Shown here: in pieces, positions 1 to 64,000 of the stretch
How positions within the stretch are numbered: position 1 is the stretch's first letter
How the letters are laid out: each line of letters opens with the position of its first letter
DNA from: Solirubrobacterales bacterium
GTDB taxonomy: Bacteria; Actinomycetota; Thermoleophilia; Solirubrobacterales; Solirubrobacteraceae
NCBI GenBank assembly: GCA_026392255.1
Contig: JAPLCJ010000017.1
Coordinates: 1-64,000 of the forward strand
Direction: 5' to 3'
DNA length: 64,000 nt
Program-made: the position numbers and the translations under genes
The notes under the pieces: generated by a model
What the model was told of the DNA's origin: nothing
Databases searched by the model: none
Seen by the model: the letters and a program-made list of their open reading frames with translations, nothing else

Positions 1-751
1 ACTGTGCGCCGGCAACCAGATCAGCACCACATTCACTCCACAGAGCACCGCCGATTCCACCAGCGGCCCCCGTGTAGTTGATCCCAGTTGGGTCTTTGCG
101 CATGCTCTTAGCTTGTTGAACCATCTCCTTGGTTAAGCGCACTACTGCCGCAGGGTCAGCGCCCTTCTGTGGGCCAAAGACCTTGGCTGCCTCCTCCCAT
201 GGGGATCGGGCATCGCACAAAACGGTGATCTTGGGGCCTGTCCGGCGGCCGCCACTGAGTGTTCTCCCTGCCTCGCTGAGTACGGCAAGCAGACCCCGCC
301 CTCCGTCAACGGTCGCGCTCCCACCCAGACCCACTAGGACCTCATCCACGCCTGCATCCAGCGCCGCAAGAATCAACTCGCCGGCCCCAGCTGAGCTAAC
401 CGCCTCCGGGTTGCGCTCGGCCTCGGTCAGCAGAACCAAGCCAACCGCCTCCGCTGTCTCAACAACCGCCGTCTTGCCGTCCTCGATCAGCGCAAAGCGG
501 GCTGTGACCGGTCGGCCCAGTGGGTCGCTGACCTGAACCTGCCGCAGCTCTGTGCTCCGATCCCCAGCGGTAAGGGCCTCAAGCGTGCCTTCGCCCCCGT
601 CAGCCAACGGGCAGGCATCGGCCGCGCGACCACCATCCTGAAAGCCATCACACAGTGCTTTGGCTACCTCAACGGCGTGGAGAGTGCCCTTGAACGAGTC
701 TGGGGCCACCAGCACTGGTGGTTGGCGCAGGTCATTACCCTTGGGCGACAT
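1..751 (-). CDS. Glycerate kinase, GckA/GlxK family (3' end beyond window)
   Basis: The protein phosphorylates D-glycerate with ATP, feeding glyoxylate or serine carbon into lower glycolysis. The visible 250 residues carry the family hallmarks: an N-terminal VAPDSFKGTL segment near residues 14-23, CPLADGGEGT near 46-55, and VLVGLGGSATVDGG around 140-150. The family is usually about 370-380 residues, so roughly a third lies past the left edge. Translation starts at the ATG whose first base is 751, only 6 bp after the stop of the SDR gene, so it is probably the last visible gene of the sucC-sucD-aminotransferase-SDR run. The family assignment is firm. Whether the product is 2- or 3-phosphoglycerate cannot be told from sequence. 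Confidence 0.9.
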   Translation of the reverse strand, partial: MSPKGNDLRQPPVLVAPDSFKGTLHAVEVAKALCDGFQDGGRAADACPLADGGEGTLEALTAGDRSTELRQVQVSDPLGRPVTARFALIEDGKTAVVETAEAVGLVLLTEAERNPEAVSSAGAGELILAALDAGVDEVLVGLGGSATVDGGRGLLAVLSEAGRTLSGGRRTGPKITVLCDARSPWEEAAKVFGPQKGADPAAVVRLTKEMVQQAKSMRKDPTGINYTGAAGGIGGALWSECGADLVAGAQ

Positions 752-757
752 GGCTGA

Positions 758-1552
758 TTAGTCGACGCGGGGCGCCGCGTTGCCGCCACGCAAGACCCGG
801 AGGACGCGATCGCCAAACTTTGGCGAGATTCCGTGGGCAATCCTCAGCAGCCGGACAAGCGGCGGGTGGAAGACCTCGCGCTTATTGCCCTCAATACCCT
901 TAATGATCGCTGCGCTCATCTCTGCTGCAGGGACAGCGTCCTTAGGCCGGTACCAATCGGGGAGACGGTCCTGCTCATGGGCGTGGAGGTCCGTCTTGAT
1001 CTCCCCGGGATAGACAGTCGTCAAGTCAACGCCGGTGCCGCTCAGCTCGTGCCGCAGGGCCTCAGCAAACATTCGGTCCGCTGCCTTCGTCGCGCCATAG
1101 ACAGCAGCCCATGGGAACGACCGCAAGCCGGCGCCAGACGAGACGACGACAACGTGGCCTTGCGCGCGTCCCAGCATGTGTTCAAGGCCCGCGCGGACCG
1201 TATAGATGGTTCCAAGCACGTTGATGCGGACCATCTCCTCAGCGTGCTCTAACGCAACATCCATGAACGGCCCGTAGTGGGCGATGCCCGCGTTTGCGAT
1301 CAGGATGTCCAGACCACCGGCCTGGCTGACGAAGGACGCGACCGCTGCCCCAACAGCGTCACGGTCACCAATGTCACACGGAAGGGCAAAGTGGTTGCCG
1401 GGAAGCTCCTCTGCGAGTGCCTCAAGCTCATCGCGGCCCCGGGCAAATAGACCAACGGTCGCGCCACGTGCAGCAAAGTCAACGGCGAGCGCACGACCGA
1501 TCCCGCGCGAGGCACCGGTTACAAGTACACGGGTGCCGGGCAGGATCTCCAT
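758..1552 (-). CDS. Short-chain dehydrogenase/reductase (SDR)
   Basis: A 264-residue classical SDR that should oxidise or reduce a hydroxyl/carbonyl substrate with NAD(P)(H). The Rossmann motif TGASRGIG sits at residues 13-20, the structural NAG motif near 86-88, the catalytic Ser in VVSSGAG around 138-144 and the Tyr/Lys pair in YGATK around 151-155. Basic residues after beta-2 (FARGRDE) hint at NADP preference, which is inference. It lies 9 bp after the aminotransferase and 6 bp before glycerate kinase, so the three are probably co-transcribed. An aminotransferase, a reductase and glycerate kinase together could handle serine, hydroxypyruvate and glycerate, but the SDR substrate is unknown. 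Members resembling this one often act on lipids or short acyl chains. Confidence 0.88.
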   Translation of the reverse strand: MEILPGTRVLVTGASRGIGRALAVDFAARGATVGLFARGRDELEALAEELPGNHFALPCDIGDRDAVGAAVASFVSQAGGLDILIANAGIAHYGPFMDVALEHAEEMVRINVLGTIYTVRAGLEHMLGRAQGHVVVVSSGAGLRSFPWAAVYGATKAADRMFAEALRHELSGTGVDLTTVYPGEIKTDLHAHEQDRLPDWYRPKDAVPAAEMSAAIIKGIEGNKREVFHPPLVRLLRIAHGISPKFGDRVLRVLRGGNAAPRVD

Positions 1553-1561
1553 AACTTCGCG

Positions 1562-2668
1562 TCAGCCCACTCCCAGCTCACGCGCGGCCCGAGCAAGACG
1601 GGTGACGCCCTCCTCGATCTCTGCCACGTTGGCAGCCGAGTAGGCAAGGCGGATGTATTCCTCGCCGCCCTCATCCATGAAGTCAGCTCCAGGAACAATC
1701 GCAACACCCTGATCCGCGGCGGCCTTGGCAAGCTCGACACCGTCAGCACCGGGAAGCCTGAGCCAGAGGAAGTAACCGCCCTTGGGAACTACAAACTCAG
1801 CGGTGGGCAGTTCCCGCCGCAGCGAATCCACAAGTGCCGTCACGCGCTCGCCGAGTGCCTTACTGACACTGGCCACAGACCGGTCGAAGGCGCCGGACAG
1901 GATGAACTCGTTGACAAGGCCCTGGGCAACCATGCCAGGGGCGATGTAGGTACCTGTCGCAAGATCACGGATCGGGCCGATCAAGCTCGTTGGCCCTGCC
2001 AACCAACCAACACGCACACCTGGGCAAACAGTCTTGGTGAATGACGAGGCGTGAATCACGACACCGCCCTCACCCGGCATGTCGCGGTCAATGTCGAGCA
2101 TTGTCGGAAGCGGCTCACCCTCGAAGCGGACGTCGCGATACGGGTCGTCCTCAAACAGGACAAAGCCATGCTCACGGGCAAGCTCGACAAGACGGGTACG
2201 GCGATCCAGCGGCAGCGTGCAACCGGCTGGATTATGAAAGTTGGGAATGACATGCACCAGGGCAGGCTTAACGCCGCTGGCGAGCAGGTCTTCAAGCTGC
2301 TCAACGATGATTCCTTCCGAATCAAGGTCCACGGTGTGAATATGAGCTCCACGGCGCTTGAGCCCAAGCAGAGTCCGGTCATACGTTGGACGCTCCACCA
2401 CAACTGGCGTACCTGACGAGACGAGCGAGTCAAAGAGGAATGCTCCGGCCTGCATCGACCCGTTGGTGATCAGGATCTCATCGGCAGAAACACCGTGGCG
2501 ATTGGCAAGCCACTCACGCAGCGGGAGGTAGCCAACAGCAGTGCCGTAAGCGGTGATGCCAGCTGGGTCCGCGTCGAACGCGGCTACCGCAGCAGACTTG
2601 AGTCCCTCAACATCAACGATGTCAAGTGACGGTGCCCCGCGTGCGAATGAGATTTGGTCAGCGGCCAT
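1562..2668 (-). CDS. PLP-dependent aminotransferase, class I/II
   Basis: A 368-residue fold-type I aminotransferase. I start it at the ATG at 2668 (MAADQISFARG), because upstream codons would run into the sucD stop region and look non-coding. The cofactor lysine lies in HASSFTKTVCPGVRVGWLAG. PNFHNPAG (cofactor Asn) and FEDDPYRDVRFEG (pyridine-N Asp and Tyr) are the standard landmarks. The architecture resembles LysN/2-aminoadipate and MocR-related aminotransferases but has no N-terminal HTH. It sits 31 bp downstream of sucD and 9 bp before the SDR, so it belongs to the succinyl-CoA synthetase transcript. The amino donor and acceptor are not determinable here. Confidence 0.9.
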   Translation of the reverse strand: MAADQISFARGAPSLDIVDVEGLKSAAVAAFDADPAGITAYGTAVGYLPLREWLANRHGVSADEILITNGSMQAGAFLFDSLVSSGTPVVVERPTYDRTLLGLKRRGAHIHTVDLDSEGIIVEQLEDLLASGVKPALVHVIPNFHNPAGCTLPLDRRTRLVELAREHGFVLFEDDPYRDVRFEGEPLPTMLDIDRDMPGEGGVVIHASSFTKTVCPGVRVGWLAGPTSLIGPIRDLATGTYIAPGMVAQGLVNEFILSGAFDRSVASVSKALGERVTALVDSLRRELPTAEFVVPKGGYFLWLRLPGADGVELAKAAADQGVAIVPGADFMDEGGEEYIRLAYSAANVAEIEEGVTRLARAARELGVG

Positions 2669-2699
2669 GGGACGCAGACTAGGCGAAAACGGAGGCCGG

Positions 2700-3575
2700 T
2701 TAAGCGCCGAGAATCTCGGCGGCGATATCCGCGACTGCGGTAGGCGTGCGACCAACCCTCACGCCACAGGCCTCGAGCGCTTCAGCCTTGGCTGCAGCAG
2801 TGCCCTTCGAGCCCGAAACAATCGCCCCGGCGTGACCCATCTGCTTGCCGGGAGGTGCGGTGAAACCAGCGATGTAACCGATCACTGGCTTGGTCACGTG
2901 ATCGCGGATGTATTCGGCGGCCTGCTCTTCAGCATCGCCACCAATCTCGCCGCTCATCACGATCAGTTCAGTCTGTGGGTCATTCTCGAACAGTTCGAGA
3001 ATGTCGATGAAGTTTGAGCCCGGCACAGGATCGCCGCCAATCCCGACGATCGAAGAGTTGCCGAATCCGCGCTGGGCCAGCTCGTTACCGATTTGGTAGG
3101 TCAGCGTGCCGGAACGGGATACAACGCCAACCTGTCCTTCGCGGAAGAACGAAGCTGGAATGATGCCGACGTTTGCCTTGCCTGGGGAAAGGATGCCGGG
3201 GCAGTTGGGGCCGATCAGGCGGCTGCGACCGTTGGCCTTGATGTGGTTGTAAACGCGGAGCTCGTCGTGAGCGGGAATGCCCTCGGTGATAGCAATGATC
3301 AGCTCAATGCCAGCATCCTCAGCCTCAAGGATTGAGTCAGCAGCAAAGCGTGGTGGAACGAAGATCATTGCCGTGTTGGCGCCGGTCTCCTCAACTGCCT
3401 TGTGGAGCGTGTCAAAGACTGGAATGCCCTCAACGTTTTGACCACCCTTGCCGGGAGTCACACCGGCAACGACGTTGGTGCCGTAAGCCTGGTTGTTGAG
3501 AGTGTGGAAGGTGCCTTCGCGCCCGGTGATTCCCGAGACGACCAGCTTTGTGTCTGCTCCTACAAGAACGCTCAT
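2700..3575 (-). CDS. sucD: Succinyl-CoA synthetase (ADP/GDP-forming), alpha subunit
   Basis: Binds CoA and carries the phosphohistidine that relays phosphate between succinyl-phosphate and NDP in the TCA cycle. The 291 residues match the usual length. The N-terminal CoA-binding Rossmann fold shows [13 protein letters not shown], and the catalytic His is in [13 protein letters not shown] near residue 246. [12 protein letters not shown] and [11 protein letters not shown] are conserved subunit-contact segments. The start codon overlaps the sucC stop by 4 bp (ATGA), giving translational coupling of the two subunits. Confidence 0.97.
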
Positions 3576-4711
3576 CCGGCCAACTCCACAACCTTCTCGG
3601 CGGCCTCGAGCATCGTCGCGACCGTATGGACATTTGGCAGGGCTGCCTCGGCGAGAAGCTCGCGGCCAGCAACATCGTTTGTGCCATCAAGGCGGACCAC
3701 AAACGGAACCGTTGGGTTGATCGTCGCGAAAGCTTCGATCAGACCCTTGGCGACTTCGTCACAGCGGGTGATTCCACCGAAGATGTTGAACAGGACGGCA
3801 GTGACTTTGGAATCGGAGAGGATCACTTCGACTGCGGAGGTAATGGCCTCAGCCTTGCTTCCTCCTCCAGCGTCAAGGAAGTTGGCCGGCGCGCCGCCAG
3901 CTTGGGCGACAACGTCAAGGGTGCTCATTACGAGACCAGCACCGTTGCCAAGAATGCCAATGTTACCGTCGAGCTTGACGTAGGTAAGTCCTCGTTCCTT
4001 CGCCATCTTCTCCTGAGGATCCTCAGCTGAAGGGTCTGTCAGCTCAGCATTCTCAGGATGGCGGTAAAGAGCGTTGCCGTCGAGGGTGACCTTGGCATCA
4101 AGGGCCTTGATCGAACGATCGTTGGTGATGATCAACGGATTGACCTCAATCAGCAGCGCCTCTTCCTCAAGGTACGTCTCGTAAAGCTTGGCGAGCATGT
4201 CGCCGATCGGACGGATCACATCGGCATCAACGCCAGCGTCAAACGCGAGGCGGCGGCCGTGGAAGTCCTGGAAACCAAGCAGGGGGTCAACGTGAAGGTG
4301 GGCGATGGCGTCGGGGTCCTCATCAGCAACGGCCTCAATGTCCATGCCGCCCTTGGTTGAGAGCATCACGAGGGAAGACTTTGCTGAGCGGTCGAAGACG
4401 ATCGAGGCGTAGTACTCGGATGCAATGTCGGACGCCTCTTCGATCCACACCTCATGGACTGTCAAACCCTTGATGTCCATGCCAAGAATGTTGCCTGCGT
4501 GCTCCTCAACTTCTGCACGGTTGGCAGCAACCTTGATGCCACCAAGCTTGCCTCGGCCACCGATCTGAACCTGTGCTTTGACAACACATGGATATCCGAT
4601 CTCTTCTGCGGCTGCGACAGCCTCGTCGACCGTGGTGGCCGGCTTGCCCGACGGCACGGGAACCCCGTGACGGGCCAGGAGCTGCTTGCCTTGATATTCG
4701 AGAAGATCCAT
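3572..4711 (-). CDS. sucC: Succinyl-CoA synthetase, beta subunit
   Basis: ATP-grasp subunit that binds nucleotide and succinate and partners SucD. It is 379 residues, close to the family norm. The N-terminus [20 protein letters not shown] is typical, followed by the ATP-grasp domain ([16 protein letters not shown]) and the C-terminal flavodoxin-like half with [12 protein letters not shown] and [15 protein letters not shown]. It is the first gene of a minus-strand run of five. The 123 bp between its start and the divergent HAD gene at 4835 must hold promoters for both directions; I see no clear consensus hexamers there. Confidence 0.97.
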
Positions 4712-4834
4712 AAGGGGCGGGCCGAATTAACGGCGTTGGGTGACTCTATACGAGGCTTATGGATGTTTGCGTTGAGGCCCAATTCACGCTCGGATCCGGC
4801 CTGGGGGCCAACTTGCGGCATACTGGCCGTCGCG

Positions 4835-5512
4835 ATGGTAATTCCAAAGAAACCAACTTGGGTGACGCTTGACGTCTACGGAACACTGATCGACTGGGAA
4901 ACCGGCGTGATGAAAGCACTTGAAGAAGTGTCAGAAGGAAACGTCAAGTTTGACAAGGCTGAAGTGATGAGCCAGTTCAAGGAAATCCAGCACAAGATCG
5001 AGTCCGGCTCCTACGAGCTTTACGCCGAAGTACTGCGCCGCACGATCCTAGACATCGCCGACAACATCGGCTGGCGGCTGGAGTCATCACAGGCTGGCTT
5101 CCTCCCAACTTCAATCTCAAGCTGGAAGCCATTCTCTGAAACCAACCCTTCGATTAAGAAGCTCTCCAAAACCTTCAAGACCGGGTTGATCTCCAACATT
5201 GACGACAAGCTGCTCGGCGAAACCCGCCGTCACATCCCACTTGACTTTGACCTTGTTGTCACCGCGCAGCAGGTTCGCGCCTACAAGCCTGAGCCCGCTC
5301 ACTTCAAGGAGTTCGCCCGTCGCATCGGCGGCAAGAAGGGCTGGGTCCATATTTCATCCTCGTACCACACGGATGTTGAGCCTTGCTTGAAGATGAAGGT
5401 CCCCGTCATTTGGGTTAACCGAAACAAGGAGACCCTCGAGAAGGGTCAGAAGAAGCCTGACGCTGAGGTCAAGAACCTCCGTGAGGCCCTGAAGCTGCTC
5501 GGCGTCAGCTGA
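4835..5512 (+). CDS. HAD-superfamily hydrolase, haloacid dehalogenase type II-like
   Basis: A 225-residue HAD hydrolase. The open frame extends further upstream, but that part overlaps sucC antisense, so I start at the ATG at 4835. Motif I is LDVYGTLIDW with nucleophile Asp13. Motif II is GLISNIDD, motif III the Lys of AYKPEPAHF, and motif IV the acidic HTDVEP stretch. The DxYGT form of motif I and the helical cap are typical of L-2-haloacid dehalogenase-like proteins, but phosphatase activity on a small metabolite is equally possible. The gene is 19 bp upstream of the MBL-fold gene and probably co-transcribed with it. Confidence 0.85.
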   Translation: MVIPKKPTWVTLDVYGTLIDWETGVMKALEEVSEGNVKFDKAEVMSQFKEIQHKIESGSYELYAEVLRRTILDIADNIGWRLESSQAGFLPTSISSWKPFSETNPSIKKLSKTFKTGLISNIDDKLLGETRRHIPLDFDLVVTAQQVRAYKPEPAHFKEFARRIGGKKGWVHISSSYHTDVEPCLKMKVPVIWVNRNKETLEKGQKKPDAEVKNLREALKLLGVS

Positions 5513-5531
5513 GCAGACCGTCTGGGCTGCT

Positions 5532-6311
5532 GTGCGTGCGCTTGCCCTGCATGAAGATGTCCTGCTCCTAGAGAGCGGCATTTGGCATACCGCCGCCGTT
5601 GCTGTCCGCAGTGGGGACGAAGCGTTCCTGATCGACAGTCCGATCCTTCCGGAGGAGCTTGAGACTCTGCCATCACTGTTTGAGCAGGCGGGCTTCCCAA
5701 TCGTTGGTCTTGTGGCCACGCATGCCGACTGGGACCACCTGCTCGGCGGCCAGGCCTTCCCCGATGCACCACTCGCGGTCGCAGAGACAACTGCCGCCCG
5801 TCTGACAGCTGAGCCCGGCGCTGCAGCGCGCGACCTGAGGCAGTTCGACGACCAGTGGTACGTCAAGCGCGCCCGACCACTCTCAATGCCTGCCGCGGAA
5901 GCACTTCCCGTCCCTGGCCTATTGGAGATCGGCGAACAGGAGCTTGAACTCCACCCAACAGAAGGGCACACGGCCGACGGTATGGCGATCTTTGCGCGCT
6001 GGTGTGGAGTACTCGTCCTTGGTGACTACATCTCTCCTGTTGAGATCCCAATGATCTCCCCGGGCGGGTCAATCAGCGCTTACAAGGCAACCCTTGAACG
6101 CCTGCGAGAGCTTGTCGCCCAGGCCACGAGCATCGTGCCTGGGCACGGTGGGCTACTTGACCCAATCCGGGCCGATGCGTTGATCAACGAGGACCTCGCC
6201 TACCTCAGTGCCCTTGAAGCCGATGGCGCCAGTGCCCCCCTTCCCTTGGCTCGGACCACTCCGGAGCAGCGACGCATTCACGCCGAGAACGTCGAGCGTA
6301 GTCAGTCCTGA
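5532..6311 (+). CDS. Metallo-beta-lactamase fold hydrolase
   Basis: A 259-residue MBL-fold protein starting at GTG 5532. The metal motif is THADWDHLLGG: the central Asp-His pair and first His are kept, but the second His of HxHxDH is Asp. Further ligands are plausible in TEGHTADG (His about 137), VLGDYISP (Asp) and VPGHGG (His). The C-terminal helical tail is Ala/Glu rich. Substrate is unknown; relatives hydrolyse thioesters, lactones or phosphoesters. Its last 10 bases overlap the convergent GNAT gene. Confidence 0.85.
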   Translation: MRALALHEDVLLLESGIWHTAAVAVRSGDEAFLIDSPILPEELETLPSLFEQAGFPIVGLVATHADWDHLLGGQAFPDAPLAVAETTAARLTAEPGAAARDLRQFDDQWYVKRARPLSMPAAEALPVPGLLEIGEQELELHPTEGHTADGMAIFARWCGVLVLGDYISPVEIPMISPGGSISAYKATLERLRELVAQATSIVPGHGGLLDPIRADALINEDLAYLSALEADGASAPLPLARTTPEQRRIHAENVERSQS

Positions 6312-6781
6312 CTGTCGGGCAGGGTGAGGCGCATCAAGAGGTCCTTCTTGGGCTCGCTCTTGTAGCCAAAGCCAAGTGACTGATAGAGCTCGATTGCCGG
6401 CTCATTGACCTCACTGACATCAAGCTCCATCCGGCGGCAGCCGCGGGCCTGTGCCTGCTTCACGGCAAACTCAACAAGTGCCTTGGCTACTCCGCTGCGG
6501 CGCGACTCGGGCTCAACGTAGAGGTCCTCAAGCCAGCAGTCGGTTGCCGCGTGCCAGATCCCAAACCGAAAACGCAGTTGGCAAACCCCGGTAGGAGGAG
6601 AGTCATCGTGGGGAGCTGCGAGAAGCAGGTCCGTGTCAACGTTGAGGATCAGCTTCTCGACACCCGCGAGGAACGCGTTGTCGGATGGCCAGTCGCGGCC
6701 AAAGTCGTCGCGGAAGGCAATTAGGAGCCGCGCGACTGTCTCAGCCTCGTGCGGCTCGGCCCGCCAGACGCGGACGCTCAC
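6302..6781 (-). CDS. GNAT-family N-acetyltransferase
   Basis: A 159-residue GCN5-related acyltransferase using acetyl-CoA. The acetyl-CoA pyrophosphate-binding motif A is in LYVEPESRRSGVAKALVEFA, preceded by the beta-4 strand and followed by motif B with NEPAIELYQSLGFGY. The start ATG overlaps the stop of the carboxylase alpha gene by 4 bp (ATGA), so it is the last gene of the propionate operon and is translationally coupled. That position hints at acetylation of an acyl-CoA enzyme or a small amine linked to this pathway, which is inference only. Confidence 0.88.
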   Translation of the reverse strand: MSVRVWRAEPHEAETVARLLIAFRDDFGRDWPSDNAFLAGVEKLILNVDTDLLLAAPHDDSPPTGVCQLRFRFGIWHAATDCWLEDLYVEPESRRSGVAKALVEFAVKQAQARGCRRMELDVSEVNEPAIELYQSLGFGYKSEPKKDLLMRLTLPDSQD

Positions 6782-8553
6782 GCGTCTTCGGCGACGATCA
6801 GCGCGATCGTGTCGCCACTACCGACGGCGCCGCCAACTTCAATGGAGAGGTCCTTGATCACACCGGCCTTGTGAGCGGTGATCTCATTCTCCATCTTCAT
6901 CGCTTCGATGATGCAGATCAGCGTTCCCTCTTCAACCTTCTGGCCGGCTTCGGCCAGGACCTTGAAGACAGTTCCTTGGATTGGTGAGGTGAGGGCATCT
7001 CCGCCACCACCGCCACTACCGGAGCGCTTGGCACGTGAAGGCTTCTTGGCGACTGACGCTGGGCCACCGCCGCCGCCGAAGGCCGGACCGACAACCTTGA
7101 CGTCAAACCGGCGACCTGAAACTTCAACGAGATAGTCCTGCGTAACTGTTGGAGCCGGCTCCTCGCCCTCTGGTGCGTCGGGAACTTCAGGGGCGGGCGG
7201 ATCCGTGGCCTTCAACCACGCCTTGTCCTCAACGAGGTCGCGGCAGGTCTCACCCTTGGCCCACTGCTCAGTAGCAAGGATCGCCTTGTGGAAGGGCAGC
7301 AGGGTCGTCAGGTTCCCGATCTCATACTCGCCCAGTGCGCGCAGCATGCGGCGGGTTGCGCTCTCGCGGTCCTCGTCCCAGACGATCAGTTTGGCGACCA
7401 TTGGGTCATACATTGGGGAGATCTCGCTGTTGGAACCAATGCCTGAGTCAACTCGCACGCCGGGACCGTTTGGCTCGCGGTAGTTGGTGATCATTCCCGG
7501 TGCAGGGGTGAAGTTCTTGGCTGCGTTCTCCGCGTTGATGCGGCACTCGATCGCATGGCCCTTCATCTGAATGTCGGCTTGGGTGAACTTGAGCTCCTGC
7601 CCAGCTGCGATCAGAATCTGTTCGCGGACAATGTCGATGCCGGTGACCATCTCGGTCACGCAGTGCTCAACCTGAACTCGGGTGTTCATCTCGAGGAAGA
7701 AGTACTCGCCGTCCTGCAGCATTCCCTCGATAGTCCCGGCGGAGTGGTAACCGACTGCTCGCGCAGCATCCGTGGCGATCTTGCCGATCCGAGCACGCAT
7801 CTCCTCGTCAACCATTGGCGCTGGAGCTTCCTCAATCAGTTTCTGATGGCGGCGCTGGATTGAGCAGTCGCGTTCACCGAGGTGAACAACGTTGCCTTGG
7901 CGGTCAGCGAGAATCTGAACCTCAACATGCCGTGGGTCGGGCAGGTAGCGCTCGAGGTAAACAGTTCCGTCGTTGAAGAACTTCTCGCCCTCACGTGCGG
8001 CGCCCTCGAAGGCCTCCTCAATGTCGTCCTCGGTCAGAGCAACGCGGAAGCCCTTACCGCCACCGCCAGCAGCAGCCTTGACTGCAACCGGGTAGCCAAT
8101 GTCGTTCTTGGCGATCTTGCGGGCATCTTCAATCGTCTCAACTGCGTCAGTGGTGCCTGGGACAATCGGCACGCCGGCGGCTGCCATCAGCTCGCGGGCC
8201 TTGGTCTTTGACCCCATCGCATCAATCGCGGAGGCTGGCGGTCCAATGAACACGACGCCGCGCTCCTCTAGTGCGCGGGCAAACTCTGCGTTCTCAGCAA
8301 GGAAGCCGTAACCGGGGTGAACCGCGTCAGCACCTGAGCGGTCAATCACGTCGAGCAACTTCTCGATAACGAGGTAGCTCTCTGCCGCTGGGGCAGGCCC
8401 GATCAGATAGGACTCGGTGGCGCGCTTGACGTGGAGTGCGTCGCGGTCGGCCTCTGAGTAGACGGCGACGGTGTCGATGCCGAGCTCTTCACAGGCACGG
8501 ATGACGCGGATCGCGATTTCGCCTCGGTTGGCGATGAGAACCTTGTTGAACAT
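6778..8553 (-). CDS. Acyl-CoA (acetyl/propionyl-CoA) carboxylase alpha: biotin carboxylase plus BCCP
   Basis: Carboxylates its own biotin with bicarbonate and ATP; the beta subunit then transfers CO2 to acyl-CoA. Its 591 residues contain an N-terminal biotin carboxylase domain (KVLIANRGEIAIRVIRAC; ATP-grasp loop AAAGGGGKGFRV; ERDCSIQRRHQKLIEEAPAP; EMNTRVQVEH) up to about residue 445. A linker rich in Pro/Glu and a Gly-rich hinge follow, then a biotinyl domain with the EAMKMENE biotin-attachment site close to the C-terminus. The layout matches actinobacterial AccA/PccA proteins. The neighbouring beta and epsilon genes and the mutase favour propionyl-CoA as main substrate. Confidence 0.95.
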   Translation of the reverse strand: MFNKVLIANRGEIAIRVIRACEELGIDTVAVYSEADRDALHVKRATESYLIGPAPAAESYLVIEKLLDVIDRSGADAVHPGYGFLAENAEFARALEERGVVFIGPPASAIDAMGSKTKARELMAAAGVPIVPGTTDAVETIEDARKIAKNDIGYPVAVKAAAGGGGKGFRVALTEDDIEEAFEGAAREGEKFFNDGTVYLERYLPDPRHVEVQILADRQGNVVHLGERDCSIQRRHQKLIEEAPAPMVDEEMRARIGKIATDAARAVGYHSAGTIEGMLQDGEYFFLEMNTRVQVEHCVTEMVTGIDIVREQILIAAGQELKFTQADIQMKGHAIECRINAENAAKNFTPAPGMITNYREPNGPGVRVDSGIGSNSEISPMYDPMVAKLIVWDEDRESATRRMLRALGEYEIGNLTTLLPFHKAILATEQWAKGETCRDLVEDKAWLKATDPPAPEVPDAPEGEEPAPTVTQDYLVEVSGRRFDVKVVGPAFGGGGGPASVAKKPSRAKRSGSGGGGGDALTSPIQGTVFKVLAEAGQKVEEGTLICIIEAMKMENEITAHKAGVIKDLSIEVGGAVGSGDTIALIVAEDA

Positions 8554-8609
8554 AGGGCGGTGGATCCTAACTGCCGCGCGGCGGAACCGCCGCTACGACG
8601 TTTTGGTTG

Positions 8610-8825
8610 CTAAGCGGGAAAACCGAACTGCTCGACCGGCGAGCTGAACTCGCGGGCCACGCCTTCGGCAAGACTTGCTCGCTGCCAGGCTGGAATGGAA
8701 GGACCTGCAGTGACTGCTGCTGGTGCTGTTTGCCGGATGAACTGACCAAGTGCTGCGGCGATCGCAGCGGACTCTTCCACCGAGGCATTCGGGGCGATGA
8801 TCTTGAGCTCGGGGCGACCGTTCAT
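8610..8825 (-). CDS. Acyl-CoA carboxylase epsilon subunit
   Basis: A 71-residue protein between the alpha and beta carboxylase genes. It matches the small epsilon subunit known from Streptomyces and mycobacterial acyl-CoA carboxylases: an N-terminal strand GRPELKIIAPNAS, an Ala-rich helix EESAAIAAALGQFIRQ and a C-terminal IPAWQRASLAEGV segment. In those systems epsilon stabilises the alpha-beta complex and raises activity. The gene starts 13 bp after the beta stop and ends 56 bp before alpha. Family resemblance is by pattern and position. The protein is short, so confidence is a little lower. Confidence 0.82.
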   Translation of the reverse strand: MNGRPELKIIAPNASVEESAAIAAALGQFIRQTAPAAVTAGPSIPAWQRASLAEGVAREFSSPVEQFGFPA

Positions 8826-8838
8826 CAGAGTGATCCGA

Positions 8839-10410
8839 TCAGAGCGGAATGTTGCCGTGCTTGCGCTTCGGCCCTGGGTCGCGCTTGGTCATCAGCGCCT
8901 CAAGTTCAGTGATCAAGCGTGGACGGGTCTCGTGGGGAATGATCACGTCGTCCACAAACCCTCGTTCAGCAGCTGAGTACGGGTTGGCGAAACGCGCCTT
9001 GTAGTCGTCCATCAGGACCTGACGGCGTTCGTCAGGCGTTGGGCTCTGCCCAATGTCGCGGCGATAGATGATGTTGACGGCACCCTCTGCGCCCATCACG
9101 GCAACCTCAGCCGTTGGCCACGCGACGGAGAAGTCGGAAGCCAAGTGCTTGGAGTTCATGACCACATACGCGCCGCCGTAAGCCTTGCGGGTGATGACGG
9201 TCAGCTTCGGCACGGTTGCCTCAGCAAATGCGTACAGCAGCTTGGCTCCGCGGCGGATGATCCCCTGCCACTCCTGCGTTGTTCCCGGAAGGAACCCTGG
9301 AACGTCAACGAGGGTGAGGATTGGGATGTTGAAGGCGTCGCAGGTCCGCACGAAGCGGGCTGCCTTCTCCGAGGAGTCAATGTCGAGCACGCCAGCCATC
9401 TGGTTTGGCTGATTACCGACAATGCCAACCGGGATGCCGTTGAGGCGCGAGTAGCCGCAGATGATGTTTTTGGCGAAGTGCTCGTGCACCTCAAGGAACT
9501 CACCGTCATCAACGATGTGCGCGACAACATGGCGCATGTCGTAAGGCGTGTTTGGATTGTCAGGGACAACCGAGTCAAGTTCAAGATCCATCCGCAGTGG
9601 GTCATCAGTCGGCTGCACACGCGGTGCTGGTTCAAGATTGTTCTGCGGCAGGAACGAGAGCAGATAGCGGGCGTCTTCAAGGCAGGCTTCCTCGTCCTCG
9701 CTGGCGAACTGGGCAACGCCAGACTTGGTGTTGTGGGTCATTGCGCCGCCAAGGTCCTCGAACGTGCACTCCTCACCGGTGACCGTCTTGATCACATCAG
9801 GGCCGGTGATGAACATATGGCTTGTTTCCTTGACCATGAAGATGAAGTCTGTGATTGCCGGGCTGTAGACGGCACCGCCAGCGCATGGCCCCATGATCAG
9901 TGAGATCTGAGGGATGACACCTGAAGAGCGAACATTGCGAAGGAAAACATCGCCGTAGGCGCCGAGTGACACGACGCCTTCCTGGATTCGCGCGCCGCCG
10001 GAGTCGTTGATGCCGATCACGGGGCAGCCGATCTTGGCGGCAAGGTCCATCACCTTGCACATCTTCTCGCTCATTACTTCACCCAGCGACCCGCCTACAA
10101 CTGTGAAGTCTTGGCTGAAGACGCAAACGCGACGGCCGTCAATCGTGCCGTGACCGGTGACAACTGCGTCGCCCCATGGCCTGACCTTTTGCATGTCGAA
10201 GTCATAGGTGCGGTGACGTACGAAAGTGTCGGTTTCAACGAATGAGCCGTCGTCGAGCAGCTTCTCCACGCGCTCGCGGGCTGTGAACTTGCCCTTCGCG
10301 TGCTGCTTCTCAACTGCTTCCGGCGAAGCGGAGTTGATTGCCTCGTCGCGCAATGTCTTGAGGAGGTCAACCTTCTCTTCGTAAGTTTCCGGGGCCTTTT
10401 CGCGTGACAT
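8839..10410 (-). CDS. pccB: Propionyl-CoA carboxylase beta (carboxyltransferase)
   Basis: Transfers carboxyl from carboxybiotin to acyl-CoA. The 523 residues contain two crotonase-like halves. The N-terminal half shows FTARERVEKLLDDGSF, GGSLGEVMSEKMCKVMDLA and the oxyanion glycines in INDSGGARIQEGV. The C-terminal half has LVDVPGFLPGTTQEWQGII and ITRKAYGGAYVVMNSK. The protein ends KRKHGNIPL, the typical PCC/ACC beta C-terminus. Gene order mutase, pccB, epsilon, alpha supports propionyl-CoA to methylmalonyl-CoA. Acetyl-CoA may also be used, as in many actinobacterial enzymes. Confidence 0.95.
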   Translation of the reverse strand: MSREKAPETYEEKVDLLKTLRDEAINSASPEAVEKQHAKGKFTARERVEKLLDDGSFVETDTFVRHRTYDFDMQKVRPWGDAVVTGHGTIDGRRVCVFSQDFTVVGGSLGEVMSEKMCKVMDLAAKIGCPVIGINDSGGARIQEGVVSLGAYGDVFLRNVRSSGVIPQISLIMGPCAGGAVYSPAITDFIFMVKETSHMFITGPDVIKTVTGEECTFEDLGGAMTHNTKSGVAQFASEDEEACLEDARYLLSFLPQNNLEPAPRVQPTDDPLRMDLELDSVVPDNPNTPYDMRHVVAHIVDDGEFLEVHEHFAKNIICGYSRLNGIPVGIVGNQPNQMAGVLDIDSSEKAARFVRTCDAFNIPILTLVDVPGFLPGTTQEWQGIIRRGAKLLYAFAEATVPKLTVITRKAYGGAYVVMNSKHLASDFSVAWPTAEVAVMGAEGAVNIIYRRDIGQSPTPDERRQVLMDDYKARFANPYSAAERGFVDDVIIPHETRPRLITELEALMTKRDPGPKRKHGNIPL

Positions 10411-10430
10411 CTAAAAGTCGATCCTTTTCT

Positions 10431-12044
10431 CTAGAACTCAGGCTTGTAGGAGCCAAATACGTCGCGCATGGCGGCGCACACCTCACCAAGCGTGCAGTGG
10501 TCGCGAAGAGCCTCGCGAAGTACAGGTAGAAGATTGTCGGTTCCGGCGGCGGCAGCACGGATTGTGTCCAGGTGGTTGGCGACGACTTCCTGGTCGCGGT
10601 TCTCCTTGAATGCCTTCAGACGAGAGACCTGATCATCCTCAGACTTCTGATCAACACGGAGCGTGTCGGGAACCTGAAGTTCATCTGTGACATAAGCGTT
10701 GACGCCGACAACGATGTCCTGGCCGGTGCGGTAGCGCTCCTGGTAGCCCCAGGCTGATTCCTCAATCTCATTGGTGATGAACGAGATGGCGTTCGGTGAA
10801 CCGCCAAGCTCGTCAACCTTGGCGATCAACTCTTTGGCGCGGGTCTCGATCTCATCAGTCAGTGACTCAACGAAGTACGAGCCTGCGAATGGGTCGATCG
10901 CCTCAACCGCGCCGGACTCAGCGGCGATGATCTGCTGCGTCCGCAATGCGATCCGTGCTGCATCCTCGGTTGGCAGTGCGAGTGCTTCATCAAAGCCATT
11001 GGTGTGGAGTGACTGCGTGCCACCGCAGACCGCTGCGAATCCCTGCAGGGCGACCCGGGCAATGTTGTTCTCCGGCTGCTGAGCGGTGAGGGTGACGCCA
11101 CCAGTCTGAGTGTGGAACCTCAAGCGCATTGACCGCTCGTCCTTAGCGCCAAAGCGGTCGCGCATGATCTCGGCCCACATCTTGCGAGCGGCGCGGAACT
11201 TCGCAACCTCCTGGAAGACGTTGTTGTGACCGTTAAAGAAGAAGGCAAGCCGTGGTGCGAACTCATCAACGGGCAGGCCGGCGTCAAGTGCTGCTTGCAC
11301 GTAGGCAATGCCGTTGGCCAGTGTGAACGCAACCTCCTGAACTGCTGAGCAGCCCTTCTCCCTGAAGTGGTAGCCGCTGATGGAAATCGTGTTCCACTTC
11401 GGAACGGTCTCGCGGCAGTAAGCAAAGAGATCTGTCGTCAGGCGCATCGACGCTTCAGTTGGGTAGATGAAGTTGCCACGGGCGATGTACTCCTTGAGCA
11501 CATCGTTCTGTGTGGTTCCCCGTAGCTGCTCGGCAGGCACGCCCTGCTCCTCACCGACAAGCTGGTAGAGCAGGAGGAGAACTGAAGCTGGTGCGTTGAT
11601 TGTCATCGACGTTGAAACCTTGTCGAGCGGAATCTGGTCGAACGCGATTCTCATGTCGTCGATCGAGTCGATCGCGACGCCGGTGCGGCCAACCTCACCG
11701 AGGCAGCGGCCGTCGTCGGAGTCAAGGCCAAGCTGGGTTGGTAGGTCGAAGGCCATTGAAAGGCCGGTCGAGCCGTTCTCAATCAGGAAGCGGTAGCGCT
11801 CGTTGCTTTCGCGTGCTGTCGCATACCCCGCGTACTGGCGCATGGTCCAGAGCTGCTTGCGGTACATCTCCCCGTAGACACCACGGGTGAAGGGGAACTC
11901 GCCAGGCTTGCCAAGAGCAAGGTCCTTGGGAACGTCGCTCTCGTCGTAGATCTCCTTGAGCTCAATTCCCGAGTCCGTGAAGCGGCGCGGGTCATCCGGG
12001 CCGACGATCGGAGCGATGGTGGGATGTTCGGTTTGTTCTTTCAC
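10431..12044 (-). CDS. Methylmalonyl-CoA mutase, catalytic (large) chain without B12 domain
   Basis: Radical mutase converting methylmalonyl-CoA to succinyl-CoA. The 537 residues cover the TIM-barrel catalytic domain (RQYAGYATARESN near 69-81, MAFDLPTQLGLDSD, ISISGYHFREKG with His226, FAVCGGTQSLHTN-type segment) and stop at SYKPEF, where a single-chain enzyme would continue into the cobalamin-binding domain. Tyr71 and Arg189 align with Tyr89 and Arg207 of the Propionibacterium enzyme, at the same 18-residue offset. IcmA-type isobutyryl-CoA mutases have Phe and Gln there, so the methylmalonyl substrate is favoured. The GTG start at 12044 has no obvious ribosome site. It is 20 bp upstream of pccB. 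Confidence 0.93.
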   Translation of the reverse strand: MKEQTEHPTIAPIVGPDDPRRFTDSGIELKEIYDESDVPKDLALGKPGEFPFTRGVYGEMYRKQLWTMRQYAGYATARESNERYRFLIENGSTGLSMAFDLPTQLGLDSDDGRCLGEVGRTGVAIDSIDDMRIAFDQIPLDKVSTSMTINAPASVLLLLYQLVGEEQGVPAEQLRGTTQNDVLKEYIARGNFIYPTEASMRLTTDLFAYCRETVPKWNTISISGYHFREKGCSAVQEVAFTLANGIAYVQAALDAGLPVDEFAPRLAFFFNGHNNVFQEVAKFRAARKMWAEIMRDRFGAKDERSMRLRFHTQTGGVTLTAQQPENNIARVALQGFAAVCGGTQSLHTNGFDEALALPTEDAARIALRTQQIIAAESGAVEAIDPFAGSYFVESLTDEIETRAKELIAKVDELGGSPNAISFITNEIEESAWGYQERYRTGQDIVVGVNAYVTDELQVPDTLRVDQKSEDDQVSRLKAFKENRDQEVVANHLDTIRAAAAGTDNLLPVLREALRDHCTLGEVCAAMRDVFGSYKPEF

Positions 12045-12070
12045 AGCGTTGAAAGGGTACCGTTTGCGGC
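12045..12070. promoter_or_regulatory. 26-bp divergent gap between mutase and MoaD-MoaE fusion
   Basis: Only 26 bases separate two divergent GTG starts. An AAAGGG stretch precedes the plus-strand start; nothing like a Shine-Dalgarno precedes the minus-strand one. A pair of full promoters cannot fit, so at least one promoter must lie inside the opposite coding region, or a transcript is leaderless. Confidence 0.4.
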
Positions 12071-12709
12071 GTGCTGGTCAGAGTCAGACTGTTTGCCGGT
12101 TTGCGGGAACGCGCCGGACAAGATGAGGTCGAGGTCGAACTCGCACCCGGTTCGACGACCACTGACCTGCTTTCACAGCTCTCTGAACTTGTTGGTGAGA
12201 CACGCTGTGTGGTCGCAGTTAACCGCCAATATTCCGGCCCAGGAATGGTCATCGCCCAAGGTGATGAGGTCGCTCTTGTCCCACCCGTCTCAGGCGGTGC
12301 GGGCCCCACAGTGCATGTTGGCCCAGAGCCGATTGACCAGCAGGCGCTCGCCAGCAGCGTCGGTGATCCTGGCACGGGAGCAATCGTGACCTTCATCGGC
12401 GTCACTCGCGAGGTTGAAGAACTTGACTACGAGGCGTACCTAGAGATGGCCGGCGAACGAATCCTCAAAATCTGCGAGGAAGAACAGGCTGCTCACGGGC
12501 TCCTCGGTGTTGCAGCCGCACACCGGACCGGGACGGTTCCACTCGGTGAGGCTTCAGTTGGGATCGCTGTCTCAGGAGCGCACCGCGGTGAAGCGTTCGC
12601 TGGCGCGCGTTGCGTGATCGACAGGATCAAGGCCGAGGCGCCGATCTGGAAGGTTGAGGTAGACGGCGCTGACCGGCACCGCGTGGAAGGCACGCTGCCA
12701 GAGGCCTAA
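12071..12709 (+). CDS. moaX: Molybdopterin synthase, MoaD-MoaE fusion
   Basis: Both subunits of MPT synthase in one 212-residue chain; it inserts dithiolene sulfur into precursor Z during molybdenum cofactor synthesis. Residues 1-76 are MoaD, a ubiquitin-like fold ending PPVSGG (Gly75-Gly76). Residues 80-212 are MoaE, with GAIVTFIGVTRE near 103-114, the conserved AHR (170-172) and the catalytic lysines in IKAEAPIWK (Lys187, Lys194). MoaD must be thiocarboxylated on a free C-terminal Gly, which here is internal, so cleavage after Gly76 is expected, as reported for mycobacterial MoaX. The MoaE part is short between R113 and YEAY. No other Moco gene is in the window. Starts at GTG 12071. Confidence 0.92.
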   Translation: MLVRVRLFAGLRERAGQDEVEVELAPGSTTTDLLSQLSELVGETRCVVAVNRQYSGPGMVIAQGDEVALVPPVSGGAGPTVHVGPEPIDQQALASSVGDPGTGAIVTFIGVTREVEELDYEAYLEMAGERILKICEEEQAAHGLLGVAAAHRTGTVPLGEASVGIAVSGAHRGEAFAGARCVIDRIKAEAPIWKVEVDGADRHRVEGTLPEA

Positions 12710-12788
12710 GGCTGATGGGGTGTGCGCAAATGGCACATCGGCTCTCACCGCAGTGGTGACCTAGCGCAGAGGTCTATCTTTCTCCGTC

Positions 12789-13733
12789 ATGCCTACTGCA
12801 CTAGTTACCGGGGGAGCAGGCTTCCTCGGCTCACACCTCTGCGAGACCCTTCTGGCACGCGGAAACCGTGTGATTTGCGTCGACAACCTGGAGACAGGCT
12901 CGCTCGCCAATATCGAACACCTGCGCGACCCGGACTTTGTTCACATCAACGTAGACATCACCTCGCCGTTCTATGTGGATGAGCCTGTTGACAGCGTCTT
13001 TCACCTCGCATCACCAGCAAGCCCAATTGACTATCTGCGCCTGCCACTCCACACGCTCAAGGTTGGCTCGTATGGAACCCACAACACCATTGGCCTGGCC
13101 AAGCACAAGCGCGCCCGTTTCCTGATCGCCTCGACATCCGAGGTCTACGGCGATCCCAAGGAGCATCCACAGACTGAGTCCTACTGGGGACATGTCAACC
13201 CCATCGGCCCACGCGGGGTCTACGACGAGGCAAAGCGCTACGCCGAGGCACTGACAATGGCGTACCACCGTCAGCAGGGTGTGGACACAGCAATCGTGAG
13301 GATCTTCAACACCTATGGCCCTCGCATGCGTCCGCATGACGGCCGTGCCATTCCAACATTCCTCCGTCAGGCGATTCTTGAACAGCCGATCACAATCTTC
13401 GGCGACGGAAGTCAGACCCGTTCTTTCTGCTTCGTTGAGGATCTGATCGACGGAATCATCCGCCTCTCAGAGTCAGGCGAGCACAACCCCGTCAACATCG
13501 GTAACCCAGATGAGTTCACGCTGCTTGAAGCAGCCCAGATCGTCCAGCGAATCACCGGCACTAAAGCCGAGTTGATCTTTGAACCGCTGCCAACTGATGA
13601 CCCTCAGGTACGCCGGCCGGACATCACACGGGCACGCGAGCTGCTTGGTTGGGAACCAAAGGTCGCGCTGGAAGATGGTCTGCGCAGGACGATCGACGAG
13701 TCCGGCGACGGTCGCCTCACCGGACTTCTGTAG
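12789..13733 (+). CDS. UDP-glucuronate decarboxylase (UDP-xylose synthase)-like SDR epimerase
   Basis: A 314-residue extended SDR acting on a nucleotide sugar. It has the NAD motif TGGAGFLGS at residues 8-16, [16 protein letters not shown], the catalytic YDEAKRYAE, and the [15 protein letters not shown] block that marks the UXS family, which turns UDP-glucuronate into UDP-xylose. [14 protein letters not shown] and [16 protein letters not shown] are the usual sugar-binding strands. It lies 105 bp before a sugar-phosphate transferase, so the nucleotide sugar probably feeds an envelope polysaccharide. UDP-glucose dehydrogenase, its usual supplier, is not in the window. Confidence 0.88.
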
Positions 13734-13838
13734 ACATTGCATCACATCGCAAATTGGGCATGTCGGTTCCGGCTTGCCTCCACTACCCAAAGACCGCTAC
13801 TTTCCTTGTACTCCGGAGTTTGAGGAGTCAGGGGATAG

Positions 13839-15380
13839 ATGAGAATCGACGAACAAACTTCCACGCAAGCCAAACCGGATGAAGTCCGCAAGCCTCCACG
13901 CGCCCACGAGCGATCGAGGCCGGTCGGGGTGACGGCCAACGGCGTCACGGTCCCCATCACGCTGCCACAGCCGCATCGCGACATCCGATCACAGCGCGCA
14001 CCTCTGGTTGCCAGGGCCCTTCGAGCAAGCACTCTCCGGGCAGCCATTCGAATCATCACCCTGTTGGTCTGCGACTACGCGGGTATCGCACTTGCGCTAA
14101 TCGGCTGGCTCTCATTCAAAGCTTGGTGGAAGGGTGACTTCAATACTGACCTGATCCGCGGCCAAGTAGACGAGTACCTGACCTTCGCCTTCTTCGTCAC
14201 AGCCCTGCTCTTTACCCGCCATGACCTTTACAAAGAGCGGGTCCGCCGTCCGGGCATGGCGGTGACCGTCAACGGTCTATTCCAGGCAACCGTCATCTGC
14301 TTGATCTTCGCTCTTGCCAGCGGCGCGAAGTTCCACTCCTACTCAGTGTTCATCGGCGCACTTGGCTGCTCCATCCTCACGGTCGCGGGCTTCCGCGCAC
14401 TGCACGACCGGCTAACGGCTCGAGTCACCTCGGCAGCGGGCATCACCCGTAGGGCCCTGGTTGTAGGAACTGGTGACCACGCCAAGGCCGTGTCCGCGAC
14501 AGTGGCTGATGCAGTCAGGTGGCCAGTGGAAATAGTTGGCGGCGTCACCGCACCCGAGGACCTTCAGGCTGCGCTCAACCTTGGCGGCATCGATGAGGTC
14601 ATCATTGCCGACTCCGAATTTCCCCAAGAGCAGATCGTTCAACTTGCAGAGCGGTGCCATCGCCGAGGGATCGATGTCCATGTTGCTCCAACAGCAATGG
14701 AAATCCTGCTCCAGCGTGGTGAGTTCCGCCCCGGTATGGCCGTTCCACTCTTCACGCTGAACCCACCGGTCTTTGCCGGAATTGACTTCGCCATCAAGCG
14801 TGCTTTCGACTTGGCCCTATCAAGCGCTCTGCTTGTGGTCCTCAGCCCGGTCCTGCTGGCTAGCGCGATTGCGATCAAGCTGACATCCCGCGGACCGCTG
14901 ATTTATAGATCAATGCGCCCAGGTATTGGCGAGGTCGCATTCCCATGCCTCAAGTTCCGCACAATGCGAACTGACGCAGATGAGAGGATGGCCGACCTCG
15001 AACGCTTCAACGAAGCAAGCGGCGCCCTGTTCAAGATTCGCCAAGACCCTCGGGTCACAAGGGTCGGCAAGCTCCTGCGGAGGTTCTCAATTGACGAGCT
15101 GCCGCAGCTCTGGAACGTGCTGCGCGGCGAAATGAGTCTGGTCGGACCCCGCCCACTGCCACAGCGCGACTTTGAACTGCTGGACGATTGGCACCGTCAG
15201 CGCTACCTAGTGCTTCCGGGCATCACCGGCCTTTGGCAGGTCTCCGGCCGGTCCAACCTTGAGTTTGACGACCTCGTCCGCCTTGACTTTGTCTACCTCG
15301 AGCGCTGGTCTGTAAGCCTCGACATGGTGATTCTATTGAAGACGTTCCCTGCAGTCCTCGCCCGTCGCGGCGCCTACTAA
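13839..15380 (+). CDS. Polyprenyl glycosylphosphotransferase (WbaP/CpsE type)
   Basis: A 513-residue membrane enzyme that starts polysaccharide repeat units by moving a sugar-1-phosphate onto undecaprenyl phosphate. Residues 1-70 are cytosolic and basic. Membrane helices follow at about 70-90, 110-130 and 145-185, then a Rossmann-like CoA-binding-type module (RALVVGTGDHAKAV). A further helix at about 325-348 precedes the catalytic bacterial sugar transferase domain, with KFRTMRTDADERM, the DP-R segment FKIRQDPRVTRVGK, RRFSIDELPQLWNVL and MSLVGPRPLP. Sugar specificity (glucose, galactose or other) is unresolved. The UXS-like gene just upstream is a plausible partner. Confidence 0.93.
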   Translation: MRIDEQTSTQAKPDEVRKPPRAHERSRPVGVTANGVTVPITLPQPHRDIRSQRAPLVARALRASTLRAAIRIITLLVCDYAGIALALIGWLSFKAWWKGDFNTDLIRGQVDEYLTFAFFVTALLFTRHDLYKERVRRPGMAVTVNGLFQATVICLIFALASGAKFHSYSVFIGALGCSILTVAGFRALHDRLTARVTSAAGITRRALVVGTGDHAKAVSATVADAVRWPVEIVGGVTAPEDLQAALNLGGIDEVIIADSEFPQEQIVQLAERCHRRGIDVHVAPTAMEILLQRGEFRPGMAVPLFTLNPPVFAGIDFAIKRAFDLALSSALLVVLSPVLLASAIAIKLTSRGPLIYRSMRPGIGEVAFPCLKFRTMRTDADERMADLERFNEASGALFKIRQDPRVTRVGKLLRRFSIDELPQLWNVLRGEMSLVGPRPLPQRDFELLDDWHRQRYLVLPGITGLWQVSGRSNLEFDDLVRLDFVYLERWSVSLDMVILLKTFPAVLARRGAY

Positions 15381-15450
15381 CGCGCCACAACTGGCTCCCC
15401 TAGCCCATCGCGCCCTTGGTGCGGGCCGTTGAGTGGCATCATCAGAGCTG

Positions 15451-16383
15451 ATGAAACTTCGTGAACGATTCGAAGTGTCGCCGCGCACCTTCCAGATTGC
15501 GACGCGAGTCGCGCTCGGCTCACTCGCCCTGATCGTTTTGACTGGAGCAGCAGTCCGCCTGACTGGATCCGGCCTTGGCTGTCCTGACTGGCCAAAGTGC
15601 TTCGGGGGCGTTGTGGCACCGGCCAAAACCCACGCGGTGATCGAGTACTCAAACCGGGTGCTCTCGGGATTCGTTGGACTGGCGGCTATCGCCGTGGCAA
15701 TCATGGGCTGGTTCCGCAGGCCGTACAGGAGGGAACTTGAGGTACTTGCAATCCTGCTTCCCCTCGGCGTTGTAGCTCAGGCAGTCCTCGGAGGCTTCAC
15801 CGTTCGCAGTGGTCTTGAGCCCGGGTATGTGATGGCTCATTACATCCTTTCGATGCTGATCCTTGACGCATCCTTCGCCCTCGCTTGGTGTGCCACCTAT
15901 GAGCCTGGGGACAGGCCGCGTGCGACAGACAAACTTGGCGTCTGGTCAGTCAGAGCGCTGATCCCAATGGGCGCTATGACCGTCATGGTTGGCACAGCCG
16001 CAACCGCCGCCGGTCCACACGCCGGGGCCTCCGGCACCGGGGAGATCGTCCCTCGGTTGGACATCTTCGGCACTGACAGTCTGAGGTGGCTGGTCCAGCG
16101 CCATGGAGCGTTGGGTGTCGCACTCGGACTGGCGATCATCGCCGTCATCCTGATTCTGCGGCGGCCTGGAGGCGAGCGCCGCGCAATCAAGCCACTCATC
16201 TTTGTCCTTGGTCTGCTCGCACTACAGGGAGTAATAGGCATCACTCAGTGGATGACCAAGCTGCCATCAGGGTTGGTCTGGGTGCACGTCACCGTTGCTG
16301 TGATCACATGGCTTTGCGTCCTCTGGGCGGTTGGCTCAGCTGGGCTACTTGAGGGCGAAGCGCGCGCGAGGGAGAACGGTTGA
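15451..16383 (+). CDS. ctaA: Heme A synthase, CtaA/Cox15 family
   Basis: Oxidises the C8 methyl of heme O to heme A for aa3-type cytochrome oxidase. About eight membrane helices are visible. Conserved histidines include those in EYSNRVLSG-adjacent helices, VMAHYILSM, QRHGALGVAL and VWVHVTVAV. A Cys pair lies in the first external loop (SGLGCPDWPKC), characteristic of Gram-positive and actinobacterial forms. I start at ATG 15451 (310 residues); GTG 15433 is an in-frame alternative. Its stop overlaps the next gene's TTG start, opening a four-gene coupled run. It indicates aerobic respiration. Confidence 0.93.
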   Translation: MKLRERFEVSPRTFQIATRVALGSLALIVLTGAAVRLTGSGLGCPDWPKCFGGVVAPAKTHAVIEYSNRVLSGFVGLAAIAVAIMGWFRRPYRRELEVLAILLPLGVVAQAVLGGFTVRSGLEPGYVMAHYILSMLILDASFALAWCATYEPGDRPRATDKLGVWSVRALIPMGAMTVMVGTAATAAGPHAGASGTGEIVPRLDIFGTDSLRWLVQRHGALGVALGLAIIAVILILRRPGGERRAIKPLIFVLGLLALQGVIGITQWMTKLPSGLVWVHVTVAVITWLCVLWAVGSAGLLEGEARARENG

Positions 16384-17249
16384 CCAGCACGGTGCTTTTT
16401 GGGGTTGGACTGGGGCTGTTGTCCTCAATCCTCTTCAACATCTCATACCTAGTTCAACACAAGGCTCTCGACGGTGGTCCGAGCGTCGATGCCACCCACC
16501 CGCTCCGCTCATTGGGCGAACTTTTCCGTGCTCCCGCCTGGCTCTGGGGAGGCCTTCTCGGCTTGATCGGAACAGTCATCTACACCCTCGCCTTGAACTA
16601 CGCGCCACTGTCGCTGGTTCAAGCATTCCTCGCGGGTGGGCTGATCCTCACGGTGCCGCTGGCAATGTTCATCAGCAATCACAAGCCAACCCGACGCGAG
16701 GTGATTGGGGCGGGCCTGATGGCTGGCGCACTCATCCTTTTCGCCTTTGGAACTGCGGTTGATGGCCCCGAGAACGCATTCGACGTAGGCGGGCTTGCTC
16801 TGCTTGTTGGAGGTACGTTGCTGCTGACCATGGCTCTTACCGTCGTTGGTTTCCGTCAGAAGCGTGTGGAGGCGATCGGGCTTGCCGCTGGTCTTCTTCA
16901 CGGAGCCTCAGATGCCATGTTCAACGCCTTGGTTGGGATAGCCCACAACGGCCTAATAGCTCTGCTGAAGTCACCGTGGACTTGGATCTGCGCTGTGACT
17001 TCACTCGGGGCCTTCTACTTGCTCCAGAAGGCATTTAAGGACGGCACCACGAAGCCTGTGGTCGTGATTGCTCTGATGACTGCCGCAACCAACTTGACCG
17101 CCATTGGCGCCGGACTGCTCGTATTTGACGATCCCCTCGGGACTAACACCTTCTGGTCAGCAGTCCACCTTGCAGCGTTCGGTCTGGTGGCTTACGCGGG
17201 CTGGCTCCTTGCCAGCGTTCAGGCAGTGATCGAGAAAGGCAAGGCGTGA
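16380..17249 (+). CDS. DMT-superfamily membrane transporter (EamA-like)
   Basis: A 289-residue integral membrane protein with about nine to ten hydrophobic helices in two similar halves, as in drug/metabolite transporters. The first half holds FNISYLVQHKAL and LNYAPLSLVQAFLAGGL; the second half holds GAFYLLQKAFKDGTTKPVVV. The arrangement also resembles NIPA-like magnesium transporters, so the substrate is uncertain. It starts at a TTG that overlaps the ctaA stop (TTGA), and its own stop overlaps the GTG of the DedA gene. The Gln-His-Lys near the start of helix 2 is a feature of this subgroup. Confidence 0.75.
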   Translation: MTSTVLFGVGLGLLSSILFNISYLVQHKALDGGPSVDATHPLRSLGELFRAPAWLWGGLLGLIGTVIYTLALNYAPLSLVQAFLAGGLILTVPLAMFISNHKPTRREVIGAGLMAGALILFAFGTAVDGPENAFDVGGLALLVGGTLLLTMALTVVGFRQKRVEAIGLAAGLLHGASDAMFNALVGIAHNGLIALLKSPWTWICAVTSLGAFYLLQKAFKDGTTKPVVVIALMTAATNLTAIGAGLLVFDDPLGTNTFWSAVHLAAFGLVAYAGWLLASVQAVIEKGKA

Positions 17250-17962
17250 TCCGCTCAGGCGTCTTTCTGCTGGGTATGTCTCTGACAAGTGTGCTCCACG
17301 GGCAGTACGCCTATGTCATCGTTGGGCTCGTAATCGGGATTGAGTCAATGGGTATCCCGCTGCCGGGTGAGACCATCCTGTTCCTAGCTTCATTTGCGGC
17401 CCACGATGGCACGCTCATGATCGAGTGGGTGATTATCGCGGCAGCACTGGGCGCGATCATCGGTGACAACATTGGTTACTGGATTGGTAAGAAGGGCGGC
17501 CGAGCCCTGCTTGAGCGCCAAGGACCTTTCTACGAGCGCCGAATGGCTCTTCTGATCCATGGCGACCGGTTCTTTGAAGCGCACGGCCCCAAGGCCGTAT
17601 TCCTTGGTCGGTGGGTAGCCCTCCTGCGTGTTACCGCGGCAGTCCTGGCTGGTGCCAATCGGATGGAGTGGCGCAAGTTCTTCCTCTGGAATGCTCTGGG
17701 CGGGGTCGCCTGGGCCACCTCAATCGGTCTTGCCGGCTACTACATCGGTCACGCCGCAGAAACCTTGATCAAGAAGGTCGGAATTGGCGCTTTGATCGCC
17801 GTTGTCATCGGCGTTGTCGGGCTACTGATCTACCTCTACCTGCGCGAACGTCGAACCCTCCAAGGCGAGATGGCCGAGGTATCCCGCCGCGCAGAGAGTG
17901 GTGAGCCGATGATCGAGGGGCATACTCAAGGGGCAAGCAACAAGCCGGAGGGGTCGGAATGA
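17246..17962 (+). CDS. DedA-family membrane protein (VTT/SNARE-associated fold)
   Basis: A 238-residue DedA protein; characterised relatives flip undecaprenyl phosphate or phospholipids across the inner membrane. Visible landmarks are ESMGIPLPGETILFLASF, GDNIGYWIGKKGGRALL and FLGRWVALLRVTAAVLAGANRM, where the F-x-G-R-x-x-x-x-R pattern carries the functional arginines. The last helix (about 190-210) is followed by a charged cytosolic tail. The GTG start overlaps the upstream stop (GTGA) and the stop overlaps the next ATG, so expression is coupled. Undecaprenyl-phosphate recycling would match the nearby glycosylphosphotransferase and uppP (inference). Confidence 0.9.
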   Translation: MIRSGVFLLGMSLTSVLHGQYAYVIVGLVIGIESMGIPLPGETILFLASFAAHDGTLMIEWVIIAAALGAIIGDNIGYWIGKKGGRALLERQGPFYERRMALLIHGDRFFEAHGPKAVFLGRWVALLRVTAAVLAGANRMEWRKFFLWNALGGVAWATSIGLAGYYIGHAAETLIKKVGIGALIAVVIGVVGLLIYLYLRERRTLQGEMAEVSRRAESGEPMIEGHTQGASNKPEGSE

Positions 17963-19194
17963 GAATTTTGGTTGTAGGTGCCGGAGGGGTTGGTGAAGCC
18001 GTCGCGGCGATAGCTCGCAGGCGCGACTTCTTTGACCATCTTGTCCTTGCCGACATTGACGAGGCCCGCGCAGCTGAGGTTGCCGCCCGAATGGGTGATG
18101 GGCGAATCACCTCAGCCCACGTCGACGCGTCCAACGCAGAAGCGATCGCCGCCCTTGCCAAGTCAGAGGGCTGCGACACAATCCTCAACGCCTGCGACCC
18201 AAGGTTCAACCCCCCAATCTTCGAGGCGGCGTTCCAAGCGGGCGCAACCTACCTCGACATGGCAATGACGCTCTCTGAGCGCCATCCCGACCGCCCGACC
18301 GAGGAGTGCGGAGTGAAGCTGGGTGACGCCCAGTTCGCCGTGTCAGGTGACTGGGAAGCCAAGGGTCAACTCGCACTGGTCGGCATTGGTGTTGAGCCGG
18401 GCTTCAGCGATGTTGCCGCTCGCTATGCCGCTGACGAACTGTTCAGCGAGATTGACGAAGTTGGCGTGCGCGATGGCGCTGACCTAGTCGTTGAGGGGTA
18501 CGAGTTCGCTCCGACCTTCTCGATCTGGACGACAATCGAGGAGTGCCTCAACCCACCGCTGATCTGGGAGAAGGACCGCGGCTGGTTTGTAACAGAGCCA
18601 TTCAGCGAGCCTGAGATCTTCGAGTTCCCTGAGGGCATCGGCCCGGTTGAGTGTGTGAACGTTGAACATGAGGAGGTCGCGCTGGTCCCCCGCTGGGTGG
18701 ACTGCAAGCGGGTGACGTTCAAGTACGGACTGGGAGACGAGTTCATCGCCGTCCTCAAGACCCTGAACAAGCTTGGCCTTGACTCCACCGAACCTGTGTC
18801 GGTCAGAGGGCAGATGGTGTCGCCGCGCGATGTCGTCGCCGCTGCGCTTCCCAACCCTGCGACTTTGGGCGACAAGATGACCGGCCGAACCTGCGCTGGC
18901 ACATTGGTGACCGGAAAAGGCAAGGACGGAGCTGCCAAGGCGACGTACATCTACCACCTGGTCGATAACGAAACCTGCATGGCATTGGACGGCTGTCAGG
19001 CAGTTGTCTGGCAGACGGCCATCAATCCAGTCGTCGCGCTGGAGCTAATCGCCAACGGAACTTGGTCGGGATCGGGCGTCCTTGGCCCAGAGGCGCTGCC
19101 CGCCGTTCCCTTTCTCGACCTTCTCGCTGAGCATGGTTCACCGCACGGGATCAGCGAACGAGACCCTGCTTGCCCACAGAAGCCGCTGGGCTGA
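17959..19194 (+). CDS. Saccharopine dehydrogenase-like NAD(P) oxidoreductase
   Basis: A 411-residue protein with an N-terminal Rossmann fold (ILVVGAGGVGEAVA at 3-16), the DILNACDPRFNPPIFEAA-type second half of the domain and GVEPGFSDVAARYAADELF, as in Lys1/Lys9 saccharopine dehydrogenases and carboxynorspermidine synthases. The C-terminal domain contains YIYHLVDNETC. The family reductively joins or splits amino acids; the real substrate is open. It is translationally coupled to DedA (ATGA). Its presence in a ctaA-led run has no evident metabolic logic. Confidence 0.87.
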   Translation: MRILVVGAGGVGEAVAAIARRRDFFDHLVLADIDEARAAEVAARMGDGRITSAHVDASNAEAIAALAKSEGCDTILNACDPRFNPPIFEAAFQAGATYLDMAMTLSERHPDRPTEECGVKLGDAQFAVSGDWEAKGQLALVGIGVEPGFSDVAARYAADELFSEIDEVGVRDGADLVVEGYEFAPTFSIWTTIEECLNPPLIWEKDRGWFVTEPFSEPEIFEFPEGIGPVECVNVEHEEVALVPRWVDCKRVTFKYGLGDEFIAVLKTLNKLGLDSTEPVSVRGQMVSPRDVVAAALPNPATLGDKMTGRTCAGTLVTGKGKDGAAKATYIYHLVDNETCMALDGCQAVVWQTAINPVVALELIANGTWSGSGVLGPEALPAVPFLDLLAEHGSPHGISERDPACPQKPLG

Positions 19195-19212
19195 CCTCAG
19201 GCGGTCGTTGCC

Positions 19213-19917
19213 GTGTGCGGTCGATACACACTCACCCCAACGCGAAAACAGCTTGAGAAGGGCTTCAGCGAGCTTAAAGCCCTCCCAGAGGACCGAATCT
19301 TCGCTGAACGCTTCAATGTCGCCCCCACTCAGGAAGTCGTTGCGATCATGCGGCCGCTTAATTCCCCAAGCCCGACCGCTGAACTCCTGCGGTGGGGACT
19401 GATTCCACACTGGGCCAAGAGCTTTGACGATGGGGTCAAAATGATCAACGCCCGATCAGAGACCATCACTGAGAAGCCCTCCTACCGCCAGCTAATCGCG
19501 ACCGCAGCCGGACGCTGTCTAATCCTGGCCGATGGCTTCTACGAATGGGAGTCTGTGGGCGGAGGAACCAAGCAGCCTTGGCGCTTCACCGTGGACGGCG
19601 GGTCAGTCTTCGCCCTTGCCGGCCTGTGTACAACTTGGCAACCGGAGGAAGGGCCGCCGGTGAGGTCCTGCGTTGTTGCGACAACCAGGCCCAACCAGCT
19701 AGTCGAGCCGATCCACAACCGGATGCCGGCGATCCTTGCTGACCGGGACCAGATGGACATCTGGCTGGACCCCACCGTTGACGCCCGGGCCGCAGTTGCA
19801 CTCCTAGAACCGCTCGATCCCAGCCGAATGCAGAAGGACAAGGCAGCAAGGGCGGTCGGGAAGCCGGGTAACGAAGGCCCGGACCTGCTCCACCCCGAAC
19901 AGGATGGACTGTTCTAG
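19213..19917 (+). CDS. SRAP-domain protein (YedK/HMCES family)
   Basis: Forms a DNA-protein crosslink with abasic sites in single-stranded DNA to shield them. The catalytic Cys2 directly follows the initiator Met, which fixes the GTG start at 19213 (M-C-G-R-Y-T). Other signature elements are FNVAPTQ, the NARSET motif, LILADGFYEWES with the active-site Glu, and PIHNRMP with the catalytic His. The 234-residue length fits bacterial members. It stands 18 bp after the saccharopine dehydrogenase-like gene and ends 8 bp before the convergent secreted-protein gene. Confidence 0.95.
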   Translation: MCGRYTLTPTRKQLEKGFSELKALPEDRIFAERFNVAPTQEVVAIMRPLNSPSPTAELLRWGLIPHWAKSFDDGVKMINARSETITEKPSYRQLIATAAGRCLILADGFYEWESVGGGTKQPWRFTVDGGSVFALAGLCTTWQPEEGPPVRSCVVATTRPNQLVEPIHNRMPAILADRDQMDIWLDPTVDARAAVALLEPLDPSRMQKDKAARAVGKPGNEGPDLLHPEQDGLF

Positions 19918-19925
19918 TAGCCGTC

Positions 19926-21497
19926 TCAGCCGGCGCGGATCAACCTCAACACGGCAGGCGTGGGGGCGAGAACACCCCAGTTGGTCCTGCCCTTGCCATT
20001 GGCCCGTTTCAGTGCTTCATCCGCCTTGGCTGCCTCATTGTTGGCCCTCTCTAATGCCTTCTCGGCGGCGGCCTGAGCTTTCTCAGCTTCGTTTTTGGCC
20101 TGCTCGGCAGCCTTCTCAGCGGCCTTCTTAGCCTGTTCGCCAAGCGCCTCAGCAGCATGCTGATTGGCCTCAGCTTGCCTCTCTACAGCAGCCTTTGCTG
20201 CCTCAGCCGCCCTGGCCCGGGCAGCCGCCGCTCTCACAGCGGCTTTGGCGGCTGAATCTGCTGCTCTAGCAAGTGTCTGCTGAGCCTTGAATCCGGCACT
20301 TGTCTCAGGGACGATGAAGTCACCGCCGGTATCTGAATCCTCGCCAGCTGGCTGGAATGGATCGCTTGCCGTTCCTGACATCTCCCAAGCGGCAGGGGCG
20401 CTCGAGCTAGGGATTGAGAGATCTGGGCTGAGTGGATCCGGAAGTGGCGCAAGCCAGTTCTTGGTCAGGTCAAGTTCAGCGTTCGTTGCCAGCTCGCTCT
20501 CAAGTTCAGCCTGCTTTGAGGAAGCCCAGATCTTCACGGTGTTGCCCGCAGAGCCGGCGATGGCAATCTTGGCCTTTGCTGCCGCAGTGGCAGCCGCCGC
20601 AGCCTTGGCATATGTAAGGGCAAGGGGCCAGAACGCAGCCTGACGCTGAAGCCCATACGGGGTGCCAGCGCCCGAGCCGTTAACAGCCCAAGTGAGGAGG
20701 CCGTTCAACTCCGGATGGACGGTGCCAGCGTAGGTGTACCGAGTTGGGCCAGGGCTGGGAAGGGTGATCAACTTCAGTCCAGCGCCTGTCACCTTGCCCG
20801 CAGGACCTGACAGTGGGTATGCCACAACTCGACGGCTGAGGAATGGAAGTTGGCCAACCATCCACCACTTGCCGCTCGGCTCCTGCAGAACGGTGAATTG
20901 ACCCGAAATTGTGCCGCCCATCGTTCCGATCTCAGTCGTCGTGCCGTTGTCATTGGCCCGCGCGACGTGGGCATGATGGTTGCCATCAATTCCGTAGACA
21001 TACTGCGCTCCGGAAGCAGGGTCCTTCGTAGCCGCAGCGGCCCAGATGATCCCGGGACGGATTGTGGGCGCGACAGTTGCCCTGCCGGCATGAGCAGGGT
21101 CAAAGTCTGCCCTCACGCCGCCAACAATCTGGAAACCCCAAGCACCCGGCTTGACTTGCTTGATTTCAGCGCCGTACATCGCGATGTTGCCATTTGGAAG
21201 CTCGAATGGCGCCCCAGGCCAAACCCAGCTTCCCCTCGGTACGCCGCGCAGTGTTCCGACGTAAGCGTCATTGAGGGTGATTGCGTTCCTCACAAACACA
21301 CCGTTGTTCCACGAGTCGCCATAGACCCATGTCTGCCCCGACTGGGTCGAGAGGCTGAAGCCGACATCGCCAGCGCGCAGTGCTGCGGCTGAGGTGGCGG
21401 GGATCATCGCTGCCGAGATGGCAAGGGTGATGAGCGCTCCGAACATGATTCGGAGGCTACGGGTGGATTGGGTGCGGTGCAACGCTGTAGTGGTCAT
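19926..21497 (-). CDS. Secreted protein with Ala/Lys/Glu coiled-coil C-terminus, unknown function
   Basis: About 523 residues from ATG 21497; a GTG at 21503 is possible. Residues 15-40 form a signal peptide (IMFGALITLAISAAM, Ala-rich cleavage region). The next 270 residues look like repeated beta blades (VYGDSWNNGVFV, NGNIAMYGAEIK, YVYGIDGNHHAHV, GKWWMVGQLP), loosely like DUF4185-type propellers. A linker rich in Pro, Ser and Asp follows. Residues 410-505 are almost pure Ala, Lys, Glu and Gln in heptad-like order, a long coiled coil. No sortase or membrane anchor is visible. I do not recognise a family with certainty. It could be a cell-wall-associated or filament-forming protein. Confidence 0.75.
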   Translation of the reverse strand: MTTTALHRTQSTRSLRIMFGALITLAISAAMIPATSAAALRAGDVGFSLSTQSGQTWVYGDSWNNGVFVRNAITLNDAYVGTLRGVPRGSWVWPGAPFELPNGNIAMYGAEIKQVKPGAWGFQIVGGVRADFDPAHAGRATVAPTIRPGIIWAAAATKDPASGAQYVYGIDGNHHAHVARANDNGTTTEIGTMGGTISGQFTVLQEPSGKWWMVGQLPFLSRRVVAYPLSGPAGKVTGAGLKLITLPSPGPTRYTYAGTVHPELNGLLTWAVNGSGAGTPYGLQRQAAFWPLALTYAKAAAAATAAAKAKIAIAGSAGNTVKIWASSKQAELESELATNAELDLTKNWLAPLPDPLSPDLSIPSSSAPAAWEMSGTASDPFQPAGEDSDTGGDFIVPETSAGFKAQQTLARAADSAAKAAVRAAAARARAAEAAKAAVERQAEANQHAAEALGEQAKKAAEKAAEQAKNEAEKAQAAAEKALERANNEAAKADEALKRANGKGRTNWGVLAPTPAVLRLIRAG

Positions 21498-21559
21498 GAG
21501 CACAGCATGGAGCTGCCATTCCTAACCACTGGGAACTACTGAGTAAGCGTTCGGTAAGA

Positions 21560-21575
21560 ACTCGCGTTAGCGAGT
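21560..21575 (-). terminator. Short hairpin after amine oxidase gene
   Basis: A 6-bp perfect stem (ACTCGC/GCGAGT) with a 4-base loop begins right at the amine oxidase stop codon. On the minus strand it is followed by TTCTTACC, a weak U-run. It could act as a terminator, but the stem is short. Confidence 0.4.
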
Positions 21576-22957
21576 CAAGATTGCGTAAAGGCGAGCACTT
21601 CGGCGGCTGCTCGCTCACCTGACCGGATCGCTCCGTCAATAAACCCAGCCCTCAAAGCGCTCGTCTCCGTTCCTGCCCAGTGGATGCGATCCGCCGGCTC
21701 ACGCAGTCCATTCTGGGAGAACATCAGCGCGCCTGGTGGTGCCACCGCAACTGGGCCGCCCGCGCTCCACTCCTGCGCTGCCCAGGCGCGTTCGACCCAG
21801 CCCTCTGGCTTGGCTGCCCGCTCTCCGTAGAGACGAGCAAAGCCTCCAAGTACAAGCTCGCGCCTCCCGGCCGCATCAGTTGACTCCAGCGTGCGCGCAT
21901 CGTCACCGCCTGCGAAACCAACGAGGATCCCGCAGCTTGCGTCAGGTGGCGAAACGTCGAAAGTAAGCCCGTTAGGAGCCGCATCGGTGAGCGCCTCGCC
22001 GGTGAAGCCATCCTTCCTCCAGAAGGGCTCGTCGTAAATCGCAAAGCACTTCGTCAGGTTCCCCATTCGCCAGCCTGAGGAACCAGCGGCTGCCGTGGGT
22101 GAAAGGCTCGGGTTGAAAGTGATGCGACTTCGCAACGGCGATGGCAGTGCGACGATGACCCGTGAGGCCCGCAGTTCCCATGTGCCGTCGGACCCCTGCC
22201 CAGTTAGGGTCACCGCGCCGGCTTCAGTGGTGATTGAGTCAACCGGTTGCTCAAGCCTTACTGACCCGTCGGGAAGGGCTGCCGCCATTCCCTCTGCCAC
22301 GCGGGCAGCTCCACCTTGGAAGCGCCAGTGCTGATTGCCTCCTTCAGTGTCGAGCAGCGCAGCGAGCCCACCTGATGAGGCGATGTAGCTGAGTACATAG
22401 AGCATCGATATTTCGCGTGGCTCTGCACCCCAAGTTGTTCTGCCAGCAATTGCCAGGAGGGCCGTTGCGACCTCGCCATAGTGGTGGTTGCGCAGCCAAT
22501 CCGCCAGCGTGATTGCATCGAGGTACTCGGCATTGGGTGCGTTCCATGGCTGGTCGGGATCAACTCGCTTAGCTGCTCGCCCCAAACTCAACTGAAGGCG
22601 CCCCATGTCGAGCAGAGGACCTAGACCCACCCTCGGAATAGTCCCCGAGTAGGGGCGTAGCTTCCCCCCAAGGTCCAGAACATTCTTGCCCTCTGCGTAC
22701 TGCTCAAACAGGCCGACGTCAAAACGCCGAGCCATTGCGAGGACCCTTTCCTGCATAGGCCCCGCCCAGGTACCGCCAAGGTCAATCCATGCTCCCCCAC
22801 CGAGGTCGTGGGTTTCGACTCGCCCACCAACCCTGTCTCGGGCCTCAACCACGGCAACCTTGGCCCCCGCGTCGTGGAGGCTTAGCGCGGCAGCGAGGCC
22901 ACTGAAGCCAGCACCAACTACAACCGCGTCGTAATCAGTGCTGATGTCCCCCGCCAT
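21575..22957 (-). CDS. FAD-dependent amine oxidase
   Basis: A 460-residue flavoprotein of the monoamine oxidase/phytoene desaturase clan that oxidises amines with release of aldehyde, ammonia and peroxide. The N-terminal dinucleotide motif is VVVGAGFSGLAAALSLHDAGAKVAV with the ARDRVGGR second motif, and the substrate-lining GGTWAGP follows. The C-terminal FAD motif is HWAGTETSALRAGFIDGAIRSGERAA. The expected Cys for covalent flavin (as in human MAO) is replaced by ALRAG, so FAD is probably non-covalent. There is no signal peptide. It starts 84 bp after the nrdJ stop on the same strand; whether they share a transcript is unclear. Confidence 0.93.
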   Translation of the reverse strand: MAGDISTDYDAVVVGAGFSGLAAALSLHDAGAKVAVVEARDRVGGRVETHDLGGGAWIDLGGTWAGPMQERVLAMARRFDVGLFEQYAEGKNVLDLGGKLRPYSGTIPRVGLGPLLDMGRLQLSLGRAAKRVDPDQPWNAPNAEYLDAITLADWLRNHHYGEVATALLAIAGRTTWGAEPREISMLYVLSYIASSGGLAALLDTEGGNQHWRFQGGAARVAEGMAAALPDGSVRLEQPVDSITTEAGAVTLTGQGSDGTWELRASRVIVALPSPLRSRITFNPSLSPTAAAGSSGWRMGNLTKCFAIYDEPFWRKDGFTGEALTDAAPNGLTFDVSPPDASCGILVGFAGGDDARTLESTDAAGRRELVLGGFARLYGERAAKPEGWVERAWAAQEWSAGGPVAVAPPGALMFSQNGLREPADRIHWAGTETSALRAGFIDGAIRSGERAAAEVLAFTQS

Positions 22958-23041
22958 TTCTTGATCCTAGGGCAGTGCTCACTAACGACGGAACCCCGCT
23001 TGCGCAGGGCCCCGATACTACCAATCTATTGCGGGTCTAAA

Positions 23042-25819
23042 TCAACCGCAACCGGTGTTATTGCCGCAGCTGGGGCAGGTGTAACAGGAGCCCGTGCGCT
23101 GCATCATCCCGCCGCACTGCTGACAGGCTGGCCCAAGCTCTAGACCAAGCATCCTTGCCGGCTGAACTGGCGGGGTATCCGTCAGCGAGGCCGTTGGCGC
23201 GCTCGATCCACCGTTGGCACCGTTGATTGGGCCTGCGGTGTCTGAGTTGATTGACGTTGCCGTCTCCTCAGCGGTCTTCTTGGCGCGAACCGCGTCAGTC
23301 ATGATCCCCAGCTCCTCCTGCATTGCTGCATCAAGGAAGCGGGATGCGAGCCAGCGCATGATGTAGTCAGGCATGGACTTGGCGAATGGGATCTCTGGGT
23401 TCTGGGTGATGCCTTCCGGCTCAAACCTCATGTAACAGAACTTGTTGACCAGGGTCTCAAGCGGCACGCCGTACTGGAGGCCGACCGAGATCGATGTCGC
23501 AAACGCGTTCATCATGCCTCGGAGCGTTGAGCCCTCCTTGCCGATGTCGGTCAGGAAGATCTCACCAACAGTGCCGTCCTCGTACATACCGGCAGTGATG
23601 TAACCCTCGTGCCCACCGATTGAGAACTTGTGGGTGATCGATTGGCGCTCACGTGGCATGCGGCGACGGCGTGGACCGGTGACCTCTTCGGCCTTGGCAC
23701 CCTTCTCGTCCTGGGCGTCAGTCTTCAGCGCCTGGGCGGTCTTGGAACCGTCACGGTAGATGGCCAGAGCCTTTACACCTAGGCGCCATGCCTCGGTGTA
23801 AGCATCGGAGATGTCCTCAACCGTTGCCGTGCTTGGCAGGTTGACAGTCTTTGAAATGGCACCTGAAATGAACGGCTGAACGGCACCCATCATCTTGATG
23901 TGGCCAAGGTGGCTGATCGCACGCTCGCCGACGGCAACGTCAAAGACCTCGAGGTCTGAGTCGTTGAGGTGCGGCGCTCCAATGATTGTTCCGTTGGAGT
24001 TGATGTGCGCCTCAATCTCGGCAATCTGCTCACCGCTGTAACCGAGGGTCTCAAGTGCAAGTGGCACGGTCCGGTTGACGATCGTCATCTGGCCGCCACC
24101 AACGAGCTCCTTGAACTTGACAAGGGAGAAGTCAGGCTCAACACCGGTCGTGTCGCAGTCCATCAGGAACGAGATTGTTCCCGTCGGTGCGAGCACTGTG
24201 GCCTGAGCGTTGCGGTAACCGCTCTCCTCACCAAACTCGACTGCGTCATCCCAAGCCTGCTGAGCTGCTGCGAGCAGTGGCTCATCAGTCGTGTTGACCG
24301 TGTCGATCTCATATGAAGCGTCACGGTGCATGCGCATGACGCCGTTGTGGGCCTCAGCGTTCTCTGGGTATGCCTCATAGGTACCAATGGCCGAAGCGAT
24401 GCGGGCTGATGCGCGGTATGCGCGGCCTGTCATCAGTGAGGTGATCGCGGCTGCGGTCGAACGGCCCTTATCTGAGTCGTACGGCATGCCGTTTGACATC
24501 AGGTAGGCCCCGAGGTTGGCGTAGCCAAGACCGAGCTGACGGAACCGGACGGCGTTGGCGCCAATTCCCTCAGTTGGGTAAGAGGACGCGCCAACGATGA
24601 TCTCCTGCGCAAGGAAGGTGACGTCGACAACGTGCTCGAAGCCAGCGACGTCGAATGAACCGTCGTCATTGCGGAACTTCATCAGGTTGATCGAGGCGAG
24701 GTTGCAAGCCGAGTCATCGACATGCATGTACTCCGAGCAAGGGTTGGAAGCGTTGATCCGCCCTGAGTTGGGGCAGGTGTGCCAATCGTTGATCGTGGTG
24801 TCGTACTGGACGCCAGGATCAGCACAGCGCCAGGCTGCCTCGGAAATGTCGCGCATGATGTCGCGGGCTGGAATTGGGTCGCCAACAGGCTTGCCGGTTG
24901 CGCGGGCGATCAGGTTCCAGTCGTCACCATTCTCGACTGCGGTCATGAAGGCATCGGTTACGCGAACTGAGTTGTTGGCGTTCTGGTACTGGATTGAGGT
25001 GAAACCGTCACCGTCAATGGACATGTCAAAGCCAGCGTCACGGAGAGCTTCGGCCTTGTCCTCTTCCTTGGCCTTGCACCAGATGAACTGACGAATGTCC
25101 GGATGATCAACGTCCAGAACAACCATCTTGGCTGCACGGCGGGTCTTGCCACCGGACTTGATGGTGCCGGCCCATGAGTCGGCGCCGCGCATGAAGGAAA
25201 CGGGACCGGATGCGGTGCCGCCCTTCTTAAGTGGCTCCATCGAACCGCGGATGTTAGAAAGGTTGATGCCCGAGCCTGAACCGCCGCGGAAGATGTTGCC
25301 TTCCTTCGTGTTCCAGGCGAGGATTGACTCCATCGTGTCCTCAATGGAGAGGATGAAGCAAGCGGAGCACTGTGGCTTCTCTTCAAAGCCAACGTTGAAC
25401 CAGACCGGCGAGTTGAACGCTACGAGCTGATGCAGGAGTGAGTAGGTGAGCTCGTCCTCAAAGGCCTTGGCTGCCTCCTCATTGGCGAAGTAGCCACGGT
25501 CGAGACCCCAGCCGGCGATCGTGCCGGAAACGCGGCCGATCATCTGCTTAACGGAATACTCGCGCTCAGGTGAGTCAAGCTGTCCGCGGAAGTACTTTTG
25601 CGAGACGATGTTGGTTGCGTTCTGCGACCAGGTGCTTGGGAACTCGACGCCGCGCTGCTCGAAGGAAACGTTGCCGCCGAAACCGATTACGGCATCGCGG
25701 GTTTCCCACTCAACGGAATCAAAAGGATTCTGTCCTGCTTCGGTAAAGACCCTGCCAACAGTGAGCGCATCGCCCTCTACTGTCAATTCTGCCGTCGTGT
25801 GCTGTGCTGACTTTGCCAT
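23042..25819 (-). CDS. nrdJ: Class II (adenosylcobalamin-dependent) ribonucleoside-diphosphate reductase
   Basis: Makes deoxyribonucleotides using a thiyl radical generated by B12, independent of oxygen. The 925 residues match actinobacterial NrdJ. Landmarks are QNATNIVSQKYFRGQL, the GGSGSGINLSN loop, NPCSEYMHVDDSACNLAS with active-site cysteines, LAPTGTISFLMDCDTTGVEPD, and a C-terminal Cys cluster (CQQCGG then CYTCPSCGNNTGCG) that probably carries the redox-active relay Cys pair and a zinc site. The N-terminal half lacks an obvious ATP cone. A strong ribosome site, AAAAAGGAGAG, lies just upstream. No nrdAB or nrdR gene is in the window. Confidence 0.97.
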   Translation of the reverse strand: MAKSAQHTTAELTVEGDALTVGRVFTEAGQNPFDSVEWETRDAVIGFGGNVSFEQRGVEFPSTWSQNATNIVSQKYFRGQLDSPEREYSVKQMIGRVSGTIAGWGLDRGYFANEEAAKAFEDELTYSLLHQLVAFNSPVWFNVGFEEKPQCSACFILSIEDTMESILAWNTKEGNIFRGGSGSGINLSNIRGSMEPLKKGGTASGPVSFMRGADSWAGTIKSGGKTRRAAKMVVLDVDHPDIRQFIWCKAKEEDKAEALRDAGFDMSIDGDGFTSIQYQNANNSVRVTDAFMTAVENGDDWNLIARATGKPVGDPIPARDIMRDISEAAWRCADPGVQYDTTINDWHTCPNSGRINASNPCSEYMHVDDSACNLASINLMKFRNDDGSFDVAGFEHVVDVTFLAQEIIVGASSYPTEGIGANAVRFRQLGLGYANLGAYLMSNGMPYDSDKGRSTAAAITSLMTGRAYRASARIASAIGTYEAYPENAEAHNGVMRMHRDASYEIDTVNTTDEPLLAAAQQAWDDAVEFGEESGYRNAQATVLAPTGTISFLMDCDTTGVEPDFSLVKFKELVGGGQMTIVNRTVPLALETLGYSGEQIAEIEAHINSNGTIIGAPHLNDSDLEVFDVAVGERAISHLGHIKMMGAVQPFISGAISKTVNLPSTATVEDISDAYTEAWRLGVKALAIYRDGSKTAQALKTDAQDEKGAKAEEVTGPRRRRMPRERQSITHKFSIGGHEGYITAGMYEDGTVGEIFLTDIGKEGSTLRGMMNAFATSISVGLQYGVPLETLVNKFCYMRFEPEGITQNPEIPFAKSMPDYIMRWLASRFLDAAMQEELGIMTDAVRAKKTAEETATSINSDTAGPINGANGGSSAPTASLTDTPPVQPARMLGLELGPACQQCGGMMQRTGSCYTCPSCGNNTGCG

Positions 25820-26056
25820 CTCCCGCTCTCCTTTTTCCTTGCTTCAAAATTTTCTTCAATCTCCGCGCATGTCGCCGGGGCGAGCGACCTGTTTGGAGGG
25901 GTCGGCCAGTGTGTACGGTGGCTCGGACGGAACTTTTTCCAACCCTCCAACACGCCCGTTTTGCGGTGGGTTGCCACTGTAGCCAAGGCCACATCAGCTG
26001 GCAGCCGTTTCCCCCCAATCTCCGGGAATCCCGTCGGCAGAATAGGCTTCACCGAG
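25820..26056. promoter_or_regulatory. Divergent nrdJ/galE intergenic region
   Basis: At 237 bp this is the longest gene-free stretch in the window and must contain the nrdJ and galE promoters. The nrdJ side has an A/T-rich leader (AAGAAAATTTTGAAGC) ahead of its GGAG site. I looked for NrdR boxes and a cobalamin riboswitch and found neither convincingly. Confidence 0.5.
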
Positions 26057-27046
26057 ATGCGTCTTCTCGTTACAGGTGGTGCGGGTTATGTCGGCTCCGT
26101 GAGCGCACGGACCTTGATGGCCGCTGGCCACGATGTTGTTGTCTTGGACGACCTTTCGCGCGGACACAGGGCTGCCGTCCCTGACGGCGCAGAGTTGATC
26201 GAGTGCAACCTGCTCGACCTGGACAGTCTGACCACCGCTCTGTCTGGTGGCTTTGACGGAGTGCTTCACTGCGCGGCGTTCGCACTTGTTGGCGAGTCTG
26301 TCTCCCAGCCAGAGCTTTACTGGCGCAACAACATCACTGGCTCCCTCAATTTGCTCGATGCAATGCGGGCCAATGGCGTCAAGAGCCTCGTCTTCTCCTC
26401 CACCTGCGCTTGTTATGGAGAGCCCGAGGTTGTGCCAATCGCAGAGGACTGCCCAACGCGTCCGGTCAACCCTTACGGCGAGAGCAAGCTTGCTGTTGAC
26501 CGAATGATCACCGCTGAAGCTGCAGCCCACGGGCTCGGGGCAATCTCCTTGAGGTACTTCAATGTCGCGGGTGCCAGCGGGCCCTGTGGTGAGGACCACG
26601 AGCCGGAAACCCACCTGATCCCAAACATTCTCAGGGCCGCTCAGGGCCGACTTACCCATGTCAGCATCTTTGGAACTGACTACCCGACGCCCGATGGGAC
26701 GGCTGTAAGGGATTACATCCATGTGGAGGATCTTGCTCTCGCCCACCAGCTCGCGCTTGAGAAGACGACCCCCGGTGAGCACCGAATCCTTAACCTCGGC
26801 AATGGCAACGGCTTTAGCGTGCGTGAGGTAATCGAAGCCGCGCGCCGAGTAACCGGGCTTGAGATCCCAGTTGTGGAAGCGCCACGCCGCGAGGGCGATC
26901 CGCCAATGCTCGTCGCAGCGTCAGCCAAGATCCGCGCCGAGCTTGGCTGGGAGCCAAAGCACCCCGAGCTTGACTCAATGATTGCTGACGCCTGGGCCTT
27001 CGCCACCGCCCGCCCAGGTGGCTACTCCGAACCACCCGCCGCCTAA
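26057..27046 (+). CDS. galE: UDP-glucose 4-epimerase
   Basis: Interconverts UDP-glucose and UDP-galactose with bound NAD+. I start at ATG 26057 (MRLLVTGGAGYVGSV, 329 residues); upstream in-frame codons are implausible. The Rossmann motif TGGAGYVG is at 6-13, the catalytic serine region is FSSTCACYGEPE, and the YxxxK pair is NPYGESKLAVDRM. RYFNVAGAS and HRILNLGNGNGFSVREV follow, as in GalE. It ends 3 bp before the convergent tmk stop. Its product would feed the same surface polysaccharides as the UXS and rml genes. Confidence 0.93.
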   Translation: MRLLVTGGAGYVGSVSARTLMAAGHDVVVLDDLSRGHRAAVPDGAELIECNLLDLDSLTTALSGGFDGVLHCAAFALVGESVSQPELYWRNNITGSLNLLDAMRANGVKSLVFSSTCACYGEPEVVPIAEDCPTRPVNPYGESKLAVDRMITAEAAAHGLGAISLRYFNVAGASGPCGEDHEPETHLIPNILRAAQGRLTHVSIFGTDYPTPDGTAVRDYIHVEDLALAHQLALEKTTPGEHRILNLGNGNGFSVREVIEAARRVTGLEIPVVEAPRREGDPPMLVAASAKIRAELGWEPKHPELDSMIADAWAFATARPGGYSEPPAA

Positions 27047-27049
27047 GCG

Positions 27050-27679
27050 TCAGGCAGGAATCAGGTCGCCGAGAGCGACCAGAGCTGATGCGAGCAGATC
27101 GTCCGGGCCAAGCGTGGCATCAAGCACGCGGAACCTTTCCGGCTCAGCCGCTGCCAGCTGGTCATAGGCGCGCGCTGTCGCCACAAAGAATGCGTCGTCC
27201 TCAGCTTCAAGGCGATCAGTTGCCTCGCCGCGCCCGCCCATTCGCTGGCGCGCCTCAGCCGCATCTAAACGCAGCAGCAGAGTGCGATCGGGGGTAAGCC
27301 CATTGGTGGCAAAGCTGTTGATGGCGAAGACTTCCTCAATCCCGAGACCGCGCGCGGCCCCTTGATAGGCCAGCGAGGAATCCACGTAGCGATCAAGCAA
27401 AACGGATGACCCACTTGCCAGTAGTGGTAGGAGTGCCTGCTCGACTAGTTCAGCCCGGGCTGCTGCATAGAGCAGTGCCTCTGCCCGACCTCCGATCCTT
27501 AGCTTGGGATCCTTCACGAGTTCACGGATCCGCTCTGCCAGCTCGACCCCACCAGGCTCGCGTAGAAGGTGAATGTCCATGCCGTGCTGATCCGCAAGGG
27601 CACGCGCAAGACCTCCGGAGAGAGTGGTCTTGCCAGCTCCATCTATTCCTTCAACAGTGATGAGTCGCCCTTGGGACAC
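27050..27679 (-). CDS. tmk: Thymidylate kinase
   Basis: Phosphorylates dTMP to dTDP. The 209 residues show the P-loop EGIDGAGKTT at 10-19, the DR motif in LLDRYVDSSLAYQGAARG, and the LID region RMGGRGEATDRLE, with its arginine in the LID rather than the P-loop (E. coli-like type II features). It starts at GTG 27679. Unusually it is divergent from holB rather than followed by it, with 45 bp between the two starts. Confidence 0.95.
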   Translation of the reverse strand: MSQGRLITVEGIDGAGKTTLSGGLARALADQHGMDIHLLREPGGVELAERIRELVKDPKLRIGGRAEALLYAAARAELVEQALLPLLASGSSVLLDRYVDSSLAYQGAARGLGIEEVFAINSFATNGLTPDRTLLLRLDAAEARQRMGGRGEATDRLEAEDDAFFVATARAYDQLAAAEPERFRVLDATLGPDDLLASALVALGDLIPA

Positions 27680-27724
27680 GGGGAGAGCCTACTGCCCGCT
27701 CCCCGGCGTATCCTCCGTCCAACA

Positions 27725-28825
27725 GTGGAATCACTCGACGCTCACCCGCATGTGAAGGCCATTTTGGGCCCAGTGATCGAGGGTCGGGCAACGGCCTCCC
27801 ACGCTTACCTCTTCCATGGACCGCCCGGCTGTGGCCGCGCAGAGGTGGCTGAAGCATTGGCAACCGCCCTGCTAGATGTCGGCAGCGACCGCGGCGACAC
27901 TGCCACCAGAGTTGCCGCCCGTTCACACCCCGACCTCAGCTGGATCCGGCCTGAGGGAGCCAACGGGGAGATCCTCGTTGACGACGTCAGGGACATTGTC
28001 GGCGCCGTGCCAATGACCCCATTCGAGGCCAAGTGCCGTGTCTTCGTGATTGAGGGTGCTGACCGGATGAACGACTCCTCTGCCAACGCCTTCCTCAAGA
28101 CACTTGAGGAGCCCCCAGCCCACGCCCACCTGATTCTGATTGCTGATGCCACAAGCACCGTCCTCCCAACGATTCTCTCCCGCTGCCAATCAGTCCGGTT
28201 TGAGCCGCCCACGGCTGCTGCCTTGGCCAAGCGACTTGAGCGTGAGGGCATCGCCCCGGGCCGGGCAGAGGAGTGCGCCCGCGCATCAGGCGGTGACGGG
28301 ACTCGGGCGCGACTCCTAGCTAGCGAGAACGGGGAGGTATTGCAGCACGCCGGAGAGGATCTGGCGCGTGGTGCTCTCCGTGGCGGGGCAGCCACCGCAA
28401 GACCTTGGTTGGAGATCATCAGCGCAGCGTCAGAGCGGGGCAAGGCCGCTTTCGCAGAGGTTGAGGCTGGAGCAGAGGCCCGGCTTGAGTTCGCGGCCAA
28501 GTCAGAAAAGAAACGGCTCCAGCGGGAGGCAGAGGAGCGCGGCAAGCGCGCAAGCCGACGCGCCGAGAGCGCTGCCGCTGACCTAGCCCTCTTTATTGCC
28601 GAGGCTCACCTGCGTGATGTCCACCGAGCAGCGGTGGGCGCTGTTGATGTTCTACCCCCCGAGCAGGCTGCTGTACTTGTCAGCGAAGCCGGTGGGATCA
28701 GGCCATCTGACCTACGGCATGCAATCGAACGCATCGAACAGACGCGTCGCGCGCTGACTTTGAATGTCAATCGGGAACTGGCCATCGAGTCACTCGCCCA
28801 CCAACTTGATGGAGCCCTTTCATGA
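27725..28825 (+). CDS. holB: DNA polymerase III delta-prime subunit-like clamp loader protein
   Basis: Part of the clamp loader that opens the beta sliding clamp. I start at GTG 27725 (366 residues), where homology-like sequence begins (VESLDAHPHVKAILGPV). It has LFHGPPGCGRAEVAEALA in place of a full Walker A, GADRMNDSSANAFLKTLEEPP, and the SRC arginine-finger motif in TILSRCQSVRF. The zinc-binding Cys module seen in most delta-prime/tau proteins is absent: the segment runs LDVGSDRGDTATRVAARSHPDL without cysteines. The C-terminal third is rich in Lys, Arg and Glu (about residues 250-290), which looks like an inserted coiled coil. Its stop overlaps uppP. Confidence 0.87.
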   Translation: MESLDAHPHVKAILGPVIEGRATASHAYLFHGPPGCGRAEVAEALATALLDVGSDRGDTATRVAARSHPDLSWIRPEGANGEILVDDVRDIVGAVPMTPFEAKCRVFVIEGADRMNDSSANAFLKTLEEPPAHAHLILIADATSTVLPTILSRCQSVRFEPPTAAALAKRLEREGIAPGRAEECARASGGDGTRARLLASENGEVLQHAGEDLARGALRGGAATARPWLEIISAASERGKAAFAEVEAGAEARLEFAAKSEKKRLQREAEERGKRASRRAESAAADLALFIAEAHLRDVHRAAVGAVDVLPPEQAAVLVSEAGGIRPSDLRHAIERIEQTRRALTLNVNRELAIESLAHQLDGALS

Positions 28826-29664
28826 GCGCAATCGAAGCAATCATCCTCGGCATTGTCCAAGGCCTGACTGAGTTCCTGCCGATTTCCTCAACTGCACACG
28901 TCCGTATTGTCCCGGCACTGCTTGGCTGGGAGGACCCCGGCGCTGCGTTCACCGCAGTAATCCAACTGGGCACCATGGCCGCTGTGGTCATCTACTTCCG
29001 TAAGGATCTGCTGCAGATCGCCAAGGCATGGTTTGTGTCCCTGCGTAACGTTGAAGCTAGGGCAAGCCATGACGCCAAGATGGGTTGGTACATCATCCTT
29101 GGCACCCTTCCCGTAGGCATCTGCGGGCTTGTCTTTAAGCATCAGATCGAGACCGCCGCCAGGTCACTCTGGGTGATCGGGATCGTGATGATCCTGTTCT
29201 CGCTGATCATGGCCGCAGCTGACGCCACGGCAACTCGCATTCGCGATACCGAAGACATCAACCGTTCCGACGCGATTTTCATCGGCCTGTGGCAGGCATT
29301 CGCCCTGATCCCGGGCGTCTCCCGGTCGGGCTCAACTATCACCGCCGGCCTGTTTCGCGGCCTCAACGAGGTTGCTGCGGCCCGGTATTCATTCCTGCTC
29401 AGCATCCCCGCAGTTGTGGCAAGCGGACTGTTTGAGCTGAAGGGGATCGGTGCCGACAAGTGCGCGAATGGAGTCACTAACTGTCAGTCGGTCAGCGTTC
29501 CCACAACTGTCCTTGCCGCTCTTGCTGCTTTCGGCGTTGGCTACTGGGCCATTGGATTCCTGCTCAAGTGGCTTTCAACCCACAACCTGAAGCCGTTCGT
29601 GATTTACCGGATTGCCGTCGGCGTCCTCATCCTGCTCCTGACAGCAACCGGGGCGATCAGCTAA
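28822..29664 (+). CDS. uppP: Undecaprenyl-diphosphate phosphatase
   Basis: Recycles the C55 lipid carrier for peptidoglycan and polysaccharide synthesis and gives bacitracin tolerance. The 280-residue membrane protein carries both UppP motifs: GIVQGLTEFLPISSTAH (catalytic Glu and the SSxxH region) and PGVSRSGSTITAGLFRG. Eight helices are visible, the last being LLLTATGAIS-type C-terminal. The ATG overlaps the holB stop by 4 bp. The stop shares the sequence CTAA with the convergent PHP gene. Confidence 0.96.
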   Translation: MSAIEAIILGIVQGLTEFLPISSTAHVRIVPALLGWEDPGAAFTAVIQLGTMAAVVIYFRKDLLQIAKAWFVSLRNVEARASHDAKMGWYIILGTLPVGICGLVFKHQIETAARSLWVIGIVMILFSLIMAAADATATRIRDTEDINRSDAIFIGLWQAFALIPGVSRSGSTITAGLFRGLNEVAAARYSFLLSIPAVVASGLFELKGIGADKCANGVTNCQSVSVPTTVLAALAAFGVGYWAIGFLLKWLSTHNLKPFVIYRIAVGVLILLLTATGAIS

Positions 29665-30545
29665 ACGGAAGGCTGGATGGCCCCGAGTCGAACCTCGAGG
29701 TCATAAGTCTTGAAGTCGCGGAAGACGCTGAAGTCGCCGTGACTAGGCCCGTGAAAGTCAGCCGAGCCAGTTGTGAGCAGGTCGAGTCCAACAGCGAGCG
29801 CGTGGAGAAACCGTGTCTGCTCCTCGCTGTGTGTTTTGTAGAAGCACTCAATGCCGTCTAGGCCAACTGCTGCGTAGCGGCGCAGCGCCGCTTCAACCTC
29901 AGCGTTGCCGTAATGCTCAGCCGGAAAGAATGGGTGTGCGTAGACGGCAAGACCGCCCGCATCATGTACCCAGGCGATCGCCTCCTCAACAGTCGGATGG
30001 TCGCGTGGAACAAATGCTTCCTTGCCGCGCTGGAGCAGGTTGTGGATGATCTTGCCGGTCGTGTCGTAGCCAAGGTCATGGAGACGCTCGGCATTGTCGG
30101 GGTCGGTCAAGACTGCCTCGGCAACATGCGGACGGCCGACCGTCCCACCCGCTGCCTCAGCTTCGTCAAGTACTGAAAAGTTGATGGACCAACCGGCGCG
30201 CTCAAGCCGTTCTGCCATCAGTCGCCCTCGGCGTGCCCGCTCATCCTTAGCTCCCTCAAGCCGGTCAATTAGGACTTGGTTGGTGTGGTCGATCAAATAT
30301 CCGAGCAGATGAATGTCGTCGTGTTGAGTGTCGATCGCGGTTATTTCCACAGCGGGAACAATGTGGACACCGTTCTGGGGGCCTGCCTCAATTGCCTCAA
30401 TCACCCCGCCGATTCCGTCGTGGTCAGTCAGCGCGAGGGTCTTTACGCCTGCCGCAGCAGCCCGCTCAACCACCTCTGCTGGGGTCAAGGCCCCATCTGA
30501 GTGAACGGAGTGGGACTGGAGGTCAAATGTGGGTTGGCCGTCCAT
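29661..30545 (-). CDS. PHP-domain phosphoesterase (TrpH/YciV type)
   Basis: A 294-residue PHP-domain metal phosphoesterase. Characterised relatives hydrolyse 3',5'-nucleoside bisphosphates and process RNA 5' ends. Metal ligands appear in order: DLQSHSVHSDG (residues 8-18), LTDHDGIGG, the glutamate of VPAVEITA, GRPHVAEAV, VYAHPFFP, and the C-terminal GSADFHG. The insert between about 95 and 190 is helical as in RNase AM-like proteins. It converges on uppP with a 4-bp shared stop. The assignment to bisphosphatase rather than histidinol phosphatase rests on the overall pattern. Confidence 0.9.
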   Translation of the reverse strand: MDGQPTFDLQSHSVHSDGALTPAEVVERAAAAGVKTLALTDHDGIGGVIEAIEAGPQNGVHIVPAVEITAIDTQHDDIHLLGYLIDHTNQVLIDRLEGAKDERARRGRLMAERLERAGWSINFSVLDEAEAAGGTVGRPHVAEAVLTDPDNAERLHDLGYDTTGKIIHNLLQRGKEAFVPRDHPTVEEAIAWVHDAGGLAVYAHPFFPAEHYGNAEVEAALRRYAAVGLDGIECFYKTHSEEQTRFLHALAVGLDLLTTGSADFHGPSHGDFSVFRDFKTYDLEVRLGAIQPSV

Positions 30546-30633
30546 CTGACCCAGCAGGTTATGGGTTGGGCTGGCGGGCTGGAAGGTTGCGCGAAGCCTG
30601 CCCGCCCATCGCGATGGTTACGCTGGAAGCACA

Positions 30634-31410
30634 ATGGCGTTTGACATCACCACCGACCTAGACCTAGCTCTCCGGCTAGCCAAGGCTGCAGACATGGAGA
30701 CAACGGCCCGTTTCCGGTCCGCTGATCTACATGTGGAGACCAAGCCGGACATGACGCCGGTCAGCGACGCTGACACGGCCGCCGAGCAGTCAATGCTGGA
30801 TCTTCTAGCCGTGGAACGCCCCGACGACGCAATCCTCGCAGAGGAATCTGGGGCCTCAGGGGACAGCACCCGCACCTGGATCTTGGACCCGATCGATGGG
30901 ACCAAGCAGTTTGTCCGCGGCCTTCCGTCGTGGGCAACCCTCGTGGCCCTGCGAGAGAACGACGACACGCTGGTTGCTGTTGTCAGCGCTCCGGCACTTG
31001 GCCGCCTCTGGTGGGCTGCCAAAGGACAGGGCGCATGGAGTGACGATGGCAAGGCGATCGCCGTCAGCGGCGTAACAACACTCTCGGAGTCCGTCCTCCT
31101 CCATGCCGAGCTGAGCGGTTGGGACGATGTACCTGGTGGACCAGCCAAACTTGTGGACTTATCGCGGGAGTGTTGGCAATCGCGCGGATATGGCGACTTC
31201 TGGATTCACTGCCTTGTCGCTGAAGGCGCCGCGGAGATTGCCGCTGAGCCAGGTCCAAGCCTTTGGGACCTAGCAGCGCCAGCACTAATAGTCGAGGAGG
31301 CCGGCGGTCGCTTCACCAGCCTTGACGGACGTGACGGGCCCACCCACGGGTCTGCCCTTGCTACCAACGGGCACCTGCACGACACGGTCCTCTCAGCTCT
31401 CAACAGCTGA
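30634..31410 (+). CDS. hisN: Inositol monophosphatase-family phosphatase, HisN-like
   Basis: A 258-residue Mg-dependent phosphatase. The metal site is formed by the Glu of ILAEESG (about 68-74), the ILDPIDGTKQFVRG motif (about 86-99) and the late Asp in SLWDLAAPALIVEEAGG. The FVRG and WD-LAAP spacing resembles actinobacterial histidinol-phosphate phosphatase HisN more than true inositol monophosphatases. No other his gene is nearby, so the substrate is inferred. It is followed at 25 bp by a strong hairpin. Confidence 0.82.
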   Translation: MAFDITTDLDLALRLAKAADMETTARFRSADLHVETKPDMTPVSDADTAAEQSMLDLLAVERPDDAILAEESGASGDSTRTWILDPIDGTKQFVRGLPSWATLVALRENDDTLVAVVSAPALGRLWWAAKGQGAWSDDGKAIAVSGVTTLSESVLLHAELSGWDDVPGGPAKLVDLSRECWQSRGYGDFWIHCLVAEGAAEIAAEPGPSLWDLAAPALIVEEAGGRFTSLDGRDGPTHGSALATNGHLHDTVLSALNS

Positions 31411-31435
31411 ACCCAGTCCTGACCTGAAAAGCAAA

Positions 31436-31461
31436 CCGGCCGGGTCTTTCAACCCGGCCGG
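31436..31461. terminator. Strong bidirectional terminator between hisN and beta-helix gene
   Basis: A perfect 10-bp GC-rich stem (CCGGCCGGGT / ACCCGGCCGG) with a 6-base loop lies between convergent genes. On the minus strand it is followed by TTTGCTTTTC, a good U-rich tail for ending the beta-helix transcript. On the plus strand it is preceded by GAAAAGCAAA and has no T-run after it. Confidence 0.85.
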
Positions 31462-31488
31462 AAGCCAAACAAAGCGTTTTCGGCTGGA

Positions 31489-33147
31489 CTACTTGCCGTC
31501 GCCTACGCAGCCCGAGAGCGGCGTTGCTGCAACCTTGAACTTGCAACGTTCAATTGGCGTTCCGAAGCCAGTTGGCCATGCGGCCTGATCTGTCTTGTGG
31601 AGCCAGCGACCGTCGTGGTACCTGTTGTCGACGAAGTCGGCACCGCTTGGATCACGACCACCCATACCCGCGGCGCCCGAGGCGCTTGTGGCGTCGGTAA
31701 ACGTAAGCGCATCGAAGTACGACAGCGTCAGGCCGGAGTTCGCGAAGTTCGAGGCGACCGGGCAGGTTGCCCAGAACTTCGGAAGCGTCGGCTCACCGAT
31801 TGTCACGAGACTCGACTGGACTCCGCCGACGGTGTTGGCATTGCTGCCTGTGCCGCCGATGCAGTTGGCTGTGCCGTCGTTCGCGTAGAAGATGTCGCGA
31901 CCGTTCCGGTTTCTACCGAGGTTGCCGAACTGATTGCCGATGATCTTGTTCCACTTGAGGTTGAACGTGTTCTTCAGCGTGTTGCAGGCAACCGACGGCG
32001 TCACGCCGACCGGACAGACAGCCTTATAGCTGCTCGTGTCTGTCAGCAGAACGCTCGGGTTGAGCATGCCAACACCGAGCAGCTTATTGCCCCAGACGCG
32101 GTTGTTCTGGATCGTCGTCTTCTGCGATCCGAACAGCAGGATGCCGATTCCGGGCGGGTAGTCAGCTCCACCGAGAGAACCGTAGTTCACTGTGAATGGA
32201 GTCACCTGAAGGCGGTTGGTCTTGTTTGCGACCGCCGTCGACGAGCCATCGGCGTTTGTCCCAACGAAGTAGTTGAGGTTGTTGCCGTAGACGTCATTGT
32301 CAATAATGATGTTGTCAGACGGTGGCGGGAAGTCCTCCGAGAAAAGGAGGTTGGGAACAATCCCGATGCCGTTGTTGAACCACTTTGACTTGGTGATCGT
32401 GACGTACCTAGAGTTTGTGCCCGAGTAACCAAGCTCATTACCCCATGACTTAAGGCCAGTCAACGTTGTGCGGAGTGGCTTGGTCTGCGGTGGTGTCTCA
32501 CCAACGTAAAAGCCTGAGTCATTGTTGTAGTACGCCTCGGAGTTGGACATGGTTCCGCCGAACGAATTTCGGGCGAAGATGCCATACACACCACCGAATG
32601 AAGCAATCACGTTGTTCACAAGGTAGGTCTTCGTGCCGAACATGTTCTGCACGTTGACGATCCAAACGCCGTTGCCCTTGTAACGGGTAACTGTCAGGTT
32701 CTTGACTGTCACGCCAGCTACGCCGTTGATCAGGATTGCATCCTGATTGTCCGGTGCTGAGAGCGTGCTCAGGTCAATGATCGTTTCCCTAGCGTCCGAT
32801 GTCGAGCCTGTGATGGTCAGACCATCCCACTGATGTCCTTCGATGATTACCGGTTCACGCCAAGTTCCCTTGGTGATCGTGATCGTGTACTCGTACTTGT
32901 GCTTCCCGGTCTGCTTTGCAGCAGCGACTGCCGCGGCAAGAGTCGCGAAGCACGTGTGAGCGCTGAGCGCACTCGAGGTGCATGTCTTTGACGCCACAAG
33001 CTTCTTGACCTTCTTGGTTGGCTTGCTGATTGTTCCCGGGTTCTCCGGAAGTGGGTAACCGCCTGCGAAGGCGGTCGGTGCGGCGCTCATCGCCAGAGCC
33101 GTAACGGCTGCGACGACAACTGCCACACGGGTGCGTGTACGTGTCAT
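31489..33147 (-). CDS. Secreted right-handed parallel beta-helix protein
   Basis: About 552 residues from ATG 33147, with GGGGAGAGG as ribosome site. A Sec signal peptide (VAVVVAAVTALAMSAAPTAFA) spans residues 8-28. A Lys-rich stretch and CFATLAAAVAAAKQTG follow, then a periodic array of turns such as GVAGVTVKNLTVTRYKGNG, SNSEAYYNNDSGFYVGE, TITKSKWFNNGIG and NIIIDNDVYGNNLNYF that define PbH1-type coils up to about residue 400. The C-terminal part has four or more Cys (CPVGVTPSVAC, NCIGG, CPVAS, RCKF...GCVG), probably disulfides. Such helices bind or cleave polysaccharides or, as in NosD, serve copper-site maturation. It is 34 bp after the multicopper oxidase gene, so probably co-expressed with it. 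Confidence 0.88.
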   Translation of the reverse strand: MTRTRTRVAVVVAAVTALAMSAAPTAFAGGYPLPENPGTISKPTKKVKKLVASKTCTSSALSAHTCFATLAAAVAAAKQTGKHKYEYTITITKGTWREPVIIEGHQWDGLTITGSTSDARETIIDLSTLSAPDNQDAILINGVAGVTVKNLTVTRYKGNGVWIVNVQNMFGTKTYLVNNVIASFGGVYGIFARNSFGGTMSNSEAYYNNDSGFYVGETPPQTKPLRTTLTGLKSWGNELGYSGTNSRYVTITKSKWFNNGIGIVPNLLFSEDFPPPSDNIIIDNDVYGNNLNYFVGTNADGSSTAVANKTNRLQVTPFTVNYGSLGGADYPPGIGILLFGSQKTTIQNNRVWGNKLLGVGMLNPSVLLTDTSSYKAVCPVGVTPSVACNTLKNTFNLKWNKIIGNQFGNLGRNRNGRDIFYANDGTANCIGGTGSNANTVGGVQSSLVTIGEPTLPKFWATCPVASNFANSGLTLSYFDALTFTDATSASGAAGMGGRDPSGADFVDNRYHDGRWLHKTDQAAWPTGFGTPIERCKFKVAATPLSGCVGDGK

Positions 33148-33181
33148 ATGAATGGGTCCTCTCCCCTTAGCTGCTTTGTTT

Positions 33182-34285
33182 TTACTTCTCAACGAGATAC
33201 CAACCTGCCATACCGGCGTCCATGTGTGAAGAGACGTGGCAGTGATACAGGAAACGGCCCGGATTATCTTCCGTGTACCGAATCGATATGACCTCGCTCG
33301 GGCCGACTGCGGGGCTGTCAACAAACGCCCCTGCTTCGTCGGGCCAACGGTGGCCGTGTAGGTGCCAAGTGTGGAAGTCACTATTCATGCCAAGCACGTG
33401 GATTGCCACGGTCTGGCCAACCTTGGCGCGGATCGTCGGCGTGTTTCCAGCAAAAGCCCTGCCGTTAATGGCGTGCAACATGCTGGGCGTGCCGGTGATT
33501 GGCGGTGCAAGACTGTGGAGGTGAAGGCAGACTTCCCGGTCTGGCCTTGGTTTAGCAGGATCGCGAATGATGATTGCTCCGAACAGGCCGCGGGCTGAGT
33601 TCAGAACATGGTTTGGACCGTGGTCGTGGTACGGCCAAACGCCTTCGCTCTCTGGCAGGCACTCCCATGTGTAGGTGAACTCTTCGCCAGGCGCAATGAA
33701 CCCACCGGCGCGGGTGAAGTCGCCAAGATAGGTTCCGTCATAGTCAGGGGTGTAACGAACTCCATGCGGGTGCATTGTCACTGGCTGATTGAGCGTCATA
33801 TCGGCATTGCGGAAGTGCACGCGAAGAACATCACCCACGTCGGCTTGAAGTGTCGGACCTGGCATCTGTGCAACACCCGCGGTGGATGCGAAACCGGGGG
33901 TCATCAGCTGGTATACGAATGCGCGGAACTTCTTGTGGGCCTGCTTGCCGCCCATCCATGCATCCTTGCCGGTTGGGATTGGATCCCAAAGAACTGTGGT
34001 CGCTTGAATCCAGTACTCACGGACCTGACCGCCCGGGGCCGGATCGGGAGTGTCGAAGTCGTAGCGATCAACCGGGTCGAGGGTCGCGGCGGCTGCTTTG
34101 GCCTTGAACTTTGGACGCTTCAGGGAAGCTGCCGCAGCGTCAATGTTTTTCACATCGCGGCTTGAAAGGTTCGAGATGTCCTTAGCGCTGAGCGCACAGA
34201 ACAGGCCGGCGGCTCCAGCGCCGAGGCTGAGGAAGTCCCTGCGATCTACGCCCTTCAAATTCGTGTCATCTAACTTCTTGGTCAA
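33182..34285 (-). CDS. Exported two-domain multicopper oxidase (small-laccase type)
   Basis: I start at TTG 34285, with AGGGGGAGA upstream, giving 367 residues. A twin-arginine signal is at 15-30 (RRDFLSLGAGAAGL). All four HxH motifs of the trinuclear site are present: HPH 172-174, HDH 220-222, HLH 308-310, HCH 348-350. Type 1 copper ligands are His305, Cys349, His354 and Met359. With two cupredoxin domains and type 1 copper only in the second, this resembles small laccases such as Streptomyces SLAC, which oxidise phenols or metal ions and reduce oxygen to water. The divergent gene 154 bp away encodes a single cupredoxin that could pass it electrons. Confidence 0.93.
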   Translation of the reverse strand: MTKKLDDTNLKGVDRRDFLSLGAGAAGLFCALSAKDISNLSSRDVKNIDAAAASLKRPKFKAKAAAATLDPVDRYDFDTPDPAPGGQVREYWIQATTVLWDPIPTGKDAWMGGKQAHKKFRAFVYQLMTPGFASTAGVAQMPGPTLQADVGDVLRVHFRNADMTLNQPVTMHPHGVRYTPDYDGTYLGDFTRAGGFIAPGEEFTYTWECLPESEGVWPYHDHGPNHVLNSARGLFGAIIIRDPAKPRPDREVCLHLHSLAPPITGTPSMLHAINGRAFAGNTPTIRAKVGQTVAIHVLGMNSDFHTWHLHGHRWPDEAGAFVDSPAVGPSEVISIRYTEDNPGRFLYHCHVSSHMDAGMAGWYLVEK

Positions 34286-34439
34286 AGCTTGAGTCTCCCC
34301 CTCCCGTGGATTGACGCGTTGACAGCTAGCGCGGGAGAATAGGGCATCGGGGGTGTTGGTGCGGCGGTTGGCGCGTTGGGAGTAAAGGTTTCGCAAACAT
34401 GTGCAACGCGATCCTCTCGTCTTGTGTAGATTTGTCGGA

Positions 34440-34925
34440 ATGACTAAGACTCCGAAGGTAATCCTGTCCCTGCTCACCCTCGTTGCTGTTGCCGCACTTG
34501 CTCCTGGCTTTGCCAGCGCACGCAAAGGTTCAGCAGCTGTGACCCTGCCGACTACCACCATCTCCATGGGTGGCACAACCAACGACGGCTACTACTTCCC
34601 CGCAACGGTCACCAAGAAGCTTGGCAAGGCGCAGTTCGTCTTCAGCCTCGAGCCAGAAAGCGGACAGCACAATGTCTTCCTTCAACCATGGGGCAGCACT
34701 ACGACTAGCTCCAAGAAGAGCACGAAGGGCATCAGCTTCCCCAACATGCGCTCCCCGGTTGCAATCTCAAATAATGAGACATATTTCTGGCCGAGGACCA
34801 GCAGTGGAGCCGCTGCGCCTTGGAAGCCAAGCAAGAAGGGGACTTACTTCCTCTACTGCACCAAGCATCCTGGCTCTGGCGCCGACCACCTTGGCGGCAT
34901 GACCATGACGATCACCATCAACTAG
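34440..34925 (+). CDS. Secreted cupredoxin (plastocyanin/azurin-like blue copper protein)
   Basis: A 161-residue exported protein: signal peptide ILSLLTLVAVAALAPGFASA at about 8-27, then one cupredoxin domain. Probable type 1 ligands are His77 in SGQHNVFL and, near the C-terminus, Cys140 and His143 of YCTKHPG with Met154 in LGGMTM. The His-Met gap is ten residues instead of the usual four or so and contains an extra His150, so the loop is expanded. The start is ATG 34440. The gene is divergent from the multicopper oxidase and followed by a perfect 9-bp hairpin. An electron carrier for the oxidase is the natural guess, not proven. Confidence 0.85.
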   Translation: MTKTPKVILSLLTLVAVAALAPGFASARKGSAAVTLPTTTISMGGTTNDGYYFPATVTKKLGKAQFVFSLEPESGQHNVFLQPWGSTTTSSKKSTKGISFPNMRSPVAISNNETYFWPRTSSGAAAPWKPSKKGTYFLYCTKHPGSGADHLGGMTMTITIN

Positions 34926-34939
34926 CAGTCGATGTCGGG

Positions 34940-34960
34940 CTGCTCCCAATCTGGGAGCAG
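34940..34960 (+). terminator. Hairpin after cupredoxin gene
   Basis: A perfect 9-bp stem (CTGCTCCCA / TGGGAGCAG) with a 3-base loop starts 14 bp past the cupredoxin stop. There is no T-run after it, so termination would be Rho-independent only if the stem alone suffices. Confidence 0.55.
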
Positions 34961-35110
34961 AGATCATCGGACAAAGACCCCGTTGGAACTGGCCGAGGCT
35001 AGTTCCTCGCGGGGCGAGGTTGGTGCTTGTGCGTAGACCCATGTTCCAGTAGCGTTAGGAACAGGAGAAGAGGTCGCCAGCGAGTGCTCAACTCGACCGG
35101 CCCATACATC

Positions 35111-35117
35111 AGGAGGA
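35111..35117 (+). promoter_or_regulatory. Strong ribosome binding site of phoD
   Basis: AGGAGGA stands 3 bases before the ATG at 35121, close to a full anti-Shine-Dalgarno match though with tight spacing. It fixes the phoD start just ahead of the twin-arginine signal. Confidence 0.6.
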
Positions 35118-35120
35118 AGA

Positions 35121-36776
35121 ATGTCCGCTGCCCAGATTTCACGCCGAGGATTCGTCTCAGCCGCCGCAGGCCTCACAGGCATCGCGGTCTTGGTTCCAGA
35201 CTCGCTGGCATTCCGGCTTCAAGGTCGACTTGCGCCTAGCTATACGGGTGGCACCTTCCCTGACGGCCTCGCCGCAGGCGACCCAACTCCTGACGGAATC
35301 ACCCTCTGGAGCCGCGTTGAGGGCGTCACCGGCAACGGGTCTGTGCTGCTTGAAGTTGCTACGGACAAGGGCTTCCACAAGACCGTCCACAGCGAACTCG
35401 TCCCGGCTGACCCAACCAAGCTCTACACGGTCAAGGTCCGCGTGACCGGGCTCAAGACTCACACTCAGTACTACTACCGCTTTGCGACCAAGTCCAAGAA
35501 CAGCGCTGTCGGCAAGTTCCGTACGGCCCTTGCGGAAAGCTCAACAAGCGCAGTCAAGTTTGCGTACTTCTCCTGCCAGGAGTTCGGTTACGGCTACTTC
35601 AACGCCCATGCCCTGATGGCCAAGGACGACGTTGACTTTGTTGTCAACCTTGGTGACTTCGTTTACCAGGATGTGAGCTACAGCTCTTACCCACAAACGC
35701 TAAACGGAATCACCTATCCAGCCGTTGCGGTGCGCAAGGACAACAGCCCAGGCAGCGAAGCACTGAGCGGCGCGACCACATATGAGCAGTACGCCAAGCG
35801 CTACCAGCGTTACCGCAGCGACAAGGACCTACAGGCAATGCAGGCCAGCCACGCGATGATCTCAACATGGGACGATCACGAGGTCCTGAACGACTACGCC
35901 GGCGCAGCAGGCGCGGACGGAGGCAACGCGAGCAGAACGAACCCGCCGTACTACGTCGGCTGGTCAAACGAGCGGAAGATTGCGGCTTATCAGGCATGGT
36001 TTGACAACATGCCGACCTTCCCGCAGGTCACTGGCGGAACCAGGCTCTACCACAAGGCCAAGTTCGGTAAGAACCTTGAGCTCTTTGTTCTGGATGAGCG
36101 CCAGTACCGCGACAAGCAGGCTTGTGGGTTCAAGGCAACTGAGATTGACCCGGCCAGCTGCACAGACCTAAACACCCCAGAACGTGCCTACCTTGGTGCC
36201 GAGCAGATGAGCTTCCTTCAGGGCGGCTTGAACACCTCGACCTCCAAGTGGAAAGTCATTGCCAACGAAGTTGTAGCGATGGCCCTCAACGAGGTCAACG
36301 GTAAGAGCGCAGGGGTAGACGACTGGGTCGGCTACCCAACTGAGCGCGAATCGCTGCTCCAGGCAATCAGGAGCCACAACGTCAAGAACGTCGTATTCGC
36401 AACAGGCGACTACCACACGTTCATGGCCGGCCAGGTTCGCGATATAGCTGGTCGTGCCGTGGCAACTGAGTTTGCTGGTGGATCGGTAACGATGCCGTCC
36501 AACTCCGAGATCGCCGGTGCAATCTTCCACACCCCTGGTTACGGAACGGCGGATGCGCCAACCCTGCCAACGAGTCACAACGAGGCTCATTACCTCGCCG
36601 TCAACCCGCACATGAAGGAGTACGACCAGCTCCATCACGGTTATGTCCTCGCGAGCGCAACGTCAAGCCAGTTCAGCGCGACGTTCAAGAAGCTCCAGAC
36701 AATCCGCACCAAGTCAACTGCACTCGCTGCAACCAAGACCTACCGGGTCGCAGCCGACTCAACAACAATTCTGTAG
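35121..36776 (+). CDS. phoD: Alkaline phosphatase D (PhoD)
   Basis: Exported phosphodi/monoesterase for phosphate scavenging. The 551 residues begin with a twin-arginine signal (ISRRGFVSAAAGLTG, 6-20). An N-terminal Ig-like PhoD_N domain (GLAAGDPTPDGITLWSRV) is followed by the metallophosphatase core: YFSCQEFGYGYFNA, VNLGDFVYQD, ISTWDDHEVLNDYAG, and late FATGDYHTF with metal-binding His. PhoD enzymes use Ca/Fe and leave through the Tat system already folded, which agrees with the signal. No Pho box or phoR/phoP gene was seen nearby. Confidence 0.95.
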   Translation: MSAAQISRRGFVSAAAGLTGIAVLVPDSLAFRLQGRLAPSYTGGTFPDGLAAGDPTPDGITLWSRVEGVTGNGSVLLEVATDKGFHKTVHSELVPADPTKLYTVKVRVTGLKTHTQYYYRFATKSKNSAVGKFRTALAESSTSAVKFAYFSCQEFGYGYFNAHALMAKDDVDFVVNLGDFVYQDVSYSSYPQTLNGITYPAVAVRKDNSPGSEALSGATTYEQYAKRYQRYRSDKDLQAMQASHAMISTWDDHEVLNDYAGAAGADGGNASRTNPPYYVGWSNERKIAAYQAWFDNMPTFPQVTGGTRLYHKAKFGKNLELFVLDERQYRDKQACGFKATEIDPASCTDLNTPERAYLGAEQMSFLQGGLNTSTSKWKVIANEVVAMALNEVNGKSAGVDDWVGYPTERESLLQAIRSHNVKNVVFATGDYHTFMAGQVRDIAGRAVATEFAGGSVTMPSNSEIAGAIFHTPGYGTADAPTLPTSHNEAHYLAVNPHMKEYDQLHHGYVLASATSSQFSATFKKLQTIRTKSTALAATKTYRVAADSTTIL

Positions 36777-36783
36777 TCACTCA

Positions 36784-36804
36784 CCGCGAGGTAAATCCTC
36801 GCGG
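36784..36804 (+). terminator. Hairpin after phoD
   Basis: A perfect 8-bp GC stem (CCGCGAGG / CCTCGCGG) with loop TAAAT lies 7 bp after the phoD stop. A poly-T tail is lacking, so it is a probable but unproven terminator. Confidence 0.5.
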
Positions 36805-36899
36805 CCAGAGACGAAGTCCTTAGCGGCGGCACGAAAGTGCCGTCGCTTCTTCGCTCTGGCCCACACGACTGTTCTCTACCTTCGCTATTTTGTCTTGAA

Positions 36900-38372
36900 G
36901 TGAATACTGCCCCAATAGACGCTGACCTAGCCGAGGGCCCCAAGGGGCGCGCCGGTTGGACCCTTGCGGTCGTGTCGATCGCCCTGTTCATGGTCACCCT
37001 CGACAACCTCATTGTCGGCGTTGCCCTTCCGAGTATCAGGGAGGATCTTGGCGGTGGGTTGGAAGCCCTCGAGTGGACGGTCAACGCATACACGCTTTCC
37101 TACGCTGTGCTGCTGATGCCCGCAGCTGCCTTGGGGGACCGCTTTGGGCGCAGAAAGATGTTCCTCGTCGGTCTCACAACATTCACAGGGGCAAGTCTGC
37201 TGGCTGCCCTCGCGCCGACCATCGATGCGCTCGTGGCAGCACGGGCACTCCAGGGTCTGGGCGCTGCGATTGTCACCCCGCTGACCCTCACCCTCTTGGC
37301 CGAAGCATTCCCGGGCGAGAAGCGCGGAATGGCATTGGGGATTTGGTCCGGTGTGACCGGTCTGGGCGTGGCGCTGGGGCCAGTAGTCGGTGGCGCTGTC
37401 ATCGAAGGTGCTGGCTCATGGCAGTGGATCTTTGGAATCAACATTCCGATTGGCATCGCGCTCGGGTGCCTCGCCATCTGGAAGCTGGTCGAAAGCCGCG
37501 GAGAATCCCGGCCGCTGGACCTGCCAGGAATTGTATTTGCCGGCCTTGGCCTGTTTGGCCTGACCTACGCCGTGGTCCGGGGCGAAACCCTCGGCTGGGG
37601 TTCGTTTGGGATCCTCGGGCCCGGCTTGGGAGGCATCACACTCATGCTGCTCTTCGTGCTTTGGGAGCGCCGTGCTCCGGAACCAATGCTGCCGATGCGC
37701 TTCTTTGAGTCAAGGGGCTTTGCCGCAACAAACGTCATCAGCTTTGCGATGTTCTTCGGTGTCTTCGGGTCAATCTTCTACCTGTCGCAGTTCTTCCAGA
37801 CCGGACAGGGCTACACGCCGTTTGAGTCAGGCGTTCGGACACTCCCATTCACAGCGATGCCAATCTTTGTAGCCCCGATCGCAGGCATCTTGAGTGACAA
37901 GATCGGCGCTAGGCCCCTGATGGCCACCGGTCTGGCAATGCAGGCAATCGCGATCAGCTGGCTGGCAGCTGTCTCCACGCCGACGGTCCCATACAGCGAC
38001 CTCCTAATCCCATTCGTTATCTGTGGCACGGGCATGTCACTGGTCTTCGCACCAGCAGCTAACGCGGTTTTGGCGAGTGTTCGCCAGCGCGAGAGTGGCC
38101 AGGCCTCAGGTGCGACCAACGCGATCCGCGAGGTTGGCGGTGTGATGGGTGTCAGCATGCTCGGCGTTCTGTTTGCTGCCAACGGCTCCTACGACAGCCC
38201 TCAGGCCTATACAGATGGCCTCGTGGCAGCCCTTCCTCTTGGATCTGCGGTGCTAGCGGTTGGTGCAGTCGCGGCACTGTTAGTGCCAAGTCTGAAGCAG
38301 ATGCGGGCTGAGGCCGAAGAGTTGGCCGCGGCGGACTTGGCCGAAGCCAAGCTCGCCGTCGAGACCGCCTAG
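36900..38372 (+). CDS. MFS transporter, DHA2 family (14 TM, EmrB/QacA type)
   Basis: A proton-coupled exporter of about 490 residues with fourteen predicted helices. Helix 1 has MVTLDNLIVGVALPSI, the DHA2 form of motif D1. Loop 2-3 is GDRFGRRKM (motif A), helix 5 carries GVTGLGVALGPVVGGAVI (antiporter motif C), and NIPIGI follows. I choose GTG 36900 as start because it precedes the acidic cytosolic N-terminus; an upstream ATG at 36837 would add 21 residues. Substrate is unknown, often drugs or metabolites. Its TAG stop shares CTAG with the convergent dehydrogenase gene. Confidence 0.92.
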   Translation: MNTAPIDADLAEGPKGRAGWTLAVVSIALFMVTLDNLIVGVALPSIREDLGGGLEALEWTVNAYTLSYAVLLMPAAALGDRFGRRKMFLVGLTTFTGASLLAALAPTIDALVAARALQGLGAAIVTPLTLTLLAEAFPGEKRGMALGIWSGVTGLGVALGPVVGGAVIEGAGSWQWIFGINIPIGIALGCLAIWKLVESRGESRPLDLPGIVFAGLGLFGLTYAVVRGETLGWGSFGILGPGLGGITLMLLFVLWERRAPEPMLPMRFFESRGFAATNVISFAMFFGVFGSIFYLSQFFQTGQGYTPFESGVRTLPFTAMPIFVAPIAGILSDKIGARPLMATGLAMQAIAISWLAAVSTPTVPYSDLLIPFVICGTGMSLVFAPAANAVLASVRQRESGQASGATNAIREVGGVMGVSMLGVLFAANGSYDSPQAYTDGLVAALPLGSAVLAVGAVAALLVPSLKQMRAEAEELAAADLAEAKLAVETA

Positions 38373-40441
38373 CCTCGGGTGTAGGTCGCCTTCAGCGTCG
38401 CAGCACGGTTCGGCATGGTGAAGGTCCGTACCGCCGCCTTAGAGCCGTCTGACCAAGACCTAAACCGCCAGCGGGCACTTCCCACCATCTTCGTTGTTGG
38501 AACACTCAAGCCGGCCTTCATTCCGACGGCGGTGGCCTTAGTTCCAAGTACTGCCTTGCCAGCCCAGCCAACCGTTTGACCGGCTATTGATGTGGAGAGT
38601 GTTAGGGACTGTGTCAGAGGGTGAATTGACACCCGTTTGTAGGCCGAGCGCCCCTGGGAGGTGGTGGCCCGCAGAATCAGGTCGTAGGAAGAGTCAGCGT
38701 CATGGTCAGTGGGGAGCGTCACGCTGCCGACGCGCCCCGTGAAGCTCGTGAGGAAATGGTCGTGTACTCCGTGATGAAGAATCAGGGTCCAGCTGGTGGC
38801 GCTGGCGGGAAGCGCGAGCCCGTCAAGGGTGGCACCACCGGAAAACCGCAGCAGCTGACCGCCACTTGACTGCGCGCCCTCAGCTGGGCTAGTGATGGTC
38901 ACCACGGGTGCGGTCATGCCCGCCGCAACGGGAACCACATCAGTGCCGGTCTCAGTCCCGTCACTGACGGTGACGCGAGCGTAATAGACGCCTGGAGTCG
39001 CATAGGTGTGGCTTGGCTGCTCTCCGGTGCCAGAGATTCCGTCACCGAAGTCCCAGGCGTAGGTCAGGTCGGTGGAATCAGCGTCGATCGCGTTGGCATC
39101 AAACGTTCCTGTCGAACCACTCGTCACAACAGTTGGCTTAGCCCACGGACGCTGGTTTGCTCCAGCAGGTTCCAGTACCCAGACCCGGCCCGGGTCAACC
39201 CCATGTGCGGTGAACCCGGCCTCAACCATTGCAATGCCACCGCCCGGAGCGGGCTCCATGTCCACCACCGACTGAAGGCCCGTAACCAGAGGGTCAACGC
39301 CGGCTGTCGGATTGCTCAAGTCAAACAGTCCGGCTGTCCCGCGGGCGTAATCGCCAACTACCAGCCGGCCGGCGAAGGGTCCCCACGTGCTCCCAAGGAC
39401 AGGCCCGGCCATAATTGCGGCGCCGCCACTCGCATGTGCATATTCGTAGACGGGGTCGGTCTGTGAACTGGCGCTGACCTTCTTACAAGCTGAAGTGTTT
39501 GCATACACGGCCTGAGGATGGGCCGCCTCGCGGCAGGGCCAGCCAAATGACTTACCGCCCGTTGCCACATCAAGCTCCTCGGTTGAGTCATAGCCAACGT
39601 CGCCAATTGCAATCCGGCCGTTGCCCAGAAGTGTGAAGCGGAACGGATTCCTGAGACCTTTGGCAAACACTTTGGTGCATGACCTAGTGAGGTCGGTCAC
39701 CGTTGGGCAGAACGGGTGGTTCCGCAGGCCCTTGCCAGCTCGGTCAATGTGGATGATGGCGCCGCTCAACACATTGGGGTCTAGGGCGCGCATGATCGTG
39801 GACGAAAGTGAGCCTGGCGTTACGCCATCACCGATACCAACCCAGAGGCTGCCATCCGGATCTGACCTGACTGTGCCAATGCTGTGGGAGGAGCCGTCAG
39901 ATGGCATGCAGTCATCCTTGACCCCCGGTGTTGGGCAGGCCTTTGAGCCCTTGCTGCCGAGAATTACCGTCTCGCCTGCTGCCAGTGTCGCGCCGGCTCC
40001 CACCTTGACGCGCGTCAGGCGGGCGGTCTTGGGGGACTCGGTCCGAGTTTGGTCCGGGTCATAGGTGTAAAGGAGGTATAGGTAGCCGTTGTGGACGAAG
40101 TCTGAGTCCGTCGCAATCCCGAGCAGTCCGCGGTCCACATGGGTTGCAACATGCCCTGAGATGTCAAACAAGACCCTTGCGGTCGGTGACTCGCCAGGAA
40201 GGACGACCTTGACTGTCCCCTGCTTTTCTGCGATGAACAGGCGCCCGTCTGGGGCCCACACGGCTCCAACTGGCGCGTTCAGACCACTAGCCACCGTGTG
40301 TGCCTCAAGGGTCTCTGGAAGGGTTGGGGATGGGTTTGATCCAGCGCTTGCGAACGCTGTCATCGCGAGGGCCGGGGCGAGGACGAGGCAGGCCACTAGT
40401 GGCATCCGCCACGCAAGGTGTTTCCTCCCAGTAACCCTCAT
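38369..40441 (-). CDS. Secreted PQQ-type glucose/sorbosone dehydrogenase with PKD domain
   Basis: About 690 residues from ATG 40441. A Sec signal is at 11-32 (MPLVACLVLAPALAMTAFASA). A six-bladed GSDH propeller spans about 45-430, with GLNAPVGAVWAPDGRLFIAEK, DRGLLGIATDSDFVHNGYLYLLYT, GLRNPFRF and IGDVGYDSTEELDV, where Aas-like enzymes bind PQQ and calcium. A PKD domain at about 445-525 (YAWDFGDGISGTGEQPSHTY) and a further Ig-like module follow, ending in a Trp-rich SARWRFRSWSDG repeat. It probably oxidises soluble aldoses extracellularly. No pqq synthesis genes are in the window, so the cofactor source is open. Confidence 0.9.
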   Translation of the reverse strand: MRVTGRKHLAWRMPLVACLVLAPALAMTAFASAGSNPSPTLPETLEAHTVASGLNAPVGAVWAPDGRLFIAEKQGTVKVVLPGESPTARVLFDISGHVATHVDRGLLGIATDSDFVHNGYLYLLYTYDPDQTRTESPKTARLTRVKVGAGATLAAGETVILGSKGSKACPTPGVKDDCMPSDGSSHSIGTVRSDPDGSLWVGIGDGVTPGSLSSTIMRALDPNVLSGAIIHIDRAGKGLRNHPFCPTVTDLTRSCTKVFAKGLRNPFRFTLLGNGRIAIGDVGYDSTEELDVATGGKSFGWPCREAAHPQAVYANTSACKKVSASSQTDPVYEYAHASGGAAIMAGPVLGSTWGPFAGRLVVGDYARGTAGLFDLSNPTAGVDPLVTGLQSVVDMEPAPGGGIAMVEAGFTAHGVDPGRVWVLEPAGANQRPWAKPTVVTSGSTGTFDANAIDADSTDLTYAWDFGDGISGTGEQPSHTYATPGVYYARVTVSDGTETGTDVVPVAAGMTAPVVTITSPAEGAQSSGGQLLRFSGGATLDGLALPASATSWTLILHHGVHDHFLTSFTGRVGSVTLPTDHDADSSYDLILRATTSQGRSAYKRVSIHPLTQSLTLSTSIAGQTVGWAGKAVLGTKATAVGMKAGLSVPTTKMVGSARWRFRSWSDGSKAAVRTFTMPNRAATLKATYTRG

Positions 40442-40511
40442 GGTTTCAGGGTAGTGGCGCGGGGCGATCGGCGCTCCGGTCGGGCCGCCGAGAGCCACTC
40501 AATACGACCAA

Positions 40512-40539
40512 GGGCCCGGCAGCATCAGCTACCGGGCCC
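40512..40539 (-). terminator. GC-rich hairpin after yceI-like gene
   Basis: A perfect 8-bp stem (GGGCCCGG / CCGGGCCC) with a 12-base loop lies between the YceI stop and the dehydrogenase gene. On the minus strand it is followed by TTGGTCGTATT, not a true U-run. Probable terminator of the YceI transcript. Confidence 0.6.
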
Positions 40540-40548
40540 GTTGACCTA

Positions 40549-41097
40549 CTAGGCCTGCTTCACTGCTGAGATATCGAGGTCAAGCTTGATCTTGTCGCCA
40601 ACAAGCACGTTGCCGCTGCCGAGCGCCTGGTTGAACCTCATGCCGAAGTCCCCGCGGGAAAGCTTGCCGGAGAGCTCAAAGCCAACACGGTCGTTGCCCC
40701 ATGGGTCTGTCTCAGTTCCCTGAGTCTCGCCGTCGAGCTCGATCTCATTGGTCACGCCGTTGATGGTGAGGTTGCCGGTGACGGTGAACTCGTCGTCACC
40801 TTTGGCCTCAATCTTGGTGGACTCAAAGGTGATCTCTGGATTGGCTGCGATGTTGAAGAAGTCCTCGCCGCGAAGATGCTCATCGCGTGCGTCTAGCTTT
40901 GTGTCGACTGAGGCGACTTGGATCTTGCCCTCGATCTTGGCTGACGAGAGATCCTCACCCATGCTGAAGGTGCCCTCAAACTCGCCAAATTCACCGTGAA
41001 CGGTTGCGATGCCTAGGTGCTTGACTGAGAATCCGATGCGTGAGTGGCTTGGGTCCGCGGACCATGTGCCTGTTGGTACTGCTGCTGTTGCTGACAT
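40549..41097 (-). CDS. YceI-family isoprenoid-binding lipocalin-like protein
   Basis: A 182-residue protein with the YceI barrel. It opens TGTWSADPSHSRIGFSVKHLGIATVHGEF-like in family style (residues 8-36) and continues with VDTKLDARDEHLRGEDFFN and the LTINGVTNEIELDG strand, ending GDKIKLDLDIS. Relatives bind polyisoprenoids such as ubiquinone precursors or amphiphiles inside the barrel. No signal peptide is present, so it is probably cytosolic, as in many actinobacterial members. A good ribosome site, AAGGAG, lies 8 bp upstream. It is divergent from tRNA-Thr. Confidence 0.93.
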   Translation of the reverse strand: MSATAAVPTGTWSADPSHSRIGFSVKHLGIATVHGEFGEFEGTFSMGEDLSSAKIEGKIQVASVDTKLDARDEHLRGEDFFNIAANPEITFESTKIEAKGDDEFTVTGNLTINGVTNEIELDGETQGTETDPWGNDRVGFELSGKLSRGDFGMRFNQALGSGNVLVGDKIKLDLDISAVKQA

Positions 41098-41236
41098 TGA
41101 TGTTGCTCCTTGTTAGTTGGGAGGGTAAGCGGTTATGCGTGCACCGTCTCGGCTTGAGTACGCCCAAGGCCCGGTGAACCGCCGCGGGAAGGTACGATCC
41201 ACTTGCCGGTTCCTTCTCGCCGAGGGGCCGGCACAC

Positions 41237-41309
41237 GCCGACGTAGCTCAGCTGGTAGAGCACTTCACTCGTAATGAAGGGGTCCCCGGTTCGAATCCGG
41301 GCGTCGGCT
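41237..41309 (+). tRNA. tRNA-Thr (anticodon CGT)
   Basis: A complete cloverleaf of 73 nt. The 7-bp acceptor GCCGACG/CGTCGGC closes the structure. The D arm is GCTC...GAGC. The anticodon stem CTTCA/TGAAG has loop CTCGTAA, placing CGT at 41270-41272. The T arm is CCCGG/CCGGG with loop TTCGAAT, and the discriminator base is T. The CCA end is not encoded (TTA follows). It reads ACG threonine codons and is the only tRNA in the window. Confidence 0.97.
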
Positions 41310-41341
41310 TAGGCGACTGTGAAGCCGTCAGTAGCGTCCGC

Positions 41342-42840
41342 TCAGGGGCGGGGGTGCATCACGTTCATTGCCGACCTCAGCGCAGCCGCCGAAACCTTTC
41401 CGGGCAAGATCGGCAGCACTCGGTAAGCGAAGTTGTCAAATTCCCCAGTACGCCCGTAGTCGAAGGTGAGGATGCGGCGGCCGCTCGAATCGGTCTCCGT
41501 GGCAATCGGTACTCCCCCCCAAGACACAATCCAGTGGCCGCCGGGGAGCCTGCGGGCGCTTCCGCAGCAGGGAGAGAGCGTTACTCGGCTGTCTCCGAAT
41601 GACTGTATGAGTGTGGCCGTCCGCTTTTTGGTGTCGATCTTCCAGCGCGTCACTCTAGGTGGCCGACCGAGATCGGTCCCGTTGTCGAATACCGAGACAG
41701 TGCCATCCGACAACCGTCGCGCGTCGTGCTGACCGCCGAACGTGTTTGGCGCCAGTGGGTCACCGATGATTCTGAGGCTGCGGGACCCCTGCGCGCCGCC
41801 CAGCTTCCAGTCGATGTCACCAGCAGAATTGTGCTTGATCCGATAAATCGCGTCCTCGTGCCTGAACGATGCGATGATTCCATCACCGTCGGGCTCAACC
41901 GAGTTCACATGGGCGACGTCGTACAGACCCCCGAGAGCGACACGGTAACTTGCGCGCTGCCCCAACGGCCCATGTCGGCCAGTGGAATGTGGTCCTGAGA
42001 CCTCCACGACCACGCCGTGCTTCCGTCGGCGCGGATTTCCCGGATGATCGAGTCGACCACTGACGAATCGGATGGGCCCCCCCAAGGGCTCATGTCGACC
42101 TGGCTCCGTGGGGTGTAACCAGCGGTGTAGTAGGTGCCGGCTTTGGTTGACGCCAATTCGTGGAAGTCGGCTGTTCCGTCGGTTGGGGCGAGGGTTGAAA
42201 CCAGGTTGCCGCTCAGAGTCCGGGTCTCCCAGACGCCCCGTCCCGACCCGACTGCGAGCGGCGGTTCGGTGCCCCGGAAGTAACGAAACGTGGTTGGGCT
42301 GGCGAGTTGTGGGAAGAAGGAAGGAGCGGCGGTGTTGTACCACCAGACCGGAGCTCCGTTTCGGTCAAGCAAGATCGAATCGTATCCGGTCGGGACACTT
42401 GCAAACGAGAGTGCCTGCGGGGAAGCGAAGTAGAACTCTGACTGGACGGTGCCGGTCCGAGTAGTTGTCGGAAGGATCATGCTTTCGGGTATGCACCGAG
42501 CGTGGTAAGTCGCGGCATGCCAGCCGATGCGGTACACCGTCCACGTGAATTCCTGCCCAGGTGAGACTTGGACGGCTTGGCTGACAGTTCCACTTCGTCG
42601 CGGTGAGCCGTCGATAGAAACCGAGGTTCTGCTGGGCGACTGAGCGTTGACGGTTATCGTGCCCTCAGGGCATTTGACTGCGTAGTCCGTGAATGAAGCG
42701 CTAAACGCGGGCTGGATCATCGAGTTGACCGTGATAGTTGGTGGTGCCGATGATCCGGCGCTGGCCGAGACCGGACTCGCTAATACAGCTGCGACCGATA
42801 AGCACATGGCGATTACGGTCTTTGGGATGGGATTGTTCAT
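41342..42840 (-). pseudogene. Frameshifted secreted arylsulfotransferase-family gene
   Basis: Two overlapping frames together make one ASST-like protein. The first (from ATG 42840) supplies a signal peptide (VIAMCLSVAAVLASPVSASA) and blades such as LDRNGAPVWWYN, FHELASTKAGTYYTAGYTP and WSWRSQDHIPLADMG. The second frame continues with LYDVAHVNSVEPDGDGIIA, HEDAIYRIKHNSAGDIDWKLGG, QHDARRLSDGTVSVFDNGT and WIVSWGG through to the stop at 41342. The span is 1499 nt: one added base makes exactly 500 codons. The likeliest site is the CCCC run at 41960-41963. The missing base may be a real mutation or an assembly error. If intact, the protein would be about 499 residues and transfer sulfate between phenols, though many relatives are uncharacterised. 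Confidence 0.82.
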
Positions 42841-42985
42841 GAGGAAGGCCCTAACGAATTCATTCGCGAAATGCCAGAGCGAACTGTGTCAAGGAACGTT
42901 AAAGACCGATAATGCTCAAGGTAAAATGTCCCTTGGGCAGATCCGTTTATACCGAATGGCGCGCCCACAAACGGCCACAACGCGA

Positions 42986-43267
42986 TCAGCCCTCGACGGT
43001 GACGCCCTTCCAAAAGGCTAGGTGGCCGGCAATCTCGGCAGCCGCCTCTTTGGGCTCGGCGTAGTACCAAGCAGCGTCTTCGTTTACCTGACCATCGACG
43101 CTGAGCGAGAAGTAGTTGGCCGTGCCCTTCCAGCCACAAACGGTTGTATGGCCGCTCTCAACTAGGCAGGAGCTGTCAACCGACTCGCGCGGGAAGTAGT
43201 GGTTTCCCTCGACTACAACTGTGTCGTCGCTCTCAGCGACCACTTTGTCATTCCAAATAGCTTTCAC
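42986..43267 (-). CDS. DUF427-family protein
   Basis: A 93-residue protein of the DUF427 fold, function unknown. Family markers are KAIWNDKVVAESDDTVVVEGNHYFP at the start (read in two parts), GHTTVCGWKGTANYFSL in the middle, and DAAWYYAEPKEAAAEIAGHLAFW near the end, where the W-YY-P motif recurs in the family. It starts at GTG 43267 with AAGGAGG eight bases upstream. It lies alone between the frameshifted ASST gene and a divergent glycosyltransferase. Confidence 0.92.
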   Translation of the reverse strand: MKAIWNDKVVAESDDTVVVEGNHYFPRESVDSSCLVESGHTTVCGWKGTANYFSLSVDGQVNEDAAWYYAEPKEAAAEIAGHLAFWKGVTVEG

Positions 43268-43432
43268 TTGCCAGCCTCCTTAGTTGCTTTTCAACTCTAG
43301 CTATAGGCTAGCGACGGCTGGTGGGCGCCAGTCTCAATCTAGTCGCCCCTCGCCACCAAGGAAAGTCCAGCGGAACAGACTGCTCAGGTTCCCGGAGCGA
43401 CGTGGTTACCTCTGGGATACTGGAGTGCCGAG

Positions 43433-45115
43433 ATGCTCGACCACCCCACCCGCACTCGACGCGCAGCACTGGCAGCAACGGCATTGCTAACTGCGGTCGG
43501 GTTCCTTCTGAGAATCAAGGGGATCAACCAGTCGCTCGCTGGTGACGAGTACTACTCCTATCGCGAGGTCATGCTCTCCGGATCACTTGGGGCTCTCTGG
43601 CACAACCTACAAAACTCGATCGAGCTGACACCACCCCTGTATCCGTTCCTGGCGTGGATATCGAAGTCGATCGTGTACGCCCCCGAATCGCTGCGCTGGC
43701 CATCGGTAGCCGCCTCCACCGCGCTAATCCCCGCCGTGTGGGTGCTCGGCGACCGGGTCGGCGGACTGAAGACCGGGGTGCTCGCCGCAGCTCTTGCGAC
43801 GATCAGCCCGTTCGCGATCTGGTACTCGAATGAGGCGCGTAGCTACGCCGTTCTCTCACTGACATGTGTTCTCGCGCTCATCGCCGTGTTGCGCTTTGCG
43901 GAACAGCCCAATAGAGCGCGAACCGTGCTGCTTTCACTAGCGGGCGCAGCAGTCCTCTACTCGCATGCAAGTGGCAGCGTTGCGATGCTCGGAGCCGGAG
44001 GGTGGCTCCTGGTCACAAGGCCCGACCTTCGTCGCCGCACGATTATGGCCGCCACAGCAACCTTGCTTATGTTTGCGCCGTTTGCGATGGCGTTCCATCC
44101 CCAGAACGTTTGGTACATGCTCGGGCAGCTCCGCGGCAGCGGCGTCTACGTGGTTACTGACCATCTACAGAGGATGATCGCCGGCACGACCGCGGTTTCT
44201 CCCAACTTGCTGCCCGGGATGTTGAGTGTCTCACTACTGGTTGCGATCGTCATAATCGGCTCCGCCTCAAGGCAGTTCCGAATTGGAACCACCTCGAACC
44301 CGACGGGTCTGCTGCTGTTCACGATTGCGACCTCACTGACCTGCCTGTATGCCTATTCCCTTGCGACGAACGTGATGGTGATGACCGTTCGCAGCCTTAA
44401 CTCGCTTCTCGGGGCAGCACTCGTCCTGCTCGCAACCGCTGCCGTTAACGCGCGACCGCGCGCCCTGGCCGCAGTCCTCGCCGCAACCGCATTGATCGTC
44501 ATGACCGCAAGCGGAGCCCGTTCGCTCCAAGTTAGTTTTCTGCGATCCGATGTGAATGCCGCGGTCGATGCCGCCGCGAGCCTTAGGCCGCCCGCAACCA
44601 TCGTGATGAACATGCACAGGGAGAGCTACAGCATCTATCTGCCGCCCAAGAGCACCAACAAGACACTCAACTTGTCCCCGTCAAGAGCTGCGTGGAAGCC
44701 TCTGACAGCCTCGAAGACTCCTGTGGTCTGGTTAACCACGCTCCACAAGACCACGGTCACGAAGGCCTTGCTCGTGTCTTGGCTTACGTCCGCTACGGCA
44801 CAGGGGAGGACGAATCTCTGCAGCAGGTCCTTCGACGGCAACCCCTCTGTTCTGGTTCTGACCGCATGGCCGAGCGGAGCCCCTGCCTTGCGCAGGGGAG
44901 ATTGCGATCTAAACGCGTTTAACCGAGCTGTCGCTCTGGCACCGCTTAAGGGCAGGAACCCGAGGAGGGCCGAACTGGACTACGCATCACAGCGGCCGGC
45001 TCCCTCGGACCTAGTGATGATGGCTGTACTGGCAGCAGCCCTGGCACTGCTCGGAGGCAACCTTTGGACTCTCAGAAGACGCGAGGCCTCCCGTGCCACT
45101 GAGGGCCGGGCTTAG
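43433..45115 (+). CDS. GT-C fold membrane glycosyltransferase (GT39/ArnT-like)
   Basis: A 560-residue polytopic protein. The first helix (residues 10-26) is followed by the catalytic-type acidic loop INQSLAGDEYYSYREV and a periplasmic ELTPPLYPFLAW segment, the arrangement of PMT/ArnT/PglF-like enzymes that use polyprenyl-linked sugars. About ten to eleven helices run to residue 350, then a soluble C-terminal domain of about 150 residues ends with one more helix (MMAVLAAALALLGG). It could glycosylate secreted proteins or lipids. The next two genes encode secreted proteins, which are candidate acceptors (inference only). Confidence 0.85.
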   Translation: MLDHPTRTRRAALAATALLTAVGFLLRIKGINQSLAGDEYYSYREVMLSGSLGALWHNLQNSIELTPPLYPFLAWISKSIVYAPESLRWPSVAASTALIPAVWVLGDRVGGLKTGVLAAALATISPFAIWYSNEARSYAVLSLTCVLALIAVLRFAEQPNRARTVLLSLAGAAVLYSHASGSVAMLGAGGWLLVTRPDLRRRTIMAATATLLMFAPFAMAFHPQNVWYMLGQLRGSGVYVVTDHLQRMIAGTTAVSPNLLPGMLSVSLLVAIVIIGSASRQFRIGTTSNPTGLLLFTIATSLTCLYAYSLATNVMVMTVRSLNSLLGAALVLLATAAVNARPRALAAVLAATALIVMTASGARSLQVSFLRSDVNAAVDAAASLRPPATIVMNMHRESYSIYLPPKSTNKTLNLSPSRAAWKPLTASKTPVVWLTTLHKTTVTKALLVSWLTSATAQGRTNLCSRSFDGNPSVLVLTAWPSGAPALRRGDCDLNAFNRAVALAPLKGRNPRRAELDYASQRPAPSDLVMMAVLAAALALLGGNLWTLRRREASRATEGRA

Positions 45116-45131
45116 GCGTTCTCATTCGCCC

Positions 45132-45939
45132 GTGCTTATTCCGAGCGCCGCAAACGCCCCTATACTCCATTCAATTAGAAAACTCACCCTCGCTTTTCTC
45201 CTTGCTTTTGCTCTTGTTCCAACCTCCGTTGCGGCTGCCTCTAGCGGCGTCTATGCCAAGTGGACACTCAAGGGCTCAGACCTAACCAACCGCCCGCACG
45301 CGCACGGGCACAATCAAATTTGGGGTGGCCGGTATTCCCAACGCAACGCTTAAGGTCGCTAAGCACAAGAAGGACACCGAGCCAGTTGAGCTGCTGACCT
45401 CCACTGGTGGCGGTGATTGGCTCACGGGAACAACTCCGTTCGGGGCAGTCTTCGGGCGCAGCGGGCCCAGCACCAAGGTCAAGTACCTGCGCGTTGGCGA
45501 GGACACCCTGGACAACAGCAACAGGACCACAACCACGATCACATTCGCATCAGCAGTTCCTGCTGGCGTACTTGGGATCGCAGTTGCCGACCTGGACTTA
45601 GACAAGGTCATCATCCGCGCCAAGGATGCAAGTGGGACTTACCTGACCGGGTCTCAGCTAAAGGGCACGGCAACACACAACACCTTCAACTTCTGCAAGG
45701 TAACCCGCTCGAAGCCAACCAACTGCGGAAACGACACAGCCGTACCGAGCTGGCTTCCAGGAGCTACCGGCGCAACGGTCATGGGTGCCGATCATGGATC
45801 GGATGGCGCAACCGCTTGGATGCGGCCGAACCGGTCCATCAAGTCAATCACAATGACTTTCAGCGGATTCCGGAGCGTCAGCACGCACTCCTACCGCACT
45901 TGGTTGGCTGTCCCGAAGTCGCCTAGCTTCACCGGCTGA
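45132..45939 (+). pseudogene. Frameshifted secreted protein gene, unknown function
   Basis: The N-terminal frame gives a signal peptide (KLTLAFLLAFALVPTSVAAA) and VYAKWTLKGSDLTNR, then goes out of frame near 45290-45300. The second frame continues TGTIKFGVAGIPNATLKV to the stop at 45939 with a beta-rich domain (STKVKYLRVGEDTLDN, AVADLDLDKVIIRAKD, SITMTFSGFRSVSTHSYRTW) and one Cys pair (FCKVTRSKPTNC). From GTG 45132 to the stop is 808 nt, one base more than 269 codons. The CCC run at 45293-45295 is a candidate site. The start is uncertain; a TATACT box at 45161 precedes an alternative ATT. I do not recognise the family. Confidence 0.65.
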
Positions 45940-45958
45940 GCCTCGGCTTAGTCAGCAG

Positions 45959-45990
45959 GACCCGGGGCGATGTGAACATCATCTCGGGTC
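45959..45990 (+). terminator. Hairpin between two secreted-protein genes
   Basis: GACCCG...CGGGTC encloses GATG-TGAA-CATC, a two-part stem with a 4x4 internal loop. It starts 19 bp after the upstream stop. There is no U-run. Possible terminator. Confidence 0.45.
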
Positions 45991-46080
45991 GAGTGCTGGC
46001 CGTATGCGACCAGAGGGGGAACAAGGCGGTAAAGTGTCGCTTTGGAGATCCTGTTTGTTATTGCAGTGCTGGAAGATGTC

Positions 46081-48039
46081 GTGTCTAAATCCGTAGCCAA
46101 TCGTTATCAACATCCTCGAGCTGCGTTGATAGCGGTGGGGGCAACTCTCCTCTGCGTTGGGTCACTGGCGTCGGTCGCAGCAGCGCGCCCAGCACACGCG
46201 GCTGGCTCACTAGCCACATCCGCTATTCCGGCAAAGGATGTCCGGGCACGCGGGAAGATCGCCACGCACGCTTGGCCCGTCAAGGTTGGTCGCACGACTT
46301 ACCGGTGTGGACAATCCGGAACACGCTGGTATCCGGGTAACAACGTGTCGGGCATCAGGCGCAGTGCTGGCAAGGGGCGCTTCTGGTTTGCCACATATCT
46401 GGCACAGATCCGCGCTTACCAAACCGTTCGTCCCCAAACCGGTCGAACCCGCGGGGCAGTCAAGAACCTTCAGAGGGCGTTCCCGCGTGCAGCCGTCGCC
46501 CGCTGCGCGAGGATGAACGGGGCACGCGTCAGCAACAAAAAGTTGACCCTAAAGACCGTCCGACTTGTTGGCAAGAAGGGCCTCGTAGCGAGGCAGACTG
46601 GGCCCGTCCGACGCCGAGCTGGCTCGCCTAAGGCCCGCGCTGCAGCCGATGACGGCACGGACCTTCTCCAAGTCATCAACACAGACAGCAGCTTGAGTAA
46701 CGCAGTCGTGTCCGGCACCGGCTCGATCTACCAGATCTTCCATGCCCCCAATGGCAGCATCGTGAATGTGTTTGACCCTCCAGCCCCAATCGCTGGCGCA
46801 CCAGAGCCAGACGCTTCGAACCCTGGCTGTGTTGTGGGCAAGCTCGACCCCGCTACTGGAGTCACTGCCTGCCTTCTTGACAGCAACAAGATCACTGGAT
46901 GGAACCGCTACGCGCAGGGATTCCAGGGCTATTACGAGTCACCCCTCGTCCGTTTTGACGAGTCCAGCGCGATTTACATTGTCGGTGCTGACGGGCCAGA
47001 CCCAAGCAAAGCACCGCTTTACAGAATTGACCCAGCTGGGACGGTCACGGACCTTCTGGCAGACCATGTCGCGGGAACACTCTGGGGTGGTGGCGCAACC
47101 GTCCTCCCCAGTGGCGTGGTGGTGGCTTCCTTGAGGGAGGACCGCCGTGCCTACCTTGAACGGATCAGCCCAAGCCTTGAAAGGGCAACCCTGTGCGTCT
47201 TGCCTGACCTTCCGCTCGGTGATCCCATGGAAAACATGTGTTACTACAGCCTTGCCGGGTTTACAGCCAACGGACGTGCGCTGCTAATGGGGCAGCTGCC
47301 AGCCAACAGGCTCAGCGCCGACCACCTCCAGCTCGAGAGCCCAGAGCCCACCGCCTGGGTATGGAGCAATCTGCCCCCGGCGGTCTACTCGCTTGGCCCT
47401 GACGACCAGTTGTTTCCAAGAGAGCCACTGCTGGCGAGCTGGGATCACGGCATCTATTCGGACATGGAGCCTAAAACGACATGGGCTGAAGCTGACTGTC
47501 TCCTGAGCTGCACTGTAGGGCCGCTGAGCAGCCCTGCGTTGCTCTCGGATAACAGCAGCATCGGAATTATGGGCGAGAATGGTGGCGCGACCGGCGCAGA
47601 TCATGGATACACCTCCAGCCTGATGGAGCTGGCTCCGCAGGCCAGAAAGCTGAACCTCCCGGATGTAACCCAACCGCTTGTAGGCCGGCAGCTGACGGGG
47701 ACCGACAAGTACGCGGTGGCAGGTATCAGCAAGTCCACCACAACATGTTTCTTTGACAGGCCCTTGTGGAGTCAGGCTGAGCAGGACGCATACCCGTGCG
47801 ACGCGGACGAGCAACTGGCCATCTACGACAAGAGCGCCAACAACGACACACCTGTCACCCTCCCATACCGAATTGCGATCTACGACATGCATAGCTCCGG
47901 CGACGGCAAGACCCTCTACATAGCTGCCAAAAGAGCATCCGATGGGGCCTGGCTGGTCGGGACTGTCAACATCACCACTGCGACGCTGTCCATCATCAGC
48001 GAGTCCAACAATCCGCCCAACAGCCTTGGGACTTTTTGA
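46081..48039 (+). CDS. Large secreted protein, propeller-like, unknown function
   Basis: A 652-residue protein from GTG 46081, which has GGAAG about 8 bases upstream; TTG 46042 would add 13 residues. The signal peptide is ALIAVGATLLCVGSLASVAAA. A basic N-terminal module of about 140 residues follows, with two Cys (YRCGQSGTRW and ARCARMNG). From about residue 200 come repeated beta segments: GSIYQIFHAPNGSIVNVFD, YYESPLVRFDESSAIYIVG, GGGATVLPSGVVVASL, LLASWDHGIYSDMEP and IYDMHSSGDGKTLYIAAK. These look like a beta-propeller with several extra Cys, probably disulfide-bonded. No anchor or known catalytic motif is visible. I cannot name a family. Confidence 0.75.
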   Translation: MSKSVANRYQHPRAALIAVGATLLCVGSLASVAAARPAHAAGSLATSAIPAKDVRARGKIATHAWPVKVGRTTYRCGQSGTRWYPGNNVSGIRRSAGKGRFWFATYLAQIRAYQTVRPQTGRTRGAVKNLQRAFPRAAVARCARMNGARVSNKKLTLKTVRLVGKKGLVARQTGPVRRRAGSPKARAAADDGTDLLQVINTDSSLSNAVVSGTGSIYQIFHAPNGSIVNVFDPPAPIAGAPEPDASNPGCVVGKLDPATGVTACLLDSNKITGWNRYAQGFQGYYESPLVRFDESSAIYIVGADGPDPSKAPLYRIDPAGTVTDLLADHVAGTLWGGGATVLPSGVVVASLREDRRAYLERISPSLERATLCVLPDLPLGDPMENMCYYSLAGFTANGRALLMGQLPANRLSADHLQLESPEPTAWVWSNLPPAVYSLGPDDQLFPREPLLASWDHGIYSDMEPKTTWAEADCLLSCTVGPLSSPALLSDNSSIGIMGENGGATGADHGYTSSLMELAPQARKLNLPDVTQPLVGRQLTGTDKYAVAGISKSTTTCFFDRPLWSQAEQDAYPCDADEQLAIYDKSANNDTPVTLPYRIAIYDMHSSGDGKTLYIAAKRASDGAWLVGTVNITTATLSIISESNNPPNSLGTF

Positions 48040-48087
48040 TTCCTCGCCTTCTAGCGCTCGGCCGAGCTGGGGCCGGGCTGAGGGCGT

Positions 48088-48468
48088 CTAGTTAGTCAAG
48101 GCCCAGATCGCCAGCGCCGGCAAGCCGATGCTGATGGTGCTGAAGGAGATGATGGCGACGCCCTTGTAGACAGGGTGGTCTGAGGCCTTCTCGCCCCAAG
48201 CGAGTGGGAAGAACAGAACCGGATTGACCATCGCGCCGAACGCCACCAGTCCGCGAATCCAGTTTGGCATGCCGGGCGCGACCGCCTGGATAGCGATCAG
48301 AATCAGGCCCATCATCAGCCAGTCAATGTGCATCTGAAGGAACCGGTGAGGAACTGGGACGCCCCTTGAGCGGAACCAGTTTGCGTTCTGCGTGGCTGCG
48401 ACAACTAGCCAGCCAGATGCTCCCCCAAGAGCAAGGGAAATAAGACCAAGCGAGGTCAAGAGGGGCAC
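48088..48468 (-). CDS. Small four-helix membrane protein, unknown function
   Basis: A 126-residue hydrophobic protein with four transmembrane helices at about 4-24, 47-67, 72-92 and 100-123. Conserved-looking polar spots are Arg-Phe-Leu-Gln-Met-His-Ile-Asp (HRFLQMHIDWLMMG) at the start of helix 2 and WGEKASDHPVY in the last loop. The His/Asp in helix 2 could bind metal or heme, but this is speculation. It stands alone, 48 bp from the convergent secreted-protein gene. I do not recognise the family. Confidence 0.7.
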   Translation of the reverse strand: MPLLTSLGLISLALGGASGWLVVAATQNANWFRSRGVPVPHRFLQMHIDWLMMGLILIAIQAVAPGMPNWIRGLVAFGAMVNPVLFFPLAWGEKASDHPVYKGVAIISFSTISIGLPALAIWALTN

Positions 48469-48522
48469 AGAGGCAGCCTATCCGATCGGCTTGACCCCCT
48501 GTCAGGGATTCAGCTCTACCGG

Positions 48523-48551
48523 GCCGGCCCCACAGAGAAGCGGGGCCCGGC
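48523..48551 (-). terminator. Hairpin downstream of groEL
   Basis: GCCGG-CCCC pairs with GGGG-CCGGC around a 10-base loop, with a single bulged C. It lies 60 bp past the groEL stop on the minus strand. There is no clear U-tract; a T-rich CTCTTTCG follows on the other strand, where it could also end read-through. Confidence 0.55.
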
Positions 48552-48611
48552 TCTTTCGAACCGACCCCCGCTTGCACAACAAAGCGTTTGTTACTCAGGC
48601 GGATGCCTGGG

Positions 48612-50237
48612 TTACATCATCCCGCTCATGTCGGGCATGCCGCCGCCTGCTGATCCACCCTCGTCCTGGACCTCGGCGACAATCGCCTCGGTGGTGAGGA
48701 TATTCTTCGCGATCGACGCTGCATTCTGCAGTGCCGAACGTGTGACCATGGCTGGGTCGATGACGCCTGCAGCAACAAGATCAACGATCTCGTTGGTGGC
48801 TGCGTTCAGGCCGAAGCCTGCCTTTGCCTTGCGTACGTCATTGACCACGACCGAACCCTCAAGGCCAGCGTTGGCAGAAATCTGCCTAAGCGGCTCTTCG
48901 AGTGAGCGGAGGATGATCCTCGCACCAGTGCGCTCGTCCTCGTCCTCAATTGCATCGAGGTCGATGGCGCTCGACGCTGCCAGAAGTGCTGTGCCGCCAC
49001 CCGCAACGATGCCCTCTTCGAGAGCTGCGCGAGTTGCCTGCAGAGCGTCTTCGACGCGGTGCTTCTTTTCCTTCATCTCTGTCTCGGTTGCAGCGCCTAC
49101 CTTGACGACTGCGACACCACCGGAGAGCTTGGCGAGCCTCTCCTGCAGCTTCTCCCGATCGAAATCGGAATCGGTGTTGTCGATTTCGGACTTGATCTGC
49201 TTGATCCTGCCCTTGATCGCGTCACCTTCGCCGGCTCCGTCAATGATGGTCGTGGCGTCCTTGCCAACAACCACACGACGTGCCTTACCGAGCTGGCTTG
49301 CCTGAGTGTTCTCAAGCTTGAGACCCATCTCTTCGGTGATTACTTCACCACCGGTGAGAATGGCGATGTCTTCAAGCATGCGCTTACGGCGATCGCCGAA
49401 GCCCGGTGCCTTAACGGCAACACCGGTGAACAGGCCACGGAGCTTGTTCACCACGAGGGTTGCAAGGGACTCGCCCTCAACATCCTCCGCAATGATCAGG
49501 AGTGGCTTGCCCTGCTGAGACACCTGCTCGATGATCGGAAGAAGGTCCCGGATGGAAGCAATCTTCTGATTAGCAATCAGGATGTATGGATCTTCGAGAA
49601 TGGCTTCCATGCTGTCCTGGTCGGTGACCATGTACGGCGAGATGTAGCCCTTGTCGAACTGCATGCCCTCTGTGAATTCGAGGTCCATGCCGAACGTCTG
49701 GCCTTCCTCGACGTTGACAACGCCGTCCTTGCCTACCTTCTCGATTGCGTCGGCGATTACGTCGCCGATTTCATCGTCACCAGCCGAGATCGTTGCAACG
49801 CGGGAGATCTGGTCCTTGCCAGAAATCTCCTTGCTTTGCTTGCCGATCTCTTCGACGACTGCGTCAACAGCCTTCTCGATGCCGCGCTTAAGCGCGATTG
49901 GGTTGGCGCCGGCAGCAACGTTCTTCAGGCCGGTGCGGACGATTGCCTGAGCAAGCACGGTCGCGGTTGTCGTGCCGTCACCGGCAACGTCATTGGTTGC
50001 CGTGGCAACCTCGCGTACGAGCTGTGCTCCCTGGTTCTCGAAAACGTCCTCAACTTCGATCTCACGGGCGATGGTTACACCGTCGTTCGTGATTGTTGGG
50101 GCGCCGAACTTCTTGTCAAGGACTACGTAACGGCCCTTGGGCCCAAGCGTTACCTTGACTGCGTTTGCGACCGCGTCGACACCGCGCTCAAGCGCTTGAC
50201 GTGCCTCACTGTCGAACTTGATTTCCTTGTGTGCCAT
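48612..50237 (-). CDS. groEL: 60 kDa chaperonin GroEL
   Basis: Forms the double-ring folding chamber with GroES. The 541 residues carry [18 protein letters not shown], the ATP loop [14 protein letters not shown] (about residues 85-98) with catalytic Asp of the GDGTTT motif, [12 protein letters not shown]-type [16 protein letters not shown], and a Gly/Met-rich C-terminal tail ([11 protein letters not shown]) typical of chamber-lining repeats. It begins 14 bp after groES; the groES stop codon lies inside the groEL ribosome site AAGGAGAA. Actinobacteria often have a second, unlinked groEL; this is the copy linked to groES. Confidence 0.98.
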
Positions 50238-50251
50238 TAGTCAGATTCTCC

Positions 50252-50539
50252 TTATGACTCGACGATGGCAAGCACATCAGATTCACGGAGGACAAGAAGG
50301 TCCTCACCGTCAACCTTGATCTCTGTGCCGCCGTACTTGCTGTAGAGGACTTCGTCCCCTGTTTTCACGTCGAGCGGGATTCGCTCTCCGTCTTCCACAC
50401 GGCCTTCGCCTACAGCGATGACCTTGCCTTTCTGTGGCTTCTCCTTGGCAGTATCGGGAAGGACAAGGCCACTGATTGTGGTCTCTTCCTCATCGATTGC
50501 CTGGACGATCAGCCGGTCTCCAAGGGGCTTAAGTTTCAT
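50252..50539 (-). CDS. groES: 10 kDa co-chaperonin GroES
   Basis: A 95-residue lid of the GroEL chamber. The start ATG at 50539 is set by the GGAGGT ribosome site at 50549-50554 and by the standard opening [13 protein letters not shown]. The mobile loop [19 protein letters not shown], the VIAVGEGR strand and [19 protein letters not shown] complete the fold. It is the first gene of the groES-groEL operon, with the CIRCE operator about 90 bp upstream of the start. Confidence 0.97.
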
Positions 50540-50630
50540 ATCCCTTAGACCTCCATTCCGTCGTTGGTTTGCTTGGTTAACAGTGTTTGCCCCATGAATC
50601 AGTTGTTTCGGGGGCGGTATGGCTTCAAAC

Positions 50631-50657
50631 TTGGCACTCAAGGGCTACGAGTGCCAA
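50631..50657. promoter_or_regulatory. CIRCE operator (HrcA binding site)
   Basis: A perfect inverted repeat TTGGCACTC-N9-GAGTGCCAA, differing from the CIRCE consensus TTAGCACTC-N9-GAGTGCTAA by one compensated base in each arm. The 9-base spacer is canonical. It lies upstream of groES and would be bound by the HrcA repressor at normal temperature. hrcA itself is not in the window. Confidence 0.95.
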
Positions 50658-50758
50658 GCGAAGCTCCAGATTAGCGCAAGTATGGCCCCGATCCGGGCCA
50701 GCAGGGGAAATGTCACAACCATGAGAGTCTTTGAGGTGCGGGCGTGAGTGCTGCGGAG

Positions 50759-51157
50759 CTAGTTGCGAGCGCCGCCGAGGCCGCGCAAACGGTCCTCGAA
50801 ATCACTGGCACGGTCAACTATTTCCGAGAAACGGACGATCGTGACGGTGTCGTCAAGCGTCACGGGGCGATCGTAAATCTGCTCCAGGAACGACATCAGG
50901 TCCCCAACCCGTCGGCACTCTGGGTTGTCGTGCTGAATCTCATGGGGGCTGAGCTCCTTAAGGGGCTTCACCTCAACATCATCGATCACAGCCTCAAAGA
51001 CGCGCTCCCGCGGAGAATGCTTGAAGCCAATCGTTACAAGAACGAGGTCGTTGCGCTCGTACTTGTGAGACTTGTCGCCAAGGCGGATCGTCCCGCTCTT
51101 GCGGCCGTTCCTAAGTTGGTCTGCGAAGACCTGTGAATAGAAGTTGAGAACCTTCAT
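50759..51157 (-). CDS. ASCH-domain protein
   Basis: A 132-residue protein with the ASCH fold, related to PUA domains and often RNA- or modified-nucleoside-binding. The signature is in the N-terminal part: FADQLRNGRKSGTIRLGDKSHKYERNDLVLVTIGF, where the G-x-K-x-x-T-x-R pattern (residues 18-25) is the conserved ASCH loop, here GRKSGTIR. A charged helical C-terminus follows. E. coli YqfB of this family is an N4-acetylcytidine amidohydrolase; whether this one has that activity is unknown. It is 17 bp after the NUDIX gene and is the last gene of that run. Confidence 0.85.
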   Translation of the reverse strand: MKVLNFYSQVFADQLRNGRKSGTIRLGDKSHKYERNDLVLVTIGFKHSPRERVFEAVIDDVEVKPLKELSPHEIQHDNPECRRVGDLMSFLEQIYDRPVTLDDTVTIVRFSEIVDRASDFEDRLRGLGGARN

Positions 51158-51174
51158 AACTTGTAAAGAAGAGC

Positions 51175-51600
51175 CTAGCGGCCAACTGCTAGACGGAGCA
51201 TCTCGCGCTCGCCGTCAAATGTCAATGCCTGCAGGGCTTCGTCGACCGGCATCCACTCCACTGAAACAACCTCGTCGTCGTGATCCTTGAAGTCTCCCCC
51301 CACCTTCTTGAACTCAAAGAACACAACCGACTTGTGGACTGATCTGCGCGACCTGCGGTACCAGTAGCGGACCTCGTCAAGCTCACGGACCACTTCACAT
51401 ATAAGGCCCGTCTCCTCAAGTACCTCGCGCGTTGCTGCCTGCACTGCGGTCTCGCCCGGATCAAGATGACCCTTGGGCAATGCGAGCGCCCTGCGGCCCT
51501 TGGCTGTTTTCTTCTTGGGAACAATCACGCAGACACGATCGCCGTCCAGCACAACACCACCAGCCGAGTGCTCCTCGGGTTCGCCTTGGCGCCTGCTCAC
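51175..51600 (-). CDS. NUDIX hydrolase
   Basis: A 141-residue enzyme hydrolysing nucleoside diphosphates linked to another moiety. The full NUDIX box GHLDPGETAVQAATREVLEETGL is present at about 43-65, with all Gly, Glu and Arg ligands of GX5EX7REUXEEXGU. LPKGHLDPGE resembles diadenosine polyphosphate or MutT-like enzymes. It overlaps the Crp-family gene by 4 bp. Substrate cannot be read from sequence. Confidence 0.93.
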   Translation of the reverse strand: MSRRQGEPEEHSAGGVVLDGDRVCVIVPKKKTAKGRRALALPKGHLDPGETAVQAATREVLEETGLICEVVRELDEVRYWYRRSRRSVHKSVVFFEFKKVGGDFKDHDDEVVSVEWMPVDEALQALTFDGEREMLRLAVGR

Positions 51601-52295
51601 CAGACCCAGCCCTCAAGCGCAGGCGGGTCGATCACAATCAGCCGACCGCGTCCTTGCTTGACGACTCCAGCACGCGAGAGCTCGGCGAGGAAACGGCTCG
51701 CTGACTCACGTGAGGTTCCAGCCAACTGAGCAATCTCTGCCTGGGTGGCAACAACTTGAGTCGGACCAGGGCCGGCGCCTTCATAACGAGCCCGGTCAAC
51801 AAGCTCGCGGATCGCTGCAGCTACTCGCCCTTGAACTGTCTGGAAGGACCGGCGCTCAATCCGCTGGTTGGCAACACGCAAGCGTCGGGCCAAAGCTGCC
51901 GCTAGTTCCAAACCGAGGTCAGGGTTGGCCACTACAAGCGCCTTCATGTCGGACCCTGTGATCGCTAGGGTCTCGACATCGTCCAAAGCCTCAACGGTGG
52001 CTGACCGAGTCTCCGCGTCAAACAGCGAGAGCTCCCCGAAAATGTCACCCGGGCCAAAGTTCCCAAGGGTGATCTGACGGCCATCCGGATGCTCGCCGAT
52101 CGCGCGAGCGTGCCCGGACCGGATCACGTAACAGGACTCTCCGGAATCGCCGGCGTGGAAAATCGCTGAACCCGAGGCAAACGCGCGCGGCACCGCCACG
52201 GCTGCAATATGGAGCAGGGCGTCCTCAGGAAGGGCTGAAAACAGCCTTGTTGACCCGAGCAGGTCGGCGGCATCGTTGGTTAATTCTGGGTTCAT
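51597..52295 (-). CDS. Crp/Fnr-family transcriptional regulator
   Basis: A 232-residue cyclic-nucleotide-binding-fold regulator. The N-terminal beta-roll has HAGDSGESCYVIRSGHARAI and the phosphate-cassette region FGPGDIFGELSLFDAETRSATV (in two parts), where FGELSLFD...R-SATV is the cNMP-binding signature with its Glu and Arg, so cAMP or a relative is plausible. No Fnr-like Cys cluster is present. The C-terminal winged helix contains TQAEIAQLAGTSRESASRFL, the recognition helix. It is coupled to the GDPD gene upstream and NUDIX downstream by 4-bp overlaps. Confidence 0.93.
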   Translation of the reverse strand: MNPELTNDAADLLGSTRLFSALPEDALLHIAAVAVPRAFASGSAIFHAGDSGESCYVIRSGHARAIGEHPDGRQITLGNFGPGDIFGELSLFDAETRSATVEALDDVETLAITGSDMKALVVANPDLGLELAAALARRLRVANQRIERRSFQTVQGRVAAAIRELVDRARYEGAGPGPTQVVATQAEIAQLAGTSRESASRFLAELSRAGVVKQGRGRLIVIDPPALEGWVW

Positions 52296-53020
52296 GCTGT
52301 GATGAGAGCCGTCTGGAACAGACGGGGATCATTACTAATGATGCCAGCTACACCGATATTGATGAGGCTCTGCATACGATCGGCATCATCCACTGTCCAC
52401 ACATACAGTTCCCCGCCCGCTTCCCGCACTGCGTCGTTGAGCTGTTCTGTGGCAACACACCAGTGAGCCATCACGCAATCGATGACACCGCGGCGGATTC
52501 GATCAGCAGCCTGAGCAGGCAGCGCACGCCGCAACCACATGACCATTGCGAACGCCGGAAGCATCGTGACCGGGTTCTTGGTCCAGTCACGACTTGCCTT
52601 GGGAACTGACCAGCCGACGCGGATTTCCGGCGCGGCCCGCTTCATGGCCTCAAGCGACCGCTCGTACTGGGACGAGACCAAAGAGCGCGACTGGAGATTG
52701 CGCTCAGTCAGAGCATGAGCAACCCGGGCCTCGTAGCCGGGAATCTTCAGATCCACATCGAAGTCAATCCCGTCGAAACGGGGTGAAGAGAGGTGGTCCA
52801 GGGCTGCGGTCAGCGTTACAGGTGTGCGCGAATTGATGTCGTCCAAGTCATGCGCAAGGACAAGCGGTGAATGAGGATCCCGCGGGGAACTAGGCAGGAT
52901 GTCGAACTCGATCATGTCCACGCCCGTAGCGAGCGCGGTGTCGAAACTTTCCAGCGTGTTGCCCGGATGCATGGCATTCGCGCCTTTGTGGCCGACGCGG
53001 ACGAGCTTGGTTGAGTTCAT
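52292..53020 (-). CDS. Glycerophosphodiester phosphodiesterase-family protein
   Basis: A 242-residue GDPD TIM barrel that cleaves glycerophosphodiesters to glycerol-3-phosphate and alcohol. The opening RVGHKGANAMHPGNTLESFDTAL holds the catalytic His and the NTLESF motif; DMIEFDILPS and LVLAHDLD give the metal Glu/Asp and second His. The late YVWTVDD and GIISNDPRLF are typical strands. GHKGAN replaces the usual GHRG, a mild deviation. No signal peptide, so cytosolic. It heads the GDPD-Crp-NUDIX-ASCH run. Confidence 0.92.
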   Translation of the reverse strand: MNSTKLVRVGHKGANAMHPGNTLESFDTALATGVDMIEFDILPSSPRDPHSPLVLAHDLDDINSRTPVTLTAALDHLSSPRFDGIDFDVDLKIPGYEARVAHALTERNLQSRSLVSSQYERSLEAMKRAAPEIRVGWSVPKASRDWTKNPVTMLPAFAMVMWLRRALPAQAADRIRRGVIDCVMAHWCVATEQLNDAVREAGGELYVWTVDDADRMQSLINIGVAGIISNDPRLFQTALITA

Positions 53021-53095
53021 GACTGCCTCCCTTTGCTTTCGTCCATCACAACACCAACACTAGGGCGCGGTTTCGGTTTTTCCGAACTACTTTCC

Positions 53096-54097
53096 TTAAG
53101 TGAGCTCGCGGCCGTACTGCTTGGCGTAGTACTCGCGGTAGTCGCCGGAGCGGATTGACTCCCACCATGGCGCGTTTTCGCGGTACCAGGCCACTGTCTG
53201 CTCCAGACCCTCAGCGAAGTGCGTGCGGGCCTTCCAGCCAAGCCCTTCGAGCTTCGTTGACGCCAACGAGTAGCGCCTATCGTGCCCGGGACGGTCGGTC
53301 ACGTAGTCGATCAGGTCCTCGCTGGTCCCTGTCAGTTCAATGATCCGCTTGACAACATCAATGTTGGGGCACTCGTCAGGCCCACCACAGTTGTAGACCT
53401 CGCCGTACTTGCCGTGGTCAAGAACGTGGCCAATGCCGCGACCAAAATCCTCCACGAAGAGCCAGTTACGGACCTGCATGCCATCGCCGTAGACCGGAAG
53501 CGAATCGCCGTGCATTGCGTTGAGAATCATCAACGGAATCAGCTTCTCTGGGTACTGGAACGGGCCGTAGTTGTTTGAACCGCGGGCAATCGAGGTTGGC
53601 AAATCAAACGTGTGGAAATAGCTCTCCACAAGAAGATCAGCGCCAGTCTTAGTCGCGCTGTAAGGAGAAGAAGGCTGCAGTGGCGACTCCTCTGTGAATG
53701 AGCCCTCCTCGATTGATCCGTAGACCTCATCGGTTGAAACCTGGACGTAGCGGAGACCTTCCTCGCGAGCGCGCTCGAGCAACGTGTAAGTGCCCTGACC
53801 ATTGGTGACAACAAATGCGTCCGGCTCGGCGATTGACCGATCAACGTGTGTTTCAGCGGCGAAGTTGACGATGGCGTCAACACCCTTGGCAGCCTCAGCA
53901 ACAGCGGCAGGATCCTCAATCGCACCGTGGACCAAGCCGAGATAGCGGGGGTTGCCCTCAAGGTCGGCGAGATTCTCGCGGCGACCTGCGTAGGTCAGCT
54001 TGTCAAGAACGATGATTTCGTCATCGCTCTCCTCAAGGCGGAGCCTTACAAAGTTTGAGCCAATAAATCCAGCACCACCACAGACCAGCAGTTTCAT
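53096..54097 (-). CDS. rmlB: dTDP-glucose 4,6-dehydratase
   Basis: Second step of dTDP-L-rhamnose synthesis: dehydrates dTDP-glucose to the 4-keto-6-deoxy sugar. The 333 residues include CGGAGFIGSNFVRL (NAD site), NFAAETHVDRSI, VSTDEVYGSIEEGSF with the Asp-Glu catalytic pair, SPYSATKTGADLLV (YxxxK) and ARGSNNYGPFQYPEKLIP. All are RmlB signatures. It starts inside the rmlD stop (4-bp overlap) and is the last gene of the rmlA-rmlD-rmlB operon. Confidence 0.96.
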   Translation of the reverse strand: MKLLVCGGAGFIGSNFVRLRLEESDDEIIVLDKLTYAGRRENLADLEGNPRYLGLVHGAIEDPAAVAEAAKGVDAIVNFAAETHVDRSIAEPDAFVVTNGQGTYTLLERAREEGLRYVQVSTDEVYGSIEEGSFTEESPLQPSSPYSATKTGADLLVESYFHTFDLPTSIARGSNNYGPFQYPEKLIPLMILNAMHGDSLPVYGDGMQVRNWLFVEDFGRGIGHVLDHGKYGEVYNCGGPDECPNIDVVKRIIELTGTSEDLIDYVTDRPGHDRRYSLASTKLEGLGWKARTHFAEGLEQTVAWYRENAPWWESIRSGDYREYYAKQYGRELT

Positions 54098-54945
54098 CTC
54101 TGTCCTCCAACTGTTGTTCGAGCTTCAATGTAATCGTCCAGACCTTTGGTCCACGCAGGCAGACGCGGGGTATCTGAACGGGTTGCTGCCAGCACACTAT
54201 TTGCCGGTCGGGGCGCCGGGCGGACGAACTGATCGCTCGTCGTTGGCGTCAGGTCACACGGTGTGTCCGTCCGCTCAAAAATTTCCTTAGCGAAGCCGAA
54301 CCAAGTTGTTTCACCTTCGCCAGCACAGTGGTGGATGCCACCAGCTTCTGGCAACAGGGCAAGGTCAATCAAAGCCTCGGCCAGATGCGCGGTGTTGGTG
54401 GGACAGCCGCGCTGATCATCAACCACTGAAACCGCCCCGCGGTCGACTGCGAGCTTGATCATCGTCTCAACAAAGTTGTTGCCCTCTACCCCAAATAGCC
54501 AGGCCGTACGGACGATTGCGTGCTCAGGGCCTGCAGAAATCACATTCAGCTCGCCGGCAAGCTTGGTGCGGCCGTAGGCGGAACGCGGACCGGTTGGGTC
54601 AGCTTCAACGTATGCGCCGTCCTTGGTGCCGTCAAACACGTAGTCGGTTGAGACATGCACAAGGCGAGGCCCGTAGGCGGCAAGAACACCGGGCCCGTCG
54701 CCATTGACGACCATCGCATCTGACTCATGCTCCTCGGCACCGTCAACGTCAGTCCACGCTGCGCAGTTGATGATCACATCAGGACTGAAATCAGCGACGG
54801 CCTGGGCTACGGCCGCTTGATTGCTGATGTCTAGGTCAGTGCGGGTCAGGCCGGTGGCCTCAACTCCGCGCGCGGCTGCCGCGCGCATTACATCCTGGCC
54901 GAGCATCCCGCCCGCGCCGGTTACAAGAACTGACCCTGCGCTCAC
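54094..54945 (-). CDS. rmlD: dTDP-4-dehydrorhamnose reductase
   Basis: Final step of dTDP-rhamnose synthesis. The 283 residues have VTGAGGMLGQDVMRAA, VIINCAAWTDVDGAEEHE, HVSTDYVFDGTKDGAYVE and SAYGRTKLAGE (YxxxK), which is the RmlD pattern. The Mg-binding region of RmlD homodimers cannot be judged. It overlaps rmlA by 4 bp upstream and rmlB by 4 bp downstream. The epimerase RmlC needed between RmlB and RmlD is not encoded here. Confidence 0.95.
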   Translation of the reverse strand: MSAGSVLVTGAGGMLGQDVMRAAAARGVEATGLTRTDLDISNQAAVAQAVADFSPDVIINCAAWTDVDGAEEHESDAMVVNGDGPGVLAAYGPRLVHVSTDYVFDGTKDGAYVEADPTGPRSAYGRTKLAGELNVISAGPEHAIVRTAWLFGVEGNNFVETMIKLAVDRGAVSVVDDQRGCPTNTAHLAEALIDLALLPEAGGIHHCAGEGETTWFGFAKEIFERTDTPCDLTPTTSDQFVRPAPRPANSVLAATRSDTPRLPAWTKGLDDYIEARTTVGGQR

Positions 54946-56018
54946 GGAAGACCCACGGATGAGTTATCGCCCAACATCAACCTGTAAGCACGGGGCTGAC
55001 GGTCATCCTGAGTAACAATGACATTGCGTCCAAGCAGCGAAGATTCCATGCGGCCTGGCATGTCACGGACAATTGAACCGGAGAGCAAAATCGAGTGTTC
55101 GATCTCTGCCCGTTCGATCACGCAGTCCTCAGCGATTGCCGAATAAGGACCGACGTAGCAGTCGATCAGGTGTGTTCCGCTGCCAATGATGGCCGGGCCT
55201 CTAACCGTTGAGCGCTCGAGCTTGGCGCCCGGTTCGATTACAACAGGACCCTCAACCTGGCTGTCAATCAACTCGCCTTCGACTCGCGGCGTGAGAGCAC
55301 CAAGAATCAGACGGTTGGCCTCAAGCATGTCGTCAAGCCGGCCGGTGTCCTTCCACCAGCCCTCAACGATGTGTGGCTCAACCCGTCCCCCACCGTCAAC
55401 GATGTACTGAATCGCATCGGTGATCTCCAGTTCACCGCGCGGTGACGGCTCAATTGCCTTGGCGGCAGAGTGGATCTGGGAAGTGAACATGTAGACGCCA
55501 ACGAGAGCAAGCTTGCTCTGTGGGTCGCTTGGCTTCTCGACAAGACGAACGATGCCGCCATCAGCCCCGAGCTCAGCAACGCCGTAGTTCTCAGGGTCCT
55601 CTACCTCGGTCAGGAGAATCATCGCGTCACGGCCACCGATGCGGAACTCATCGACCAGCTGATCAATTCCGCCCTGCAGAAGGTTGTCGCCCAAGTACAT
55701 GACAAAGCTGGAATCGCCAAGGAAAGGCTCAGCCGTGAGCACTGCGTGAGCAAGACCGAGCGGCTCGTCTTGAACGATGTACTCAATCTTGATCCCGAAA
55801 CGGGATCCATCACCGGCTGCTTCACGGATCTCATCACCTGTTTCAGGGGCGATGATGATCCCCACCTCTTCAATGCCAGCCGCTGCCATTGCCTCAATGC
55901 CGTAAAACAGCACGGGCTTGTTGGCAACCGGCACCAACTGCTTGGCGCTGGTGTGAGTAATCGGACGCAACCGCGTTCCCTTGCCACCCGAAAGAATTAG
56001 TCCCTTTAGTTTCTCCAC
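54942..56018 (-). CDS. rmlA: Glucose-1-phosphate thymidylyltransferase, long form
   Basis: Makes dTDP-glucose from dTTP and glucose-1-phosphate. I start at GTG 56018 (358 residues), because the GLILSGGKGTRLRPIT nucleotide motif begins seven residues later. SAKQLVPVANKPVLFYGIEAM and MYLGDNLLQGG complete the catalytic domain. Residues 250-358 form a left-handed beta-helix (SQVEGPVVIEPGAKLERSTV, GSGTHLIDCYVGPYSAI, GRNVIV), so it belongs to the long StrD/archaeal-type class rather than the 290-residue E. coli RmlA. It is the first gene of the operon. Confidence 0.94.
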   Translation of the reverse strand: MEKLKGLILSGGKGTRLRPITHTSAKQLVPVANKPVLFYGIEAMAAAGIEEVGIIIAPETGDEIREAAGDGSRFGIKIEYIVQDEPLGLAHAVLTAEPFLGDSSFVMYLGDNLLQGGIDQLVDEFRIGGRDAMILLTEVEDPENYGVAELGADGGIVRLVEKPSDPQSKLALVGVYMFTSQIHSAAKAIEPSPRGELEITDAIQYIVDGGGRVEPHIVEGWWKDTGRLDDMLEANRLILGALTPRVEGELIDSQVEGPVVIEPGAKLERSTVRGPAIIGSGTHLIDCYVGPYSAIAEDCVIERAEIEHSILLSGSIVRDMPGRMESSLLGRNVIVTQDDRQPRAYRLMLGDNSSVGLP

Positions 56019-56125
56019 TCTGGCCCGAAGCGTAGTGATCAAGAAGTTCAGAGGAGTTGGTTGGCCGTCAGCCCTCACACGCTCTCTCTCAACGAATGGC
56101 GAGGGCCACCCGCAGGACATTCTTC

Positions 56126-56587
56126 TTAGTACACGCCGCCGAGCTTACGGTGGTCCCAAGTCGCAGTCTCAGAAGCGACAAATCGCAGGCCAACGCGCTT
56201 GGTTGCCTGAGCGGCAACGGCCTCGCGTCCGGCCTCGCCAAGGTCTCCACCCGCGTACTTGCCCATGATCTCCAAACCGAGTGCCAAGACTGCGTCGGGG
56301 TTCTCAACAATCTCAACCTGAGTTTTCATCATCACGCCACGCAGCTGATCGTAGGAATCGCCTGCCTCGACCTGAATTGTGGCCCGGTCGTCGCGCTGGA
56401 GATTCTTGACCTTCTGCGACTTGGCGAACGTCCACGCCCAAACCTCACCCTCACGGACTACGTACCAAAGCGGCATCAGATGCGGCCAACCATCTTTGCC
56501 TAAAGACCCACAGGTGACAATCCGCTCCTCCTCGAGGAACGCGACGGTTTCCTCCGGGCTCATCTGAATCAATGCTCTGCGGCTCAT
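56126..56587 (-). CDS. Pyridoxamine 5'-phosphate oxidase-fold protein (possibly F420-dependent)
   Basis: A 153-residue split beta-barrel flavin/F420-binding protein. Recognisable features are the N-terminal helix MSPEETVAFLEEERIVTCGSLGKDG (Met9 could be the true start), WPHLMPLWYVVREGEVWAWTFAKSQKVKNLQRD, where the T-x-x-S-x-K-x-x-N-L motif contacts the cofactor phosphate, and ATIQVEAGDSYDQLRGV. This pattern is common in actinobacterial PPOX proteins that use F420 or FMN. Substrate unknown. It is 22 bp after the PafBC-like gene. Confidence 0.85.
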   Translation of the reverse strand: MSRRALIQMSPEETVAFLEEERIVTCGSLGKDGWPHLMPLWYVVREGEVWAWTFAKSQKVKNLQRDDRATIQVEAGDSYDQLRGVMMKTQVEIVENPDAVLALGLEIMGKYAGGDLGEAGREAVAAQATKRVGLRFVASETATWDHRKLGGVY

Positions 56588-56609
56588 CAGCTCTGCCCGG
56601 GCCTTAGCG

Positions 56610-58802
56610 TCAGGCGGTCTTAGCGGCGCGACTGCCGCCAGCTGGCTTCTTCGCCACTGGCTTCTTTGCTGCAGGCTTCTTCGCGCGAGCCTTAGCGGCT
56701 ACGGGGGTGGTCTTACGGGAAGTTCCAGGGCGCTTCTTTGGACGAGCCTTGGTTCCACCAAGCTCAGTGACTGCGCGAAGGACTGCCTTGCGCGCCTCGG
56801 CGGGTTCAAGCACAGCTGCATCGCCAGCCTCTTTGAGGATCTCCTTGACGAGCCAATCACTGCCGGCATACGAGAGCTCGACAATTACGGATCCGTCAGT
56901 CAGTTCGGAGTGCACTGTGCGCTCCTCGCGAGCCCAGCGAGCACGATCAGGCGAGACCCAGACGAGCGCTGTGCTGGAGGCCGGAACTTCACCTGTGCGT
57001 GGCCAGCCCTCAATGCCCTCAGCTGGGTCAACCTCTGGACGTGGCTCGTACGTGGCATCGCCGGTCTGAGCAGACTTGATGCGGTCCAGACGGAAATGCC
57101 TGAGCGCCTCGCGGTCAAGGTCCCAAGCTGCGACGTACCAACCCTCACGACCGTTGATCAAGGCGTACGGCTCAACCTTGCGCTTGCTGAACTCGTCCTC
57201 GTTCTCCTTGTAGTACTCAAAGTCAAGAACCCTTCGGTCGGCTATAGCGGAGCAGATCAACTTGGCAATGCCACCATCGTCGCCCTGTGGGCCAGCGCTA
57301 GCGATATGAAGCCCGTCCTCAACTGGGTCAACGCCAAGCGCGGTCACAACCTTGTCCCGGGCGGAGGCAAGCGAGCCTTCGGGCAGGTGATCGCCGAGCA
57401 GGTCGATGGCGGCAACGAGAGCCTTGGCCTCAACTGGCAGAAGGCGAGCGGGGCGGGCAAACGAATCACCGTAGGGCTCAGGGTCAACATCAACTGCATC
57501 GCCATCGCGCTCTGCATAGAGAACATAGGAGCCAGCACCAAAGTTGACGATGTTGAGGACGTTGATGTCCTCCTCAAGCTCCTCATCAGTTACTTGAAGG
57601 CGTTCCTTCAGGTCAATGGCGGAGAGAGTGTCCTTGCGGCGGCCGGCGTCAATGAGGATCGACGCAAGCGTTACGAGGCGGGCAAATCGCTCGGGGCGAA
57701 TGGCAGCCTGCTCACGCTCCTCGTCCGGCTCCTTGACCGGTGCGACCTTTGCCTTGGTGCTGGCGCGCTTCTTGCGGGCCAGCTGCGGCTCGCCTGTGTG
57801 ACGGTCGCGCAGTAGAGCGAGACGCTCGGTGTACTCATCGGAGAGTTCACCCGGCTCCGTGATGGTGGCGTTGCCGGCCAGCCCGAGTACCCAAGACACA
57901 AGTGCCCTCGACTGCGCGTACTCGGTTGTGTAAACGGATTCACCCTTGCCTGCCTTGGTGATCTTGCCAACGTGGCCGAAGTTGCGTGCAACCTGCCAGG
58001 AGATCCTGTCGCTGAGCGTGATCTTGGCCGTTGCCTTGTGCTCGCCGTACTGCCAGATAGCCCGCTTGGCATAGACGCGTGGGTCGAAGTCAGTTGGACG
58101 CTGGAAGTCGTGCTCAGCCTTAGTTGCGTAGGCAACCTTGCCGCTCATACGGGAAAGACGGAAGACCCGGATGGCGCTGCGGTCATGGGCGTAGCCCACA
58201 AGGTAAAACTGTCCGCCCTGGAAGAGCAGCAGGTAAGGATCCACAGTTCGCGAGCCCTGCTTATCGCGCTCGATTGTGTAGTAGTTGAAAGTGATCGTCT
58301 TGCGGCGGAAAATGGCGGTCTCGATCTTGGCGAGCCGCTGTGAGAGGTCGTGGCCACCGGCAGTAGCGGTGATCCCCAGTGCGACCGAAGTTTGCTCCGG
58401 CCGCTTGTCTGGACGGGCCCGTCCCCATGAGAGCTGCTGGAGGGCAAGGCGAAGCGGTTCGGCGTAGGCAAACTCGCCATCAAGGAGGGTCAGTGCGGTC
58501 TGGAGTGCGGCCAGCTCACCATCGGTGAACTCGATGGGAGCGAGGTAAAAGTTCTCGGGTGGGAGTGAGTAGTTCTCCTGCTCAACTTGGCCATCAGCCG
58601 GACGCTCAATACGGAGGTGGATCCCAAGCGCTTCGAGCTCCGATCGATCGGCGTAGAAGCGGCGAGCGAAGGCATCCTCGTTCATTGCGCTGTAACCCTC
58701 TACATCACGCCTGATCTCCATTGCGGTGACCGGTCGCCTCTCCGCCATTAGGTAGGAAATCAGCGACAGCTGCCGGATCAGTTTTTCGGTGTCCTTAGCC
58801 AC
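56610..58802 (-). CDS. pafBC: Fused tandem WYL transcriptional regulator, PafBC-like, with histone-like tail
   Basis: About 730 residues from GTG 58802; earlier in-frame codons overlap the YhaM gene antisense and look spurious. Two similar halves each have an N-terminal winged-helix part (KLIRQLSLISYLMAERRPVT; RFARLVTLASILIDAGRRKD), a linker and a WYL domain (GGQFYLVGYAHDRSAIRVFRLSRM in two parts; GREGWYVAAWDLDREALRHF). The order matches PafB and PafC, which in mycobacteria are separate genes driving the RecA-independent DNA-damage response; fused forms are known in other actinobacteria. The last 46 residues are Lys/Ala/Pro-rich (KKPAAKKPVAKKPAGG), like histone H1 tails. No proteasome genes are nearby. 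Confidence 0.85.
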   Translation of the reverse strand: MAKDTEKLIRQLSLISYLMAERRPVTAMEIRRDVEGYSAMNEDAFARRFYADRSELEALGIHLRIERPADGQVEQENYSLPPENFYLAPIEFTDGELAALQTALTLLDGEFAYAEPLRLALQQLSWGRARPDKRPEQTSVALGITATAGGHDLSQRLAKIETAIFRRKTITFNYYTIERDKQGSRTVDPYLLLFQGGQFYLVGYAHDRSAIRVFRLSRMSGKVAYATKAEHDFQRPTDFDPRVYAKRAIWQYGEHKATAKITLSDRISWQVARNFGHVGKITKAGKGESVYTTEYAQSRALVSWVLGLAGNATITEPGELSDEYTERLALLRDRHTGEPQLARKKRASTKAKVAPVKEPDEEREQAAIRPERFARLVTLASILIDAGRRKDTLSAIDLKERLQVTDEELEEDINVLNIVNFGAGSYVLYAERDGDAVDVDPEPYGDSFARPARLLPVEAKALVAAIDLLGDHLPEGSLASARDKVVTALGVDPVEDGLHIASAGPQGDDGGIAKLICSAIADRRVLDFEYYKENEDEFSKRKVEPYALINGREGWYVAAWDLDREALRHFRLDRIKSAQTGDATYEPRPEVDPAEGIEGWPRTGEVPASSTALVWVSPDRARWAREERTVHSELTDGSVIVELSYAGSDWLVKEILKEAGDAAVLEPAEARKAVLRAVTELGGTKARPKKRPGTSRKTTPVAAKARAKKPAAKKPVAKKPAGGSRAAKTA

Positions 58803-58881
58803 TCGCCGAGCATAGTCCGAGTGGGGTTCAGGCTGACTTCGCGAGGGGGTTACTACCCCGCATATTCCGCACTTTCGTGCG

Positions 58882-59841
58882 TCAGTTGGGGGATTCAGCG
58901 GCTGGGAACCACGCTCCGCCACCAATTGCGGTGTCGTAGTCAGACCAAGCGCTGCCGGGCGCCAAAGACTTCTCAAGCCGGTCAAACGAGCCAAGCTGAC
59001 CACCAAGGTGGTCCATCATGTGGACCAGGGTTGCCTCACGGGTAAGGGGAAGGACCGGGCTGCCGTGTTCCAGGCGACCGTGGTGGCTCAAAATGATGTG
59101 ACACAGGCCACGATTGAGCTCCGGTGGGAACCCCTCAATGTTGTTGATCAAGGTGCGAATCCGGAAGTAACCCAAGGGGATCTCACCCTGCAGGCGACCA
59201 TCAACTGTGAAGTCGATCGAGGCCGGATCGGTCGTGTAAGCCTCAAGCTTTCCGATGTCATGCAGGAGCGCTCCTGTGACGGCGAGGTCGCGGTCAATGC
59301 CGGGGAAGTTGCCCGCCACATTGCTGACCGACTGCGAGACAGTCAGACAGTGCTCTAGAAGTCCATGTTTGTAGGCCTGATGGAACCGCTTTGCCGCCGG
59401 AGCGTCCCGGTAGATCGGCCATGTCTCGGACTCAGGGCCAAGGACCTCTTCAAGCACCTGGCGAAGGTGCGGCTGCTTGACGCTGTCAATCAGCTCACGC
59501 AGGTCTGACTCCATCTTCGCCGCAGGAGTCGGAGGTCCGTCCAACAGGTCGTTGGGGTCGTAGTCGCCCTCAGCAGCAGGAATGGCGTCGCTGATCTTGA
59601 GTGACCGGCCAAACTTCTCATGCTCCTCAACCCCTGCGCTGACCTGAACGGCTGCGCCAGGCTTGTAAAGGGCCTCCAGCTCTGGCGTGCTGTCCCAAAC
59701 GTTGGCCTTGATTGAACCGGTCTTGTCGCCAAGCTCGATTTTGAGGAAGGGCTTACCGGCCTTCGTCTCACGAGTTTGGGAGGAACGCACAAGCAGCACT
59801 CCGCTGAAGTGGTCCCCGCCGGTTAGGTCTCTGACTGCCAT
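58882..59841 (-). CDS. YhaM-type 3'-5' exoribonuclease (OB plus HD domain)
   Basis: A 319-residue nuclease. An N-terminal OB fold (residues 10-80: SGVLLVRSSQTRETKAGKPFLKIEL in two parts, DKTGSIKANVWD) precedes an HD hydrolase domain with HGLLEHCLTVSQSVSNVA and the metal pair in TGALLHDIGKLEAY, then ILSHHGRLEHGSP and VHMMDHLGGQ. This arrangement is that of YhaM/CBF1, a Mn-dependent 3'-5' exonuclease acting on RNA and single-stranded DNA. It is upstream of the PafBC-like gene by 79 bp on the same strand, which may link it to nucleic-acid stress. Confidence 0.92.
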   Translation of the reverse strand: MAVRDLTGGDHFSGVLLVRSSQTRETKAGKPFLKIELGDKTGSIKANVWDSTPELEALYKPGAAVQVSAGVEEHEKFGRSLKISDAIPAAEGDYDPNDLLDGPPTPAAKMESDLRELIDSVKQPHLRQVLEEVLGPESETWPIYRDAPAAKRFHQAYKHGLLEHCLTVSQSVSNVAGNFPGIDRDLAVTGALLHDIGKLEAYTTDPASIDFTVDGRLQGEIPLGYFRIRTLINNIEGFPPELNRGLCHIILSHHGRLEHGSPVLPLTREATLVHMMDHLGGQLGSFDRLEKSLAPGSAWSDYDTAIGGGAWFPAAESPN

Positions 59842-59989
59842 CTTTAGCGAAGGTAGAACGACGCCCGGACGGGGCAGCCAAGGCGCAACCTTTCCGGTGG
59901 TTTCGTGTTCCTAGCCCTGCGACACCTCCGTCGCGGGAAGTACGATTTTCAAGCTAGTCAACGGAGCAGGAAGAGGAAAGGGGAGTCAA

Positions 59990-60841
59990 GTGCAGCCACT
60001 GTTCGAATACGAAGCTGAGTTCGCTGGATACCGCACTCGAGTCCTCGAGCTCGAAGGCGAGGGCCCACCCCTCGTTCTCGTCCATGGCTGGTCCGACTCC
60101 GCCGACACGTGGAGGCACACGCTTGAATCACTCGGCCGAGTTGACCGAGCGGCTATCGCCATCGACTTGCCCGGCTTTGGCAAGGCCCAGCGCCTCGCCT
60201 CGGGGCCCATCCTGCCCCAGTACGACTCCTTCCTTGACGCCGTAGCCAAATCAGTCGGCCCAGGAGCTGTCTTTGTCGGCAACTCACTCGGAGGCTGCGC
60301 TGTGATGCGACTGGCCGAGCGCAATCGGCGACTAGGCGGCGTCGTTGCTGTCGCCCCAGCCGGGTTGGAGATGGCCCGCTGGTTCGCGATAATTGATCGC
60401 GACCCCGCAGTGCGGCGCTTGCTCTCACTTCCATTGCCAATGCCACAGGGAGCAATCAAGGCAGTAGTCGGGCGCACCTACCAAACGCTCGCATTCGCGA
60501 AGCCCGACACAGTTGACCCGGGCGTGATCCGGGACTTCACAAGCCATCTCCCCGACCGCAAATCAGTTGCGCGTCTGCTTGACAATGGAAAGAAGTTGCT
60601 TCCCGAGCTGAAGGACCCTTTCCGTCTCGATCGCATCACCGCTCCGCTCTTGCTTGTCTGGGGAACCTCTGACCGGATGGTCTACCGAACTGGAGCGGAC
60701 CGAGTTCTGGAAACAGTCCCTGACTCCCGCCTCGAAATCCTTGATGGCTGCGGTCACTGCCCACAAATCGAAGAACCGGCCCGTTTTGCAGACCTGATCC
60801 TCGACTTTGCGGCCGCCGAACCTGCCCTCAAAGCAGCGTAA
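59990..60841 (+). CDS. Alpha/beta hydrolase
   Basis: A 283-residue hydrolase starting at GTG 59990, with GGAAAGGGGAG upstream. The triad is visible: nucleophile Ser99 in FVGNSLGGCAV, Asp228 in VWGTSDRMVY, His256 in DGCGHCPQIEEP. The oxyanion HGWSDSADTW follows beta-3. There is no signal peptide. It is 80 bp upstream of a PhaC-like gene, so a role in polyester or acyl-thioester turnover (a depolymerase-like esterase) is possible but unproven. Confidence 0.9.
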   Translation: MQPLFEYEAEFAGYRTRVLELEGEGPPLVLVHGWSDSADTWRHTLESLGRVDRAAIAIDLPGFGKAQRLASGPILPQYDSFLDAVAKSVGPGAVFVGNSLGGCAVMRLAERNRRLGGVVAVAPAGLEMARWFAIIDRDPAVRRLLSLPLPMPQGAIKAVVGRTYQTLAFAKPDTVDPGVIRDFTSHLPDRKSVARLLDNGKKLLPELKDPFRLDRITAPLLLVWGTSDRMVYRTGADRVLETVPDSRLEILDGCGHCPQIEEPARFADLILDFAAAEPALKAA

Positions 60842-60921
60842 TTACCGCAGCTTGGCTGTCTTTCCCGTCGCAAGCTGGGCTTCTCAGGCACCCTGAGCCG
60901 TACACATCCTGAATTACTCCG

Positions 60922-62049
60922 ATGAGACTTCCCCCAACACCCACAGAACTTAGTGCAGCTGCTGCCAATGCATTCGACCGTGTTACCCGCGGTGGAGTCG
61001 CCGACCTCAGGCAGATGCCGCGCGCCGTTGTTGACGAGGGCCCTCAGCGCACCGTCTACCGCTACCACCCAACGGCAAAGGTCCGGAATGACCTGCCACC
61101 AGTTCTACTGATTCCCCCTCTCGCGGCGCCAGCCCTCTGCTTCGACCTTCGTCGAGGCTGTTCGATCATCGAACACGAGCTATCGATTGGCCGGCGTGTG
61201 TACATGCTCGACTATGGGTCAATCGCCTTCTCAGACCGAGACCTCGGCCTGGAGCACTGGTTTGAAGAGGTAATACCTGAGGCCATCAAGAGCGTTGCCC
61301 ACGACTCGCTTGCACCTGAAATCGACGCTTGGGGCTGGTGCCTTGGCGGCATCATGACCATGCTCGCCGTGGCCGACCGCCCTGAGCTCCCCGTGCGATC
61401 AATCGCGCTCGTCGCAAGTCCGTTTGACTTCACCCAAGTCCCGCTGATCGCACCGCTGCGACCGCTGGCCAACGCAGGCGGTGGCGCAGGAGCGATGGCG
61501 ATCTTCAAGATTCTCGGTGGCGCGCCCGCTCCTCTCGTGAAGCGCGCCTACCAACTCGCTGGCTTTGACAAGTATGTAACTAAGCCAGTGGCGATCCTCC
61601 AAAACCTCGATGACCGTGAGTTCCTCGCACAGATCGAAGCCGTTGACCGGTTCATGGATTCAATGCTCGCCTACCCCGGTAGGACTTTCGGGCAGCTCTA
61701 CCACCGATTCTTCCGGACCAATGACCTAGCCTCGGGATTCCTCGATGTTGACGGTCGCCGGATCAACCTCTCCGATGTGCGCCAACCGGTGCTCTCCATC
61801 GCAGGGAGTGGTGACGGCATTGCCCCCGCGGGCTCAGTCCACCACATTGGCGACCTACTACCAAGCGCTGCCTCAGTGACCATTGACACCGCTCCCGGTG
61901 GGCATCTGGGAGTGCTGACCGGGCGCTCTGCCCGCACAACCACTTGGGCAAAGGTGGACAAGTTCTTTGAGGACCCACTCGCAGGAGTCAAGGCCAAGAA
62001 GGCTCCTGCGGCCCGGGCGAAAAAGAAAGCAGCCCGAAAAGCTGCTTAA
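60922..62049 (+). CDS. PhaC-like polyhydroxyalkanoate synthase-family protein
   Basis: A 375-residue alpha/beta-fold protein with a Cys nucleophile in AWGWCLGGIMT (Cys140) in place of the serine lipase box, Asp298 in AGSGDGIAP and His328 in PGGHLGVLTG. The Cys-box, Asp and PGGHxGV pattern is that of class III PHA synthases, which polymerise 3-hydroxyacyl-CoA. No phaE, phaA or phaB is adjacent, so it may also be a related acyltransferase. Residues 357-375 are a Lys/Ala tail (AKKKAARKAA). Stop codon shares TTAA with the convergent desaturase gene. Confidence 0.85.
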   Translation: MRLPPTPTELSAAAANAFDRVTRGGVADLRQMPRAVVDEGPQRTVYRYHPTAKVRNDLPPVLLIPPLAAPALCFDLRRGCSIIEHELSIGRRVYMLDYGSIAFSDRDLGLEHWFEEVIPEAIKSVAHDSLAPEIDAWGWCLGGIMTMLAVADRPELPVRSIALVASPFDFTQVPLIAPLRPLANAGGGAGAMAIFKILGGAPAPLVKRAYQLAGFDKYVTKPVAILQNLDDREFLAQIEAVDRFMDSMLAYPGRTFGQLYHRFFRTNDLASGFLDVDGRRINLSDVRQPVLSIAGSGDGIAPAGSVHHIGDLLPSAASVTIDTAPGGHLGVLTGRSARTTTWAKVDKFFEDPLAGVKAKKAPAARAKKKAARKAA

Positions 62050-62906
62050 AGAGCTGGGGCCTTGGGCTTAGTTGGCTCAACCTCAGCCGGAGCCCAACCT
62101 GGTTTGCGGAACAGGTAGCCCAGTTTCGTTCCCCAGTGCTTGGTTGACCTGACGTCTGTGATCAGGTCCGCCCACTCATGCGTGGCCACGCGCAGCGGGT
62201 TGAACGAGTCCACGTTCTTGGTCAAGCCGTAGACCACGCGGTCGTCTTCCTCCCGATAAGACCCAAAGAGCCTGTCCCAGATGATCAGCATCCCGCCGTA
62301 GTTACGGTCGAGGTAACCCGTATTAGCCCCATGGTGAACCCGATGGTGCGACGGGGTGTTGAACACATACTCAACTGGGGCTGGGAGTTTGCTGATTTTC
62401 TCTGTGTGCAGACCAAACTGGAACACCAATGAGATTGCCTGCATCAGGATGATCGCGTAGGGCGGGAAGCCAACAAGCGCAAGTGGAAGCCAGAACGGCA
62501 GCGCGTACATCGGCATCCACTCCTGGCGCAGGGCCGTCGACAGGTTGAAGTGCTCACTTGAGTGGTGGATCACATGGCTGGCCCAAATCACACGCACCTC
62601 GTGTGCTGTGCGATGCCACCAGTAGAAGCAAAAGTCCTCAGCCCCGAAGAGCACCGCCCATGGCCACACGTCGTCCATCGGCATTCGCATGGGGCTGGCT
62701 GAGTACACGGCCGCGAGTGCTGCGACCAGAACCAGCTTCCAGAACAGGTTGATTACGACGTTTCCAAGTCCCATCGAGAGCGAAGTGGCGGTGTCCTTGG
62801 GGTCGTAGCCAGGTTCAACTTCGTCGCGATCGAAGTGGTAGGCGATCGCCTCGATCAACACGAGGGCAAAGAAGAATGGAATTGCGGCGCGGACTAGGTC
62901 AAGCAT
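62046..62906 (-). CDS. Sterol desaturase/fatty acid hydroxylase-family membrane protein
   Basis: A 286-residue membrane di-iron enzyme. The histidine clusters are HRTAHE (about 97-102), HVIHHSSEHF (about 111-120), GLHTEK near 172, and SHHRVHHGANTGYLDRNYGG (about 189-208), the usual three-box set of the family plus extra ligands. Helices at about 8-24, 52-70 and 138-168 anchor it. Substrates in the family are sterols, carotenoids, sphingolipids or ether lipids; none can be chosen here. It converges with the PhaC-like gene. Confidence 0.92.
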   Translation of the reverse strand: MLDLVRAAIPFFFALVLIEAIAYHFDRDEVEPGYDPKDTATSLSMGLGNVVINLFWKLVLVAALAAVYSASPMRMPMDDVWPWAVLFGAEDFCFYWWHRTAHEVRVIWASHVIHHSSEHFNLSTALRQEWMPMYALPFWLPLALVGFPPYAIILMQAISLVFQFGLHTEKISKLPAPVEYVFNTPSHHRVHHGANTGYLDRNYGGMLIIWDRLFGSYREEDDRVVYGLTKNVDSFNPLRVATHEWADLITDVRSTKHWGTKLGYLFRKPGWAPAEVEPTKPKAPAL

Positions 62907-62947
62907 CGGGATTTAAGTCTGACACGACAACCAGCCACGCGACGACT

Positions 62948-64000
62948 TCAGCTGCCGGTCAGCGAGGACACCTGCTCCGGGGCACTGCCCAAGAGCGCTG
63001 TAAGTTCGCGCTCGATGCGCTCAGTCACTGCTCCCTCTGACCCGGCTGGGTGCAGCCAAGCTGTGGCGCCCCCTAGACAAGACATTCTTGCCTCCAGTAC
63101 TTCTCCAGAGTCAAGGGTGACCAGGTCCACCCGTTCATCGCCCTCAGCCCAACCCCACGACGTCGTCTTGCTCAACGGTTCTGAGCAGGCGATCAGCCGC
63201 TCGGCGCTGAAGCCAGTCCATGACCCTGAGCCCTTAGGAACATCTAGGAGGGCTGTGATCAACTCTCTGGCTGTGGGATTTGGGGCGGCGCCATCAAGCA
63301 TGGTGAAAACAAGGCAGGGAAGCTGGAGGTCGGCATCGTTGGGCTCCGGAGCGTCAAACAGCCGCGACCGCGCCGAGTCAAGCTGAAAGCCGTTCTCGGC
63401 TAGAACGCGCGCCCAGCGCAGCGCTCCAGTCGCATCTGTCCGCTCAAGACTCACCAGCACGCCACCGACCCTTGTGGCAGCCGCGATCCGGCCGGCTAGG
63501 GCTCTGGCCTCGCGCAGCCACTCCGCGCTGGGGGCGCCGATCCCCAAGCTGACTTCGCGTGGTAGCTCAGCATCCGGAACAACCACTTCACCGAGCATTG
63601 ATCGTGACGAGTGGACGAAGTCCATCCGTCCTGACGCCCATTCCGCGTGCCATGGGTCCCTTAGGTCCCCGATGTGGAACTTAGGTGCAGGGGAATCCCA
63701 CTTGGTCGCGTCAGCGACTGCGATCGCCACCGCCTCCTCACAACGATCCACTGCCCGCAGTTCTGCTTCAGGGGCTGCCTGCGCAATCGCCCTCGTTACA
63801 AGTCCTTGTTCGCAGCCGAGGTCCAACACTGCTGAGGGGGCCAGCTCCTTGACGAGTGCTCTCAGCCATGGGATCTGCTCGGCTAGCAGCGCGCCGGACC
63901 AGAGCCTTGTGATGTCAGCGCTGAGCTCACCCGTAGCGTTCTTTAGCGCGTAGAGGCGCTGTCTGTCAGTGCCTTGCGCTGCTTCGGTGAGGAACTCCTC
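62948..64000 (-). CDS. Methyltransferase-like protein (5' end beyond window)
   Basis: The frame is open to the right edge, so at least 350 residues, N-terminus missing. A class I SAM-binding motif I, VLDLGCEQGLVTRAIAQ, sits about 55 residues in, followed by acidic LRAVDRCEEAV (motif II) and FHIGDLRDPW (motif III). The C-terminal half (FTMLDGAAPNPTARELI, LIACSEPLSKTTSWGW, ARMSCLGGATAWLHPAG) does not match a methyltransferase I know and has a Trp-rich portion. The substrate is unknown. The full protein is probably over 360 residues. Confidence 0.7.
   Translation of the reverse strand, partial: EEFLTEAAQGTDRQRLYALKNATGELSADITRLWSGALLAEQIPWLRALVKELAPSAVLDLGCEQGLVTRAIAQAAPEAELRAVDRCEEAVAIAVADATKWDSPAPKFHIGDLRDPWHAEWASGRMDFVHSSRSMLGEVVVPDAELPREVSLGIGAPSAEWLREARALAGRIAAATRVGGVLVSLERTDATGALRWARVLAENGFQLDSARSRLFDAPEPNDADLQLPCLVFTMLDGAAPNPTARELITALLDVPKGSGSWTGFSAERLIACSEPLSKTTSWGWAEGDERVDLVTLDSGEVLEARMSCLGGATAWLHPAGSEGAVTERIERELTALLGSAPEQVSSLTGS

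What the first reader, a model, noticed from the sequence alone, without database searches (positions are those of the whole stretch)
31489..34925. Exported copper cassette: two-domain oxidase, single cupredoxin and a beta-helix protein
Seen: a Tat-exported multicopper oxidase with complete type 1 and trinuclear ligands, a Sec-exported single cupredoxin divergent from it across 154 bp, and a secreted beta-helix protein 34 bp downstream of the oxidase. Known: small laccases take electrons from phenols or metals, and cupredoxins carry electrons; NosD, a beta-helix protein, helps copper-site assembly in NosZ. Inference: the three may form one unit in which the beta-helix either binds the oxidase's polymeric substrate or aids copper loading. 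I know of no described trio of this composition, and this is my best candidate for an uncharacterised system.
Basis: partly seen in the sequence, partly recalled or inferred. Interest (0 to 1): 0.6.

Follow-up and report, generated by a model that had tools for sequence, protein, structure and literature searches.

The report
Copper oxidase, cupredoxin and beta-helix cassette
A set of three exported proteins (a two-domain copper oxidase, a small blue-copper electron carrier and a beta-helix protein) turns out to be a conserved unit in one order of soil and freshwater actinobacteria, with the last two often fused into one protein elsewhere in the phylum, which suggests an undescribed extracellular oxidation system of unknown substrate.

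Summary
In detail: at 31489-34925 lie a Tat-exported two-domain multicopper oxidase (MCO) with all T1/T2/T3 ligands, a Sec-exported beta-helix protein (BH) 34 bp downstream, and a divergent cupredoxin (CUP) 154 bp away. In 24 of 24 Solirubrobacterales relatives a BH follows the MCO, and in 20 a CUP gene follows the BH (one more is fused to it). Across 249 Thermoleophilia genomes MCO and BH co-occur (29 of 31 and 30; Fisher P about 2e-34), within 1.5 kb. A second clade keeps the trio in another order (BH-CUP-MCO-CUP). BH and CUP are fused twice in Solirubrobacterales and in 12 of 20 BH loci from other actinobacterial classes (6 more have CUP directly upstream). So BH and CUP look like a physical unit, recurrently beside MCOs of different lineages. 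BH has no conserved His/Met ligands, the genome lacks nosZ, and an alphaproteobacterial relative adjoins a diheme cytochrome c: this speaks against NosD-like copper loading and for a substrate-binding or electron-delivering platform wired by CUP to MCO and O2. Substrate and mechanism are inferred. No published description was found in the open-access library searched.

The parts
31489..33147 (-). BH: Sec-exported right-handed parallel beta-helix protein, 552 aa
   Evidence: ORF; Pfam PF13229; NCBIfam TIGR03805 49 bits, below its cut-off; AlphaFold model pTM 0.83, Foldseek nearest AlgE4 epimerase E 1e-6
32278..32586 (-). BH residues 188-290: conserved stretch YGxxA...DxGxYxG(E/Q)TPxQ...R...LGYSGTN.RYVTIT...NNGxGIVPN...SE...P...DN...NN
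   Evidence: Invariant Y188, D210, Y214, S242, T244, N245, N259, E271, N284, N289, N290 in 38 diverse homologues; same motif with YIGQCxPC in other classes
33148..33181 (-). 34-bp gap between MCO stop and BH start (one transcript implied)
   Evidence: sequence; 11-86 bp between match ends in 18 genomes
33182..34285 (-). MCO: Tat-exported two-domain multicopper oxidase, TTG start
34181..34285 (-). Tat signal region (DRRDFL at residues 14-19) with an invariant Cys30
   Evidence: RRxF in 24/24 homologues, C30 in 24/24
33209..33772 (-). copper-ligand region: H172/H174, H220/H222, H305, H308/H310, H348-C349-H350, H354, M359
34286..34439 (.). 154-bp divergent intergenic region between MCO and CUP
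   Evidence: sequence
34440..34925 (+). CUP: Sec-exported single cupredoxin, 161 aa (H77, C140, H143, M154)
31436..31461 (-). terminator-like hairpin after BH
   Evidence: 11-bp stem followed by a T-rich tail

Best explanation
The locus encodes an exported oxidation module. Shown by sequence and comparison: an MCO of the two-domain (small-laccase-like, T1 in domain 2) kind, a dedicated cupredoxin and a beta-helix protein are kept as a unit, and the beta-helix and the cupredoxin behave as one functional protein (recurrently fused, in both orders). Inferred: the beta-helix is the docking or substrate-facing platform outside the membrane, probably for a polysaccharide-like polymer, through its conserved polar stretch; the cupredoxin sits next to or on it and carries single electrons from the oxidised substrate to the T1 copper of the MCO, whose trinuclear cluster reduces O2 to water. 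The partner of this beta-helix family appears to be a one-electron carrier (cupredoxin in Actinomycetota, c-type cytochromes in two alphaproteobacterial relatives), with a terminal reductase often alongside.
For: BH next to MCO in 24/24 relatives and CUP next to BH in 20, plus one fusion; class-wide co-occurrence in 29 genomes of 31 with MCO and 30 with BH, P about 2e-34; gene order changed to BH-CUP-MCO-CUP in a second MCO clade (100/99 support) while the three genes stay together, so mere inherited synteny is not the reason; paralogous MCOs, some in the same genomes and in a separate clade, have cupredoxins but no BH; BH-CUP fusions L014 and L056, and CUP-BH fusions in 12 of 20 loci of other classes plus 6 directly adjacent; MCOs of other lineages, small-laccase-like or nitrite-reductase-like, beside some of those fusions; complete copper ligands in MCO and blue-copper ligands in CUP; Novosphingobium BH followed by an SO2930-family diheme cytochrome c, and Ruegeria BH in a run with a c-type cytochrome and cytochrome c peroxidase; fold nearest to polysaccharide epimerases and lyases.
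Against: Substrate, direction of electron flow and any complex are untested. The BH fold match is weak in detail (TM 0.36-0.51), beta-helix proteins resemble each other generally, and no catalytic site was identified. Only two cytochrome-linked relatives were seen, and several BH relatives (Streptomyces, haloarchaea, Hymenobacter) stand alone. Two of the 35 compact type I loci show no CUP (L012 truly, L013 at a contig end). The cupredoxin and the MCO could act in parallel rather than in series.
Confidence: 0.5

Rival explanations
1. BH is a NosD-like copper-loading factor for the MCO, and CUP is its copper carrier; the module matures the oxidase.
For: BH relatives match Pfam NosD (E 2e-11 in L067) and BH is encoded beside copper proteins; NosD is a beta-helix protein (established knowledge).
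Against: Score far below the NosD family cut-off (44.8 against 300 bits in the best homologue, none reported for the window protein); no conserved His or Met and only one conserved Cys pair in 38 BH homologues; no NosZ over cut-off in this genome; related MCOs with the same copper ligands lack BH; a relative pairs with a heme protein.
Confidence: 0.13
2. A copper-tolerance unit: the MCO oxidises Cu(I) and the cupredoxin buffers copper; BH is a wall-associated accessory.
For: An exported MCO plus a copper-binding protein is the composition of known copper-resistance sets (established knowledge).
Against: No recurrent copper-responsive regulator or copper ATPase was noticed beside the loci (gene; not searched systematically); the recurrent divergent neighbour is a TetR-family regulator (about 15 of 34 type I loci). 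Fusion of CUP to BH is not explained.
Confidence: 0.15
3. Surface-polymer crosslinking: BH holds a wall or capsule polysaccharide, and the MCO with CUP oxidises phenolic or tyrosyl groups on it so that the envelope is crosslinked.
For: Fold near alginate epimerases and pectin-type lyases; all three exported; some BH relatives in other classes carry a C-terminal membrane-anchor-like segment (PLDc_N).
Against: No phenolic polymer or acceptor protein is known to me for these bacteria; no direct evidence.
Confidence: 0.15
4. A plain small laccase of broad specificity; BH and CUP are neighbours by inherited synteny without joint function.
For: MCO is closest in sequence to ceruloplasmin domains and two-domain laccases.
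Against: Changed gene order with kept partners, fusions, and class-wide co-occurrence.
Confidence: 0.04

Closest known systems
Two-domain bacterial (small) laccases, SLAC type
   Same: two cupredoxin domains, T1 copper in domain 2, T2/T3 histidines as in the solved enzymes; alignable over residues 132-368 (E about 1e-24)
   Different: an N-terminal stretch of ceruloplasmin-like kind (VREYWIQATTVLWDPIPTG), a Tat signal with invariant Cys30, and dedicated CUP and BH partners; trimer and laccase activity unknown
Ceruloplasmin / coagulation factor V domains
   Same: best summed match (E 1e-41), shared N-terminal strand of the domain pair
   Different: two domains instead of six; bacterial, Tat-exported
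NosD (beta-helix protein of nitrous oxide reductase maturation)
   Same: exported right-handed beta-helix beside copper proteins
   Different: far below the NosD family cut-off, no NosZ in the genome, no conserved copper ligands
TIGR03805 beta-helix family, with SO2930-family diheme cytochrome partner
   Same: sequence relation over most of the helix (49-88 bits), pairing with an exported one-electron carrier
   Different: below the curated cut-off of 141.5 bits; here the partner is a cupredoxin plus MCO
Mannuronan C5-epimerase AlgE4 and PL6/PL9-type lyases
   Same: beta-helix fold (Foldseek E 1e-6)
   Different: about 14% identity; no known catalytic motif recognised

Membership tests
Two-domain multicopper oxidase (T1 in domain 2) | two cupredoxin domains only | tested here: met
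   Cu-oxidase_3 141-245 and Cu-oxidase_2 268-367
Two-domain multicopper oxidase (T1 in domain 2) | T1 ligands H-C-H-M in domain 2 and eight T2/T3 histidines | tested here: met
   H305, C349, H354, M359 and four HxH motifs, conserved in homologues
Two-domain multicopper oxidase (T1 in domain 2) | homotrimer; oxidase activity | not testable with these tools
   no multimer prediction or assay
Ceruloplasmin | six cupredoxin domains | tested here: not met
   two domains
Blue cupredoxin (plastocyanin-like) | cupredoxin fold with His, Cys, His and an axial ligand | tested here: met
   H77, C140, H143 invariant in 23 sequences, Met in 18 of 23; fold match to plastocyanin from a low-confidence model
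NosD (TIGR04247) | family score over 300 bits | tested here: not met
   no match reported for the window protein; at most 44.8 bits in a homologue
NosD (TIGR04247) | works with NosZ in the same genome | tested here: not met
   no NosZ (TIGR04246) over cut-off in a 93% complete genome
TIGR03805 beta_helix_1 | score over 141.5 bits | tested here: not met
   49.4 bits (window), up to 88.6 in homologues: related, not a member
Polysaccharide lyase / C5-epimerase | beta-helix fold | tested here: met
Polysaccharide lyase / C5-epimerase | catalytic residues of a described family | tested here: inconclusive
   no lyase or epimerase family model matched; residues not superposed

The most novel reading that the evidence does not exclude
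This beta-helix family is itself an undescribed exported oxidoreductase or electron-delivering enzyme, whose conserved polar stretch oxidises a polymeric substrate and hands single electrons to a dedicated carrier (fused or adjacent cupredoxin in Actinomycetota, diheme cytochrome c in Proteobacteria), which feeds a terminal enzyme (MCO with O2, or a peroxidase with H2O2).
Probability: 0.17. Interest if true: 0.85.

Novelty: new variant of a known kind. Interest (0 to 1): 0.58.

Why it matters
Small laccases are usually studied as lone enzymes that take electrons straight from diffusible phenols. Here such an oxidase has, across a bacterial order, a dedicated electron carrier and a beta-helix partner, and the latter two are fused in many other actinobacteria. 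That gives a concrete handle on the natural substrate of environmental two-domain oxidases and on a widespread, uncharacterised exported beta-helix family, with natural fusions available for structural work.

Tried and rejected
Rfam over the window gave only one tRNA. PDB sequence search with BH found nothing. Naive longest-ORF calling failed in the high-GC relatives and was replaced by codon-usage gene calling. The AlphaFold model of CUP was of low confidence (58), so its fold match is only supporting. A search centred on proteobacterial genomes to count cytochrome partners was not possible; plasmid records gave few relatives. The tree has long branches for the MCOs of other classes (L079, L081, L084, L085), so their placement is not used, only that they are distant. 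NosD-like copper loading and mere synteny were considered and put low, as argued.

Full report
Observation. The window is contig 10 of a 1.66-Mb, 93% complete actinobacterial genome; relatives found by the MCO are Solirubrobacterales. Gaps are 34 bp and 154 bp. MCO has a twin-arginine motif and every ligand of a T1 site and a trinuclear cluster; BH and CUP have Sec signals (read from sequence). Neighbours are a BacA/UppP, a PHP-domain protein and an inositol monophosphatase on one side and a Tat-type PhoD phosphatase and an MFS transporter on the other.

Test of the unit. A scan of 84,980 species genomes with the MCO gave 24 loci. A BH homologue follows the MCO on the same strand in all 24. 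Gene calling showed a further 100-135-aa exported cupredoxin gene directly after BH in 20 of them. Of the remaining four, L014 has the cupredoxin fused to the BH C-terminus, L004 has it divergent from the MCO as in the window, L013 ends at the contig edge, and L012 lacks it.

Class-wide count. Profile searches of 249 Thermoleophilia genomes give 31 genomes with the MCO clade (E<1e-100) and 30 with BH (E<1e-50), 29 shared, Fisher P about 2e-34 (relatedness of the genomes makes this a description, not a strict probability). In all 18 genomes with MCO E<1e-160 the matches lie 11-86 bp apart. The exceptions are G238 and G240 (at contig ends) and G017, a true MCO without adjacent BH. Another species of the window's own genus (G142) lacks both.

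Rearrangement. In one other family and in G210 the order is BH-CUP-MCO-CUP2, on one strand. These MCOs form their own clade (100/99), separate from the MCO-BH-CUP group. More distant MCO paralogues, some in the same genomes, sit in CUP-CUP-MCO-CUP or MCO-CUP sets with no BH. Thus CUP goes with all these MCOs, and BH with two groups of them, in two gene orders.

Fusions. L014 and L056 are BH-CUP fusions from different genera; in L056 the cupredoxin match begins right after the BH match in one open frame. A phylum-wide BH search (346 genomes) found relatives in many families of other actinobacterial classes. Of 20 loci fetched, 12 have a cupredoxin N-terminal to the helix in one frame and 6 have a separate cupredoxin gene 57-206 bp upstream; Pfam confirms both domains in those tested. 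MCOs lie beside seven of them: small-laccase-like directly upstream in L066, L067, L073, and another lineage in L079, L081, L084, L085, of which L085 scores best with copper nitrite reductase (below cut-off). The BH profile has 439 positions and leaves out the fused cupredoxin of L014, so this is not circular.

What BH is. An AlphaFold model built from 38 homologues is a right-handed beta-helix (pLDDT over 90 in the core, pTM 0.83). Nearest solved structures are alginate C5-epimerases and pectin-type lyases, with modest TM-scores. Invariant residues cluster at 188-290 (Y188, D210, Y214, S242, T244, N245, N259, E271, N284, N289, N290), a likely binding face (inference). The same stretch in other classes reads YIGQCxPC where the Solirubrobacterales read YIGQTPxQ. 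No His or Met is conserved; C429 and C462 are an invariant pair, probably a disulfide. On plasmids, a Novosphingobium BH is followed by an SO2930-family diheme c-type cytochrome, and the Ruegeria pomeroyi BH closes a run with a c-type cytochrome, a cytochrome c peroxidase and a TPR protein, while Streptomyces, Hymenobacter and haloarchaeal copies stand alone.

Mechanism. Shown: a conserved exported unit, intact copper sites, coupling of BH and CUP by natural fusion. Inferred: BH binds substrate or a surface polymer, CUP carries electrons, MCO reduces O2. Copper loading by BH is disfavoured: no conserved copper ligands, no NosZ in the genome, MCO relatives without BH, and a heme-partnered relative. 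A divergent TetR-family regulator precedes the MCO in about 15 of 34 type I loci; TetR proteins usually sense small organic ligands (established knowledge), which fits an organic substrate better than copper stress, though the regulator is absent in the window.

Known or new. The parts are known kinds. MCO is a two-domain oxidase related to small laccases and ceruloplasmin; BH is related to, but below the cut-off of, TIGR03805, and is not NosD by its curated model. Searches of 5.39 million open-access papers returned none that I recognised as describing this combination (judged from titles, abstracts and term counts); subscription literature was not covered.

Noticed in passing
L066, L067, L069, L071, L073, L076-L080, L084, L085: Single proteins made of an N-terminal cupredoxin and a beta-helix domain, several with a C-terminal membrane-anchor-like segment, common in other actinobacterial classes.
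   Followed up: yes
L070, L072, L074, L075, L083: A DUF1996-like protein (confirmed by Pfam in L072) is encoded directly after the beta-helix gene in several genomes of other classes.
   Followed up: partly
L005, L006, L007, L008, L010, L014, L017, L018, L022, L046, L049, L050, L051, L055, L056: A TetR-family regulator is divergently transcribed just upstream of the oxidase in nearly half of the compact cassettes, but not in the window.
   Followed up: partly
L060-L065, L042: Related oxidases without a beta-helix lie next to cupredoxin genes, often with a tandem two-domain cupredoxin (about 355 aa) upstream.
   Followed up: partly
window 34196-34198 (MCO residue 30): A cysteine inside the Tat signal region is invariant in all 24 oxidases, although it does not fit a lipobox.
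   Followed up: no
L015, L020, L021, L024, L026 cupredoxins: One clade has lost the axial methionine (Asn, Tyr, or a downstream Gln instead), which would be expected to alter the copper potential.
   Followed up: no
L015, L021 (records titled Bifidobacterium breve): Two metagenome-assembled genomes labelled Bifidobacterium breve carry the Solirubrobacterales cassette and cluster with that order; the labels look wrong.
   Followed up: no
window 38369-40498; L041:6556-7791: A glucose/sorbosone dehydrogenase-type protein with a PKD domain lies about 3.4 kb from the cupredoxin; a GSDH-family gene also lies close downstream of an oxidase-cupredoxin pair in L041.
   Followed up: no
L091 (Ruegeria pomeroyi megaplasmid), L090 (Novosphingobium plasmid): Relatives of the beta-helix lie beside c-type cytochromes (diheme cytochrome; cytochrome c peroxidase).
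   Followed up: partly
L006:8127-11244: A duplicated beta-helix gene flanks the cupredoxin (MCO-BH-CUP-BH).
   Followed up: no
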